A stretch of DNA of 35,589 nt. It comes from a virus. The number at the start of each line of letters is the position of its first letter. Position 1 is the stretch's first letter. Made by a program: the position numbers and the translations under genes. This document shows positions 1-35,589 of the stretch, in pieces. The notes beneath the pieces are model-generated. The model saw only the letters and a program-made list of their open reading frames with translations, had not been told where the DNA came from and made no database searches. The stretch lies in the IMG/VR virus record IMGVR_UViG_3300007640_000103, positions 1 to 35,589 of that record; one strand, given 5' to 3'.

Positions 1-1
1 T

Positions 2-106
2 ATAGAACACTTATGTAGAGGTAAAAAAGAAGTAACAAAGACATTAGAAGAGTTTATAATTAATTCACCTATTGGCAGTAAACTAACTAATTTGCCGAAA
101 GATTAA
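2..106 (+). CDS. C-terminal end of a truncated gene (34 codons visible)
   Basis: The frame is open from the left edge to a TAA at 104-106. The visible 34 residues end in LTNLPKD and are mildly basic, with a short amphipathic stretch around KTLEEFI. The start lies outside the window, so the family cannot be judged. An 18-nt gap separates it from the next gene on the same strand, so it probably belongs to the same operon. No function is assigned. Confidence 0.5.
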   Translation: MEHLCRGKKEVTKTLEEFIINSPIGSKLTNLPKD

Positions 107-124
107 CCACTAACAAAGAATAGA

Positions 125-484
125 ATGGCACAAAGAAAACTATCTCCTATGGAGATTTATAAAAGAGCAAAACATGATGGGCTTTGGGTAGATGGCTCTG
201 AATTTGATGGAGATTCTCAATTTCACCAAAATTCCAAAGGACAGCTATTCCATGAATGGGTTAAAGAAAAACAAAATCAATTTGTCACAGAAGTAGAAGA
301 AGACGAAGATTACTTAGGAAATAAACTAAAACAAATAGAAATTATGGAAAATCCAATAGATGAATCAGATGAAAAAATCATAGAAAGATTAAAAGCAGAG
401 AACAGAGGGTGGCGAATAGGTTACTGGATCTGTTGGTGGCTTCTCTTAGGAGAAACTATCTTATTATTTACTTTAAAACATTAA
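125..484 (+). CDS. Hypothetical protein with one C-terminal membrane segment (119 aa)
   Basis: The first about 95 residues are charged and soluble, with an acidic run (EVEEDEDYLG) and a helical, Glu/Lys-rich stretch. The last about 22 residues are strongly hydrophobic (YWICWWLLLGETILLF) and end in KH, so this looks like a tail-anchored inner-membrane protein with its charged part in the cytoplasm. The start ATG follows an A-rich leader (actaacaaagaatagaATG). It lies 3 nt upstream of a second small membrane protein, and the two may act together. I do not recognise the family. Confidence 0.7.
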   Translation: MAQRKLSPMEIYKRAKHDGLWVDGSEFDGDSQFHQNSKGQLFHEWVKEKQNQFVTEVEEDEDYLGNKLKQIEIMENPIDESDEKIIERLKAENRGWRIGYWICWWLLLGETILLFTLKH

Positions 485-487
485 AAT

Positions 488-763
488 ATGGAAATGCTAT
501 TAATAATTATTTACCTAATAGGGAGTGTACTCGCTTTTGGGCTTTATGCAGGAGTAGCATATTCAATTACTTCAGAGTTTGTCCCTATGATAAAACCTAA
601 ATACAAACATCCTCTACTAGATTGGAATGCTTGGCTATGTGCTGCGCTTTCCTGGGTAGGAGCATTGCTTGCTATTTATGCAGGTATATCCCATGGGTGC
701 AAACCAATACTTAAATACTCCTATAAGAAGTTATGGGATAAATGTAATCCAACAAAACAATAA
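488..763 (+). CDS. Small two-pass membrane protein (91 aa)
   Basis: Residues about 3-27 and about 48-68 are hydrophobic (LLIIIYLIGSVLAFGLYAG and WLCAALSWVGALLAIYAG) and should span the membrane twice. They are separated by a polar loop rich in Pro and Lys and followed by a basic C-terminal tail. It sits 3 nt after the preceding tail-anchored protein. Its size and topology would fit a holin or a membrane accessory protein, but nothing decides between these and no family was recognised. Confidence 0.7.
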   Translation: MEMLLIIIYLIGSVLAFGLYAGVAYSITSEFVPMIKPKYKHPLLDWNAWLCAALSWVGALLAIYAGISHGCKPILKYSYKKLWDKCNPTKQ

Positions 764-770
764 ATTAAAT

Positions 771-980
771 ATGAGTGAAGAACAAAGTACTGTGATAGAT
801 GCTAAAAGAAGATCTTTTGGTGGAAAAACTAAAGACTTTAAAGATAAAGAAGAAAGAAATAGAGAGAAAAAACATCTCAAAGCTTATCTTAAAGGTCATA
901 AGTTCTACTTTCACGGTTTCGTAACTACCCCAAGGGGGAGAGAAAGGGCTATGTATAAAGTACATGAGAATTGGACTTAA
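771..980 (+). CDS. Small basic hypothetical protein (69 aa)
   Basis: The start at 771 is chosen because it follows the usual A/T-rich leader (aataaattaaatATG) just after the stop of the previous gene. The same frame is open further upstream but only inside that gene. The protein is Lys/Arg/Glu-rich in its first 40 residues (SFGGKTKDFKDKEERNREKK) and then has an aromatic stretch (KFYFHGFVTT). No domain is recognised. The high charge would suit a small nucleic-acid or protein-binding factor, but this is only inference. Confidence 0.65.
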   Translation: MSEEQSTVIDAKRRSFGGKTKDFKDKEERNREKKHLKAYLKGHKFYFHGFVTTPRGRERAMYKVHENWT

Positions 981-1013
981 CCTAGCTGAATTGTTAACCT
1001 AAAATCAAATATT

Positions 1014-1232
1014 ATGTCAGAAGAAGAAAAAGAAGCATGGGAAAATCAAAGAGAAGAGAATTTATTAATCAGCATGAAGGTTATATGGTTAGAATATCGT
1101 ACTAGGTACCTAAAAGGTATAATCACCTATGAGCAAATTATAGCATGGGATGGTATTAATAAAAAATTTAGAGAGTGGTTTAACTGTTATGCAGATTATA
1201 ACTGTATATTACCACTCCATCAATTAAACTAA
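1014..1232 (+). CDS. Small hypothetical protein (72 aa)
   Basis: The start follows the A/T-rich leader aaaatcaaatattATG. The sequence is helical and acidic at the N-terminus (SEEEKEAWENQREEN), then rich in aromatic residues (WLEYRTRYLKG, FREWFNCYADYNC). The gene ends 3 nt before the next start, so the two are probably co-translated. No family was recognised. Confidence 0.65.
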   Translation: MSEEEKEAWENQREENLLISMKVIWLEYRTRYLKGIITYEQIIAWDGINKKFREWFNCYADYNCILPLHQLN

Positions 1233-1235
1233 TAA

Positions 1236-1592
1236 ATGGCAAAAGGAAGAAGAAACGACTATGTCCAGGGTCTAATTACTGGAAAATTTGAGGACAAAGT
1301 AGACGCAACAACTGGTAAATCAGTTAGAGTATTTGTGCCCCGTACTAGAAATAAGTACAATACAATAGGAGGGCTATTGTCACAAGCAGATCATTTATCA
1401 CATCAAGAAGTTCTTGAACGTGAGGGTATTATTTATCCAACTCTAGTCATTGACTATAGTGTGTTCAAGAAAAGACCTCGAGAAAAGAGGTATTTGGTGA
1501 AAAGAAAGTTGGAGCATAGACAGAGTCTACGTAAAGCTGGATTTAATCCAAATAACAGATTAAATATTTCCGCACCAATGCGGTTAAAATAG
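1236..1592 (+). CDS. Basic hypothetical protein (118 aa)
   Basis: The protein is very basic, with Lys/Arg clusters at the start (MAKGRRNDY), in the middle (VFVPRTRNKY) and through the C-terminal third (KKRPREKRYLVKRKLEHRQ). It has no membrane segment. The charge suggests a nucleic-acid-binding or nucleoid-associated role, but no fold is recognised. It closes the first small operon, since a strong terminator follows 11 nt after the stop. Confidence 0.65.
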   Translation: MAKGRRNDYVQGLITGKFEDKVDATTGKSVRVFVPRTRNKYNTIGGLLSQADHLSHQEVLEREGIIYPTLVIDYSVFKKRPREKRYLVKRKLEHRQSLRKAGFNPNNRLNISAPMRLK

Positions 1593-1602
1593 TTAGTCAT
1601 TA

Positions 1603-1632
1603 GGGTAGGAGTAAAAAGACTTCTACCCTTTT
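1603..1632 (+). terminator. Intrinsic terminator
   Basis: GGGTAGGAGT at 1603-1612 pairs with ACTTCTACCC at 1619-1628 (10 bp with one G-U pair), a 6-nt A-rich loop lies between, and TTTT follows. It ends the operon of small genes that starts left of the window. Confidence 0.85.
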
Positions 1633-1679
1633 ATTAATCTAAAAATTAAAAATTATGACTATATACCAAATAATTAGCT

Positions 1680-1955
1680 ATGAGAACAGAGCCAGAAGAT
1701 ATAGAGTTAGCTATCAGAATACCTTTTAATCCAAATTTCAGAATTGGGGATAAAGTTAAAGTAAAAGCAACCTACTCTTCAAGTCCATACTACAAAGAAT
1801 ATATGGAAACTACCATTGTAAGTATACATACTGGTAGGATAACTCATTGGTATTATTGTGATGCAATACCAAAAGAAGGGATAGGACAAAGTCATTGGCA
1901 TGATGTCATTCCTGCTAAAACATTAGAAGAAAAATTTAAAGAAATGGAACTATGA
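1680..1955 (+). CDS. SH3/KOW-like small protein with shared C-terminal tail (91 aa)
   Basis: A central FRIGDKVKVKATYSSSP segment has the look of an SH3-like or KOW-like beta-barrel start (hydrophobic-x-GDxVxV), as in several other small proteins here. The C-terminus KTLEEKFKEMEL matches the tails of the proteins ending at 8283, 8663, 8923, 9180 and 25637. The stop overlaps the next start (ctATGA). The typical A-rich leader sits before an out-of-frame ATG at 1654 (24 codons, ending at 1728) and not directly before 1680, so the start is a little uncertain. Function unknown. Confidence 0.65.
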   Translation: MRTEPEDIELAIRIPFNPNFRIGDKVKVKATYSSSPYYKEYMETTIVSIHTGRITHWYYCDAIPKEGIGQSHWHDVIPAKTLEEKFKEMEL

Positions 1956-2287
1956 AAAAAATATTATTAATTGCAATGTTACTTATCGGGATGGTGGGTA
2001 CTGCACAGAAAGAAAGTTTAGGAATAATAGAACGCACTACAGAACAAGTTTTATATGTAGTAGACACTATAACCATTGAAACAAAGTATACTTGTTATTA
2101 TGATAGTGTCACATATGAATCTGGTAATGATGTTTATTATCATTGTCAAGGAGATACCGATATAATATTGCTAAACGCTTCTTCTCCTTCTGGAATAGAG
2201 ACTTTAGTATATTTATATACAGAGAATGGAGAAAGGAAAGTAAAATTACATAAGTTAGCAGATAACTTGTGGTATAGAGAGCCTTAA
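1952..2287 (+). CDS. Secreted or periplasmic hypothetical protein (111 aa)
   Basis: The N-terminus is a clear Sec-type signal peptide: two lysines, a hydrophobic core (ILLIAMLLIGMVG) and a likely cleavage site after GTAQ, a form common in Bacteroidota. The mature part of about 90 residues is beta-rich, with Cys at about 47 and about 65 that could form a disulfide in the periplasm. It is translationally coupled to the previous gene by a 4-nt overlap. A superinfection-exclusion or envelope-modifying role is possible but unproven. Confidence 0.7.
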   Translation: MKKILLIAMLLIGMVGTAQKESLGIIERTTEQVLYVVDTITIETKYTCYYDSVTYESGNDVYYHCQGDTDIILLNASSPSGIETLVYLYTENGERKVKLHKLADNLWYREP

Positions 2288-2348
2288 ATAAGATTTGTGA
2301 GTTATGGGTTTTCTGCACGTAAAAAAGAAATTCCTTAGGTTAACATAG

Positions 2349-2378
2349 AGAGGGGAGGGTACGAGCTCCCCTCTTTTT
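2349..2378 (+). terminator. Intrinsic terminator
   Basis: AGAGGGGAG at 2349-2357 pairs perfectly with CTCCCCTCT at 2366-2374, the loop is 8 nt, and a T-run follows. It separates the secreted-protein gene from the next small gene. Confidence 0.9.
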
Positions 2379-2397
2379 GATAAATTAAAATTATGTA

Positions 2398-2598
2398 ATG
2401 AGTAGAAAAACTAAATTAATGGCTAAGATTCTTCATCAAGAAGGGTGTGAAAGGTCAGAAGGTAAAAAAGGGGCAGTATTAAACCAAACCCTAGGAAAAC
2501 AATTTGCTACTTCAGTAGTAGATTATAAAATAGAGAATGCTAATATCTTCACCAGACGATTCTGGAGAGGTGTTAGAGAGGACTTAGAAAAGAGATAG
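2398..2598 (+). CDS. Small basic hypothetical protein (66 aa)
   Basis: The protein is Lys/Arg-rich (MSRKTKLMAKIL, GKKGAVLNQTLGKQF, TRRFWRGVREDLEKR) with no membrane segment. The start is odd: the standard A/T-rich leader (taaattaaaatt) precedes an ATG at 2393 that is followed at once by TAA, and that TAA overlaps the ATG of this gene (ATGTAATG). Ribosomes may start, stop and restart here. No family was recognised. Confidence 0.6.
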   Translation: MSRKTKLMAKILHQEGCERSEGKKGAVLNQTLGKQFATSVVDYKIENANIFTRRFWRGVREDLEKR

Positions 2599-2775
2599 AA
2601 CCTTCAAGCGACCTCAGGGTTGCTTTCTATATAAAGTGTCCAACAATGCTTTGCTTGTCCCAAACAGGGTAAAGTATAATATTAATTCGATTTAACTACG
2701 TAACCTCTCAAAAGAGAATGAGTCCGAGGATCTCACTCTAGATGTAATAAGTTAGACAAAGTAAAATCATGAATT
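2599..2775 (+). other. 177-nt intergenic region with hairpins
   Basis: No gene is visible. AAGCGACC at 2606-2613 pairs with GGTTGCTT at 2618-2625 around a 4-nt loop (one G-U pair). It is followed only by TTCTAT, so it is at best a weak terminator. Near 2714-2745 a longer imperfect stem is possible (agag-aa-tgag with ctca-ctct) around a tccgaggat loop. The second part could be a small RNA or the leader of the gene at 2776, but no known RNA family was recognised and no tRNA fits. Confidence 0.35.
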
Positions 2776-3030
2776 ATGACAACAGGACAAATAGTTACTG
2801 GGAAACCAGGACTAATGGACGAGTATCAGAAAGGTCTAGTAATGGACGAAGATGGTTCATCAATGCTTATTTCCATTACGGAACATGAGTTTGATGAGAG
2901 CATGGTTGGAGAGGAAATCTGGGTTGAAAAAGAGGACTATAGAGTTCTTGACAACTTTGGTAATGCTCCAGTGTATGACGCACCAAAAACTGATATGAAT
3001 CAAGCACGGCTTTTAGGTTTAGTGCGATAA
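2776..3030 (+). CDS. Acidic hypothetical protein (84 aa)
   Basis: This is an acidic beta-rich small protein (GLVMDEDGSSMLISITEHEFDESMVGEEIWV) with no membrane segment or recognised domain. The start has two candidates: ATG at 2776 (preceded by gaatt) gives this frame, while an ATG at 2769 opens a different short frame of about 37 codons. The 2776 frame is preferred for its length and coding-like composition. A 75-nt gap and a new A-rich leader follow. Confidence 0.6.
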   Translation: MTTGQIVTGKPGLMDEYQKGLVMDEDGSSMLISITEHEFDESMVGEEIWVEKEDYRVLDNFGNAPVYDAPKTDMNQARLLGLVR

Positions 3031-3105
3031 ATAGAACCTAACACATGAGTAATAAGATGCATGAGGTGTCTTAATTTTTTATTAATTGTTTAAACAACAA
3101 AAATT

Positions 3106-3396
3106 ATGGCTGAGAAAAAAACAGGCGTATTAGCGTTAGCATTAGCGCAAGTGAAGAAGTCCGATGGTGACAAAGCACAGGACAGGGTAAAGAAGCAAGT
3201 TAGAGATAACGAAAATGATTGGCGTAATGCTTCTCACGTTTTGTTAGTGGCTGCTGAATCTGCAGAAGAAGCTCTTGAAGCTTTGAATTCAGATCCTACT
3301 GCAAGTGCAGACCAATTAATTACTGCTAGTAGAGCAGCAATGTTGGCTCGTCAAGATTACGACACTATTCAAGAATTGGCTAAGGCTCGTTTCTAA
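3106..3396 (+). CDS. Helical Ala-rich small protein (96 aa), possibly abundant
   Basis: The start follows a strong leader (aaacaacaaaaattATG). The protein is almost all alpha-helical, with heptad-like Ala/Leu repeats (LALALAQVKKS, SAEEALEALNSD, ASRAAMLARQDYDTIQELAKARF) and a mixed basic/acidic N-terminal half. Codons are slightly richer in G and C than those of its neighbours. It stands alone between a 75-nt leader region and a strong terminator, which suggests its own highly expressed transcript. The family was not recognised; a nucleoid-like or scaffolding helper would fit the composition. Confidence 0.7.
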   Translation: MAEKKTGVLALALAQVKKSDGDKAQDRVKKQVRDNENDWRNASHVLLVAAESAEEALEALNSDPTASADQLITASRAAMLARQDYDTIQELAKARF

Positions 3397-3416
3397 TAGA
3401 AATGTAACAGCAATAG

Positions 3417-3448
3417 AACCCCCTTGTTATTGGGACAGGGGGGTTTTT
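3417..3448 (+). terminator. Intrinsic terminator
   Basis: AACCCCC at 3417-3423 pairs with GGGGGGTT at 3438-3445, with extra inner pairing (cctt-gt with acagg), followed by TTTTTATTTTTT. It lies between the 96-aa gene and the polymerase gene. Confidence 0.9.
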
Positions 3449-3461
3449 ATTTTTTAACTTA

Positions 3462-5489
3462 ATGATATATTTAGTAACTGGACAGAGGAATCTGTTTGAG
3501 AACATGGGTGCTGATGTATGTTTTGCAACTACAGAAGATTTACTAGAATATTTTAAAGACCATACAGAAATAGATTTCGATACAGAAACAGAAGGATTTG
3601 ATCCATATACTTGCAAATTATTATCAGCTCAATTTGGAGATGCTAAAAATCAGTATGTAGTGGATTGCAATACAATATCAATGCAAGAGTTTAAGGGACT
3701 ACTGGAAAACCCTAATATTTGCTGGAATATGCAAAATGCTAAGTTTGACCTAAAGTTTTTATACCATCAGAGAATAGTCCCTAAAAAGATATTTGATACT
3801 TTCCTAGCAGAAAGGGTATTAACAACAGGGTTATTTAGGGCCAGGAAGGCTTTAGATTTCTTAGTTCATAAGTACTGTGGACAAACCATGGACAAAACAG
3901 TACGAGGCAATATACATAGAGAAGGACTTTCCAAGAGAGTTATTATCTATGCTGCCACAGATGTTGCTTATCTGGGAGAAATCAAAAGAAAGCAAATAGC
4001 TAAGCTTACAGAACAGAATCTTCTTAAGGCTATGCAATTAGATAACCTATACGTGAAAGTATTGGCTTACATAGAATACTCGGGCTTTAAGCTTGATAGA
4101 GATTTATGGATAAAGAAGATGGAAAAGGACTATGCTAATCTAGACAAAGCACATACTGCTTTAAATGATTGGATTATCAATAGTGAGTTCAAAGAATACA
4201 TAGATACACAATTAGACTTATTCTCTGAGGATTTAAAATGCAGAATTAATTGGTCTTCCTCTAAGCAAGTAGTAGAATTCTTTAAGAAATTAGGAGTAGA
4301 TACTCAGATAAAGGACTCTAAGACAGGAGGATTTAAAGACTCTGTAGATGCTAAGGTAATTAAGCCTCAGAAAGATTTATCCCCTATTATCCCTATTTAT
4401 TTACAGTATAAAGGGTATGAGAAAGTAGTATCTACTTACGGAAATTCCTTTCTAAAAGCTATTAATCCAGTTTCAGGGAGAATTCATACTCAGTTTACTC
4501 AGATTATGGATACAGGAAGATTATCTTGTGGGGGGAAGAATAGATCTACTAAGGAAGAGTATATAAACTTTCAGAATATACCAGCAACACCAGAAGATAG
4601 AGAAGAAGATATGGTATATGCTAGAGATTGCTTTATTCCTGAAGAAGGTTACAATTTTATTGTAGCTGATTACGCAGGGCAAGAGCAAATAGTTTTAGCT
4701 AACCAAAGTCTAGATAAAGATATATTAGAATTTTACGATAAAGAACTGGGAGATATGCATAGTTTTATTGCATCTAAAATCTACCCAGAAATTGGAGATG
4801 ACTTAAACCAGATTAAAAAGAACCATAAGAATAAAAGACAAATAGCTAAAAGTGCTGGATTTGCTATAAATTATGGCGGAAATGGGATCACGATAGCTGA
4901 TAACTTGTCTATATCACAGGAAGAAGGAGAAGAAGTATATGAATCATATTTCAGAGCCTTCCCTGGACTTAAAAACCACTTTGCTAAAGCTAAACAAGGT
5001 GTACTCAATACGGGTTATGTAGAGTTTAATACATTAACTAAAAGAAAGTCTTATATAGATTTCTTTGACGAGTACAAGAAACTTGAAAAGAGAATTAGAG
5101 AGTATGGTTTCTGGGACAGATATAGAGCAGGAAAAGCTAATGATACGCATGAATTTAGAACTGAATTAAGACCACTAGTAAAAGATTTCTTTAAGTACCA
5201 AGGTATGATGGAAAGAAAGTCTTTAAACTATCCTGTACAAGGAACCTCGGCAGAGATTACAAAGTTGGCTGGAGTGTACTTATTTAATCATTTAGAAGAA
5301 CAAGGTCAATTATTTGATACTTGGCTACCTAATGTAGTTCATGACGAATTATTAGTAGAGTGTAAAGAAGAATATGCGGAAGAATTAGCCAAAGTAGTAA
5401 AAGATTGTATGGAGAAAGCAGGAGCTAGATACTATACAAGAGTACCACTTAAAGCTGATCCGTATATCGGTAAAGATTGGTGTCATTAA
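3462..5489 (+). CDS. polA: DNA polymerase, family A, with 3'-5' exonuclease
   Basis: This is the replicative phage polymerase, with proofreading and polymerase domains only. The exonuclease motifs are DTE (D40, E42), NAKFD and YAATDVAYL. The polymerase motifs are A DYAGQE (D403, E408), B R459-xxx-K463-xxx-F467-xxx-Y471-G and C VHDE (H627, D628), all with the spacing of Klenow fragment. At 675 aa it lacks the 5'-3' exonuclease domain of bacterial Pol I, and that activity is supplied by the gene at 19874. Motif A has A-G-Q where Pol I has S-Q-I. The gene follows a strong terminator and heads the replication block. Confidence 0.97.
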   Translation: MIYLVTGQRNLFENMGADVCFATTEDLLEYFKDHTEIDFDTETEGFDPYTCKLLSAQFGDAKNQYVVDCNTISMQEFKGLLENPNICWNMQNAKFDLKFLYHQRIVPKKIFDTFLAERVLTTGLFRARKALDFLVHKYCGQTMDKTVRGNIHREGLSKRVIIYAATDVAYLGEIKRKQIAKLTEQNLLKAMQLDNLYVKVLAYIEYSGFKLDRDLWIKKMEKDYANLDKAHTALNDWIINSEFKEYIDTQLDLFSEDLKCRINWSSSKQVVEFFKKLGVDTQIKDSKTGGFKDSVDAKVIKPQKDLSPIIPIYLQYKGYEKVVSTYGNSFLKAINPVSGRIHTQFTQIMDTGRLSCGGKNRSTKEEYINFQNIPATPEDREEDMVYARDCFIPEEGYNFIVADYAGQEQIVLANQSLDKDILEFYDKELGDMHSFIASKIYPEIGDDLNQIKKNHKNKRQIAKSAGFAINYGGNGITIADNLSISQEEGEEVYESYFRAFPGLKNHFAKAKQGVLNTGYVEFNTLTKRKSYIDFFDEYKKLEKRIREYGFWDRYRAGKANDTHEFRTELRPLVKDFFKYQGMMERKSLNYPVQGTSAEITKLAGVYLFNHLEEQGQLFDTWLPNVVHDELLVECKEEYAEELAKVVKDCMEKAGARYYTRVPLKADPYIGKDWCH

Positions 5490-5500
5490 AAATTTTAATT

Positions 5501-6016
5501 ATGAGTAGAATAACTTTAACGCTTGCAAATACTATTGCAACACAATTAATGAAAAAGAAAAGAAATAAGGAGAATGCTTTAAAAGATAAACTAGGGGAAT
5601 ACGCATATCAGTGCCTAAAAACTAGAGTCCCTAAAGAAATTATCAGTCTTTATGAGAAAAAAGTAGGGAATGATTATTTCAAAACAAGTAATTATGGGTA
5701 TTTCACAGGGGTAGGCCTTGGTTATACTTCTATATACTTTACTCCTAATATACCTGTTAAACAAAATGGAGCTACACAAGTTACTGACAGGGAGGCTACT
5801 AAATTAGCTGATCTACAATATAAATGGAAAGAAGAAGTAAAAGCCAATAATGAGCTACAAAAAGAAATAGAAAGAACTTTAGTAGGTCTAAGAACGTATA
5901 AAAGAGTAAGAGAAGAGTTTAAAGAGGCAGGAAAATATTTACCAGTAGAGAATCTAGTAAAGAATACAACATCTTTAGTTGCTAATATAGACAAACTTAG
6001 AAATAAGTTGAAATGA
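5501..6016 (+). CDS. Hypothetical protein of the replication block (171 aa)
   Basis: The start at 5501 is chosen for its leader (cattaaaaattttaattATG). The frame extends eight codons further upstream only into the end of the polymerase gene. The N-terminal half is basic (TQLMKKKRNKENALKDKLGEYAY). The middle is aromatic and Gly-rich (GYFTGVGLGYTSIYF), and the C-terminal third is a coiled-coil helix (EEVKANNELQKEIERTL). It overlaps the helicase gene by 4 nt. I do not recognise it with confidence. Confidence 0.7.
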   Translation: MSRITLTLANTIATQLMKKKRNKENALKDKLGEYAYQCLKTRVPKEIISLYEKKVGNDYFKTSNYGYFTGVGLGYTSIYFTPNIPVKQNGATQVTDREATKLADLQYKWKEEVKANNELQKEIERTLVGLRTYKRVREEFKEAGKYLPVENLVKNTTSLVANIDKLRNKLK

Positions 6017-7137
6017 GTAGAAGGGAAGAGCTGATAAGGAAAGGATTGAATAAATGGGCTAAGAGCTTATTTAAAGGAATCCTTAACTATGCCACTGGTG
6101 TAGGAAAATCCTATGCAGCTATTTTAGCAATAAAATACGTTGTAAAGAAGAATTCAAAAGCTAAGGTATTAATAGTATGTCCCACAGTAGCAGTTATAGA
6201 TAACTTTATGGCTGAATTTACTAAATTCAAGGAAAAATCCTTATTAAATAACTGTGAATTTATATGCTATGCTAGTATAGCTAAGCAGAAAGGAGAGTAT
6301 GATTTAGTAATCTTAGATGAGATTCATCATGTAGTTACAGATAGAAGAATGATCTTCTTTAAAAGAACACGTTATAGAGCTTTATTAGGATTATCAGCGT
6401 CTCTTACTCCGCTTCAGAAGATTAAATTAGCGCCCTATTGTAGGGTAGTGGATAAACTAGATTTAGAAGATGTAGCCTCAGAAGGCTTTATATCTAACTA
6501 TACTATAATAAATTATCCAATTGAATTAACAAAAAAAGAAAGAGAAGACTACGATAGATATACAAATACTATCAACTGGACTTACTCTAATTTTAGTAAA
6601 CAAGCTTGGCGAGCTATTACAGCTAGAGCCTCCTTAGTTTACACAGCAAATAACAAAATTAAGACAATAGACAAGATTGTGGACTTATTCCCCGATAAAT
6701 ACGGGATTATATTTTCACTTAAAAAACAATATGCAGAAGAAATAGCTGATAAACTCGGGACTATATGTATAGCAATACATAGTGGCCATACTAAGAAACA
6801 AAGAAAAGCTAAATTAAAAGCTTTTAAGGACGGTAGAACTCGAGTTAGATTAATATCAGCACCAAAGATATTAGATGAAGGAGTGACGCTCCCAAGGTTA
6901 TCATATGGTATCCTAGTGGCAAGATACTCTAAAGAAAGACAACATATACAAAGTATAGGACGATTATTAAGAAATGATATTGAAAATAAGCATTCTATAG
7001 CGATTAGGCTTTATGCTAAAGATACTGTAGAAGAGAAGTGGGTAGAACAAAGTCAAAAAGAATCAAATGTAATAAAAGTGGAAAATTATGGAGAACTTAA
7101 AAAAGTCATTAGAGAAATCCAAAGTCTTGGAACTTGA
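6013..7137 (+). CDS. SF2 DNA/RNA helicase
   Basis: This is an ATP-dependent superfamily 2 helicase. Motif I is ATGVGKS at residues 27-33, motif II is LDEIHH (a DEAH variant), motif III is LSAS and motif VI is QSIGRLLR. Between them are RecA-like domain 2 features (GIIFSLKKQYAEEIAD, IHSGHTKKQRKAKL). At 374 aa it is compact, a helicase core with short flanks, similar to the SNF2/UvsW-like helicases of crAss-like phages. It overlaps the previous gene (ATGA) and the next by 50 nt. A role in replication-fork or recombination branch processing is likely. Confidence 0.93.
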   Translation: MSRREELIRKGLNKWAKSLFKGILNYATGVGKSYAAILAIKYVVKKNSKAKVLIVCPTVAVIDNFMAEFTKFKEKSLLNNCEFICYASIAKQKGEYDLVILDEIHHVVTDRRMIFFKRTRYRALLGLSASLTPLQKIKLAPYCRVVDKLDLEDVASEGFISNYTIINYPIELTKKEREDYDRYTNTINWTYSNFSKQAWRAITARASLVYTANNKIKTIDKIVDLFPDKYGIIFSLKKQYAEEIADKLGTICIAIHSGHTKKQRKAKLKAFKDGRTRVRLISAPKILDEGVTLPRLSYGILVARYSKERQHIQSIGRLLRNDIENKHSIAIRLYAKDTVEEKWVEQSQKESNVIKVENYGELKKVIREIQSLGT

Positions 7138-7330
7138 TGTCATGATACCATTAGTACAGGAAGAATATCCTGAAGCTACTAGTAATCAAGATATTGCGAA
7201 GTTAGTATCAGATATTTTCAAAGTGCAGTGTTCTTTTATGGACATAGCAGGATATACAGAATGTCAGTTTATAGCTAACCAGGACTACGAATTGGAAAGC
7301 AAACGTCAAGAGTATGGACATAGTTATTAA
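7088..7330 (+). CDS. Small hypothetical protein (80 aa)
   Basis: The start at 7088 follows a plausible leader (gtggaaaattATG), which makes a 50-nt overlap with the helicase. An internal ATG at 7142, just after the helicase stop, is an alternative that would give 62 residues. The protein is acidic and helical (DVMIPLVQEEYPEATSNQDIAKLVSDIFKV). No family was recognised. It overlaps the next gene by 17 nt. Confidence 0.6.
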   Translation: MENLKKSLEKSKVLELDVMIPLVQEEYPEATSNQDIAKLVSDIFKVQCSFMDIAGYTECQFIANQDYELESKRQEYGHSY

Positions 7331-7904
7331 CTTGAAAATACTTAGTGACCATAGCCTTACACCAAGTTGGTATGCGTACTTACTATGTTGCTACAAGGAG
7401 GAGCCATATCTATGTGCTAGTCCTGATAAACAAGAAGAGTATGCTATTGCTCTTGAAAAAGAGGGTTGGTGTAAAAGAGGACCAGAGAAAATCATTATCA
7501 GACAGAAGTTTCTAGATCTAATTAAAGACCTAGATACTTCTCCTGACAATGTAAACTCTTGGATTGAAGACTGGAGAGAACTTTGGCCTAAAGGGGTAAA
7601 ATCTGCAGGTAGACCTGTTAGAGGAGACAAGCAAGGAGTCATCAAAAAAATGATGGCATTCTGTGCTCAATACCCTGAATACACGAGAAGCCAGATATTT
7701 GAAGCTACTAAACTATATATATTTGATAAAAAATTAAATAATTTTACTTACATGACTTGTGCAGACTACTTTATTTATAAGGAAGTTAAACGAGGTGATA
7801 AAACATCTTTACTAGCTTCTTTGCTAGAGGATTTAGATGGGAAAGAAACACATTTAGAACAATTAGAAAAAGGCGGGGGTAGTTCCTGGCATAAAGAAGT
7901 ATAA
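7314..7904 (+). CDS. Hypothetical protein, possibly a helicase-loader-like factor (196 aa)
   Basis: The protein is helical and soluble. Residues about 15-80 contain a Trp/Tyr/Cys-rich helical region (WYAYLLCCYKEEPYLCAS). A basic linker (KSAGRPVRGDKQGVIKK) joins it to a second helical part (FTYMTCADYFIYKEVKRGDK) and an acidic tail. The two-part layout and the place between the SF2 and DnaB-like helicases recall phage replication-initiation or helicase-loading proteins, but no diagnostic motif is seen and that role is inference only. Confidence 0.7.
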   Translation: MDIVINLKILSDHSLTPSWYAYLLCCYKEEPYLCASPDKQEEYAIALEKEGWCKRGPEKIIIRQKFLDLIKDLDTSPDNVNSWIEDWRELWPKGVKSAGRPVRGDKQGVIKKMMAFCAQYPEYTRSQIFEATKLYIFDKKLNNFTYMTCADYFIYKEVKRGDKTSLLASLLEDLDGKETHLEQLEKGGGSSWHKEV

Positions 7905-7905
7905 T

Positions 7906-8283
7906 ATGAAATTAGAAAGAAAATACAGAAGGGATGTCCCTATAGAACAAATATTTGAGGAAAATAAGCATAGGGTAGTTATAGCAAGAAATGGTAATCT
8001 TCAACAAGAAGTAATGTTAATTGGGTACCATAGCCTAGGTAATATATTATTAGGAGTAAGGTTACCTTCTTGTGAAAGAGAAAACTTTAAACCAAGTGGA
8101 AGCAGGCACTCAGGTGATAAGGTTAACTTTCCTGAAGATTTTCCTATAGAAGGATTATTAAGAAGGGAAGATTATTTTGTTATGAGAAGAAGGCATGTTA
8201 CTAATCCCACTTCTAGGGAGGCTATGCCAGAATTTTGTAATAGAAAAAGTTTAGTAGAAGCCTTTCAAAATATGGAACTATGA
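7906..8283 (+). CDS. Small protein with shared C-terminal tail (125 aa)
   Basis: This is the first of five consecutive small genes. Its N-terminus (DVPIEQIFEENKHRVVIARNG) resembles that of the next protein (DVKDIFLRHKHEKFVVEGDG), so the two are probably paralogues. The C-terminus KSLVEAFQNMEL matches the family tail, and the stop overlaps the next start (ctATGA). Basic segments (RREDYFVMRRRHV) lie in the second half. Function unknown. Confidence 0.7.
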   Translation: MKLERKYRRDVPIEQIFEENKHRVVIARNGNLQQEVMLIGYHSLGNILLGVRLPSCERENFKPSGSRHSGDKVNFPEDFPIEGLLRREDYFVMRRRHVTNPTSREAMPEFCNRKSLVEAFQNMEL

Positions 8284-8663
8284 AAAGAGAAGTAGATGTA
8301 AAGGATATATTCTTAAGGCACAAACATGAAAAGTTTGTAGTTGAAGGAGATGGACAAAGAGCTGAAACTTATTACGTAATAGGTTATCTGCAGCATGAGC
8401 CTTCTAAAGGAAAACAAGAGGATGATGAACTTCTTGTATTCTGTTCTCCTTCACTTGGGCTTAGTTCTTATGAAGGAATAGGAGGGCCTTATAGTACTAA
8501 TGACGAATCAAATGATTCTGATGTAGTAGAAGAATTAGAAGATATGAACTGTAATGAAGATGGAGATTACACTTTCTATAGTGTAAGTGCTAAGCATATA
8601 AAAAACATATGTCCTCAATTCTTCAAATCAATACTACAGCAATTTAGAGAGTTAGAATTATGA
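8280..8663 (+). CDS. Small protein with shared C-terminal tail (127 aa)
   Basis: It is related at the N-terminus to the preceding protein (IF-x-x-x-KH-x-x-x-V-V). It then differs: the middle is acidic and low in complexity (NDESNDSDVVEELEDMNCNEDGD). The tail KSILQQFRELEL is written with different codons from the other tails, which argues that the peptide itself is conserved. It overlaps both neighbours by 4 nt. Function unknown. Confidence 0.7.
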   Translation: MKREVDVKDIFLRHKHEKFVVEGDGQRAETYYVIGYLQHEPSKGKQEDDELLVFCSPSLGLSSYEGIGGPYSTNDESNDSDVVEELEDMNCNEDGDYTFYSVSAKHIKNICPQFFKSILQQFRELEL

Positions 8664-8923
8664 GTACATTCAGAGCACAGCAGATAGTAGAAGTTAGAGA
8701 TTCAGACACAGATCCTTGGCTTAAAGCAGTTTTTCTAACTTATGGCACTATGTCAAATAAATTCCCTTTTCAGGTTAGAATGTTAGAAACAGGAAAATAC
8801 ACTAGGGAATTAATAAACGGGAATCCAACAATTTATACAGCTTTCATAGGAACTGAACTTCTATGGGCGCAATGTAGAGTTCCTAAGACAATATTAGAGC
8901 AATTTAAAGAAATGGAGTTATGA
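8660..8923 (+). CDS. SH3/KOW-like small protein with shared C-terminal tail (87 aa)
   Basis: The N-terminus QQIVEVRDSDTDPWLKAVFL matches the next protein (DKVLVRDEDTEAWVEAVFI), and so does the end (LLWAQCRVPKTILEQFKEMEL against LNWTQCKPYKTIKEQFEELVL), so the two are a tandem duplication. The pattern of short beta strands with a V-x-V-R-D turn fits an SH3-like or KOW-like barrel. It is coupled to both neighbours by ATGA overlaps. Function unknown; a small protein-interaction module is likely. Confidence 0.72.
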   Translation: MSTFRAQQIVEVRDSDTDPWLKAVFLTYGTMSNKFPFQVRMLETGKYTRELINGNPTIYTAFIGTELLWAQCRVPKTILEQFKEMEL

Positions 8924-9180
8924 GTGAATTTAAAACAGGAGATAAAGTACTAGTCAGAGATGAAGACACTGAAGCTTGGGTTGAAGCAGTTTTTATTCAA
9001 AACCATGAAACTGGAACAATTTCTACATTCACCTATAAGTTCCAGGTAGAGATGGTAAATGGAGGTACCTATCTTTATAAAGGGAGTTTAAAGTCGTATA
9101 GTAAGGAGGCTTTATTAAATTGGACTCAATGTAAACCATATAAAACAATTAAAGAACAATTTGAAGAATTAGTACTATGA
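8920..9180 (+). CDS. SH3/KOW-like small protein with shared C-terminal tail (86 aa)
   Basis: This is a paralogue of the preceding protein, with FKTGDKVLVRDEDTEAWVEA at the start, which is a classic KOW/SH3-like opening (GDxVxV). The WTQC motif is followed by the tail KTIKEQFEELVL. It overlaps both neighbours by 4 nt. The domain type suggests binding to RNA, DNA or a protein partner, but none is identifiable. Confidence 0.72.
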   Translation: MSEFKTGDKVLVRDEDTEAWVEAVFIQNHETGTISTFTYKFQVEMVNGGTYLYKGSLKSYSKEALLNWTQCKPYKTIKEQFEELVL

Positions 9181-9434
9181 GTGATAAAATAGAAGTAGGG
9201 ACCGTCTTAGTATGCCATACTGATTTAGTTATGAATGAAGGTAATGAAATAGAAGCAACTAAAGGAAAGGAGTATCCTGTTATTAGAACAAGGGGGAGTG
9301 AACTTACTATTCAGAATAATAGTAATAGAGCGCATAACTTTAATACAAATCCTAGTCGTAGCTCTTTCAGAAGCTGGTTTAAAGTAAAAGAAAAGAAATC
9401 CGTAATGGAACGGATAGCAGAAATAGAACTTTGA
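9177..9434 (+). CDS. Small protein with divergent shared tail (85 aa)
   Basis: This is the last of the five coupled small genes. Its beta-rich body (VGTVLVCHTDLVMNEGNEIEATKGKEYPVI) resembles a KOW or SH3-like barrel, as in the phage and bacterial families that begin V-G-x-x-V-x-C. The tail KSVMERIAEIEL is a looser form of the family tail. Its TGA overlaps the TTG start of the DnaB-like helicase (ctTTGA). Function unknown. Confidence 0.68.
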   Translation: MSDKIEVGTVLVCHTDLVMNEGNEIEATKGKEYPVIRTRGSELTIQNNSNRAHNFNTNPSRSSFRSWFKVKEKKSVMERIAEIEL

Positions 9435-10567
9435 GTAGTATATTTAATAGAGCTCTAGGTCAAATAGAGGATGGATTAAGTGGGAATAACGCAGGTATCC
9501 CTATTCCATTTACAAGACTTAGAAAGTACTTGCCTAACATCCAGCAAAAGACCTATTATTTAATAGGAGCAGGAACCAAAGTGGGTAAAACTTCTTTTGC
9601 TGATGATGTCTTTTTCTATGGAGCATATGATTACATAAAGAAATTGAAGGCAGAAGACAAATTAGATGGATTAGAATTAGACATTGATTATTTCTCTTAC
9701 GAAATTGATAGTGAAACTAAAATAATAAAAGGTATAGGTAGAAAACTATGGCATGAGTACGGGATAATTGCAGATGCTAACACAATATTATCCAGAGGAG
9801 AGAATCACTGCTCTGGAGAAATATATGGTTTAGTAAGAAGTTTCCGAGAATATTTTGAGGAAATGGAAGATGTAGTTACTATTCATGATATGCCAGATAA
9901 TCCTACGGGAATCTATAAGTACCTTAAAAAGAAAGCAGAAGATAATGGGCAAATTATTGAGAAAGATATCAACACAGATCCTAACGGGGATCCTGTAATG
10001 AGGTTTGATAGGTATATACCTAACAATCCTAAGAAATACTGGCTAGTGTTCATTGACCATATAGCACTGATGATGGAAGAAAGAGGTTTTAATACTAAGC
10101 AGAACATTGATAAAATGTCTCAATACTTAGTACTAATGAGGAATAACTATGGGATTAGTCCTATAGTAGTTCAGCAATTAGCTTTTGATTCTGAATCAGA
10201 TGAAAGACATAAGCAAGGTAGATTAACTCCTACTCTAAGAGACTTTGGAGATAGTAAGTATACTACCAGGGATGCTAATGTTATAATGGCTTTATTTAGT
10301 CCTTACAGGTATAAACTTGAGAGATTTCAAGGATATAATGTACAGGCATTAGGTAATTCATACAGAAATTTGGAAATCATTGAGAACAGAGACGGAGAGC
10401 CTAATGTAAACCTTGGACTTAATTTTATAGGACCATGTGGAACATTTAGAGAGCTTCCAAAATCTAGTGATATGACAGAAGGTATGAATCAATACGCAGC
10501 TAGCTTAGAAAATGTAAAATCAAAATATGTCAAAAATGGAAATTTATGGGAACTGAGGCAGGAGTGA
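9431..10567 (+). CDS. dnaB: DnaB-like replicative helicase
   Basis: This is a RecA-fold hexameric helicase expected to unwind the fork 5'-3' and interact with the primase at 12897. Walker A is GAGTKVGKTS (residues 46-55, K53) and Walker B is WLVFIDH. The C-terminal part has the usual LRDFGDSKYTTRDANVI region. At 378 aa it lacks the N-terminal DnaB domain and keeps the ATPase domain. The start is TTG at 9431: no in-frame ATG lies before the conserved core, and the 4-nt overlap matches the upstream genes. It overlaps the next gene by 22 nt. Confidence 0.88.
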   Translation: MSSIFNRALGQIEDGLSGNNAGIPIPFTRLRKYLPNIQQKTYYLIGAGTKVGKTSFADDVFFYGAYDYIKKLKAEDKLDGLELDIDYFSYEIDSETKIIKGIGRKLWHEYGIIADANTILSRGENHCSGEIYGLVRSFREYFEEMEDVVTIHDMPDNPTGIYKYLKKKAEDNGQIIEKDINTDPNGDPVMRFDRYIPNNPKKYWLVFIDHIALMMEERGFNTKQNIDKMSQYLVLMRNNYGISPIVVQQLAFDSESDERHKQGRLTPTLRDFGDSKYTTRDANVIMALFSPYRYKLERFQGYNVQALGNSYRNLEIIENRDGEPNVNLGLNFIGPCGTFRELPKSSDMTEGMNQYAASLENVKSKYVKNGNLWELRQE

Positions 10568-10848
10568 AGCTTGATGATGGGAAACTCTTTATGAGTTTAA
10601 TTCCGCCAGAAACCATAATAGGATTAGCAGAAGTGTTAACTTTTGGAGCTAATAAATACACTAAAAATGGATGGCAAACTGTACCAGAGGCACAAGATAG
10701 ATATAAAGACGCTCTTTTAAGACATTTCTACGCATTCCAAAGTGGAGAAACACATGACCCAGAAAGTGGGTTACATCATTTAAAGCACGTATTAGTTAAT
10801 GCGTCCTTTTTACTACACTTTGAAGAAAACCCACCAGAGGTGGAGTAG
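10546..10848 (+). CDS. dATP/dGTP diphosphohydrolase-like protein
   Basis: The 100-aa protein matches the phage dATP/dGTP diphosphohydrolase N-terminal family: KLDDGKLFMSLIPPETI, then LTFGANKYTKNGW, then RYKDALLRHFYAFQSGE and a DPESGLHHLKHVLVNASFLL helix with the metal-binding Glu/Asp and His residues. Such enzymes convert a purine dNTP to the dNMP and pyrophosphate, shaping the nucleotide pool. In some phages they support replacement of adenine by 2-aminoadenine. No purZ-like gene is in this window, so that role is not supported here. It overlaps the DnaB gene by 22 nt. Confidence 0.85.
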   Translation: MGTEAGVKLDDGKLFMSLIPPETIIGLAEVLTFGANKYTKNGWQTVPEAQDRYKDALLRHFYAFQSGETHDPESGLHHLKHVLVNASFLLHFEENPPEVE

Positions 10849-10850
10849 AA

Positions 10851-10939
10851 CCAAGGGAGTTATGAAGATTGCCAAGAGGCTAACCAAGGTAGCTAATCTT
10901 CTTGATGTGATAATCAAAGATTCATAACTCCCACCTTGG
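10851..10939 (+). ncRNA. Structured intergenic element, 89 nt, possible cis-RNA or small RNA
   Basis: Bases 10855-10866 pair with 10921-10932 (12 bp, no mismatch), and CCAA 10851-10854 with TTGG 10936-10939 beyond a 3-nt bulge. Inside are two further hairpins: one closed by 10867-10870 with 10895-10898, including GCTA/TAGC, and one of about 8 bp at 10100-20 positions further (10900-10920, TTGAT/ATCAA core, loop of 6). The whole folds as a three-way junction. There is no T-run after it. It ends 14 nt before the ATG of the Sak4-like gene. It matches no RNA class I recognise and may be a regulatory leader or a separate RNA. Confidence 0.6.
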
Positions 10940-10953
10940 GAATTAAAAATTTT

Positions 10954-11763
10954 ATGTCAAATACAGTAAATATAACACTACCTTCTGAAAAGAGTGTAGT
11001 AACTAGACATGACCCCCGAATCTTAATACTTTATGCACCGCCTAAGGCGGGTAAGACTACACTATTAAGTACTTTACCTAATAATCTAATTTTAGATTTA
11101 GAAGAAGGTGCTCAATTTGTGGAAGCTTTAAGTATTAATATTATAGGATGGGATGCTCCGAACACGGAGTCAGCAGAAGTAAAAGAAAAAAGACATAAAG
11201 AAAACAAACTTTACATGTCAGAAGCAGGAAGAGCTATAATTGATGCAGGGAAACCTTATGATTTTATAACTGTAGATACTGCAACTGAGCTTGAAGAAAT
11301 GGTGAAACCACTAGCTCTTCAAATGTATCAAGCAACACCTATGGGAGGCAACTTTAAGGACGATATCCTTACCTTACCTCGTGGAGCTGGGTATTATTGG
11401 CTTAGAATGGCTTTTAAAGCTTGTATAGAGAAGATAACAAAGTTAGCAGATAATATAATACTAGTTGGACATCTAAAAGATACCTTTGTGACAAAGGAAG
11501 GAAAAGAAGTCCAAGCTAAAGACCTCGCATTAACAGGTAAAATCAAAGAGATTACTTGTGCAGGTGCAGATGCTATAGGGTATTTGCATAGAGGTAAAGA
11601 TAATGAGCTATTAATAAATTTTAAATCCAGTGATGAAATATTATGTGGGTCAAGATGCCCACAATTAAAGGGACAAGAAATTAAAATAGCTGATTATGAC
11701 ACTGAGGCCAATAACTTAGTGAATATAAGATGGGACCTAATATACCCAGACACAATTAAATAA
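10954..11763 (+). CDS. Sak4-like RecA-family ATPase (single-strand annealing)
   Basis: This is a P-loop ATPase of the AAA_24/Sak4 type. Walker A is APPKAGKTTL (residues 28-37, K34) and Walker B is DFITVDTATELEE. Sak4 proteins are RecA-core recombinases that anneal single strands, usually with an SSB partner encoded nearby, and the gene at 12250 may be that partner. The start at 10954 is chosen for its leader (gaattaaaaattttATG). An upstream in-frame TTG lies within the folded element. It is followed 1 nt later by the next gene. Confidence 0.85.
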   Translation: MSNTVNITLPSEKSVVTRHDPRILILYAPPKAGKTTLLSTLPNNLILDLEEGAQFVEALSINIIGWDAPNTESAEVKEKRHKENKLYMSEAGRAIIDAGKPYDFITVDTATELEEMVKPLALQMYQATPMGGNFKDDILTLPRGAGYYWLRMAFKACIEKITKLADNIILVGHLKDTFVTKEGKEVQAKDLALTGKIKEITCAGADAIGYLHRGKDNELLINFKSSDEILCGSRCPQLKGQEIKIADYDTEANNLVNIRWDLIYPDTIK

Positions 11764-11764
11764 A

Positions 11765-12232
11765 ATGATGAGTAACGGAGCAATAGGAGCAGCAGCTTCC
11801 ACCGATAAAATCCACATTAGTATATCTGATGTGATGAATCTCCTAAAAGAGGGGGTGACTCGTTGTCAAGGTGACAAAGGATACGATCCAGAGAAGGGGT
11901 CTATCCAAGAGAAATACGGGCTAAATAAATCCCAAGTAGGGAGATTATTTAAACATCCTAAGTTAAAAGGACTAAAGGTAAATATTCCTAGAGAAGAAGT
12001 TTTCCAAATTGTAGATGATACTGAAATTGAGGCATCAGAATCAACTACGAGAGGGGCTTATTCTTTTACTGAGAATATACCAGTCCAACCAGAAGCAGCA
12101 TACGATATAACAGAATTAACCAGACCATCAGAACCAGCAGATAGCGTAAGCACTACTGATTCAGCTTTTGAAGTTAGTAGTCATACGCCAGAGAGTGTAG
12201 AAGAGGAAATAAATTCTTCTTCAGATTATTAA
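11765..12232 (+). CDS. Helix-turn-helix-like protein with acidic Ser-rich tail (155 aa)
   Basis: The N-terminal 80 residues contain a candidate helix-turn-helix (SIQEKYGLNKSQVGRLFKHP) after a helical start (ISDVMNLLKEGV). The C-terminal half is disordered, rich in Ser, Thr, Glu and Pro (EIEASESTTRG, VSTTDSAFEVSSHTPESVEE). The start is ATGATG, with the first ATG used here. It sits between the Sak4-like ATPase and a possible ssDNA-binding protein, so it may work in the same recombination or replication step. Function not known. Confidence 0.7.
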   Translation: MMSNGAIGAAASTDKIHISISDVMNLLKEGVTRCQGDKGYDPEKGSIQEKYGLNKSQVGRLFKHPKLKGLKVNIPREEVFQIVDDTEIEASESTTRGAYSFTENIPVQPEAAYDITELTRPSEPADSVSTTDSAFEVSSHTPESVEEEINSSSDY

Positions 12233-12249
12233 TTTTAAATTTTAAATAA

Positions 12250-12834
12250 ATGGGATACGGTTCAAGAACTGACGAAACAGGTGCAGAATTAAGAGCAGAT
12301 GGTGCGGCACCAATATTAACTGGACAGAATGTAACAGGTAACGTAATTACTTACTTCGGGATGTCTAAAGATCAAGATGGTAATACAGTAGATAATAGAG
12401 CTGAGATTCAGTTTAGACAATCTAATGGTGCCAAATTTACTTATACTTTCTTTGACTCTGACCAAGGTTGGGCTCAGGATAAAGTTAATACAGAGCTTTT
12501 GCATATTTGTACTAAGCTTGGAGTAACTAAAGATGAGTATTATGCTGCATTGCCAGGAGAGAATATCTCTTTTACGTCTATGATTACTGCAATACAGGAG
12601 AATATTATGCCTAAAGCGGAGGGTAAAACATTTACACTTAAGATTGTTTATAAAGAAAACAAGAATAATGGTAAGTGGTATGCTCAATTCCCTAACTTCC
12701 CTAATTTTATTGAGGAAGATGGGACAAATCCAACTACTTTCAATACAAATCCAAAATATGATTTCTATACAATTCCATCAGCAACAACTGATAGTGAATT
12801 AGAAGCTTCGTCTTCTACAGAAAATGTATTTTAA
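12250..12834 (+). CDS. Hypothetical protein, possible ssDNA-binding protein (194 aa)
   Basis: Residues 25-150 are beta-rich with a central helix (EIQFRQSNGAKFTYTFFDS, then KVNTELLHICTKLGV), followed by strands (TFTLKIVYKENKNNGKWYAQF). The tail is Ser/Thr/Glu-rich and ends in ENVF. An OB-type core with an acidic tail ending in an aromatic residue, next to a Sak4-like ATPase, would suit a phage ssDNA-binding protein. No diagnostic motif is visible, so this remains inference. It is the last gene before a terminator and has a long A/T leader. Confidence 0.6.
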   Translation: MGYGSRTDETGAELRADGAAPILTGQNVTGNVITYFGMSKDQDGNTVDNRAEIQFRQSNGAKFTYTFFDSDQGWAQDKVNTELLHICTKLGVTKDEYYAALPGENISFTSMITAIQENIMPKAEGKTFTLKIVYKENKNNGKWYAQFPNFPNFIEEDGTNPTTFNTNPKYDFYTIPSATTDSELEASSSTENVF

Positions 12835-12850
12835 GAATATTTAACGAAAA

Positions 12851-12878
12851 GGGAGGCCAGAGTGGTCTCCCCTTTCTT
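12851..12878 (+). terminator. Intrinsic terminator
   Basis: GGGAGGCCA at 12851-12859 pairs with TGGTCTCCC at 12863-12871 (9 bp with one G-U pair, 3-nt loop), followed by CTTTCTT. The T-tract is short, so it may terminate only in part. It separates the recombination genes from the primase operon. Confidence 0.75.
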
Positions 12879-12896
12879 AACTTATAAGAAATTGTT

Positions 12897-13886
12897 ATGA
12901 GGATAAGAAAGGAAGTAGCTAAGGATAATATCCTAGCAAAGATTACTTCTTATGATATATTCAAAAAATATGTTTCAGGTTTTGATAAAGTGGGAGTCTC
13001 TTTCTGCAGTGAGCTCAGAGTAGATAAAAATCCAACTTGTAAGATAATAAAGCTAGATGCTGGCTTATTTTATAAAGATTACGCCAAACCAGGTGTTATG
13101 GATTGCTTTGAGTACATTAAGCAAAAGTATACTGTTAATTTTCAAGAAGCCTTAGAGATGATTAATTTAGATTTTAATCTAGATTTAATACCAAGAAAGC
13201 GACTTATATATACTCCAACAGAATCACAAACTTATGATATTGATGAAAATCAATTCACTAAAGCTCCTACGGAGATTAGAGTTGTGGTCAAGGATTGGGA
13301 TGAATTGGATAAGCGATATTGGCATGATAGATACTCTTTGAGTACATCTGACCTAAATTTCTATAAGGTATTTCCTTTAAAAGCTTTTTGGATTAATACA
13401 ACTTTTATAGCTTGTTCTGATCCATGTTACGGATACTACTTCGGAGTAGCTGAAGATGGAAGACAAATATGGAAGATATACCGTCCTTATGGCGGAGATT
13501 TCAAATGGCTCAGTAACTGTTCCTCTGATATTTATCAGGGATATGATCAGTTACCTTGGGTTGGAGAGAAACTTATAATTACTAAATCCTGTAAAGATGT
13601 TATTGTTTTGAATAAGATTGGTTATCCTGCAATAGCTCCTCAAAGTGAGGCTGCTGTTATAGAGTATGATTTCTTTAAGAATCTAAACAATAAATTTTCT
13701 GATATCAGAATCTTATATGATAATGATGCCGCTGGAATAGAAGGCGCAGAAAGACTATCTAAAGAACTAAACATACCACACTTCTTTTTACCTCAAGGTA
13801 CTAAGGATGCCTCAGATTACGTGGAAAAATATTCTTTAGAGGAATTGAGTAATTATATTGAAACATGTTGGAAGAATATAGGGTAG
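12897..13886 (+). CDS. DNA primase, DnaG/Toprim type
   Basis: This enzyme makes RNA primers for replication. The N-terminal part (FCSELRVDKNPTCKI, then FYKDYAKPGVMDCFEYI) matches the zinc-ribbon or CHC2-like region of DnaG primases. The Toprim domain follows, with IITKSCKDVIVL in place of the usual EG motif, then ILYDNDAAG (DxD-like) and TKDASDYV. The Toprim first-motif Glu is replaced here by Lys-Ser, a variant I associate with phage primases. At 329 aa it lacks the helicase domain. It overlaps the next gene by 22 nt. Confidence 0.9.
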   Translation: MRIRKEVAKDNILAKITSYDIFKKYVSGFDKVGVSFCSELRVDKNPTCKIIKLDAGLFYKDYAKPGVMDCFEYIKQKYTVNFQEALEMINLDFNLDLIPRKRLIYTPTESQTYDIDENQFTKAPTEIRVVVKDWDELDKRYWHDRYSLSTSDLNFYKVFPLKAFWINTTFIACSDPCYGYYFGVAEDGRQIWKIYRPYGGDFKWLSNCSSDIYQGYDQLPWVGEKLIITKSCKDVIVLNKIGYPAIAPQSEAAVIEYDFFKNLNNKFSDIRILYDNDAAGIEGAERLSKELNIPHFFLPQGTKDASDYVEKYSLEELSNYIETCWKNIG

Positions 13887-14452
13887 TGATACCTGAATGG
13901 GAACATACTTATCAAAAATCTGGTAAAACTATGACAAAGTATTGGCTTTGGAAAGACAGAGATAAGTTACCCAAGAAACATAAAGAAGTATTACGGCAAA
14001 CTGCCCTAATTCAGAGAAATAAAGCTTATTGCTGTAACTCTGAAGGAGAGAAGTTTGTTAAGAATCCTATCAAAGCAGGTAAACCCAATGTTTGGGTACT
14101 TAATGGACAGGATTTATACAACGCAGTCATCAATTGGCGATTGCGTAAAACAGTAGCAAACTACTATCATAATTATTTTGCAGAGTACATAAAGGAGCAA
14201 CTACAACCCATATCTATACCAGCTGGAAAATATTTATCCATATCTTGTGATATATATGAGATAAAGCGAGGAAATATGCCAGATGCGTCAAATATGTGGT
14301 TACTTGAAAAGTTCTTTGAAGATGCTTTGCAAGAGTGCGGTATTATCCCTGATGATAGCCCAGATTATGTAATGGAAAGTGGTAGAAAAAGGTATCACTG
14401 GGTGGAAACTCCTAGTGAGAGAAAATTAATATTCACAATTAAATTCATATGA
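13865..14452 (+). CDS. RusA-like Holliday junction resolvase
   Basis: The C-terminal half has the RusA signature: a strand LSISCDIYEIKRG, then PDASNMWLLEKFFEDALQEC with the conserved Asp, Asn and Lys-like helix, then GIIPDDSPDYV carrying the paired Asp residues that bind metal. The N-terminal 95 residues are basic (TYQKSGKTMTKYWLWKDRDKLPKKHK) and longer than in the 120-aa E. coli RusA. It would resolve branched DNA during replication and packaging. It overlaps the lysozyme start by 4 nt. Confidence 0.8.
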   Translation: MLEEYRVVIPEWEHTYQKSGKTMTKYWLWKDRDKLPKKHKEVLRQTALIQRNKAYCCNSEGEKFVKNPIKAGKPNVWVLNGQDLYNAVINWRLRKTVANYYHNYFAEYIKEQLQPISIPAGKYLSISCDIYEIKRGNMPDASNMWLLEKFFEDALQECGIIPDDSPDYVMESGRKRYHWVETPSERKLIFTIKFI

Positions 14453-15081
14453 TGAGAATAGCAACAGTATTTTTAGTAGCTATGGTCTTTGGCCAGCTTA
14501 CTAAGAAAAAAGATAGTACTAATGAAAATATGTTAATAGAAACAGAAGAGCAAGTTGTTAGGTGCGATACTAGTATTGTACCTACAAAAGCTGTTGATAC
14601 ACGGGACATGTATCAGTTAGCTTTAGGACACTTAAAAGAATATGAAGGTTTTCGTTCTGAAGTTTATATTGATGTTGATGGTAGTAAAACTTTAGGATAT
14701 GGTCATCATCTTCTCCCAGGGGAAGATTTTGTAACTATATCTGAAAAGCAAGCTACAAATTTGTTGATTCGAGATTTAAATCTTAGGATTCAACATGTGG
14801 AGAGTACTTATTCCTTAACAGGGAATCAAGCTCTTGCGTTAGGTTTATTTGCGTTTAATGCAGGTACTGGGAATCTAAAAAAAGCTGTAGACAACGGATT
14901 ATTAGGAGATATAAATAGACTCCTCCAATATTGTCATTACAGAGTAAAAATTAATGGAAAGAGAGTAATGAAAACTTCAAAGAAACTCCTAGAGAGAAGA
15001 CAGTTTGAAGTAGCTTTATATAAAAGCTCTATCCCCAGTAAGCACGACAACGTAGATGTTGAGGTGAGTTTTAAAAATTAA
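14449..15081 (+). CDS. T4-type lysozyme (GH24 muramidase) with N-terminal signal or anchor
   Basis: The enzyme cleaves the N-acetylmuramic acid to N-acetylglucosamine bond of peptidoglycan. The catalytic triad matches T4 lysozyme in order and spacing: E66 (EGF), D75 and T81 (TLGYGHH), equal to E11, D20 and T26. Residues 3-17 are hydrophobic after an Arg (RIATVFLVAMVFGQL), so it is exported by Sec or held as a signal-anchor endolysin. A linker of about 45 residues precedes the domain. It lies in the replication block, not in a lysis cassette, and 11 nt ahead of the beta-grasp protein. Confidence 0.9.
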   Translation: MMRIATVFLVAMVFGQLTKKKDSTNENMLIETEEQVVRCDTSIVPTKAVDTRDMYQLALGHLKEYEGFRSEVYIDVDGSKTLGYGHHLLPGEDFVTISEKQATNLLIRDLNLRIQHVESTYSLTGNQALALGLFAFNAGTGNLKKAVDNGLLGDINRLLQYCHYRVKINGKRVMKTSKKLLERRQFEVALYKSSIPSKHDNVDVEVSFKN

Positions 15082-15092
15082 AAAGTTAAAAA

Positions 15093-15344
15093 ATGACAAC
15101 AAGAAAGATTACAGTTCTTTCTACTAAGACTAATGGTGAAGGTAGAAAAGAAGTTATGACTGATGCTGCAACATGGGGGCAACTAAAAGTAGCTATTGAA
15201 GCTGCTGGATTAAGTACTGCTGATATGAAAGCAACAGTAAGATCAACTAAGAATAGCTTAGATCGTGACGATGCTGAAATTCCAGCGGGAGACCAAGTTA
15301 TTTTCTTGACCCCTGCAAAGGTGAAGTCTGGAGTTAATGCTTAA
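15093..15344 (+). CDS. Ubiquitin-like beta-grasp protein (83 aa)
   Basis: The pattern is that of MoaD/ThiS/ubiquitin-like proteins: a first strand KITVLST, a second strand KEVMTDA, a helix WGQLKVAIEAAG, a strand KATVRST, the acidic turn LDRDDAEIPAGDQ and a last strand VIFLTPAKVKSG. The C-terminus is SGVNA, not GlyGly. A single Gly four residues from the end could be exposed by trimming VNA. The genes for a JAMM peptidase, an E1-like enzyme and an E2-like protein follow within 4 kb, which supports a conjugated modifier. A sulfur-carrier role is the alternative. Confidence 0.75.
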   Translation: MTTRKITVLSTKTNGEGRKEVMTDAATWGQLKVAIEAAGLSTADMKATVRSTKNSLDRDDAEIPAGDQVIFLTPAKVKSGVNA

Positions 15345-15354
15345 TTAAATTTAA

Positions 15355-15480
15355 ATGTCAAATTTAAGTTTAGACGAAGAAATTGAAAGAGACACAATAG
15401 AAATGGAAAATGATATTGTCAACTGTTTCACTGAAATTCGTGAATTAGCAACCCAGGTACCAGCAGAAACAAGTAATTAA
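15355..15480 (+). CDS. 41-aa acidic protein next to the ubiquitin-like gene
   Basis: An ATG at 15355 follows a strong leader (ttaattaaatttaaATG), 10 nt after the ubiquitin-like gene. The 41 residues are acidic and helical (SLDEEIERDTIEMENDIVNC), with one Cys, ending QVPAETSN. The frame ends at TAA 15478-15480, just before a terminator, so it is the last gene of the transcript carrying the modifier. No family is recognised. It could be a cofactor or a substrate of the cassette. Confidence 0.6.
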   Translation: MSNLSLDEEIERDTIEMENDIVNCFTEIRELATQVPAETSN

Positions 15481-15490
15481 TTAACCAGAG

Positions 15491-15521
15491 AGGGCTTCCT
15501 ATATTTAAGGGAGCCCTTTTT
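15491..15521 (+). terminator. Intrinsic terminator between modifier and enzyme genes
   Basis: AGGGCTTCCT at 15491-15500 pairs with AGGGAGCCCT at 15508-15517 (10 bp with one G-U pair, 7-nt loop), followed by TTTTT. It lies after the beta-grasp and 41-aa genes and before the E2-like gene, so the modifier may be made in excess of the enzymes. Confidence 0.88.
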
Positions 15522-15532
15522 AAAATTAAAAT

Positions 15533-16987
15533 ATGGAATTAGAAGAAGAATTACACCAAACTGCACAAGTATCTGAAGAAAATAATATACTATTCTCACT
15601 TTCAATAGGCCGTATAGGATATGGTTTAGAAGTAAATATTGGCGAGTTTATAGCACTTACTAATATAACTAATATAAATCAGCTCTATGATAGTGGAACT
15701 TCTAGCGTAGTTAGAAGACACACTAATAGTTGGAGAAATTGGATATCCCCTGAAACACGATTAATAGGACAAGTACTAAATACATTTTCAAACAATGTTA
15801 AAGTAAGCATCATCTGTTTAAAAGATATAGAAGGGAATGAAGCGGCAGTGGTTTTAACTGTAAAGGTACCCATTAATGTGGTCCGTAAGTTTACCAATAT
15901 ATCAGAAGAACAGAGGCAAGTCTTAGAGGTAGAGAGACTTAAGGGGCTAGAAGCTGTAGATAAGTATTCTGAAGAAGTTGCACAGAAGTTCTTTGAGGAG
16001 AATAAGACTCTTTTAGAAGAAAGAATAGCTACTGTTAAAGAATTAGCTGAAGAGATGCACCCTGGAGACTGGGATTTTGCCCGTTTAGTTGCAGATGAAT
16101 TTAAGAATTCTGATGCAGCTAAGTACAGGTTAACTATTCATTTCCCAGAGATTGAAATCACTAATAGTGAGGGAGAGGAGCATAAAATTACTGATTTATA
16201 TGTATCTATGTTCTTTGATGAAAGCATGGCACATTGTTCAGATTGGCATGGAGCTAGAGGGTCTTTAAGCTTTGCAGAATATTGTGCTGAATACAGACAT
16301 TCTCATTTATCTGGATTAACTAGTGGCTATAGTCATTTTTGTCTAGGAGAGGGGACTACTGTAGATATTGTTAATGGACTATTAGCTGATAGATGGAATC
16401 CTGATTTATTAATGAGAGCGTTACTTTTAATGCACACTTATGTTAGGTGGGAATCGTTAGAAGGAGGACCTTATTGCGAGATGAGTAGTATTGCATCTAA
16501 CTCAAATGAATCAATATCTTTCCCTTCTGAAGTTGATAAGAGAACTGTAGTAACAGAATTACTTAAAGACTGTACAGATTTTCCAGCAAAGATAGAGGAG
16601 AGTAATGGATTAAAAGCTTTTAAAGTGGATCCTACAGATCCTCATTTTGAAAGTATAGTTACAAAATATACTCCAGGCAGATATAAAGTCTTGAAGACAG
16701 CTTCTGGTGAATATCTAAATGCCGCTTCTAATTTAGAAGAGCAATTAGACAGGTCTGAGGAAGCAGATACTTTTTATTCAAATGAACCAGTTAGAAGAAA
16801 AATACGTTATAAAGAACAGACCATTAATATGACAGTTCTTCCTGATGTAGAAGAAGACACGGAACATTTGTTAGTAGCTAACCCTGAAATTACACGGTAT
16901 GTAGCTGAGAAGTTAGAGAAAGAATTAAATAAATATGAATTAAATAAAAGACAACATGAGTTTAGCAAAATGCAACAGAGTTCATAG
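15533..16987 (+). CDS. Predicted E2-like ubiquitin-conjugating protein (484 aa)
   Basis: The middle of the protein has an E2-like order of elements: strands YRLTIHFPEIEIT and ITDLYVSMFF, the HxH-containing YRHSHLSG (H256, H258), then SHFCLGEG with Cys270 twelve residues on, then ADRWNPDLLMRALLLMHTYV, which resembles the W-x-P-helix after the active Cys of E2 enzymes. An N-terminal domain of about 200 residues and a C-terminal helical extension flank it. It would take the activated modifier from the E1-like enzyme at 18201. Homology rests on pattern and context only. It overlaps the JAMM gene by 32 nt. Confidence 0.6.
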   Translation: MELEEELHQTAQVSEENNILFSLSIGRIGYGLEVNIGEFIALTNITNINQLYDSGTSSVVRRHTNSWRNWISPETRLIGQVLNTFSNNVKVSIICLKDIEGNEAAVVLTVKVPINVVRKFTNISEEQRQVLEVERLKGLEAVDKYSEEVAQKFFEENKTLLEERIATVKELAEEMHPGDWDFARLVADEFKNSDAAKYRLTIHFPEIEITNSEGEEHKITDLYVSMFFDESMAHCSDWHGARGSLSFAEYCAEYRHSHLSGLTSGYSHFCLGEGTTVDIVNGLLADRWNPDLLMRALLLMHTYVRWESLEGGPYCEMSSIASNSNESISFPSEVDKRTVVTELLKDCTDFPAKIEESNGLKAFKVDPTDPHFESIVTKYTPGRYKVLKTASGEYLNAASNLEEQLDRSEEADTFYSNEPVRRKIRYKEQTINMTVLPDVEEDTEHLLVANPEITRYVAEKLEKELNKYELNKRQHEFSKMQQSS

Positions 16988-18197
16988 AAGAACTTTATTT
17001 CCTATGGAGGAAAAAGCCACTTTACGTCTTAGCAAAAAGTTAATAGATACTATTGCTCTTTGCCACAAGAAAGTAAAAAGAGATACGGAGTGGAGTGGAG
17101 TTTTAATCTATGATACTGTTGAAGGCAGTGTTAATGATCCTGAAAATTGGGTGATAGAAGCTGAGGATATGATTCTTATGGATATCGGTACAGGGTCATA
17201 CACCGAGTATGATTTTGATCCTGAGGATGAGTATTCTTACGATACGTATTGTAATGCCATGATGGAAGGTAAAAAGTTGGGACATATACACACCCATCAT
17301 AGTATGGATACCTTTTTCTCAGGGACTGATACTTCTGAATTACATGACAACGCCCCTAATCATAATTACTATCTAAGTTTAATTGTAAACTATGATGGTA
17401 AATGGATGGCAAAAGTAGCTATATGTGGAGCTATAGAACAAACAGGATCTATGACTACTAAAGTTACTTATTTAAATCCAGATGGTTTTGAGGAAAAGGT
17501 TCTTGAAGAGGCAGTAGAGGATACTACAGAAGTTCTATATACTATTGATTTACAATTAGAAATTGTAGAAGATGTTTCTGAAGAAACTGAGGCTTTAGTA
17601 GAGCGTATTAAGGATTTATCTACTAAAACCGTAGTATATAACTTTGGAAATCGTCAAGCTGGAAATTTTCAGGGGGCCCACGCAGGAAAGACGTGGGCTT
17701 GGGATTACGACAGGGGTGTATTTGTGGACGCAAAAAGCGAAAACGAAAGCGATACAACCCCAACTGTCCTGTCCACGGAAAAATCTACCACGAGCAGTAA
17801 AGCTTTTAACCAATGGTTACGTGAGGATAACAAATATACTCCAGGGAAAGTAAGACCTTTCCTGATAGATCTTGTTATGGGAACTGCATTTAAGGAGGAC
17901 TTATCTCAGATGTTTCTAGCAGTTAAAGATGTAGGAGACAACTATCAAGAAATGTTGATAGATAAACTAGAGGATGACATAGAAGAGTATGCAGCAGAGT
18001 ATTTTGACTTAGCTAAGGTTACGGATTTAGATATGCACTGTATTAGTGCTTCAATACTAGATGCCTGTGCCCCGTATAAAACAGAAGACTTTTACACATT
18101 ACTTGCTATACTTCTAGAGCATAATTACATCTTAACAGTTCCTAATCGAGAAGAGGAATTTAGATTAACAGGATTAACACCTTTATTATATACATAA
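16956..18197 (+). CDS. JAMM/JAB-domain metallo-isopeptidase (413 aa)
   Basis: This is a zinc peptidase of the JAB/JAMM class, the fold that removes or matures ubiquitin-like modifiers. The full motif is present: E45 (EWSGVLIY), H112-T-H114, then S122 and D125 with the exact H-x-H-x7-S-x2-D spacing. A Glu-rich linker and a GC-rich insert (17674-17776) separate this domain from a helical C-terminal domain of about 140 residues. The start at 16956 overlaps the E2-like gene; ATG 17004 is an alternative that still keeps the whole motif. It lies 3 nt before the E1-like gene. Confidence 0.88.
   Translation: MSLAKCNRVHRRTLFPMEEKATLRLSKKLIDTIALCHKKVKRDTEWSGVLIYDTVEGSVNDPENWVIEAEDMILMDIGTGSYTEYDFDPEDEYSYDTYCNAMMEGKKLGHIHTHHSMDTFFSGTDTSELHDNAPNHNYYLSLIVNYDGKWMAKVAICGAIEQTGSMTTKVTYLNPDGFEEKVLEEAVEDTTEVLYTIDLQLEIVEDVSEETEALVERIKDLSTKTVVYNFGNRQAGNFQGAHAGKTWAWDYDRGVFVDAKSENESDTTPTVLSTEKSTTSSKAFNQWLREDNKYTPGKVRPFLIDLVMGTAFKEDLSQMFLAVKDVGDNYQEMLIDKLEDDIEEYAAEYFDLAKVTDLDMHCISASILDACAPYKTEDFYTLLAILLEHNYILTVPNREEEFRLTGLTPLLYT
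17674..17776 (+). repeat. GC-rich palindromic insert inside the JAMM gene
   Basis: GCCCACG at 17676-17682 pairs with CGTGGGC at 17692-17698. Then GACAG plus GGGT at 17709-17717 pairs with ACCC at 17757-17760 and CTGTC at 17764-17768 past a small bulge, and GTGGAC at 17724-17729 could pair instead with GTCCAC at 17771-17776. The segment is richer in G and C than the surrounding gene and encodes a low-complexity linker (AKSENESDTTPT). The reading frame stays open. Confidence 0.6.
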
Positions 18198-18200
18198 AAT

Positions 18201-18950
18201 ATGAAAGAAGACAAGGAAGAAAAAGTAAGTCTTAGACAGACTAGATTTAAAGACGCAGACTGGTTCTTAATAGGCCCCCAAGATATTATCGTTGGGGGTG
18301 TAGGAGGAATTGGCTCTTGGGCTTCAATGCTATTAGCTAGAATAGGACATACATTAACATTATTTGATGATGATACTATTGATGCTAGTAATATGGGGGG
18401 CCAACTCTATAGAACTAACCAAATAGGACAGAATAAAGCTTCAGCAATGAAGCAAACTATTGTAGACTTTTGTGAAATGTATCCTAATGTATTAGGGCGC
18501 TACACAGAAGACTCCCCAACATCTAACATTGTATTTAGTTGCTTTGACAACATGGCAGCTAGAAAGTTAATGTTTGAAGCTTGGGCTTCTAATGAAGATA
18601 GGGAATTATTTGTAGATGGTCGTATGCTGTTAGAAACGGGTATGGTCTATGTAGTTCAAAAAGGAGAAGAGGATAGATACCGTGCAGAATTATTTGAGGA
18701 TGCAGATATCGAAGAAGTAGCTTGTTCTTTAAAAGCAACATCTCATTGTGGTGCGTTTATAGCTTCATTAATGGTAAGTGGTCTTAACAACTATCTTGCT
18801 AATAAACATATGGGAATCGAGGCAAGGATAGTTCAATTCCGTACTGATTTTGAGTTACCGTTACTTAATGTAACGGAGGTTACAAGTCAGGTGGAAGAGG
18901 TAGCTACTGTAGAAGAGGAATCTAAAATAGAAGAGAATGTTATCGCTTAG
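18201..18950 (+). CDS. E1/ThiF/MoeB-like adenylating enzyme (249 aa)
   Basis: This Rossmann-fold enzyme would adenylate the C-terminus of the beta-grasp protein. The nucleotide loop is GGVGGIGS (residues 32-39). Then come FDDDTIDASN (D56-D58, N64), Q68, the conserved K79 in IGQNKA and the second Asp D116 in FDN. Candidate catalytic cysteines are C175 and C183 (VACSLKATSHCGAF). The Arg finger of the usual N-x-x-R-Q motif is Gly (NMGGQ). No CxxC zinc pairs are present. An acidic tail closes the protein, which overlaps the next gene by 14 nt. Confidence 0.88.
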   Translation: MKEDKEEKVSLRQTRFKDADWFLIGPQDIIVGGVGGIGSWASMLLARIGHTLTLFDDDTIDASNMGGQLYRTNQIGQNKASAMKQTIVDFCEMYPNVLGRYTEDSPTSNIVFSCFDNMAARKLMFEAWASNEDRELFVDGRMLLETGMVYVVQKGEEDRYRAELFEDADIEEVACSLKATSHCGAFIASLMVSGLNNYLANKHMGIEARIVQFRTDFELPLLNVTEVTSQVEEVATVEEESKIEENVIA

Positions 18951-19863
18951 AGGACAAAGAACTAAAGATGCAGATAATAAATTGGAGTACCCAGTCCTTC
19001 CTAAAGGAGGATTGGAGTATACTCCTCTGTACTGTATAAAGCCCCCTATTATTGGGGAGATTGCCGCTATACCTAATGCTGAAGGTTTTAATGCTATTAT
19101 TAATGATAAGCTTATTGTTCAGGTAGGTAACACTATTGTCAATGATTTAGCTCCTTATAAGTCAATATTAGGGAATAGATTTAAAGATATTAGTGCAGGA
19201 ACTGCTACTGATGGAGTACAGCATATAAGTGAAATGGAAGCTTTTTGTGAGAGAGCTCCTTTATCTATATTGGCGTATGCAGAAAGAGAAGAAAATGATT
19301 TTTCTTTTTTTCTACCCAGTGGTCTAACAGGAGGTACTACCACTACTTATAATGATGTATTTGAAGACATAAATAACTATGATTGGACCTCTAAAGCAAT
19401 TTCAGGCATGGAGTTTCTTTTGAACAAAGGTGCTTGTTTTGAGGTCATTAATGGAAGTAATGGTTCTATCCAAGTAAAACCTATTTTTATTACCTTAGTG
19501 AAAACTAAGTATTTAAAGTATGTAAAGCTATGTTACCTTACAGGTAGAGAGCCCAATCCAGAAGTCTTTGAAATCTGGGAATGTCCAGAATTTGATGTTG
19601 TCAACTCCAAATACAATTACTTAAGATTACAATATAAAAATCGACTAGGAAAAGTAGACAAAGAAGACGAGAGAAAATTCAATAATTATCAAATAAAGAG
19701 AGATATTTTAAATGAGTTATTTGTCACGATTACAATACCAGAGGGGGTTAGAACTCTTGCGGGTATTAATAATTGGATAGATCAGACAGTCTCAGACTGT
19801 TTAGCTCACTTAAAAGTTTCTAAAGATTTAGAAAATACAGCAAATGTAGAATTATCATTTTAA
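18937..19863 (+). CDS. Unrecognised protein coupled to the E1-like gene (308 aa)
   Basis: It overlaps the E1-like gene by 14 nt and is last in the E2-JAMM-E1 operon, so it is probably part of the same system. It is soluble, with mixed alpha/beta character. Notable segments are FSFFLPSGLTGGTTTTYNDV, an IFITLVKTKYLKYVKLCYL strand-helix region and a basic stretch (YKNRLGKVDKEDERKFNNYQ). I see no RING-type Cys/His pairs and no known domain. It could be a substrate, an adaptor or a specificity factor. Confidence 0.75.
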   Translation: MLSLRGQRTKDADNKLEYPVLPKGGLEYTPLYCIKPPIIGEIAAIPNAEGFNAIINDKLIVQVGNTIVNDLAPYKSILGNRFKDISAGTATDGVQHISEMEAFCERAPLSILAYAEREENDFSFFLPSGLTGGTTTTYNDVFEDINNYDWTSKAISGMEFLLNKGACFEVINGSNGSIQVKPIFITLVKTKYLKYVKLCYLTGREPNPEVFEIWECPEFDVVNSKYNYLRLQYKNRLGKVDKEDERKFNNYQIKRDILNELFVTITIPEGVRTLAGINNWIDQTVSDCLAHLKVSKDLENTANVELSF

Positions 19864-19873
19864 ATTTATTTAA

Positions 19874-20626
19874 ATGAGAAAAATTGCAGTTATAGATGGA
19901 GACTCCATTTGTTATATCTGTAGTAAAGACACAATTGTTGAGAGTCTACAAAATGTAGATTCAATAATGAATTCCATTGGAAAAGAGACAGGTAGTAGTG
20001 ACTACTACTTGTTTCTCTCCCAAGGATCATATTTCAGACATGAAGTTAACCTTGACTATAAAGGGAAGCGCAAGTATGAAACAACTTTAAAGTACCTAAG
20101 AACTCTCAAAAGTTATTTACGAGAAGAGTACGGAGGCGTGAGCTATAAAGGAGTGGAAGCTGATGATATGTCTGCTTATGTAATGTGTAATCAAGAGGAA
20201 GGTAAAGAGTATATAAATTGCTCTCCAGACAAAGATGTTTTAAAAACAGTCTGGGGCCCTAATTTTAATTATAGAAGCCACGAAAGTGGACAAACTAGTG
20301 TAGAGGAAGCTATAAAATTTATTTTTATCCAAACCTTAATGGGAGATAGTACTGATAATATTGCAGGACTTCCAGGGATTGGGCCAAAGAAGGCAGAGAT
20401 TATGCTAGACGGAGCTGAAGGCTTTAAAGAAATGAAGAGTAGAGTACTTGATGCTTACCAACATGAATATGGTATAGGATCAGGTATTTATCATTTCCAG
20501 AAGAACTTTAGACAAGTGTATTTACTACGAACAAAGAGTGATTTCCAAAATGAAGTAAGGTATGTTCCAGAACTACCCGAGCTTCAACAATTTAGAATTT
20601 TCAATGAAGAAGAACACGGTTTTTAA
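19874..20626 (+). CDS. 5'-3' exonuclease (FEN/RNase H-like)
   Basis: This nuclease would remove RNA primers and flaps, the activity missing from the polymerase at 3462. The metal-binding residues lie in the expected motifs: D8-G9-D10 at the N-terminus, YKGVEADDMSAY, SPDKDVLK and MGDSTDNIAGLPGIGPKKAE, the last being the Asp pair and helix-3-turn-helix that bind DNA. At 250 aa it has the size of phage 5'-3' exonucleases. It overlaps the next gene by 23 nt. Confidence 0.93.
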   Translation: MRKIAVIDGDSICYICSKDTIVESLQNVDSIMNSIGKETGSSDYYLFLSQGSYFRHEVNLDYKGKRKYETTLKYLRTLKSYLREEYGGVSYKGVEADDMSAYVMCNQEEGKEYINCSPDKDVLKTVWGPNFNYRSHESGQTSVEEAIKFIFIQTLMGDSTDNIAGLPGIGPKKAEIMLDGAEGFKEMKSRVLDAYQHEYGIGSGIYHFQKNFRQVYLLRTKSDFQNEVRYVPELPELQQFRIFNEEEHGF

Positions 20627-21461
20627 AACAGGTGAGGAGGACACAACAGTTGTCATCAACATCGTAAACCCCAGAACCATTTCAATTTCCCCAACTCGTA
20701 AAGAGTATGAAATTAGAGATGAGGAAAGTGGTAAACTAATTGGTCTTAAATATTGTGAAGATGTAAAGATTTTAGAAGGAGACACGATTACCGTAGGAGA
20801 CCAGAAATACAAGATACATGGCTTTAAAAAGCACGCTACACAAAAAGGTAAGGGAATTAATTACCATCTTAGTACTAATACCAAGCTTACTAAGACGTTT
20901 AACTTTATTATGCCTTTTTTAGGGTATACTAAAGGACATTTTAGGTATAATAGAGATTTTATTAATGCTTTTATTGGCACACAAATGTATGCTGATTATG
21001 GTAATAGTATTTATCTATTATATAGGTTTAATGGTACTAAGGAATTCATGGAATTTGAACAAGAGATGTGTGGACATCCTTGGTTTTCAGAGCAAATAGA
21101 TACAGATCAGTATCATGTGCTCTTTAAATTTGATATTCCAGATGCATACAAAGAAGAAATAGATTTAATTTTAGATGGCAAGTACTCTAGATTATCTGTA
21201 GAATCAAAAGAAAGGATACTAAGGTTCCATGATTCAACAGAACATAGTACTTTAGGTCAGATATTAAGTCGTAGTAAAGTTAGAAAACGTAAACTAGAAG
21301 CAGAACTTAGCGCAGAACAGCACAAAATAGATGTTGAGTTGCCTGAGGATGCTGAATTACTAGATAAGTTCTCTACTAAGGAAGAATTATTTATGAATTA
21401 TTTTATTATAGAGAATGAAACAACAAGAGAATCAGAAGCACCAAGACGTGAAACTTTTTAA
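20604..21461 (+). CDS. Hypothetical protein (285 aa)
   Basis: The start ATG at 20604 lies inside the end of the exonuclease gene. Upstream in-frame codons reach 20562 but only within that gene. The N-terminal 100 residues are beta-rich (TISISPTRKEYEI, DTITVGDQKYKIHGF). The middle has aromatic runs (FIGTQMYADYGNSIYLLYRF), and the C-terminal third is a basic then acidic helix (SRSKVRKRKLEAELSAEQHK). I do not recognise a family. Its place with the exonuclease and UDG suggests a DNA-transaction role. Confidence 0.75.
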   Translation: MKKNTVFKTGEEDTTVVINIVNPRTISISPTRKEYEIRDEESGKLIGLKYCEDVKILEGDTITVGDQKYKIHGFKKHATQKGKGINYHLSTNTKLTKTFNFIMPFLGYTKGHFRYNRDFINAFIGTQMYADYGNSIYLLYRFNGTKEFMEFEQEMCGHPWFSEQIDTDQYHVLFKFDIPDAYKEEIDLILDGKYSRLSVESKERILRFHDSTEHSTLGQILSRSKVRKRKLEAELSAEQHKIDVELPEDAELLDKFSTKEELFMNYFIIENETTRESEAPRRETF

Positions 21462-21636
21462 TGGCGAACCAATTATTATTGTTAGGTTGGGGAGAGATAA
21501 GATTTACCGTTGGGCTACTAAGAAACATGGTGCCATGGATGCAAAATCACTTCAGTTTGTAGAGGACTATATGGTTCGTAACAAACATCAATGTAAGATT
21601 GTAAATGACACACGGGATCTTGAGGACTTGGTATGA
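21415..21636 (+). CDS. Small basic hypothetical protein (73 aa)
   Basis: The protein overlaps the preceding gene by 47 nt and the UDG gene by 32 nt. It is basic and mixed alpha/beta (VKLFNGEPIIIVRLGRDKIYRW, then a helix AKSLQFVEDYMVRNKH). No domain is recognised. The overlaps imply translational coupling between the three genes. Confidence 0.6.
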   Translation: MKQQENQKHQDVKLFNGEPIIIVRLGRDKIYRWATKKHGAMDAKSLQFVEDYMVRNKHQCKIVNDTRDLEDLV

Positions 21637-22306
21637 AGCTAACTTTGGAAAAGGTTGGTTCTTATCTCTTCTACCCTTTCTTCGTAGCCAAGCTATGGAA
21701 GATATAAGGTTAAAAATCTTAGATAGAAGAAAGAAAGCTATTGTTTATCCACCTACAGAAGATATGTTTAAAGCATTTAAACTATGTCCTTGGGAAGATA
21801 CTCGAGTAGTTATTATAGGGCAGGATCCTTATCATACCCCAGGGTATGCAAATGGACTGGCCTTTAGTTCAGGAGAAGCTAATAAGCTTCCCCCATCATT
21901 AAGAAATATTCTCACTGAATTAGAGAATGATATTTTTGATGGTTTTAACATTAATATATACGAGAAATATGATTTAACCCCTTGGGCTAAGCAAGGAGTA
22001 CTTTTAATTAATACTGCCCTAACTGTAGAAAAAGGTAAAGCAGGTTCCCATAGTGATATATGGCCTAAATTTACTGAAGCAGTGTTAACTGCGTTACAGG
22101 ATAAGACAGGAGTAATTTATGTCCTTTGGGGGAATCACGCAAAATCATATAAAAGCCTAATAAGAGAAGAACACAATTATATCTTAGAAGCAGCCCATCC
22201 TAGCCCCTTTTCAGCACATAAAGGATTTTATGGATGTAAGCACTTTTCTAAGATAAATGAAATAATAGAAGCCCAAAATGGGCCTGAATTTAAAATAGAT
22301 TGGTAA
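21605..22306 (+). CDS. ung: Uracil-DNA glycosylase, family 1
   Basis: The enzyme excises uracil from DNA. The active-site motif is GQDPYHTPGYANGLAFS with catalytic Asp74. The aromatic and Asn residues of the uracil pocket follow (LLINTALTV), and the HPSPFSAHKGF motif supplies the catalytic His and the DNA-intercalating loop. At 233 aa it has the normal family length. The start ATG at 21605 overlaps the previous gene by 32 nt. The stop overlaps the next start by one base (taATG). Confidence 0.96.
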   Translation: MTHGILRTWYEANFGKGWFLSLLPFLRSQAMEDIRLKILDRRKKAIVYPPTEDMFKAFKLCPWEDTRVVIIGQDPYHTPGYANGLAFSSGEANKLPPSLRNILTELENDIFDGFNINIYEKYDLTPWAKQGVLLINTALTVEKGKAGSHSDIWPKFTEAVLTALQDKTGVIYVLWGNHAKSYKSLIREEHNYILEAAHPSPFSAHKGFYGCKHFSKINEIIEAQNGPEFKIDW

Positions 22307-22740
22307 TGAGTGGGAGACCCAAACAACGAGTATTTCAATATAACGAAAATGGTAAGTTTCTTAAGTATTGGGATTGTAAAAATGATTTTAGAAAAGAATA
22401 TTTTCCAGCAGATATTGGAATAAGGCCTTTATTTACAGAGGGGGATATCATGGTAATGGAAGATAATACTATAGCAAGTATCTCGAGAATAGGACGAGTT
22501 GGAGTAAAAGCTTTTCTAAAAAGATATCGTAGTCCTTATGTAGATAGGAAGTGGCTACACGGCACTTTTGATAATAAAAAAGTAGTGGCTTATAATTTAG
22601 ATAACGAGAAAATTGCAGAATTTAAGGATTGGGATTTTGCTTGTAAACTAATGAATATTTCAAGGAATACTTTAAACAGCCGTATTAGAAATGGTTCTAC
22701 CCATGGTAGAGATGGGCTAAAAATAGCATTAGAAGATTAG
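22306..22740 (+). CDS. NUMOD-like DNA-binding protein (144 aa)
   Basis: Two related segments appear. One is near the start (VFQYNENGKFLKYWDCKNDF). The other is near the end (VVAYNLDNEKIAEFKDWDFA), followed by LMNISRNTLNSRIRNGS, which is a helix-turn-helix pattern. These resemble the NUMOD modules that give homing endonucleases sequence specificity. No catalytic GIY-YIG, HNH or LAGLIDADG core is visible, so it may be a remnant or a stand-alone DNA-binding protein. The start is the ATG at 22306; the frame also opens at TTG 22300. Confidence 0.6.
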   Translation: MSGRPKQRVFQYNENGKFLKYWDCKNDFRKEYFPADIGIRPLFTEGDIMVMEDNTIASISRIGRVGVKAFLKRYRSPYVDRKWLHGTFDNKKVVAYNLDNEKIAEFKDWDFACKLMNISRNTLNSRIRNGSTHGRDGLKIALED

Positions 22741-22742
22741 AA

Positions 22743-22979
22743 ATGGATAAAGAAATATTTAATCAAATTCAGGCAGATTTAGAGAAATTCTTACCATCTC
22801 CTGAGATGTCCTCAGATGCTCTTATAAGGTTTGTTTACACAGCCCTAGAGAGAAACTATAGACAAGGCAGAGGAGAAGCTAAGAAAGAAGCTATAGCTGT
22901 CCTAGAGGAAGCTAGACTAAAAGAAAAGCATGAAGTAACAATTACGTATTTACAAGAACAAATAAGAGGAAAAGTTTAG
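22743..22979 (+). CDS. Small helical hypothetical protein (78 aa)
   Basis: The protein is nearly all helical, with a long charged C-terminal helix (GEAKKEAIAVLEEARLKEKH) and a shorter helix in front (MSSDALIRFVYTALERNYRQG). It ends 22 nt before a terminator, so it closes the operon. No family was recognised. Confidence 0.65.
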   Translation: MDKEIFNQIQADLEKFLPSPEMSSDALIRFVYTALERNYRQGRGEAKKEAIAVLEEARLKEKHEVTITYLQEQIRGKV

Positions 22980-23001
22980 AATTATTTTTAAAAATCCTAT
23001 G

Positions 23002-23039
23002 AGGAACAGCTTAGATTTCGTATCTTTGTTGTTCCTTTT
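23002..23039 (+). terminator. Intrinsic terminator
   Basis: AGGAACAGC at 23002-23010 pairs with GTTGTTCCT at 23028-23036 (9 bp with one G-U pair). An inner AGAT/ATCT stem can form in the loop, and TTTT ends the hairpin. A TATCTTTG sequence resembling the Bacteroidota -7 promoter element (TAnnTTTG) lies inside, at 23021-23028, but no matching -33 element is seen. Confidence 0.8.
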
Positions 23040-23057
23040 AATTATAAAATTTTGTGA

Positions 23058-24785
23058 ATGGATGAAAATGTATTTAGGACAGCCTTTAGTGAAACTGTAT
23101 TTAAAAATAAGTACGCACATGAGGGGTGTGAAACTTGGGAGAAATTGTCTTCCACGTTAATTAGAGATGTCTGTAAAGAACATCTCAGTAAGGAGGAAAT
23201 AAAGAATCTTATTAGTCTACATTCAAATATGAAGTTTATCGCTGGTGGTAGATATTTATATTATGCAGGTAGAGCTAATAAATATTTTAATAATTGCTAC
23301 CTACTTAAAGCAGAAGAAGATAGTAGAGAAGATTGGGCTAATTTAAGTTGGAAATCAGAAAGTTGCCTTATGACAGGTGGTGGTATAGGTATTGACTATT
23401 CTATATATAGGCCTCATGGGGCTCTTATTAAGAAAACTGGTGGGACCGCTAGTGGGCCTATCCCTAAAATGAAGATGATTAATGAAATTGGAAGGAATGT
23501 CATGCAGGGTGGCTCCAGAAGAAGTGCTATTTATGCTTCTTTAAATTGGAGACATGGTGATGTTAGTCAATTCCTACACTCTAAAGATTGGTATAATATG
23601 CCTATTTCAGGAGCTTATGATAAAGATGGAGTTAATTTAACAATAGGGAATCTAAAAGAAAAGGATTTCAACTATCCAGCACCAATGGATATGACAAATA
23701 TTAGTATAAATTATGATAATAATTTTTTAGAAACAGTTTATGATTTACCTATAGAGCAAATTAAAGTTAATTTTGCCAATGAAGTAGATATGCCGATAAA
23801 ATATATACCAGCTGTATTTATAGATAATTGTAGACAAGCTCTGAAAACAGGAGAACCTGGTTTTAGTTTTAATTTCTTTGACAAAGTAAACGAGACATTA
23901 AGAAACGCTTGTACTGAGGTTACCTCTGAAGACGATAGTGATGTTTGCAACTTAGGTTCTTTGAATTTATCTAGATTTGAGAATATAGAGGAATTTAGGG
24001 AAGCAGTTAGGTTGGCTTCTAAATTTCTATTATGTGGCACTTTAAAAGCAAAATTACCTTACGCTAAAGTTTATGAGACAAGAGAAAAGAATAGAAGATT
24101 AGGTTTAGGATTAATGGGAATCCACGAATGGTTACTTCAAAGAAATTATGGCTATGAAGTAGTTCCAGAACTTAAAGAGTGGCTTACGGTATATAAAGAA
24201 GAATCAGAGTTAGCAGCTAATGAGTTAGCTACTAGTTTGAAGATAAGTAAACCAGTAGCTTATAGAGCAATAGCTCCTACAGGAACAATAGGTATCTTAG
24301 CAGGTACAACAACAGGTATTGAACCTCTATTTGCTGTAGCTTATAAAAGGCGGTACTTAAAAGGAGATAAGGCGTGGCATTATCAGTATGTTATTGATGG
24401 TACGGCTAAAATTTTGATTAATAAATACTCTTTAGATCCTGAGAAAATAGAAAGCGCTGTAGATTTATCAAATAATTATGAAAAAAGAATTAAATTTCAA
24501 GCAGATATACAAGATTATGTTGATATGAGTATATCCTCTACAATTAATTTAGCAAAGTGGGGAACAGAAACTAATAATGAAACTAAAGTAAATGATTTTG
24601 CTAAAACATTACTTAGTTACACCCATAGATTACGAGGATTTACCTGTTATCCAGATGGAAGTAGAGGGGGACAGCCCTTAACAGTGGTATCATATGCAGA
24701 GGCTAAGCAGCATGAAGGGAAAGAATTCAAAGAAGAATTCCATGATATATGCGATATATCTGGGGGTGGAACCTGTGGAGTATGA
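23058..24785 (+). CDS. nrdJ: Ribonucleotide reductase, class II (adenosylcobalamin-dependent)
   Basis: The enzyme reduces ribonucleotides to deoxyribonucleotides for phage DNA synthesis. The catalytic N-x-C-x-E is N283-C285-E287. The redox cysteine pair is C80 and C297 (DVCNLGS). The APTGTIGILAGTTTGIEPLF region and KRRYL are typical of NrdJ. The C-terminal cysteines C565 and C573 (CDISGGGTC) would be the re-reduction pair. There is no nrdB beside it, as expected for class II, so host-supplied vitamin B12 is needed. Length is 575 aa. It overlaps the HNH gene by 4 nt. Confidence 0.88.
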   Translation: MDENVFRTAFSETVFKNKYAHEGCETWEKLSSTLIRDVCKEHLSKEEIKNLISLHSNMKFIAGGRYLYYAGRANKYFNNCYLLKAEEDSREDWANLSWKSESCLMTGGGIGIDYSIYRPHGALIKKTGGTASGPIPKMKMINEIGRNVMQGGSRRSAIYASLNWRHGDVSQFLHSKDWYNMPISGAYDKDGVNLTIGNLKEKDFNYPAPMDMTNISINYDNNFLETVYDLPIEQIKVNFANEVDMPIKYIPAVFIDNCRQALKTGEPGFSFNFFDKVNETLRNACTEVTSEDDSDVCNLGSLNLSRFENIEEFREAVRLASKFLLCGTLKAKLPYAKVYETREKNRRLGLGLMGIHEWLLQRNYGYEVVPELKEWLTVYKEESELAANELATSLKISKPVAYRAIAPTGTIGILAGTTTGIEPLFAVAYKRRYLKGDKAWHYQYVIDGTAKILINKYSLDPEKIESAVDLSNNYEKRIKFQADIQDYVDMSISSTINLAKWGTETNNETKVNDFAKTLLSYTHRLRGFTCYPDGSRGGQPLTVVSYAEAKQHEGKEFKEEFHDICDISGGGTCGV

Positions 24786-25309
24786 GGAAGTATAATTATT
24801 TAAAGGAAAATGATACTTTTGGAAAATGGACAATTATTTCTGATGGGCCTATTATTAAAACTAAAGCAAGATCATTTCATTATTTTTGCAAATGTGCTTG
24901 CGGAGATACAAAACGATGGGTAAATGCAAGTGATTTAGTAAATAGCAGAAGCATCTGTTGTAATAAATGCTCTCAATATAGTGGACATAATGAACTCTCA
25001 TTATCCTTTTTTAATGTAATTAAGAAAGGAGCTATATCTAGAGGTTTAGAATTTAATATAACTATTGAAGCTATTTATCATTTATTAGAAAAGCAAGATT
25101 TTAAATGTAATTTATCGGGTATAGATATTAAATTACATAAGAGACATTACAAGAATAGAAAAGAACAAACTGCTTCATTAGATAGGATAGACTCATCTAA
25201 AGGCTACACGCTAGATAATGTGCAGTGGTTACATCGAGATATAAATATAATGAAAAATACACATAAACAAGAGTATTTTATTGAATTATGTAAGAAAGTA
25301 GCTGATTGA
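24782..25309 (+). CDS. HNH homing endonuclease (175 aa)
   Basis: A Cys-rich zinc-ribbon (CKCACG, then CCNKC) precedes a C-terminal HNH-like core with KCNLSGIDI, then ASLDRIDSSKGYTLDNVQWL and a final helix (DINIMKNTHKQEYFIELCKK), the usual pattern of free-standing phage HNH endonucleases. The start is ATG 24782, which overlaps the RNR stop (tATGA); the frame is open upstream only inside the RNR gene. It sits directly behind a conserved RNR gene, a common homing site. It is followed by a terminator. Confidence 0.8.
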   Translation: MRKYNYLKENDTFGKWTIISDGPIIKTKARSFHYFCKCACGDTKRWVNASDLVNSRSICCNKCSQYSGHNELSLSFFNVIKKGAISRGLEFNITIEAIYHLLEKQDFKCNLSGIDIKLHKRHYKNRKEQTASLDRIDSSKGYTLDNVQWLHRDINIMKNTHKQEYFIELCKKVAD

Positions 25310-25332
25310 AGTAAAATAACGTAATAAACTAT

Positions 25333-25362
25333 AAAAGGGTAGCAGAAATGTTACCCTTTTTT
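25333..25362 (+). terminator. Intrinsic terminator with GAAA tetraloop
   Basis: AAAAGGGTAGCA at 25333-25344 pairs with TGTTACCCTTTT at 25349-25360 (12 bp with one G-U pair) around a GAAA loop, followed by TT. It ends the RNR-HNH operon. Confidence 0.9.
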
Positions 25363-25385
25363 ATTAACTAAAAAATGAAGAAGAA

Positions 25386-25637
25386 ATGTATAAAGTAGGA
25401 GATGAAGTAATAATCACTAAAAGTGCTAATAACTGGGCCTCTGACATGGATGAATATGTAGGTAAAAAAGTTATTATTTCAAAGATTAGGAAATCTTTGT
25501 TTACTCAGGGAATTCTTATAGAATTTGAGGACTCTGGGAAGTGGGATTGGAGCTCTAATTGTAATCATTTTAAACATGCAGATCCAAATCATTCTAGAAA
25601 TGAAAATATTAGAAAATTTAAAGAATTAACATTATGA
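25386..25637 (+). CDS. SH3/KOW-like small protein with shared C-terminal tail (83 aa)
   Basis: It opens with YKVGDEVIITKSANNW, a KOW/SH3-like start, and ends NENIRKFKELTL, the tail shared with proteins at 1680 and 7906-9434. The stop overlaps the next start (ttATGA), as in the other tail genes. A seven-codon out-of-frame ORF (ATG at 25375, stop 25396-25398) starts after the A-rich leader and overlaps this start. Function unknown. Confidence 0.65.
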   Translation: MYKVGDEVIITKSANNWASDMDEYVGKKVIISKIRKSLFTQGILIEFEDSGKWDWSSNCNHFKHADPNHSRNENIRKFKELTL

Positions 25638-25813
25638 AAAATTTTAACCCATTCCCAATTATATTTATGTTGGGACTATCAATAGCCTTTATGTTCTTCT
25701 TTAAGAGCGTAATGGAATCAGAAGGCTTCTGGTTTGCACTAGCTATGCAAATGATACCTTTAGCAGGTTTAGGAGTCTTAATAGCAATAGCAATTAAAGA
25801 AAGAAAGAAATGA
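25634..25813 (+). CDS. Small two-pass membrane protein (59 aa)
   Basis: The frame runs from ATG 25634 to TGA 25811-25813 and overlaps both neighbours by 4 nt. Residues about 7-23 (FPIIFMLGLSIAFMFFF) and about 34-54 (FALAMQMIPLAGLGVLIAIA) are hydrophobic, and the C-terminus is basic (KERKK). It is probably an inner-membrane protein, working with the membrane protein that follows. No family was recognised. Confidence 0.7.
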   Translation: MKNFNPFPIIFMLGLSIAFMFFFKSVMESEGFWFALAMQMIPLAGLGVLIAIAIKERKK

Positions 25814-26187
25814 TATACATAGGACTAACATGTTTAATTTTAGCAGGAATTGCTAAGTCTATAATGGACAGTTTAAATTTTCACATGTATGCATCAATAT
25901 TTAGACAGGATAAGTGGTTCCCTGCAGAGTGGTGGAATCCAGAATACAGTCAGTATAATAAATACAAAGACGGAGATCCTTCTAAAGGACCTGCTTTCTT
26001 TGGAGCTACTACTTTTTTAGTGTGGACTACTGATGCTTGGCATCTATTTCAATTACTATGGGGACTACTAAGTGCTACGGGATATGTAGTACTAGGTATG
26101 AGTTGTCCTTGGCTAGCAATAGCTGGATACGCATTAGAGAGAGTAGTATTTGAGTTATTTTGGTCTAAGATTCTGAAACTGCGATAG
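25810..26187 (+). CDS. Membrane protein (125 aa)
   Basis: There is a hydrophobic N-terminal segment (YIGLTCLILAGIAKSI). A central polar, aromatic loop (QDKWFPAEWWNPEYSQYNKY) follows, then two C-terminal membrane segments (WHLFQLLWGLLSATGYVVLG and LAIAGYALERVVFELF). The Trp/Tyr-rich loop probably faces the periplasm. The 4-nt overlap couples it to the 59-aa membrane protein. No known family was recognised. Confidence 0.75.
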   Translation: MIYIGLTCLILAGIAKSIMDSLNFHMYASIFRQDKWFPAEWWNPEYSQYNKYKDGDPSKGPAFFGATTFLVWTTDAWHLFQLLWGLLSATGYVVLGMSCPWLAIAGYALERVVFELFWSKILKLR

Positions 26188-26219
26188 CAGAGGTTGCAGG
26201 TAAACAACCTAAAAGTGAG

Positions 26220-26248
26220 AAGAGAGGGATACTTCCCTCTCTTTTTTT
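26220..26248 (+). terminator. Intrinsic terminator
   Basis: AAGAGAGGGA at 26220-26229 pairs perfectly with TCCCTCTCTT at 26234-26243 around a 4-nt loop, followed by TTTTT. A smaller hairpin (AGGTTG 26191-26196 with CAACCT 26205-26210) precedes it. Confidence 0.92.
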
Positions 26249-26279
26249 AATTATTAATACTAATAAAAAATAAGAAAAC

Positions 26280-26996
26280 GTGGAAGTAGCACAAGGAGAA
26301 TTAAGAGAATTAAGAGTAAATCAATTAAAATTCATGTCCTTTAATAGGGAAGTGAGTATGAAACAGGTTGATAAGTTAAGTGATTCTATATGTAAGTATG
26401 GAATTCTTAGGGTACCTGTTATCGTAAAAACTAGAGCTATGTCAGGGAGCCTGGAGTATTATATAGTTGATGGGCAGCATTTAATAAAGAGTCTTATCAA
26501 AAATGAAGTGAGTAAGGTAACTTGTTTGATATTTGAGTCTGAGAATAAAGCTGAGATAGTTAATACTATGGCAGTTTTGAACAACATAGTGAAAAAATGG
26601 ACCCCTGAGAATTATGTAAAAGCATTTGCAGGATTAGGAGACAGTAATTATCAACAATTACAAACACGTGTTGAAATATCTGGATTTTCTTATACAGCAA
26701 TGGGGACCATACTAGGAAACGCTACAAAAATTAAACAGGGTACATTTGTAGTAGAGAACACAGATGCTAATAGTTTAATAAGATATGTATCGGAGATATG
26801 TAGTATTTTAGAAGCACACAACAATAAATTTATTACAGGATTTGTGAGTTTTTACAGACATCCTAGTTTAACTAGATACAACCATAGTGAGTTTAAATTA
26901 AAGTTATTAACTTCTTTAGAGGAATTTAAACACTTACCTTACATATCTAGGGAAGCAACAATTACAGAAAAGCTTTTAGAAGTATATAATAGATAA
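26280..26996 (+). CDS. ParB/Srx-like protein (238 aa)
   Basis: The N-terminal 90 residues match the ParB/Srx-like fold: LRVNQLKFMSFNREVSMKQV, then LSDSICKYGILRVPVIVK, and the signature VDGQHLIKSLIKN in place of the usual GxHR motif. The C-terminal part is helical and may bind DNA. The fold is used by ParB CTPases, nucleases and kinases, so the activity cannot be settled from sequence. The start is GTG at 26280 after an A-rich leader. It is the last plus-strand gene before the convergent junction. Confidence 0.75.
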   Translation: MEVAQGELRELRVNQLKFMSFNREVSMKQVDKLSDSICKYGILRVPVIVKTRAMSGSLEYYIVDGQHLIKSLIKNEVSKVTCLIFESENKAEIVNTMAVLNNIVKKWTPENYVKAFAGLGDSNYQQLQTRVEISGFSYTAMGTILGNATKIKQGTFVVENTDANSLIRYVSEICSILEAHNNKFITGFVSFYRHPSLTRYNHSEFKLKLLTSLEEFKHLPYISREATITEKLLEVYNR

Positions 26997-27000
26997 AAAG

Positions 27001-27027
27001 AAAAAGAGGGGCTAGACCCCCCTTTTT
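27001..27027. terminator. Bidirectional terminator between convergent genes
   Basis: AAAAAGAGGGG at 27001-27011 pairs with CCCCCCTTTTT at 27017-27027 (10 of 11 pairs) around CTAGA. With A-runs on one side and T-runs on the other, it works in both directions. It separates the plus-strand block from the minus-strand giant genes. Confidence 0.88.
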
Positions 27028-27056
27028 GACTTTCACTTAGCAAAAATTTTTGACTT

Positions 27057-30000
27057 TTACCCGTTTTCTAAGAAAGCGAGAGCGTCCTCAACATTACTGT
27101 CCCATGCATTCCATATAGGAACTAAATCTGCAAAACGCTTTTTTATCTTAAGTTCTCCAGAACGTCTTCCTGATTTATATCTTTCTGTAGGATTAACTGT
27201 TTGTGCTAAAAAATCAAGACTTTCTTGTACAGAATTTAAGGACATCACAGGGTTTCTAAAAGTCCTAACAGCTTCACTAGGATTTATAAAAGAAGTAAGT
27301 TCTGAATACAACTTGCGAGAAAGATAAGCAGCATAAAGATCTTCTGGATCATCCCCTTCTTTAAAAGCTTTAGAAGCTAGCCACATTATAACTGCTACAG
27401 TAATTTCTAAAGTAGCTCTTTTAATTCTAGCTTTTTGTTCATCTGTTAATGTATTCCAGTATTGTGGAGCTGTTGCTAATTTAAGAGCAAGTAGGTCTTT
27501 ACCTATATTATATACGAATCTCATAGTTTCAGTATAAGTACCTTCTTCAAATTCTCCTGTCTCAGGATTGAAACTTCTAATAGCTAAATCTTTATCTTGA
27601 GGATTTATACTCATTCTACCTATTCCTCTAAATCTTTTTTGGACACCAGGGATAAGCCATCCACGCATCTGATATGTTAAGGCCCCAACAGCTGATCTTT
27701 TAAGAATAGATTTATTCTTACTATCATAGTTACCATAGAGGTCTCTATTAGTTCTTCTAATAAGTTTAGATATTATTCTCATATCAGAAAAACCTATTCC
27801 ACTAGTCTTCTCAGTAGAAACTACTGCTGGGTGAAAATCAAGTTTTCCATTTTCATCTTTTACATGTGCGGTATCGACTCCTATTGCTTTTTCTCTATCT
27901 TTAGTGGGTTTAAAGTCTTTATCCAGGAAGTCTCCATTTGCGTCCTTAACCTTTATGTTATCCAATACTGAGTACATTACAATAGATTGTACATTATGTT
28001 CCCCCATAGTGTTAAAGGCTATTAAAGAACCTGTTTGGGCTATTCTTTTAATTCTGGTATTCTCATTAAATTTCTTATCTAGGGGTTGGTGGTCAGACAT
28101 GGCATCGAATTTTCTAGCTAACAAATTAGTTCTGCTCTTAGGAACTCTTTGTCCTATATCAGCTACTATTTTACCATTAGCCATCTCTTTATAGTACTCT
28201 GCAGTACCATGGGCTCTATTTTTAATTCCAAATACTCCAGTATTTTTTCCAGCAGTTTCTATCCAAGAGACCGTACTACCATGTAATACGTTAGCCATCC
28301 CTGTTAACCCCTTTCCCGCTAAAGCTACCATGGAGGTATAACTTCTAATGGAGTTTAATACTTTAGCTATTCTAGGATCTCCTTCGGTTTGAATACCATA
28401 GACTCTATGTCTAATTAAAGAGTTTAACGCTAGTGCTAAATTAGAACCTGCTTCTTTAGCTTTTTTAGTTAGTGCTTCTCCTGTAGTACGATCTACCTTT
28501 AGGATTTGCTTAAAACTAGTTCGTTGCTCTATGTCTGCTTCGGATACCAAATCTTGTAAGCTCTGTAAAAATACAGCAGTTTCTGACTTAGCTTCAAAAT
28601 TTAATGAATTATGATAATCCATTAACATTAAACTTAAGACATCTTTACTTTGATCTTCAGGAGCTACATTGGTATTTCGGTAGTGTAAAGGAATAACCTC
28701 TCTTTCATTTCCTGAGGGACCTGTGATAACTTCTACAAAACTAGCTTCTTTATTTCTGGCTATCCTCCCCTCTATATCTCCAAACTCAGTATCATCAGCT
28801 CTTAACTTAAATTTATCTTTAAAACCCTCTACTGCAGTAGAAATTGCTCCAGAAGTATACATTCTTTCTAGATTATTCTTATTAACTCTAGGAAGGGCAA
28901 ACCCTAATTTAATAGGCACAATAGCATCTTTCTCCTTAACTAGTTTGGAAATGAATTGCTGCATCTCCCAAACAGGAGTACCCGCATAAGTTTCTCTAAA
29001 CTCTGTCCAGTTTAAAGATTTTTGATTTACTACAACATTCAAAGATTTACCTTCTTCATCCACAGCAAATATACTAGCAAATTGTTTTTCTGGATTACCA
29101 CTTTTCCCTACATAAGCCTCAAATCTTTTATAAATCTCATCAGCTTCCTCTTCTTTAGCAATAGTTTTTTGGTCTATAGCGTAATCTGCTGTATCTAAAG
29201 CCTCCACAGCCATAGACATAATATCGTGTCCCATATCCCTAGGATTTACAGCATAAGTCACTGCTGTAGACATGTCAACTGTCTTCTTAAGAATCCCTCT
29301 TACATATTCCTCAGTTTCATAGCTGATCTTATCAGCATGAATCATCATATAAGCTTCCACATATTCTTTTTGCTTCTTATCTAATTCAGTGCTTGATATT
29401 CTCTGCTTCCTAAGTTCAGGCTTCTTATTCATAATGAACTCTCTAGTAGCTTTATCTTTATAGTAAGCTTTAACTTTATCAAAATAGGGAGACCAAGTCT
29501 TAACATGATACTCTCTAGTAAGATCTATAGAATCTCGCTGTAATTTAGTTCTACTTTCATTAATTGTGTGAATAATCTCAAACTCTTTTTTAAGTTTTTC
29601 GTCTCCAGCAAAGTCTTCACTTAATTCATCTAATAAATTTAAAGATTTTAAATGCTCTCTGATTCTAACTAGTTCCTCTAAATTCAGCTCTCTTTCTTCC
29701 ACATTAACTCTCTGCTTAAGGTTTTTCATGTGCTTGACTAGACTATTAGTAGTAGTCTGAGCATGGATTAGATACTTATTGATAGCATAATCTGCTTCAA
29801 AATCATCTAGTTCTTTTAGCGTCTTCTTTAGCTCTCTAACTCTTTCTTTTAGGTCAGGGTTCTTCTTAACTACGTGAGACAGCCTTTGTAGCTTTCTTTT
29901 AAGGTCTCCCCTAGCCTTCTCTAGAAAGTCATTTTTTTGCTTAAGGTGTTTATCCACCTCCTCCAATTCAGGATTAGGCTGTGTCTCTACGATATCTTTT

Positions 30001-30143
30001 TTAGCTAATTCATTTAGGATACTTTGTGGGTATCCTTGATTAGCTATATATATATCCATAGCACGGTTACCGTCACCATCTACTGATTTTAATAAGAGTT
30101 CCCAAGGCTTATTAGTAATGGGACATTGCATTGCTGTTTTCAT
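27057..30143 (-). CDS. Large virion-associated protein, unrecognised (1,028 aa)
   Basis: It starts 1 nt after the stop of the RNA polymerase gene, so it is co-transcribed and probably acts with it. The N-terminal about 200 residues are highly charged and helical (HLKQKNDFLEKARGDLKRKL), probably coiled-coil. The middle is mixed. The last 150 residues include a hydrophobic helix (LEITVAVIMWLASKAF) and end in a Pro/Trp-rich segment. Size, position and late strand suggest a protein packed in the virion and ejected with the polymerase. No domain was recognised. Confidence 0.8.
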   Translation of the reverse strand: MKTAMQCPITNKPWELLLKSVDGDGNRAMDIYIANQGYPQSILNELAKKDIVETQPNPELEEVDKHLKQKNDFLEKARGDLKRKLQRLSHVVKKNPDLKERVRELKKTLKELDDFEADYAINKYLIHAQTTTNSLVKHMKNLKQRVNVEERELNLEELVRIREHLKSLNLLDELSEDFAGDEKLKKEFEIIHTINESRTKLQRDSIDLTREYHVKTWSPYFDKVKAYYKDKATREFIMNKKPELRKQRISSTELDKKQKEYVEAYMMIHADKISYETEEYVRGILKKTVDMSTAVTYAVNPRDMGHDIMSMAVEALDTADYAIDQKTIAKEEEADEIYKRFEAYVGKSGNPEKQFASIFAVDEEGKSLNVVVNQKSLNWTEFRETYAGTPVWEMQQFISKLVKEKDAIVPIKLGFALPRVNKNNLERMYTSGAISTAVEGFKDKFKLRADDTEFGDIEGRIARNKEASFVEVITGPSGNEREVIPLHYRNTNVAPEDQSKDVLSLMLMDYHNSLNFEAKSETAVFLQSLQDLVSEADIEQRTSFKQILKVDRTTGEALTKKAKEAGSNLALALNSLIRHRVYGIQTEGDPRIAKVLNSIRSYTSMVALAGKGLTGMANVLHGSTVSWIETAGKNTGVFGIKNRAHGTAEYYKEMANGKIVADIGQRVPKSRTNLLARKFDAMSDHQPLDKKFNENTRIKRIAQTGSLIAFNTMGEHNVQSIVMYSVLDNIKVKDANGDFLDKDFKPTKDREKAIGVDTAHVKDENGKLDFHPAVVSTEKTSGIGFSDMRIISKLIRRTNRDLYGNYDSKNKSILKRSAVGALTYQMRGWLIPGVQKRFRGIGRMSINPQDKDLAIRSFNPETGEFEEGTYTETMRFVYNIGKDLLALKLATAPQYWNTLTDEQKARIKRATLEITVAVIMWLASKAFKEGDDPEDLYAAYLSRKLYSELTSFINPSEAVRTFRNPVMSLNSVQESLDFLAQTVNPTERYKSGRRSGELKIKKRFADLVPIWNAWDSNVEDALAFLENG

Positions 30144-30144
30144 A

Positions 30145-33100
30145 TTAACCTATATTTAAACAAAAGTTTAATTGCTCAGCCACTTCCTCTGGACTGAGTT
30201 CAGATGTCATTTGGTCTTCTGGTGTCTTATACTTATCATAAGGAGCTACAGGTGTACTTAACTTCACATCAGCTCCTAATTTAGGTGTTTCAGGTGAGTT
30301 TAAGTTCAAGTATGTCTCTCTTGGTATCTGATTCTCTGCAAAGATACTATATTTTGAGGTACCAGTGAACTCTTTTATTTGAATAGGCCCTTTTGAGTAA
30401 CCTAATAAATTAGTTCTAAAATACACAGCTTCTCTATTAGCAGTATATCCTTGCAATTGAAATAACTTAGTAATGTATTTACCCTTAATTTTCTCCTTAG
30501 TAATTTCATCAGTTGCTTCTATTTGAATCTTAACAAAAGGTTTAAAAACAGGGCTTCCTGTAATAGAGACCCCAGCAATAAATTCTGTATGCTCTGCAGT
30601 TACTCCAAACCCAGTTTCCTTTTGGTCAAGAGCCACTAATCCTTGTGAGGTTTCCACTCTAAGTTCATTAGTTTGACTTGGAAATATCCGTGGAACTAAT
30701 TGATTATTCTTGCGGGCTATGTTTTTCATAATCCCATCGGTATGATGATCTAGAGCATGGATATCTTCCGCTAAAGTATCTTTAATTTGCTTTAGTTGTT
30801 CTCCAAAGTTCTTACTCATCAAGTAAGTCATTGGTATATGTTCATGGAAGGATCCTAACATAGATGAAAATCCTGATGTATGAAAAGCATATTGAATTAG
30901 ATCTTCTGCAAATGCAGTCTCCTTCTCTAAGAGTTCTTCCCAAGCATTGTAAAGTTCATCTTTAGTTCTTTTTACTGTATCATTCTGAGGAAGATATATT
31001 CTACCAGGTCCTCCTTTCTTTCCTTCTTCTAGCTGTAAAGCATTAATTAGTAGATTCTCTTTTAAATTAGGATTAGTTTTGATTTTCTTAAACCTATCCA
31101 TTATAGAGAAAGCTCTAGGAGTATCTTTGCCAAATTGAGCTCCTTCAGGAACACCATATATAATGTCTCGTAATTCTTCAGCAGTTAACCTGAACGCATC
31201 TGTAGTTGCTGCTACAGAAGTATAGATCTCATTAGCAAGAGTATCAGCTACTTTTTCATGATTCTCCTTTGTAACTAGAGTTAAATACCCAGAAGAAGCC
31301 GCCATATTCTGAATCAAAGATTTAGCTGCTGTAGTTGTATGTACAAATTCTTCCTGAAACATCTCCAATATAGTATCAACAGAGTTCTTAAAGTAAGTAC
31401 CTATCATCTTCTTATTATTCTCAGAGTATATAAGTGAATTTGCTTCTAGCTCCATTCCTAAGAAATTCTCTAGATTACCTATATCACCAGAGGCCAATGT
31501 TCTCTTCATTAAGTTCATAGCCAATTGAGCTCTATTCAGATTCTTAGTAGCTCCATTAACATCTACTTTACAAATAGTAATTAAGTCATTAAGCTTGTTA
31601 GACTCTTTTCTCCAACGTAAGAATTGAGTTAATATTTGTGCCTGTAGAGCTTCTTCAGCAGGAATTAAAGGAATTCCTTTATTCGTTTTACTTAGCACAG
31701 TTTGTAACTCATCGGTAGTAGTAGTTATTTCTGCCCCATAATCTGTTAATCCATTTTTTTCAAAGAAAAAGTATCCAGATTCATAATCCTGAACACCGTA
31801 CTTCTCGGCCATAGCTGTAAGTGGATCTATGTCAGCACTAAAAGTACTCTCTTTCTTTTCTACTGCATCAATATAATCTTTAATTATAGGTTGTCCCATA
31901 AATGAGAATACCCATTCTCTAGAGAATCCTGCTCTAATCAACATAAAGGCAGTACCAGCTGTCTGCTGATTAATATTCATTCTAGAGATAAAAGGATCTT
32001 TAGCTGCATCAACAATAGCATTCATTAACATACCTAAGGTATTCGCTATGTTATTACCATCTTCATCTACTAAGTTAGATAAAGAGGTGTCCCCATCAGC
32101 TGTAGGCTTACCTTTACCAAGGTAAGTACCCTTAAGATATAGATTTTCATGCAGAATTAAACTATGGTGAGATAAATGGTTAGCAATAGGACCTACTAAA
32201 TTCTTAGCACTATCAAAAGTATTCTTATTTTCCAATTGAGTAGTCCCAGAGAAGAAACCTAGATCAGAAGTACTCGCTACTCTAGGGTAGTGTTCTTCAG
32301 CAAACTTTAATAAGTAAGGATCATCTAGCGGTGCCATTACTTCTACATAAGCAGAAGGATGCATTAGCATATTACGCATTAACTCTAATCTTCTATTCTC
32401 TAAACCTTTTTTGTAATGGTCTCCTGTAATATTAGTGTCTTCAGGATTATACTTAATAGGGTAAATAGTTTTTGTGTCTTTATTAACTCCTAAATTAGGA
32501 AGAATAACAAAAGCTTTATCAATATCAAAGTCACTACCTGTTTTAGTAGTAATCTCAGAGAATGCTACCATTGTGTCTCCCATTTCTGGTGGTAAGAACC
32601 CAACTATTTCAATAGCATCATTAGAAGCTGCTGCCTGGTTAGGTATTCTATAAGAGATACCTGATAGAGCACCACTTTGAACCATAGCTTCTATTTCCTT
32701 ATGACTTAAGGATTTATAATCTTCATGTAGTTCTTGGAAAATTCTAACCATTTCACTATGAGGAAGTAACACTTGTGCAGCATTTACTTTATCCTCTGTC
32801 ATAGTCATAGGTTGTAATCTCTCTGCAGGATTCTTAAACCAAATGATGCCATCCTTAACAGCTTCATCTAGTTTCACCTCAGCTCCTACAAAGCCAAAAT
32901 CAGACATTTGAATAAAAGCTCCCCCCATTTGCTTAAGTCTAACTGCAGATTTAGTAAGCATGGCAGGAAGTTTATTCTCTACTTTTTGCCTATTAGGAAG
33001 AGCATCTAAATCGACTCCCTGATTAATAGCGTGTTGGGTATTATCTGAAACAGAATCCTTAATTTCCTTTTGAAGTCTTCTATTCACTTTACGAATTCCA

Positions 33101-35589
33101 GCCTCATCCTTTTCAAATCCAGTTTCTGGATCCCATCCTATGGCAGAAGTAAATTTACCAAGGCCTAAATCAGATAACTTAGAAATAACTGAATGATATT
33201 CTTCATAAATCTCTCTACCAGTTTTCTCATCCTCTGCGTATACCTCATCCATTTTAACAACAGATAAAGTGTTTTTAACAGTTTGGATCCCTACTATAGT
33301 CTCTTTAATCTGCTTACTAGATAAGTCTTGTTGTAAAAACAGATTCGTATAAGATAGCTTTACAGGTTTTAATAGAATGTCTCCTGAAGACTTCATGTTA
33401 CCTTCTTCAGTAGTGAGGGACGTAATCCCCATAGCCCCTACTTTCTTACCATCTAACACGATAACATGGTCTACTGGAGAAGTCTTTTTTGTAGGAAAAT
33501 GTCGGTCTAATATGAGACTATTAATTTTCTGCAGTGCTTTAGCAGCTTGTTGTTTTGTTCCGTGAGTACTATGAATATTACGCCAGTCTCTTCTACCAAC
33601 AACTACATATTGTCCTGCAAATTCTCCTGAGGAAGCTTCATACATTTTATAACCAAATAAATTTAAATAATTCTCTTCAGCTTCTATATCTCTACCCTGT
33701 ATTTGAGGAGAATATACTCCAACAGTGTCTTTAAGAAACATTTTAACTTTTCTGGCTTCATCAGAATTACTTCTTGGATTGTTTTTGTTATACAATTCAT
33801 CTAAAGAAGTAAATGTAAAATGTGTTCCTGCTCCTCCTCTATACTCTTGAGCAATATTACTTATATAGATAATCATATCTTCTAAAGGCAAATCAAAAAT
33901 TATTTCCTCTTTAAAATCTGCGAATTTTTTAGGGTACTTCTCTTGTAAAAAAGTAGCTATTTTAGAATCATCTTTAAATTCATTAAGTAACCAAGTACGT
34001 ACTACGGTATTAAATTTTTGGTTTAAGGCCCGCATAGGGTCAACAGGGCCCCCTTCCATAGCAAGTCGTAAATTATCTAACTCAGTTCCTTTTGTCATAA
34101 AAGGGAGTAATACTGCCTCAGACTGTTTATTATACTGCATACTCAATATACCACCTGTAGTAGGCATTAACTCAGCATGTACAGTCTTAAGAGGCTGTGC
34201 AAGTAATTTAACTTCGTTGTAGCCTAAAGATTCTTCGTTAATTGCTTTAATGTAAGCAGCTTCGTGCTCAGGATACCATTTTCCTAAACCTCGCATTCTT
34301 TCTCTATACGTGTCTAAAGTAATCCATGCCTGTGCATCAGTTCTATTTACCTTCTGATAAGGTTTAAATAGCTTATTAAGTGCAGTTTGGGAAATCCCTG
34401 TTCTGTCACTTATAATTTTAATGTTATCCTTGTTGCTAAAGAAGTCAGATGCTGCTTCTATATTTTCTACAGTAGCAGATGTGTAATAAGGTCTGACACC
34501 TTGATCACCTTCTTTAGTTCCTTTAAAGATACGGAAGTCAGCTCCAGAAGCAGCACTTACAGGAATTCTCTTCATAAAGTCCCCGAAATGATCTTGCTCT
34601 ATCCAAGGCAACTGTTGCCCTGCTTCATTGAATTTATATTTAACTTTATACAAAGCAGGGTCTCCATTAAATAACTTAGTCTGCTCAACATTTCCTATAA
34701 TAGAATTTAAAGTATAATCTGCTAAAGCAGCTATAACATCTCCAGTATAAGCATCATCAATAAACTCTTGGTCTAGAGTGTTGTTAACAATCTTATCTTT
34801 ATTTGTTTCTTTATCCTTTATAGTATTGATAATATTGAACTCTTTAGCTTTAGCTATATCCTTCTTGACTATACTCATAAAAGCATCAGCTATATATTCT
34901 CGTAGTTCAGGATTATTTATTCTCTCTGGAGTAAGTGCTTTAGGTTTTCCTTTAGAATCTACAAGGTCAAACTTAGCTAGATCTAGTCCAGGGAATAAGA
35001 AACTCTTAAAGGCATTACCTGGCTGTCTTTCTCCATTAGGACCTATAACATAGTGGTAGTATAATAACTGCTTATCTTCTGGGAGACCAGGCTGTACTAC
35101 ACCATTATCATCTGTATATCCATTTACCTGCTCATAAGCAACTTTCATCCTAGCTAGCTCATCTTGTAAGTATCCAGACAATATAGTCACTGGGCGGAGA
35201 TTCAATGCACTCTTCTTCATGTTATAAATAGGTGCCTGTGTAGTTGGGTCTATAGAGATATTAGCTCTTTCAACACTTCTACGACCTACTTTAATATAAC
35301 TTTGTTGTCCTTTATCTGCTTCGGCAAGTCCTATTAAGATACCGTGCTTAATTGTCTTAGTAATCTGATCATGTAACTGGTCTGCAGGTTTAAGATCAGA
35401 AGCCTTATGCCCTTTGTCTCCAGTCTCCATATAACGATAGTTACCATAAAGGCCTATCTCAATGGAGTCTCTAAACTCTTCAGCTCCTATTGGATCTGTT
35501 GGGTGTATTAACTTATTTAATATTAAAGAATTTTGATTATATCTTCCTTCTTTTAACATCTCTACCCCAGTTAAATCTCCTGACTTAAA
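30145..35589 (-). CDS. crAss-like virion RNA polymerase, C-terminal 1,814 residues (5' end outside window)
   Basis: The catalytic motif SDFDIDKAFVI is at 32532-32518 (D1010, D1012, D1014 counted from an internal ATG at 35559). DFDID is the Mg-binding signature of the single-polypeptide virion RNA polymerase of crAss-like phages, structurally known from Cellulophaga phage phi14:2 gp66. The frame stays open upstream of that ATG to the window edge, so the start lies outside. About 790 residues follow the motif. The enzyme is carried in the virion and would transcribe early genes in the host cell. The 1,028-aa gene follows 1 nt downstream. Confidence 0.9.
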   Translation of the reverse strand, partial: FKSGDLTGVEMLKEGRYNQNSLILNKLIHPTDPIGAEEFRDSIEIGLYGNYRYMETGDKGHKASDLKPADQLHDQITKTIKHGILIGLAEADKGQQSYIKVGRRSVERANISIDPTTQAPIYNMKKSALNLRPVTILSGYLQDELARMKVAYEQVNGYTDDNGVVQPGLPEDKQLLYYHYVIGPNGERQPGNAFKSFLFPGLDLAKFDLVDSKGKPKALTPERINNPELREYIADAFMSIVKKDIAKAKEFNIINTIKDKETNKDKIVNNTLDQEFIDDAYTGDVIAALADYTLNSIIGNVEQTKLFNGDPALYKVKYKFNEAGQQLPWIEQDHFGDFMKRIPVSAASGADFRIFKGTKEGDQGVRPYYTSATVENIEAASDFFSNKDNIKIISDRTGISQTALNKLFKPYQKVNRTDAQAWITLDTYRERMRGLGKWYPEHEAAYIKAINEESLGYNEVKLLAQPLKTVHAELMPTTGGILSMQYNKQSEAVLLPFMTKGTELDNLRLAMEGGPVDPMRALNQKFNTVVRTWLLNEFKDDSKIATFLQEKYPKKFADFKEEIIFDLPLEDMIIYISNIAQEYRGGAGTHFTFTSLDELYNKNNPRSNSDEARKVKMFLKDTVGVYSPQIQGRDIEAEENYLNLFGYKMYEASSGEFAGQYVVVGRRDWRNIHSTHGTKQQAAKALQKINSLILDRHFPTKKTSPVDHVIVLDGKKVGAMGITSLTTEEGNMKSSGDILLKPVKLSYTNLFLQQDLSSKQIKETIVGIQTVKNTLSVVKMDEVYAEDEKTGREIYEEYHSVISKLSDLGLGKFTSAIGWDPETGFEKDEAGIRKVNRRLQKEIKDSVSDNTQHAINQGVDLDALPNRQKVENKLPAMLTKSAVRLKQMGGAFIQMSDFGFVGAEVKLDEAVKDGIIWFKNPAERLQPMTMTEDKVNAAQVLLPHSEMVRIFQELHEDYKSLSHKEIEAMVQSGALSGISYRIPNQAAASNDAIEIVGFLPPEMGDTMVAFSEITTKTGSDFDIDKAFVILPNLGVNKDTKTIYPIKYNPEDTNITGDHYKKGLENRRLELMRNMLMHPSAYVEVMAPLDDPYLLKFAEEHYPRVASTSDLGFFSGTTQLENKNTFDSAKNLVGPIANHLSHHSLILHENLYLKGTYLGKGKPTADGDTSLSNLVDEDGNNIANTLGMLMNAIVDAAKDPFISRMNINQQTAGTAFMLIRAGFSREWVFSFMGQPIIKDYIDAVEKKESTFSADIDPLTAMAEKYGVQDYESGYFFFEKNGLTDYGAEITTTTDELQTVLSKTNKGIPLIPAEEALQAQILTQFLRWRKESNKLNDLITICKVDVNGATKNLNRAQLAMNLMKRTLASGDIGNLENFLGMELEANSLIYSENNKKMIGTYFKNSVDTILEMFQEEFVHTTTAAKSLIQNMAASSGYLTLVTKENHEKVADTLANEIYTSVAATTDAFRLTAEELRDIIYGVPEGAQFGKDTPRAFSIMDRFKKIKTNPNLKENLLINALQLEEGKKGGPGRIYLPQNDTVKRTKDELYNAWEELLEKETAFAEDLIQYAFHTSGFSSMLGSFHEHIPMTYLMSKNFGEQLKQIKDTLAEDIHALDHHTDGIMKNIARKNNQLVPRIFPSQTNELRVETSQGLVALDQKETGFGVTAEHTEFIAGVSITGSPVFKPFVKIQIEATDEITKEKIKGKYITKLFQLQGYTANREAVYFRTNLLGYSKGPIQIKEFTGTSKYSIFAENQIPRETYLNLNSPETPKLGADVKLSTPVAPYDKYKTPEDQMTSELSPEEVAEQLNFCLNIG

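Follow-up and report, generated by a model that had tools for sequence, protein, structure and literature searches.

A shared C-terminal tail on small accessory proteins of a crAss-like phage: a putative docking or address tag

The window analyzed here is the whole stretch of 35,589 nucleotides of the IMG/VR record IMGVR_UViG_3300007640_000103. DNA_pol_A and DnaB_C domains were found in its proteins, and its helicase matches crAss-like phages, phiCrAss001 among them. The regions 27057-30143 and 30145-35559 have homologues in a half-genome of phiCrAss001. With a predicted PolA-type polymerase, a DnaB-like helicase and giant RNA polymerase-associated proteins, the window phage meets the description of the crAss-like phages (Crassvirales).

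Seven small proteins of the window, all encoded on the + strand, had been described in an earlier note as ending in a common tail. All seven open reading frames and their ends were located. Five of them form an uninterrupted array: a 125-residue protein (7906-8283, tail KSLVEAFQNMEL at 8245-8283), a 127-residue protein (8280-8663, tail KSILQQFRELEL at 8625-8663), an 87-residue protein (8660-8923, tail KTILEQFKEMEL at 8885-8923), an 86-residue protein (8920-9180, tail KTIKEQFEELVL at 9142-9180) and an 85-residue protein (9177-9434, tail KSVMERIAEIEL at 9396-9434). Directly 5' of the array lies the gene of a conserved 196-residue protein (7314-7904, +), and directly 3' that of the DnaB-like helicase (9431-10567, +), which bears no tail. 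In the relatives L004 and L005 these two flanking genes directly adjoin, with no accessory gene between them. The other two tailed proteins are a 91-residue protein (1680-1955, tail KTLEEKFKEMEL at 1917-1955) and an 83-residue protein with a K-x-G-D-x-V motif (25386-25637, divergent tail NENIRKFKELTL at 25599-25637). The tail genes are located among or beside replication genes. All seven tail stops of the window share 4 bp with the start that follows (ATGA, as at 1955; TTGA at 9434, where the helicase starts with TTG). By eye, the frame at 24749-25309 resembles an HNH homing endonuclease and overlaps the end of a ribonucleotide-reductase-like gene (23058-24785).

Further copies were found in contig IMGVR 3300034418_006516 (hereafter L036), which is 99-100% identical to the window over shared genes and reaches 3992 bp further left (window position = L036 position minus 3992). 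It encodes five more tailed proteins to the left of the window, at L036 273-758, 755-1054, 1119-1418, 2033-2272 and 2269-2598. Window and L036 together give a total of at least 12 tails in the window phage. Between two of these tailed genes, a 23-codon open reading frame (MNQEELESAFNVIELQRELDIEL, L036 1051-1122) overlaps the upstream stop by 4 bp and ends in -D-I-E-L.

The tail consists of the last 12 residues, near-identical on at least 12 small proteins of one crAss-like phage, and its position is strictly C-terminal. The consensus K-[ST]-[ILV]-x-[EQ]-x-[FI]-x-[EN]-[MLI]-x-L is clear in six of the seven window proteins. In leave-one-out profile scoring, 11 of the 12 tails exceeded every one of the 10,854 internal 12-mers of the window. 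The tail ending at 25637 has no K-[ST] and is outscored by three internal 12-mers; it is a divergent, weaker member. When 783 open reading frames from related loci were scored with a profile of the last 13 residues, nothing comparable was seen at internal positions. Ungapped scores between pairs of C-termini reached 45 in the window and 54 in L036, while in a random-end control of about 40,000 pairs a score of 28 was reached by one pair only. Nearly all high scores among 40,258 within-locus pairs of C-termini, taken from 241 phage loci, came from the window phage. The shared tail is confirmed as real, far beyond chance, and the earlier description of seven similar endings is borne out by both frame ends and profile scores, with 25637 as the weaker case.

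Tail composition was also analyzed. A capping box [ST]-x-x-[EQ] is present in 11 of 12 tails, and all 12 end in hydrophobic-x-hydrophobic-COOH. The helical hydrophobic moment is 0.37, against 0.30 +/- 0.15 for shuffled tails; as this difference is not significant, amphipathicity was dropped as proof of a docking helix. A membrane helix was dropped as well, because the tails are not cationic (net charge mostly 0 to -1).

The earlier note had also argued that codon differences between copies point to selection on the peptide. Pooled over the 12 tails, pS was 0.60 and pN 0.31, whereas in the 12 codons just upstream both classes were saturated (0.67 and 0.72). Within the tail, conservation is highest at second codon positions, whereas synonymous sites approach saturation. 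Peptide-level selection on the tail is supported by these substitution patterns. The argument from codons was nevertheless too simple: at positions with the same residue, identical codons numbered 235 against 181 +/- 15 predicted from codon usage. This excess indicates that the tail copies share DNA ancestry.

The overlaps at the tail stops might suggest that an RNA or DNA sequence is kept at the junction itself, for translational coupling, for reinitiation or as a cassette recombination joint. Tail and 4-bp overlap are indeed strongly associated in the window phage, where 9 of 11 tail genes have the overlap but only 2 of 27 other genes do (P = 1.6e-5). Moreover, a terminal L or I is found at 51 of 123 other 4-bp stop/start overlaps in relatives, so that this last residue may partly reflect the junction. 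However, all of these 123 overlaps are tail-less, and conversely two tails, ending at L036 1418 and L006 5259, are closed by a TAA stop without overlap. The conserved columns cease at the stop codon, with no common sequence past the next start except one weak position (+17), and the pattern over codon positions is that of a peptide. The stop-start overlap therefore does not wholly explain the conservation, as the earlier note had allowed it might. The RNA junction was rejected as sole cause on the tail-less overlaps, the overlap-less tails and pN below pS, and we regard a junction effect as very improbable.

The bodies that carry the tail fall into several families, some of them mutually unrelated. 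The statement that the bodies differ thus holds in part. The proteins starting at 8660 and 8920 are 45% identical, those at 7906 and 8280 form a second related pair (29% identical), and a K-x-G-D-x-V start is common to several related tailed proteins. No significant match to Pfam or PHROGs was obtained for the tailed proteins of the window, and among the other tailed proteins only a nucleotidyltransferase-like one gave a noteworthy match. The model of the protein at 8920-9180, built from 6 sequences only (pLDDT 77), shows a Tudor/SH3-like barrel (about residues 1-73) followed by a C-terminal helix made by the tail (77-85), where the last residues have a mean pLDDT of 57. Tudor domains are the nearest structures to this model, which superimposes on that of PHF1 with a Z of 6.8 and 1.7 A over 53 residues. 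Most bodies may be SH3/Tudor-like small barrels. The possible likeness of 8920-9180 to phage small barrel proteins of this kind lies in the modelled fold of its body; it differs in that its tail is outside the aligned core, and Foldseek with this model returned no significant match (E > 0.001). The model of the protein at 7906 was unusable (pLDDT 48).

One body is of another kind. The 161-residue protein at L036 273-758 matches phrog_33731, annotated as of unknown function, and we take it to be minimal nucleotidyltransferase-like from its GS-x-S...D-x-D-L pattern. Its homologue in the Cellulophaga phages phi17:2 and phi4:1 is tail-less: the last residue of the homologue aligns with position 149 of 161, immediately ahead of the KSILQRINELEL tail. 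Thus, the tail is an added piece, at least in this protein.

These data bear on whether the tail needs any tag function. By paralogy or module shuffling, a C-terminal helix that belongs to a single expanded family of small barrels could have been copied by recombination to a few other genes and kept mainly for folding. The related pairs, the K-x-G-D-x-V proteins and the common DNA ancestry seen in the codons all agree with such an origin. On the other hand, the tails are far better conserved than the bodies (in one example, a tail score of 53 against a body score of 29), only in the tail does pN fall well below pS, and a complete homologue of the nucleotidyltransferase-like body exists that has no tail. 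We consider such an origin without a tag function unlikely.

For a strictly C-terminal motif conserved at the peptide level, grafted onto unrelated bodies and patchy and lineage-specific in its occurrence, we propose that the last 12 residues are a short helical docking or address tag, a putative assignment to which we give about an even chance. The tail would form a free helix, capped by [ST]-x-x-[EQ] at its start and closed by hydrophobic-x-hydrophobic-COOH at its end. Small accessory proteins from a rapidly changing repertoire would have acquired it as an addition, and it would direct all of them to a single shared partner or site within the infected cell. The helix would bind this partner, which is probably phage-made or specific to a host lineage, since the tail variants cluster by phage. 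Against a docking tag stand the kinship of several bodies, which makes part of the sharing plain paralogy, the excess of identical codons, the unexceptional hydrophobic moment and the low model confidence in the last residues.

The same uniform hydrophobic ending, present in 12 of 12 tails, could serve as a C-terminal degron or protease handle, giving the accessory proteins a common short lifetime. An ssrA-like LAA end is found in none of the 12, and to our knowledge known C-terminal degrons need less than a long conserved helix. We judge this reading highly unlikely. Short terminal or flexible peptides that dock many unrelated proteins onto a hub are also known, such as the clamp-binding QLxLF motif and the acidic C-tail of SSB. 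The tails described here differ from both: a QLxLF or QxLxLF-type pattern occurs in none of the 12, and they are not of the acidic DxPF type.

The distribution of the tail was assessed in related phages. The sister phages L006/L010 and L011 have helicases 81% identical to each other and 68-72% identical to that of the window. Near the equivalent replication genes, their accessory genes end in the variants STVIERIKNITL, DTLVAIKNMTL, DTIRNIKEMSL and LELIKQMTLD and in a weak LTKHLTL. Against the window-phage profile, the first four lie at or beyond about 1 in 1,600 internal 12-mers, and LTKHLTL alone is not significant. In one pair of homologues from L006 and L011, 33% identical overall, the variant end is kept (...LTKHLTL / ...LIKQMTLD). 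The tail ends in -E-L in the window phage and in -T-L or -S-L in the sisters; ends that differ in this way between lineages fit either gene conversion or a tail that co-evolves with a partner peculiar to each lineage.

No comparable set of tails was found in nine longer relatives taken in full (35 to 93 kb; G002, G006-G009, G011-G014), some of which are near-complete. In one of them, G007, a single structural-region protein ends in EPETVSQAIKNINL. Absence from homologues, which by the earlier note would count against a tag, is therefore only part of the picture: near-complete relatives lack the tail, but L006 and L011 keep variants of it, one pair at 33% identity. Homologues of the tail genes were absent from the compared relatives, so that these accessory genes turn over fast while the tag is kept. 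Searching the proteins at 8660 and 8920 by tblastn in 50,697 phage records gave zero matches. A further multi-tail phage turned up neither in IMG/VR, scanned with two DNA patterns, nor in bacterial genomes, scanned with one; this absence is weak, as the spacing of the second IMG/VR pattern misses the L011 tails. A search for the partner by gene co-occurrence, in which L006 and L011 were represented by short fragments, yielded no gene that distinguishes phages with the tail from those without it. No description of such a tag was found in the open-access literature.

Altogether, the sequence comparisons indicate that the tail is a real, unusual and lineage-specific shared C-terminal tag, whose function we infer. 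Its closest precedent, by analogy only, is the capsid-targeting sequence of T4, which is N-terminal, unlike the tail. The likeness is that of a short peptide on diverse proteins, here 12 tails on several body families. By this analogy the tail might be a virion packaging signal that brings accessory proteins into the prohead, from which they would be injected with the DNA. The internal proteins of T4 are likewise diverse, fast-evolving small accessory proteins that share only a short, constant terminal peptide (PMC3012670), and phiCrAss001 virions contain cargo proteins (PMC10172136). The T4 sequence serves encapsidation, however, whereas the tailed genes sit among replication genes, and two structural contigs, G016 (26.8 kb) and G017 (38 kb), proved to be without tails.

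Mimicry of a scaffold end seemed promising from some relatives, in which the gene between those of the portal and the major capsid protein (MCP), the usual place of the scaffold, has a product with a tail-like helix at its end (L104 ...MKDALNELEL, L090 ...EIGEALKNITF). It failed in contigs tentatively assigned to the tail-bearing phages by shared metagenome and protein identity. In L093, which is probably the window phage, the end ...GESLKTITFK does not exceed chance once the choice of offset is allowed for; the ends in L097 and L101, of the L006/L011 group, are ...GSLPSSFGS and ...SIPSTFGRS. Scaffold mimicry, as one form of the packaging signal suggested in the earlier note, is thus not supported, and packaging by another route appears improbable. 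In several crAss-like relatives the scaffold-position protein ends in a tail-like short helix (L041 16552-17727, -; L104, end at 2248; L090, end at 5972).

Within the docking or address tag proposed above, we tentatively envisage a C-terminal address code of the phage's own, a version that seems possible but rather doubtful. One phage-made hub (a replication or transcription site, a compartment or the virion interior) would recruit at least a dozen rapidly swapped host-takeover or anti-defence proteins, all bearing a constant 12-residue tail in co-evolution with the hub. Should the tail be an address tag, many accessory proteins of crAss-like phages, as yet unknown, could be approached through it; a peptide pull-down could reveal their common target, and further members would be recognisable by the tail sequence alone. 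Such a tag would also give a very different order of phages its own, C-terminal equivalent of the signal on T4 internal proteins.

Other shared endings were observed among the loci compared. Cysteine-rich C-termini (...DCNC, ...ENCNC, ...CKCN, ...CNCN) occur on structural-strand proteins of several relatives (L050 18127-18774 and 19504-19938, -; L041 10370-10933 and 11447-12025, -; L058 5683-6303 and 9957-10529, -). Three neighbouring small proteins of another phage have KT[IV]T[VI]YE or EKTVYE as their ending (L080 158-1143; L083 6416-7401, -). Since each stop there shares 8 bp with the start that follows (ATGAATAA), the junction may account for these last residues. Adjacent small proteins with ends like LGRKSLLGK, LGKKSILGT or INKKTLLGQ are found at L185 9416-9968 (-), L193 11561-12113 (-) and L207 2762-3174. 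Finally, two adjacent proteins bear acidic tails of the kind found in single-stranded DNA-binding proteins, VDIPF/DDVPF or DDELF/EESLF (L074 10344-11556; L038 4876-5920, -).

Follow-up and report, generated by a model that had tools for sequence, protein, structure and literature searches.

The window, that is, the whole 35,589-nucleotide stretch of viral DNA analysed here, carries a contiguous block of genes that lie on one strand and encode a ubiquitin-like protein (Ubl), a small 'tail' protein, an E2-like protein, a JAMM peptidase, an E1-like enzyme and a protein termed X (Table 1). The original prediction, which was made from the sequence alone, described six open reading frames within 4.8 kb (15093-19863) on one strand of a crAss-like phage, and all six are present there, on the plus strand. 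The crAss-like setting is borne out by a protein of 1804 amino acids encoded on the minus strand of the window, whose sequence matches an RNA polymerase subunit of Cellulophaga phage phi14:2. Neighbours of the cassette, both in the window and in phage records, are replication genes, and the cassette sits within the replication block, not in an accessory region. Scans of Pfam, NCBIfam and PHROG yield no named family for the Ubl, E2-like, tail or X proteins. Profile searches of the PDB with the E2-like, JAMM, X and Ubl proteins return only low-complexity or chance matches.

Table 1. Genes of the cassette, with their positions in the window and the basis of each assignment
Feature	Position	Strand	Basis or remarks
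Ubl, predicted ubiquitin-fold modifier, 83 aa	15093..15344	+	AF2, Foldseek, family alignment
Helical 'tail' protein, 41 aa	15355..15480	+	Position between Ubl and E2
E2-like protein, 484 aa	15533..16987	+	Family alignment, AF2 core; fold not recognised by Foldseek
JAMM/JAB metallopeptidase, 413 aa	16956..18197	+	Motif residues, Pfam, profile match to PRTRC protein A
E1-like adenylating enzyme (ThiF family), 249 aa	18201..18950	+	Pfam ThiF, PDB profiles, hhalign
Protein X, 308 aa	18937..19863	+	Fold unknown; fast-evolving; 14-base overlap with the end of E1

The cassette is found in many related phages. A scan of IMG/VR with the E1 as bait, together with phage records, provides 84 loci, and the gene order Ubl-E2-JAB-E1 is present in 82 of these, down to approximately 20% identity; the two loci without the full order are contig ends. 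As the loci were chosen by E1 alone, the arrangement is not due to chance. The same order had been expected in relatives, and it is strongly conserved, cultured Crassvirales included. In the cultured gut phage crAss001 the cassette consists of five genes, gp79-gp75. Presence appears to be all-or-none: the four core genes all occur in crAss001, whereas phi14:2, which belongs to the same subfamily, has none. No bacterial or archaeal copy was detected in a scan of 84,980 species, which gave only three weak ThiF matches. A single-protein scan gave locus L005 as the sole match. E1, Ubl and JAB are under purifying selection in most close pairs, and the E2-like protein changes more quickly than E1, with dN 0.192 and dS 0.225 for the pair L031/L034 as an example. 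Group I introns interrupt catalytic motifs, namely the JAMM HTH (HxH) and the E1 DGR. An X-type gene follows E1 in 79 loci, with a median gap of -4 bases. The X sequences form two large clusters, of 33 and 27, and have no Pfam or PDB match.

The Ubl is modelled by AF2 (mean pLDDT 82) as a beta-beta-alpha-beta-beta grasp fold. Foldseek neighbours of the model are almost all ubiquitin-fold domains, and the PDB matches include ISG15, NEDD8, SUMO, Caldiarchaeum Ub and MoaD. The beta-grasp protein anticipated at 15093 is thus upheld at the level of a predicted structure. Gly80 is invariant in 63-65 aligned relatives and is preceded by K-[S/A]. The predicted mature C-terminus is ...AKVKSG, ending at Gly80, with a three-residue stub, VNA, after it. 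The terminal residue is a single Gly and not Gly-Gly, which counts against a role in conjugation.

What follows the glycine differs between phages. In 20 loci the Ubl reading frame stops one, three or five residues past the Gly and never on the Gly itself, and a small separate open reading frame between Ubl and E2 is clear in 18 of them. In 62 other loci a tail of at least 21 amino acids is fused to the Ubl after the Gly, with no room there for a separate frame. The gap between Ubl and E2 accordingly measures 67-391 bases at loci with a short Ubl versus -4 to 92 at those with a fused tail (p=4e-11 if the loci are independent). Processing by the JAMM is predicted from this pattern of a Ubl that either ends shortly past an invariant Gly or runs into a fused tail. 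In one case, L040, the separate frame resembles (E=9.9e-6) the tail that is fused to the Ubl in L033. The 41-amino-acid frame of the window matches only its near-identical copy in L005 and lies where other phages have a C-terminal tail fused to the Ubl. A DNA-binding tail was considered and dropped, since a SAP domain (Pfam, 3e-4) is present in just one of the Ubl tails.

The JAMM motif E...H-x-H-x7-S-x2-D is complete, with E45, H112-T-H114, S122 and D125, and every one of these residues is kept in 83 of the 84 relatives aligned. Pfam Prok-JAB matches 48 of 64 relatives, and the profile also matches PRTRC protein A. These residues and the Pfam match support the peptidase with every motif residue that had been described. 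The protein is predicted to be the maturation and deconjugation enzyme for the Ubl, although catalysis is inferred.

The E1-like enzyme matches Pfam ThiF at 9.9e-22. Conserved columns comprise the G33xGG loop, D58, N64, K79, D116, R121 and Cys175, the last in all 84 ungapped rows. PDB profile matches are to UBA5, MccB, ThiF and Cap2, and the comparison with PRTRC ThiF gives 1.4e-19 by hhalign; the NCBIfam score of 41.8 bits is under the cut-off of 144.75. The assignment of an E1-like enzyme with a nucleotide loop is consistent with the ThiF match and the G33xGG motif, and to that extent rests on sequence. The Arg of N-x-x-R-Q is replaced by Gly in 83 of 84 of the phage enzymes; it is invariant in the PRTRC E1s compared, and its loss counts against the conjugation reading. 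Another arginine, R15, R121 or R141, might conceivably take its place.

Membership of the ThiF family, and the GenBank name of thiamine biosynthesis protein, would also fit a sulfur-carrier system of the ThiS-ThiF or CysO-Mec+ type, in which a Ubl thiocarboxylate serves a metabolite or tRNA and is released by the JAMM; the mycobacterial CysO pathway does use a JAMM. No thiamine, molybdopterin or cysteine gene is recognised beside the cassette, however, where the neighbours are replication genes; there is no rhodanese domain, and a protein with an E2-like Cys is always present. With the partner genes absent and the JAMM and E2-like genes present, this function is ranked low and considered quite improbable.

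The E2-like protein is the least certain member of the set. Its Cys270 lies in a F-C-[LTI]-G motif (FCLG in the window) after H-[S/P]-H (H256-S-H258), and the Cys is found in 82 of 83 members, the sole exception being a gene fragment. The AF2 model has a confident core of a helix, four strands, the HxH, a short strand, the Cys and two helices. Both the succession of motifs, which matches the HPN...Cys site of E2 enzymes, and the order of structural elements fit an E2. Nevertheless, no E2 is listed among the PDB matches of the model in Foldseek, where nothing is significant; matches in BFVD are mainly to its own family, and none of 67 members has an E2 match in Pfam. The hhalign match to the PRTRC E2 is weak, yet centred on the active-site Cys motif. 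Of the other motifs in the family, the strongest is W-E-S-x-x-G-x-P, which does not belong to the classical E2 motifs. Of the original description of this protein, the conserved Cys270 in FCLG stands; a W-x-P helix after the Cys does not, as it is not conserved in the alignment of relatives and was dropped as a family feature. Likewise, of the three folds expected, that of the Ubl is supported by predicted structure and that of E1 by sequence, but the E2 fold is not recognised by Foldseek.

It is conceivable from these failures of recognition, and from the unusual W-E-S-x-x-G-x-P motif, that the protein is not an E2 and that the phages have a Ubl-E1-JAMM system, with transfer by E1 or by another Cys/His enzyme, comparable to the E2-less SAMP/Urm1 conjugation. 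This is judged unlikely: the H-[S/P]-H...[F]-C-[LTI]-G order is that of the E2 HPN...Cys site, the helix, four strands, Cys and two helices follow the E2 order, and the PRTRC alignment, though weak, lines up exactly the Cys motif. The Cys is also invariant, and the gene is always beside E1 and JAMM. The E2 label for the protein is plausible but not proven.

The closest known system is PRTRC, the Iyer-Burroughs-Aravind operon type 6d, with a Ubl, a JAB, E1-like and E2-like proteins and a helical protein. It shares with the phage cassette a Ubl with a conserved C-terminal Gly, a JAMM, a separate E1, a separate E2-like protein with C-x-G and one further fast-diverging protein, and the E1 and JAMM match by profile. 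Differences are that the PRTRC order is E-C-F-B-A-ThiF, and that the PRTRC proteins match Prok_Ub (PF14454) and Prok-E2_D (PF14460), whereas the phage Ubl and E2 do not at a detectable level. Neither the Ubl nor X gave a match when its profile was compared with PRTRC C and F. PRTRC-B lacks the upstream H-x-H that the phage protein displays as H-[S/P]-H, PRTRC-A carries a DUF2016 domain unlike the phage JAMM, and PRTRC operons occur on plasmids and include a ParB gene, in contrast to a phage replication block.

In CBASS (Cap2/Cap3) and in the bacterial ISG15-like Bil system, E1, E2 and JAMM proteins work with a conjugated protein. The phage E1 is similar to the PADLOC E1-E2 and to Cap2 in the PDB, but those are host defence genes and Cap2 is an E1-E2 fusion, whereas the phages have four separate genes and a dedicated Ubl. 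As Ubl-based defences occur in bacteria, the phage proteins might be solely an anti-defence device that disturbs host Cap2/Cap3 or Bil without any conjugation pathway of its own; the faster divergence of the E2-like protein relative to E1, and the existence of phi14:2 without the set, are compatible with this. A decoy would not need a full, catalytically intact gene set in one fixed order, however; apart from general E1/JAB similarity, no defence family in PADLOC fits, and the location is the replication block rather than an accessory region. Such a role is regarded as very unlikely.

Two phage systems show partial likeness. The tail assembly proteins I and K of lambda and T1 pair a Ubl with a JAB-NlpC protein; the Ubl is Gly-ended with a fused C-terminal domain, and a JAB cut is predicted there (PMC1779556). 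These are tail-assembly genes with no E1 or E2, unlike the cassette with its E1 and E2-like genes in a replication block. The Xanthomonas jumbo phage PhiXhv-15 (L092) has, close together, a small protein ending ASGG, an 892-amino-acid HPH...CLG protein and a ThiF, but no JAMM is recognised in the stretch and the sequences are far apart.

The reading judged best, with a confidence of about 0.7, is that these phage genes encode a system for conjugating a ubiquitin-like protein to other proteins, and that crAss-like and related phages have inherited it whole within their replication block. What the data establish is which genes are present, their order and conservation, the motifs of E1 and JAMM, the predicted fold of the Ubl, its fixed Gly and a tail that is either split off or fused; catalysis, transfer to protein and the targets are inferred. 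In this proposed pathway the JAMM would cleave the Ubl precursor after K-[S/A]-G and so release what follows, either a fused tail or a stub only 1-5 residues long. E1 would then adenylate the Ubl Gly, take the Ubl onto Cys175 and hand it to Cys270 of the E2-like protein, from which it would be joined to a phage or host target, probably one that acts in replication or host takeover. The JAMM could strip the Ubl off the target again, and target selection or a partner role is possible for protein X and the tail. It is hypothesized more tentatively, at somewhat under even odds, that Crassvirales and related phages own a pathway with its own E2 family and no known bacterial operon ancestor, which reversibly tags proteins of replication or host takeover. 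No mention of the cassette was found in papers on crAss001, Crassvirales or crAss-like gene blocks, in agreement with the original view that it had not been described in Crassvirales. With the kit present in phages, no bacterial copy and no description found, the possibility arises that a phage operates a 'ubiquitin system' of its own.

Crassvirales rank with the most abundant human gut phages, and for many of their genes no role is known. Database records label the cassette genes as 'thiamine biosynthesis protein', 'metalloprotease domain' or 'hypothetical', and many records that name them thiamine biosynthesis or hypothetical would be corrected by the present reading. As crAss001 and its host are both in culture and the phage has the set, the cassette is directly testable. 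Within the searches made, there is no earlier description in bacteriophages of a ubiquitin-like conjugation pathway owned by the virus, and the set in the replication block would be the first; the systems known from bacteria, by contrast, serve defence. The viruses that carry the set, cultured crAss001 among them, form a common group that infects Bacteroidota.

Six ORFs on the plus strand form the cassette; they are co-directional, tightly packed end to end and bounded by lysozyme-like and 5′-3′ exonuclease genes. Surrounding genes encode DNA polymerase A, a helicase, DnaB, a primase, RusA, UDG and ribonucleotide reductase. The predicted one-strand placement at 15093-19863 in a replication block is borne out. 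The crAss-like assignment also holds, since on the minus strand an 1804-aa protein finds its match in the RNA polymerase subunit of Cellulophaga phage phi14:2. The original prediction knew of no such cassette in Crassvirales, and no description was found in the literature searched, which excluded most subscription journals; the reviews and genome papers covered mention neither ubiquitin nor ThiF nor the gp numbers.

Features of the cassette and its two flanks
Feature	Position	Strand	Remark
Phage lysozyme-like gene	14449-15081		within replication block, immediately upstream of Ubl
Ubl, 83 aa	15093-15344	+	
'Tail' ORF, 41 aa	15355-15480	+	
E2-like protein, 484 aa	15533-16987	+	
JAMM peptidase, 413 aa	16956-18197	+	
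E1-like enzyme, 249 aa	18201-18950	+	
Protein X, 308 aa	18937-19863	+	
5′-3′ exonuclease gene	19874-20626		other flank of cassette

An IMG/VR scan with the E1 alignment yielded 237 relatives, of which only the best 80 were kept, giving 79 loci. After addition of the window itself and four phage records, Ubl is found in 82, E2 in 82, JAB in 83 and E1 in 84 of 84 loci, near-duplicates included. As loci were selected on E1 alone, this co-occurrence is a result and not a selection effect. The genes present lie on a single strand in identical order at 82/84 loci, as expected if related phages share the arrangement; the two exceptions (L011 and L025) are contig ends. Cultured crAss001 carries the set as gp79 (Ubl), gp78 (E2-like), gp77 (JAMM), gp76 (E1) and gp75 (X); PhiCrAssBcn, DAC15, cr128_1 and Flavobacterium FpV4 are likewise among the records. 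All four profiles (Ubl, E2, JAMM, E1) match crAss001, but none matches phi14:2, of the same subfamily; the genes are therefore acquired or lost together. Three weak ThiF matches were all that a single scan of 84,980 bacterial and archaeal genomes produced, and at its sensitivity the scan showed no copy in a prophage or chromosome.

Claims of an E1-like enzyme and of a JAMM peptidase with every motif residue both stand. Sequence identifies the 249-aa protein as E1-like: it matches Pfam ThiF (9.9e-22) and, in PDB profile searches, UBA5, MccB, ThiF and Cap2; close pairs display strong purifying selection (e.g. dN 0.005, dS 0.147). The Arg of N-x-x-R-Q, invariant among PRTRC E1s compared, is replaced by Gly in 83/84 phage E1s, and adenylation must therefore use other residues or be altered. 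In the 413-aa protein the JAMM motif is complete (E45, H112, H114, S122, D125), each residue being conserved in 83/84 aligned relatives; 48/64 relatives match Prok-JAB (Pfam), and selection in close pairs is mostly purifying. Group I introns usually insert at conserved sites of important genes. One (Rfam RF00028) lies immediately past the DGR motif of the E1 gene at locus L070 (7405-7921), split likewise in its near-copy L072, and another (RF00028) interrupts the JAMM motif at locus L012 directly past H-T-H (4968-5204). These positions fit active motifs, activity itself being inferred.

The proposed beta-grasp protein is supported by a predicted beta-beta-alpha-beta-beta structure (mean pLDDT 82) and by Foldseek matches to UBX, ISG15, Caldiarchaeum ubiquitin, NEDD8, SUMO, MoaD and a bacterial Ubl-deubiquitinase complex, only one below E 0.001. 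The Ubl family has an invariant terminal Gly, mostly in K-[S/A]-G, and is mostly under purifying selection in close pairs. In 20 loci (16 without near-duplicates) the ORF ends 1, 3 or 5 residues past Gly, never at it; in the remaining 62, 21 to 252 residues follow. In 18/20 short loci, Ubl and E2 are separated by a distinct small ORF of 39-131 aa, which in the window is the 41-aa one (L053 offers just a doubtful 25-aa candidate, L041 none); long loci have no room for one. The separate ORF of L040 is homologous to the fused tail of L033 (E=9.9e-6). In the others, including the window's, shortness or divergence hides any homology to fused tails, and the case for equivalence is positional. On the most straightforward interpretation there are two products, Ubl and tail, fused in some phages and split in others, and JAMM releases the Gly. 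A single base differs between the window and locus L005 across the cassette genes, altering the last Ubl residue, past Gly. Some fused tails (L013, L018, L028) appear by eye to contain SAP-like or other helical domains; one Ubl-tail member only matches SAP (Pfam, 3e-4).

The E2-like claim stands in part. The 484-aa protein is modelled confidently over a core at residues ∼151-320 (pLDDT at or above 86 for the most part), in which a helix and four strands precede H-S-H, followed by a short strand, Cys270 and two helices. The modelled order and Cys motif resemble those of an E2, a putative role only, but no program used (PDB profile, Pfam, Foldseek) recognised an E2 in the protein or family. L009 and L010 have H-P-H in place of H-S-H, nearer to classical H-P-N. 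The E2-like protein diverges far more quickly than E1; in some close pairs (L031/L034 and L021/L022) dN is near dS. The X gene lies directly 3′ of E1 in 79 loci (median overlap 4 bases); by BLAST its products form two large clusters (33 and 27) and small ones.

PRTRC/type 6d operons are the closest known systems (PMC1779556). In profile comparisons phage E1 matches PRTRC ThiF (E=1.4e-19), JAMM matches PRTRC A (probability 92%) and the E2-like protein matches PRTRC B weakly on the Cys motif (E 0.019, probability 2.5%); for Ubl and X there is no match. The phage cassette works like a PRTRC-type system, its activity being inferred, but is not classed as PRTRC because its proteins, unlike those of PRTRC, do not match Prok_Ub and Prok-E2_D. 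A ParB gene is a further member of PRTRC operons, whereas the window's ParB-like gene (26280-26996) is ∼6 kb downstream, not adjacent. A second, very different set is present in Xanthomonas jumbo phage PhiXhv-15 (L092, 2817-6696): a small protein ending ASGG, an 892-aa protein with HPH...CLG, and ThiF, with no JAMM recognised in that stretch.

The cassette probably encodes a pathway in which JAMM would mature Ubl, E1 would activate it, the Cys of the E2-like protein would accept it and a protein would receive a removable tag; only its components are demonstrated, and activity, transfer chemistry and targets are inferred. That the cassette sits inside the replication block hints at a function in replication or takeover without proving it.
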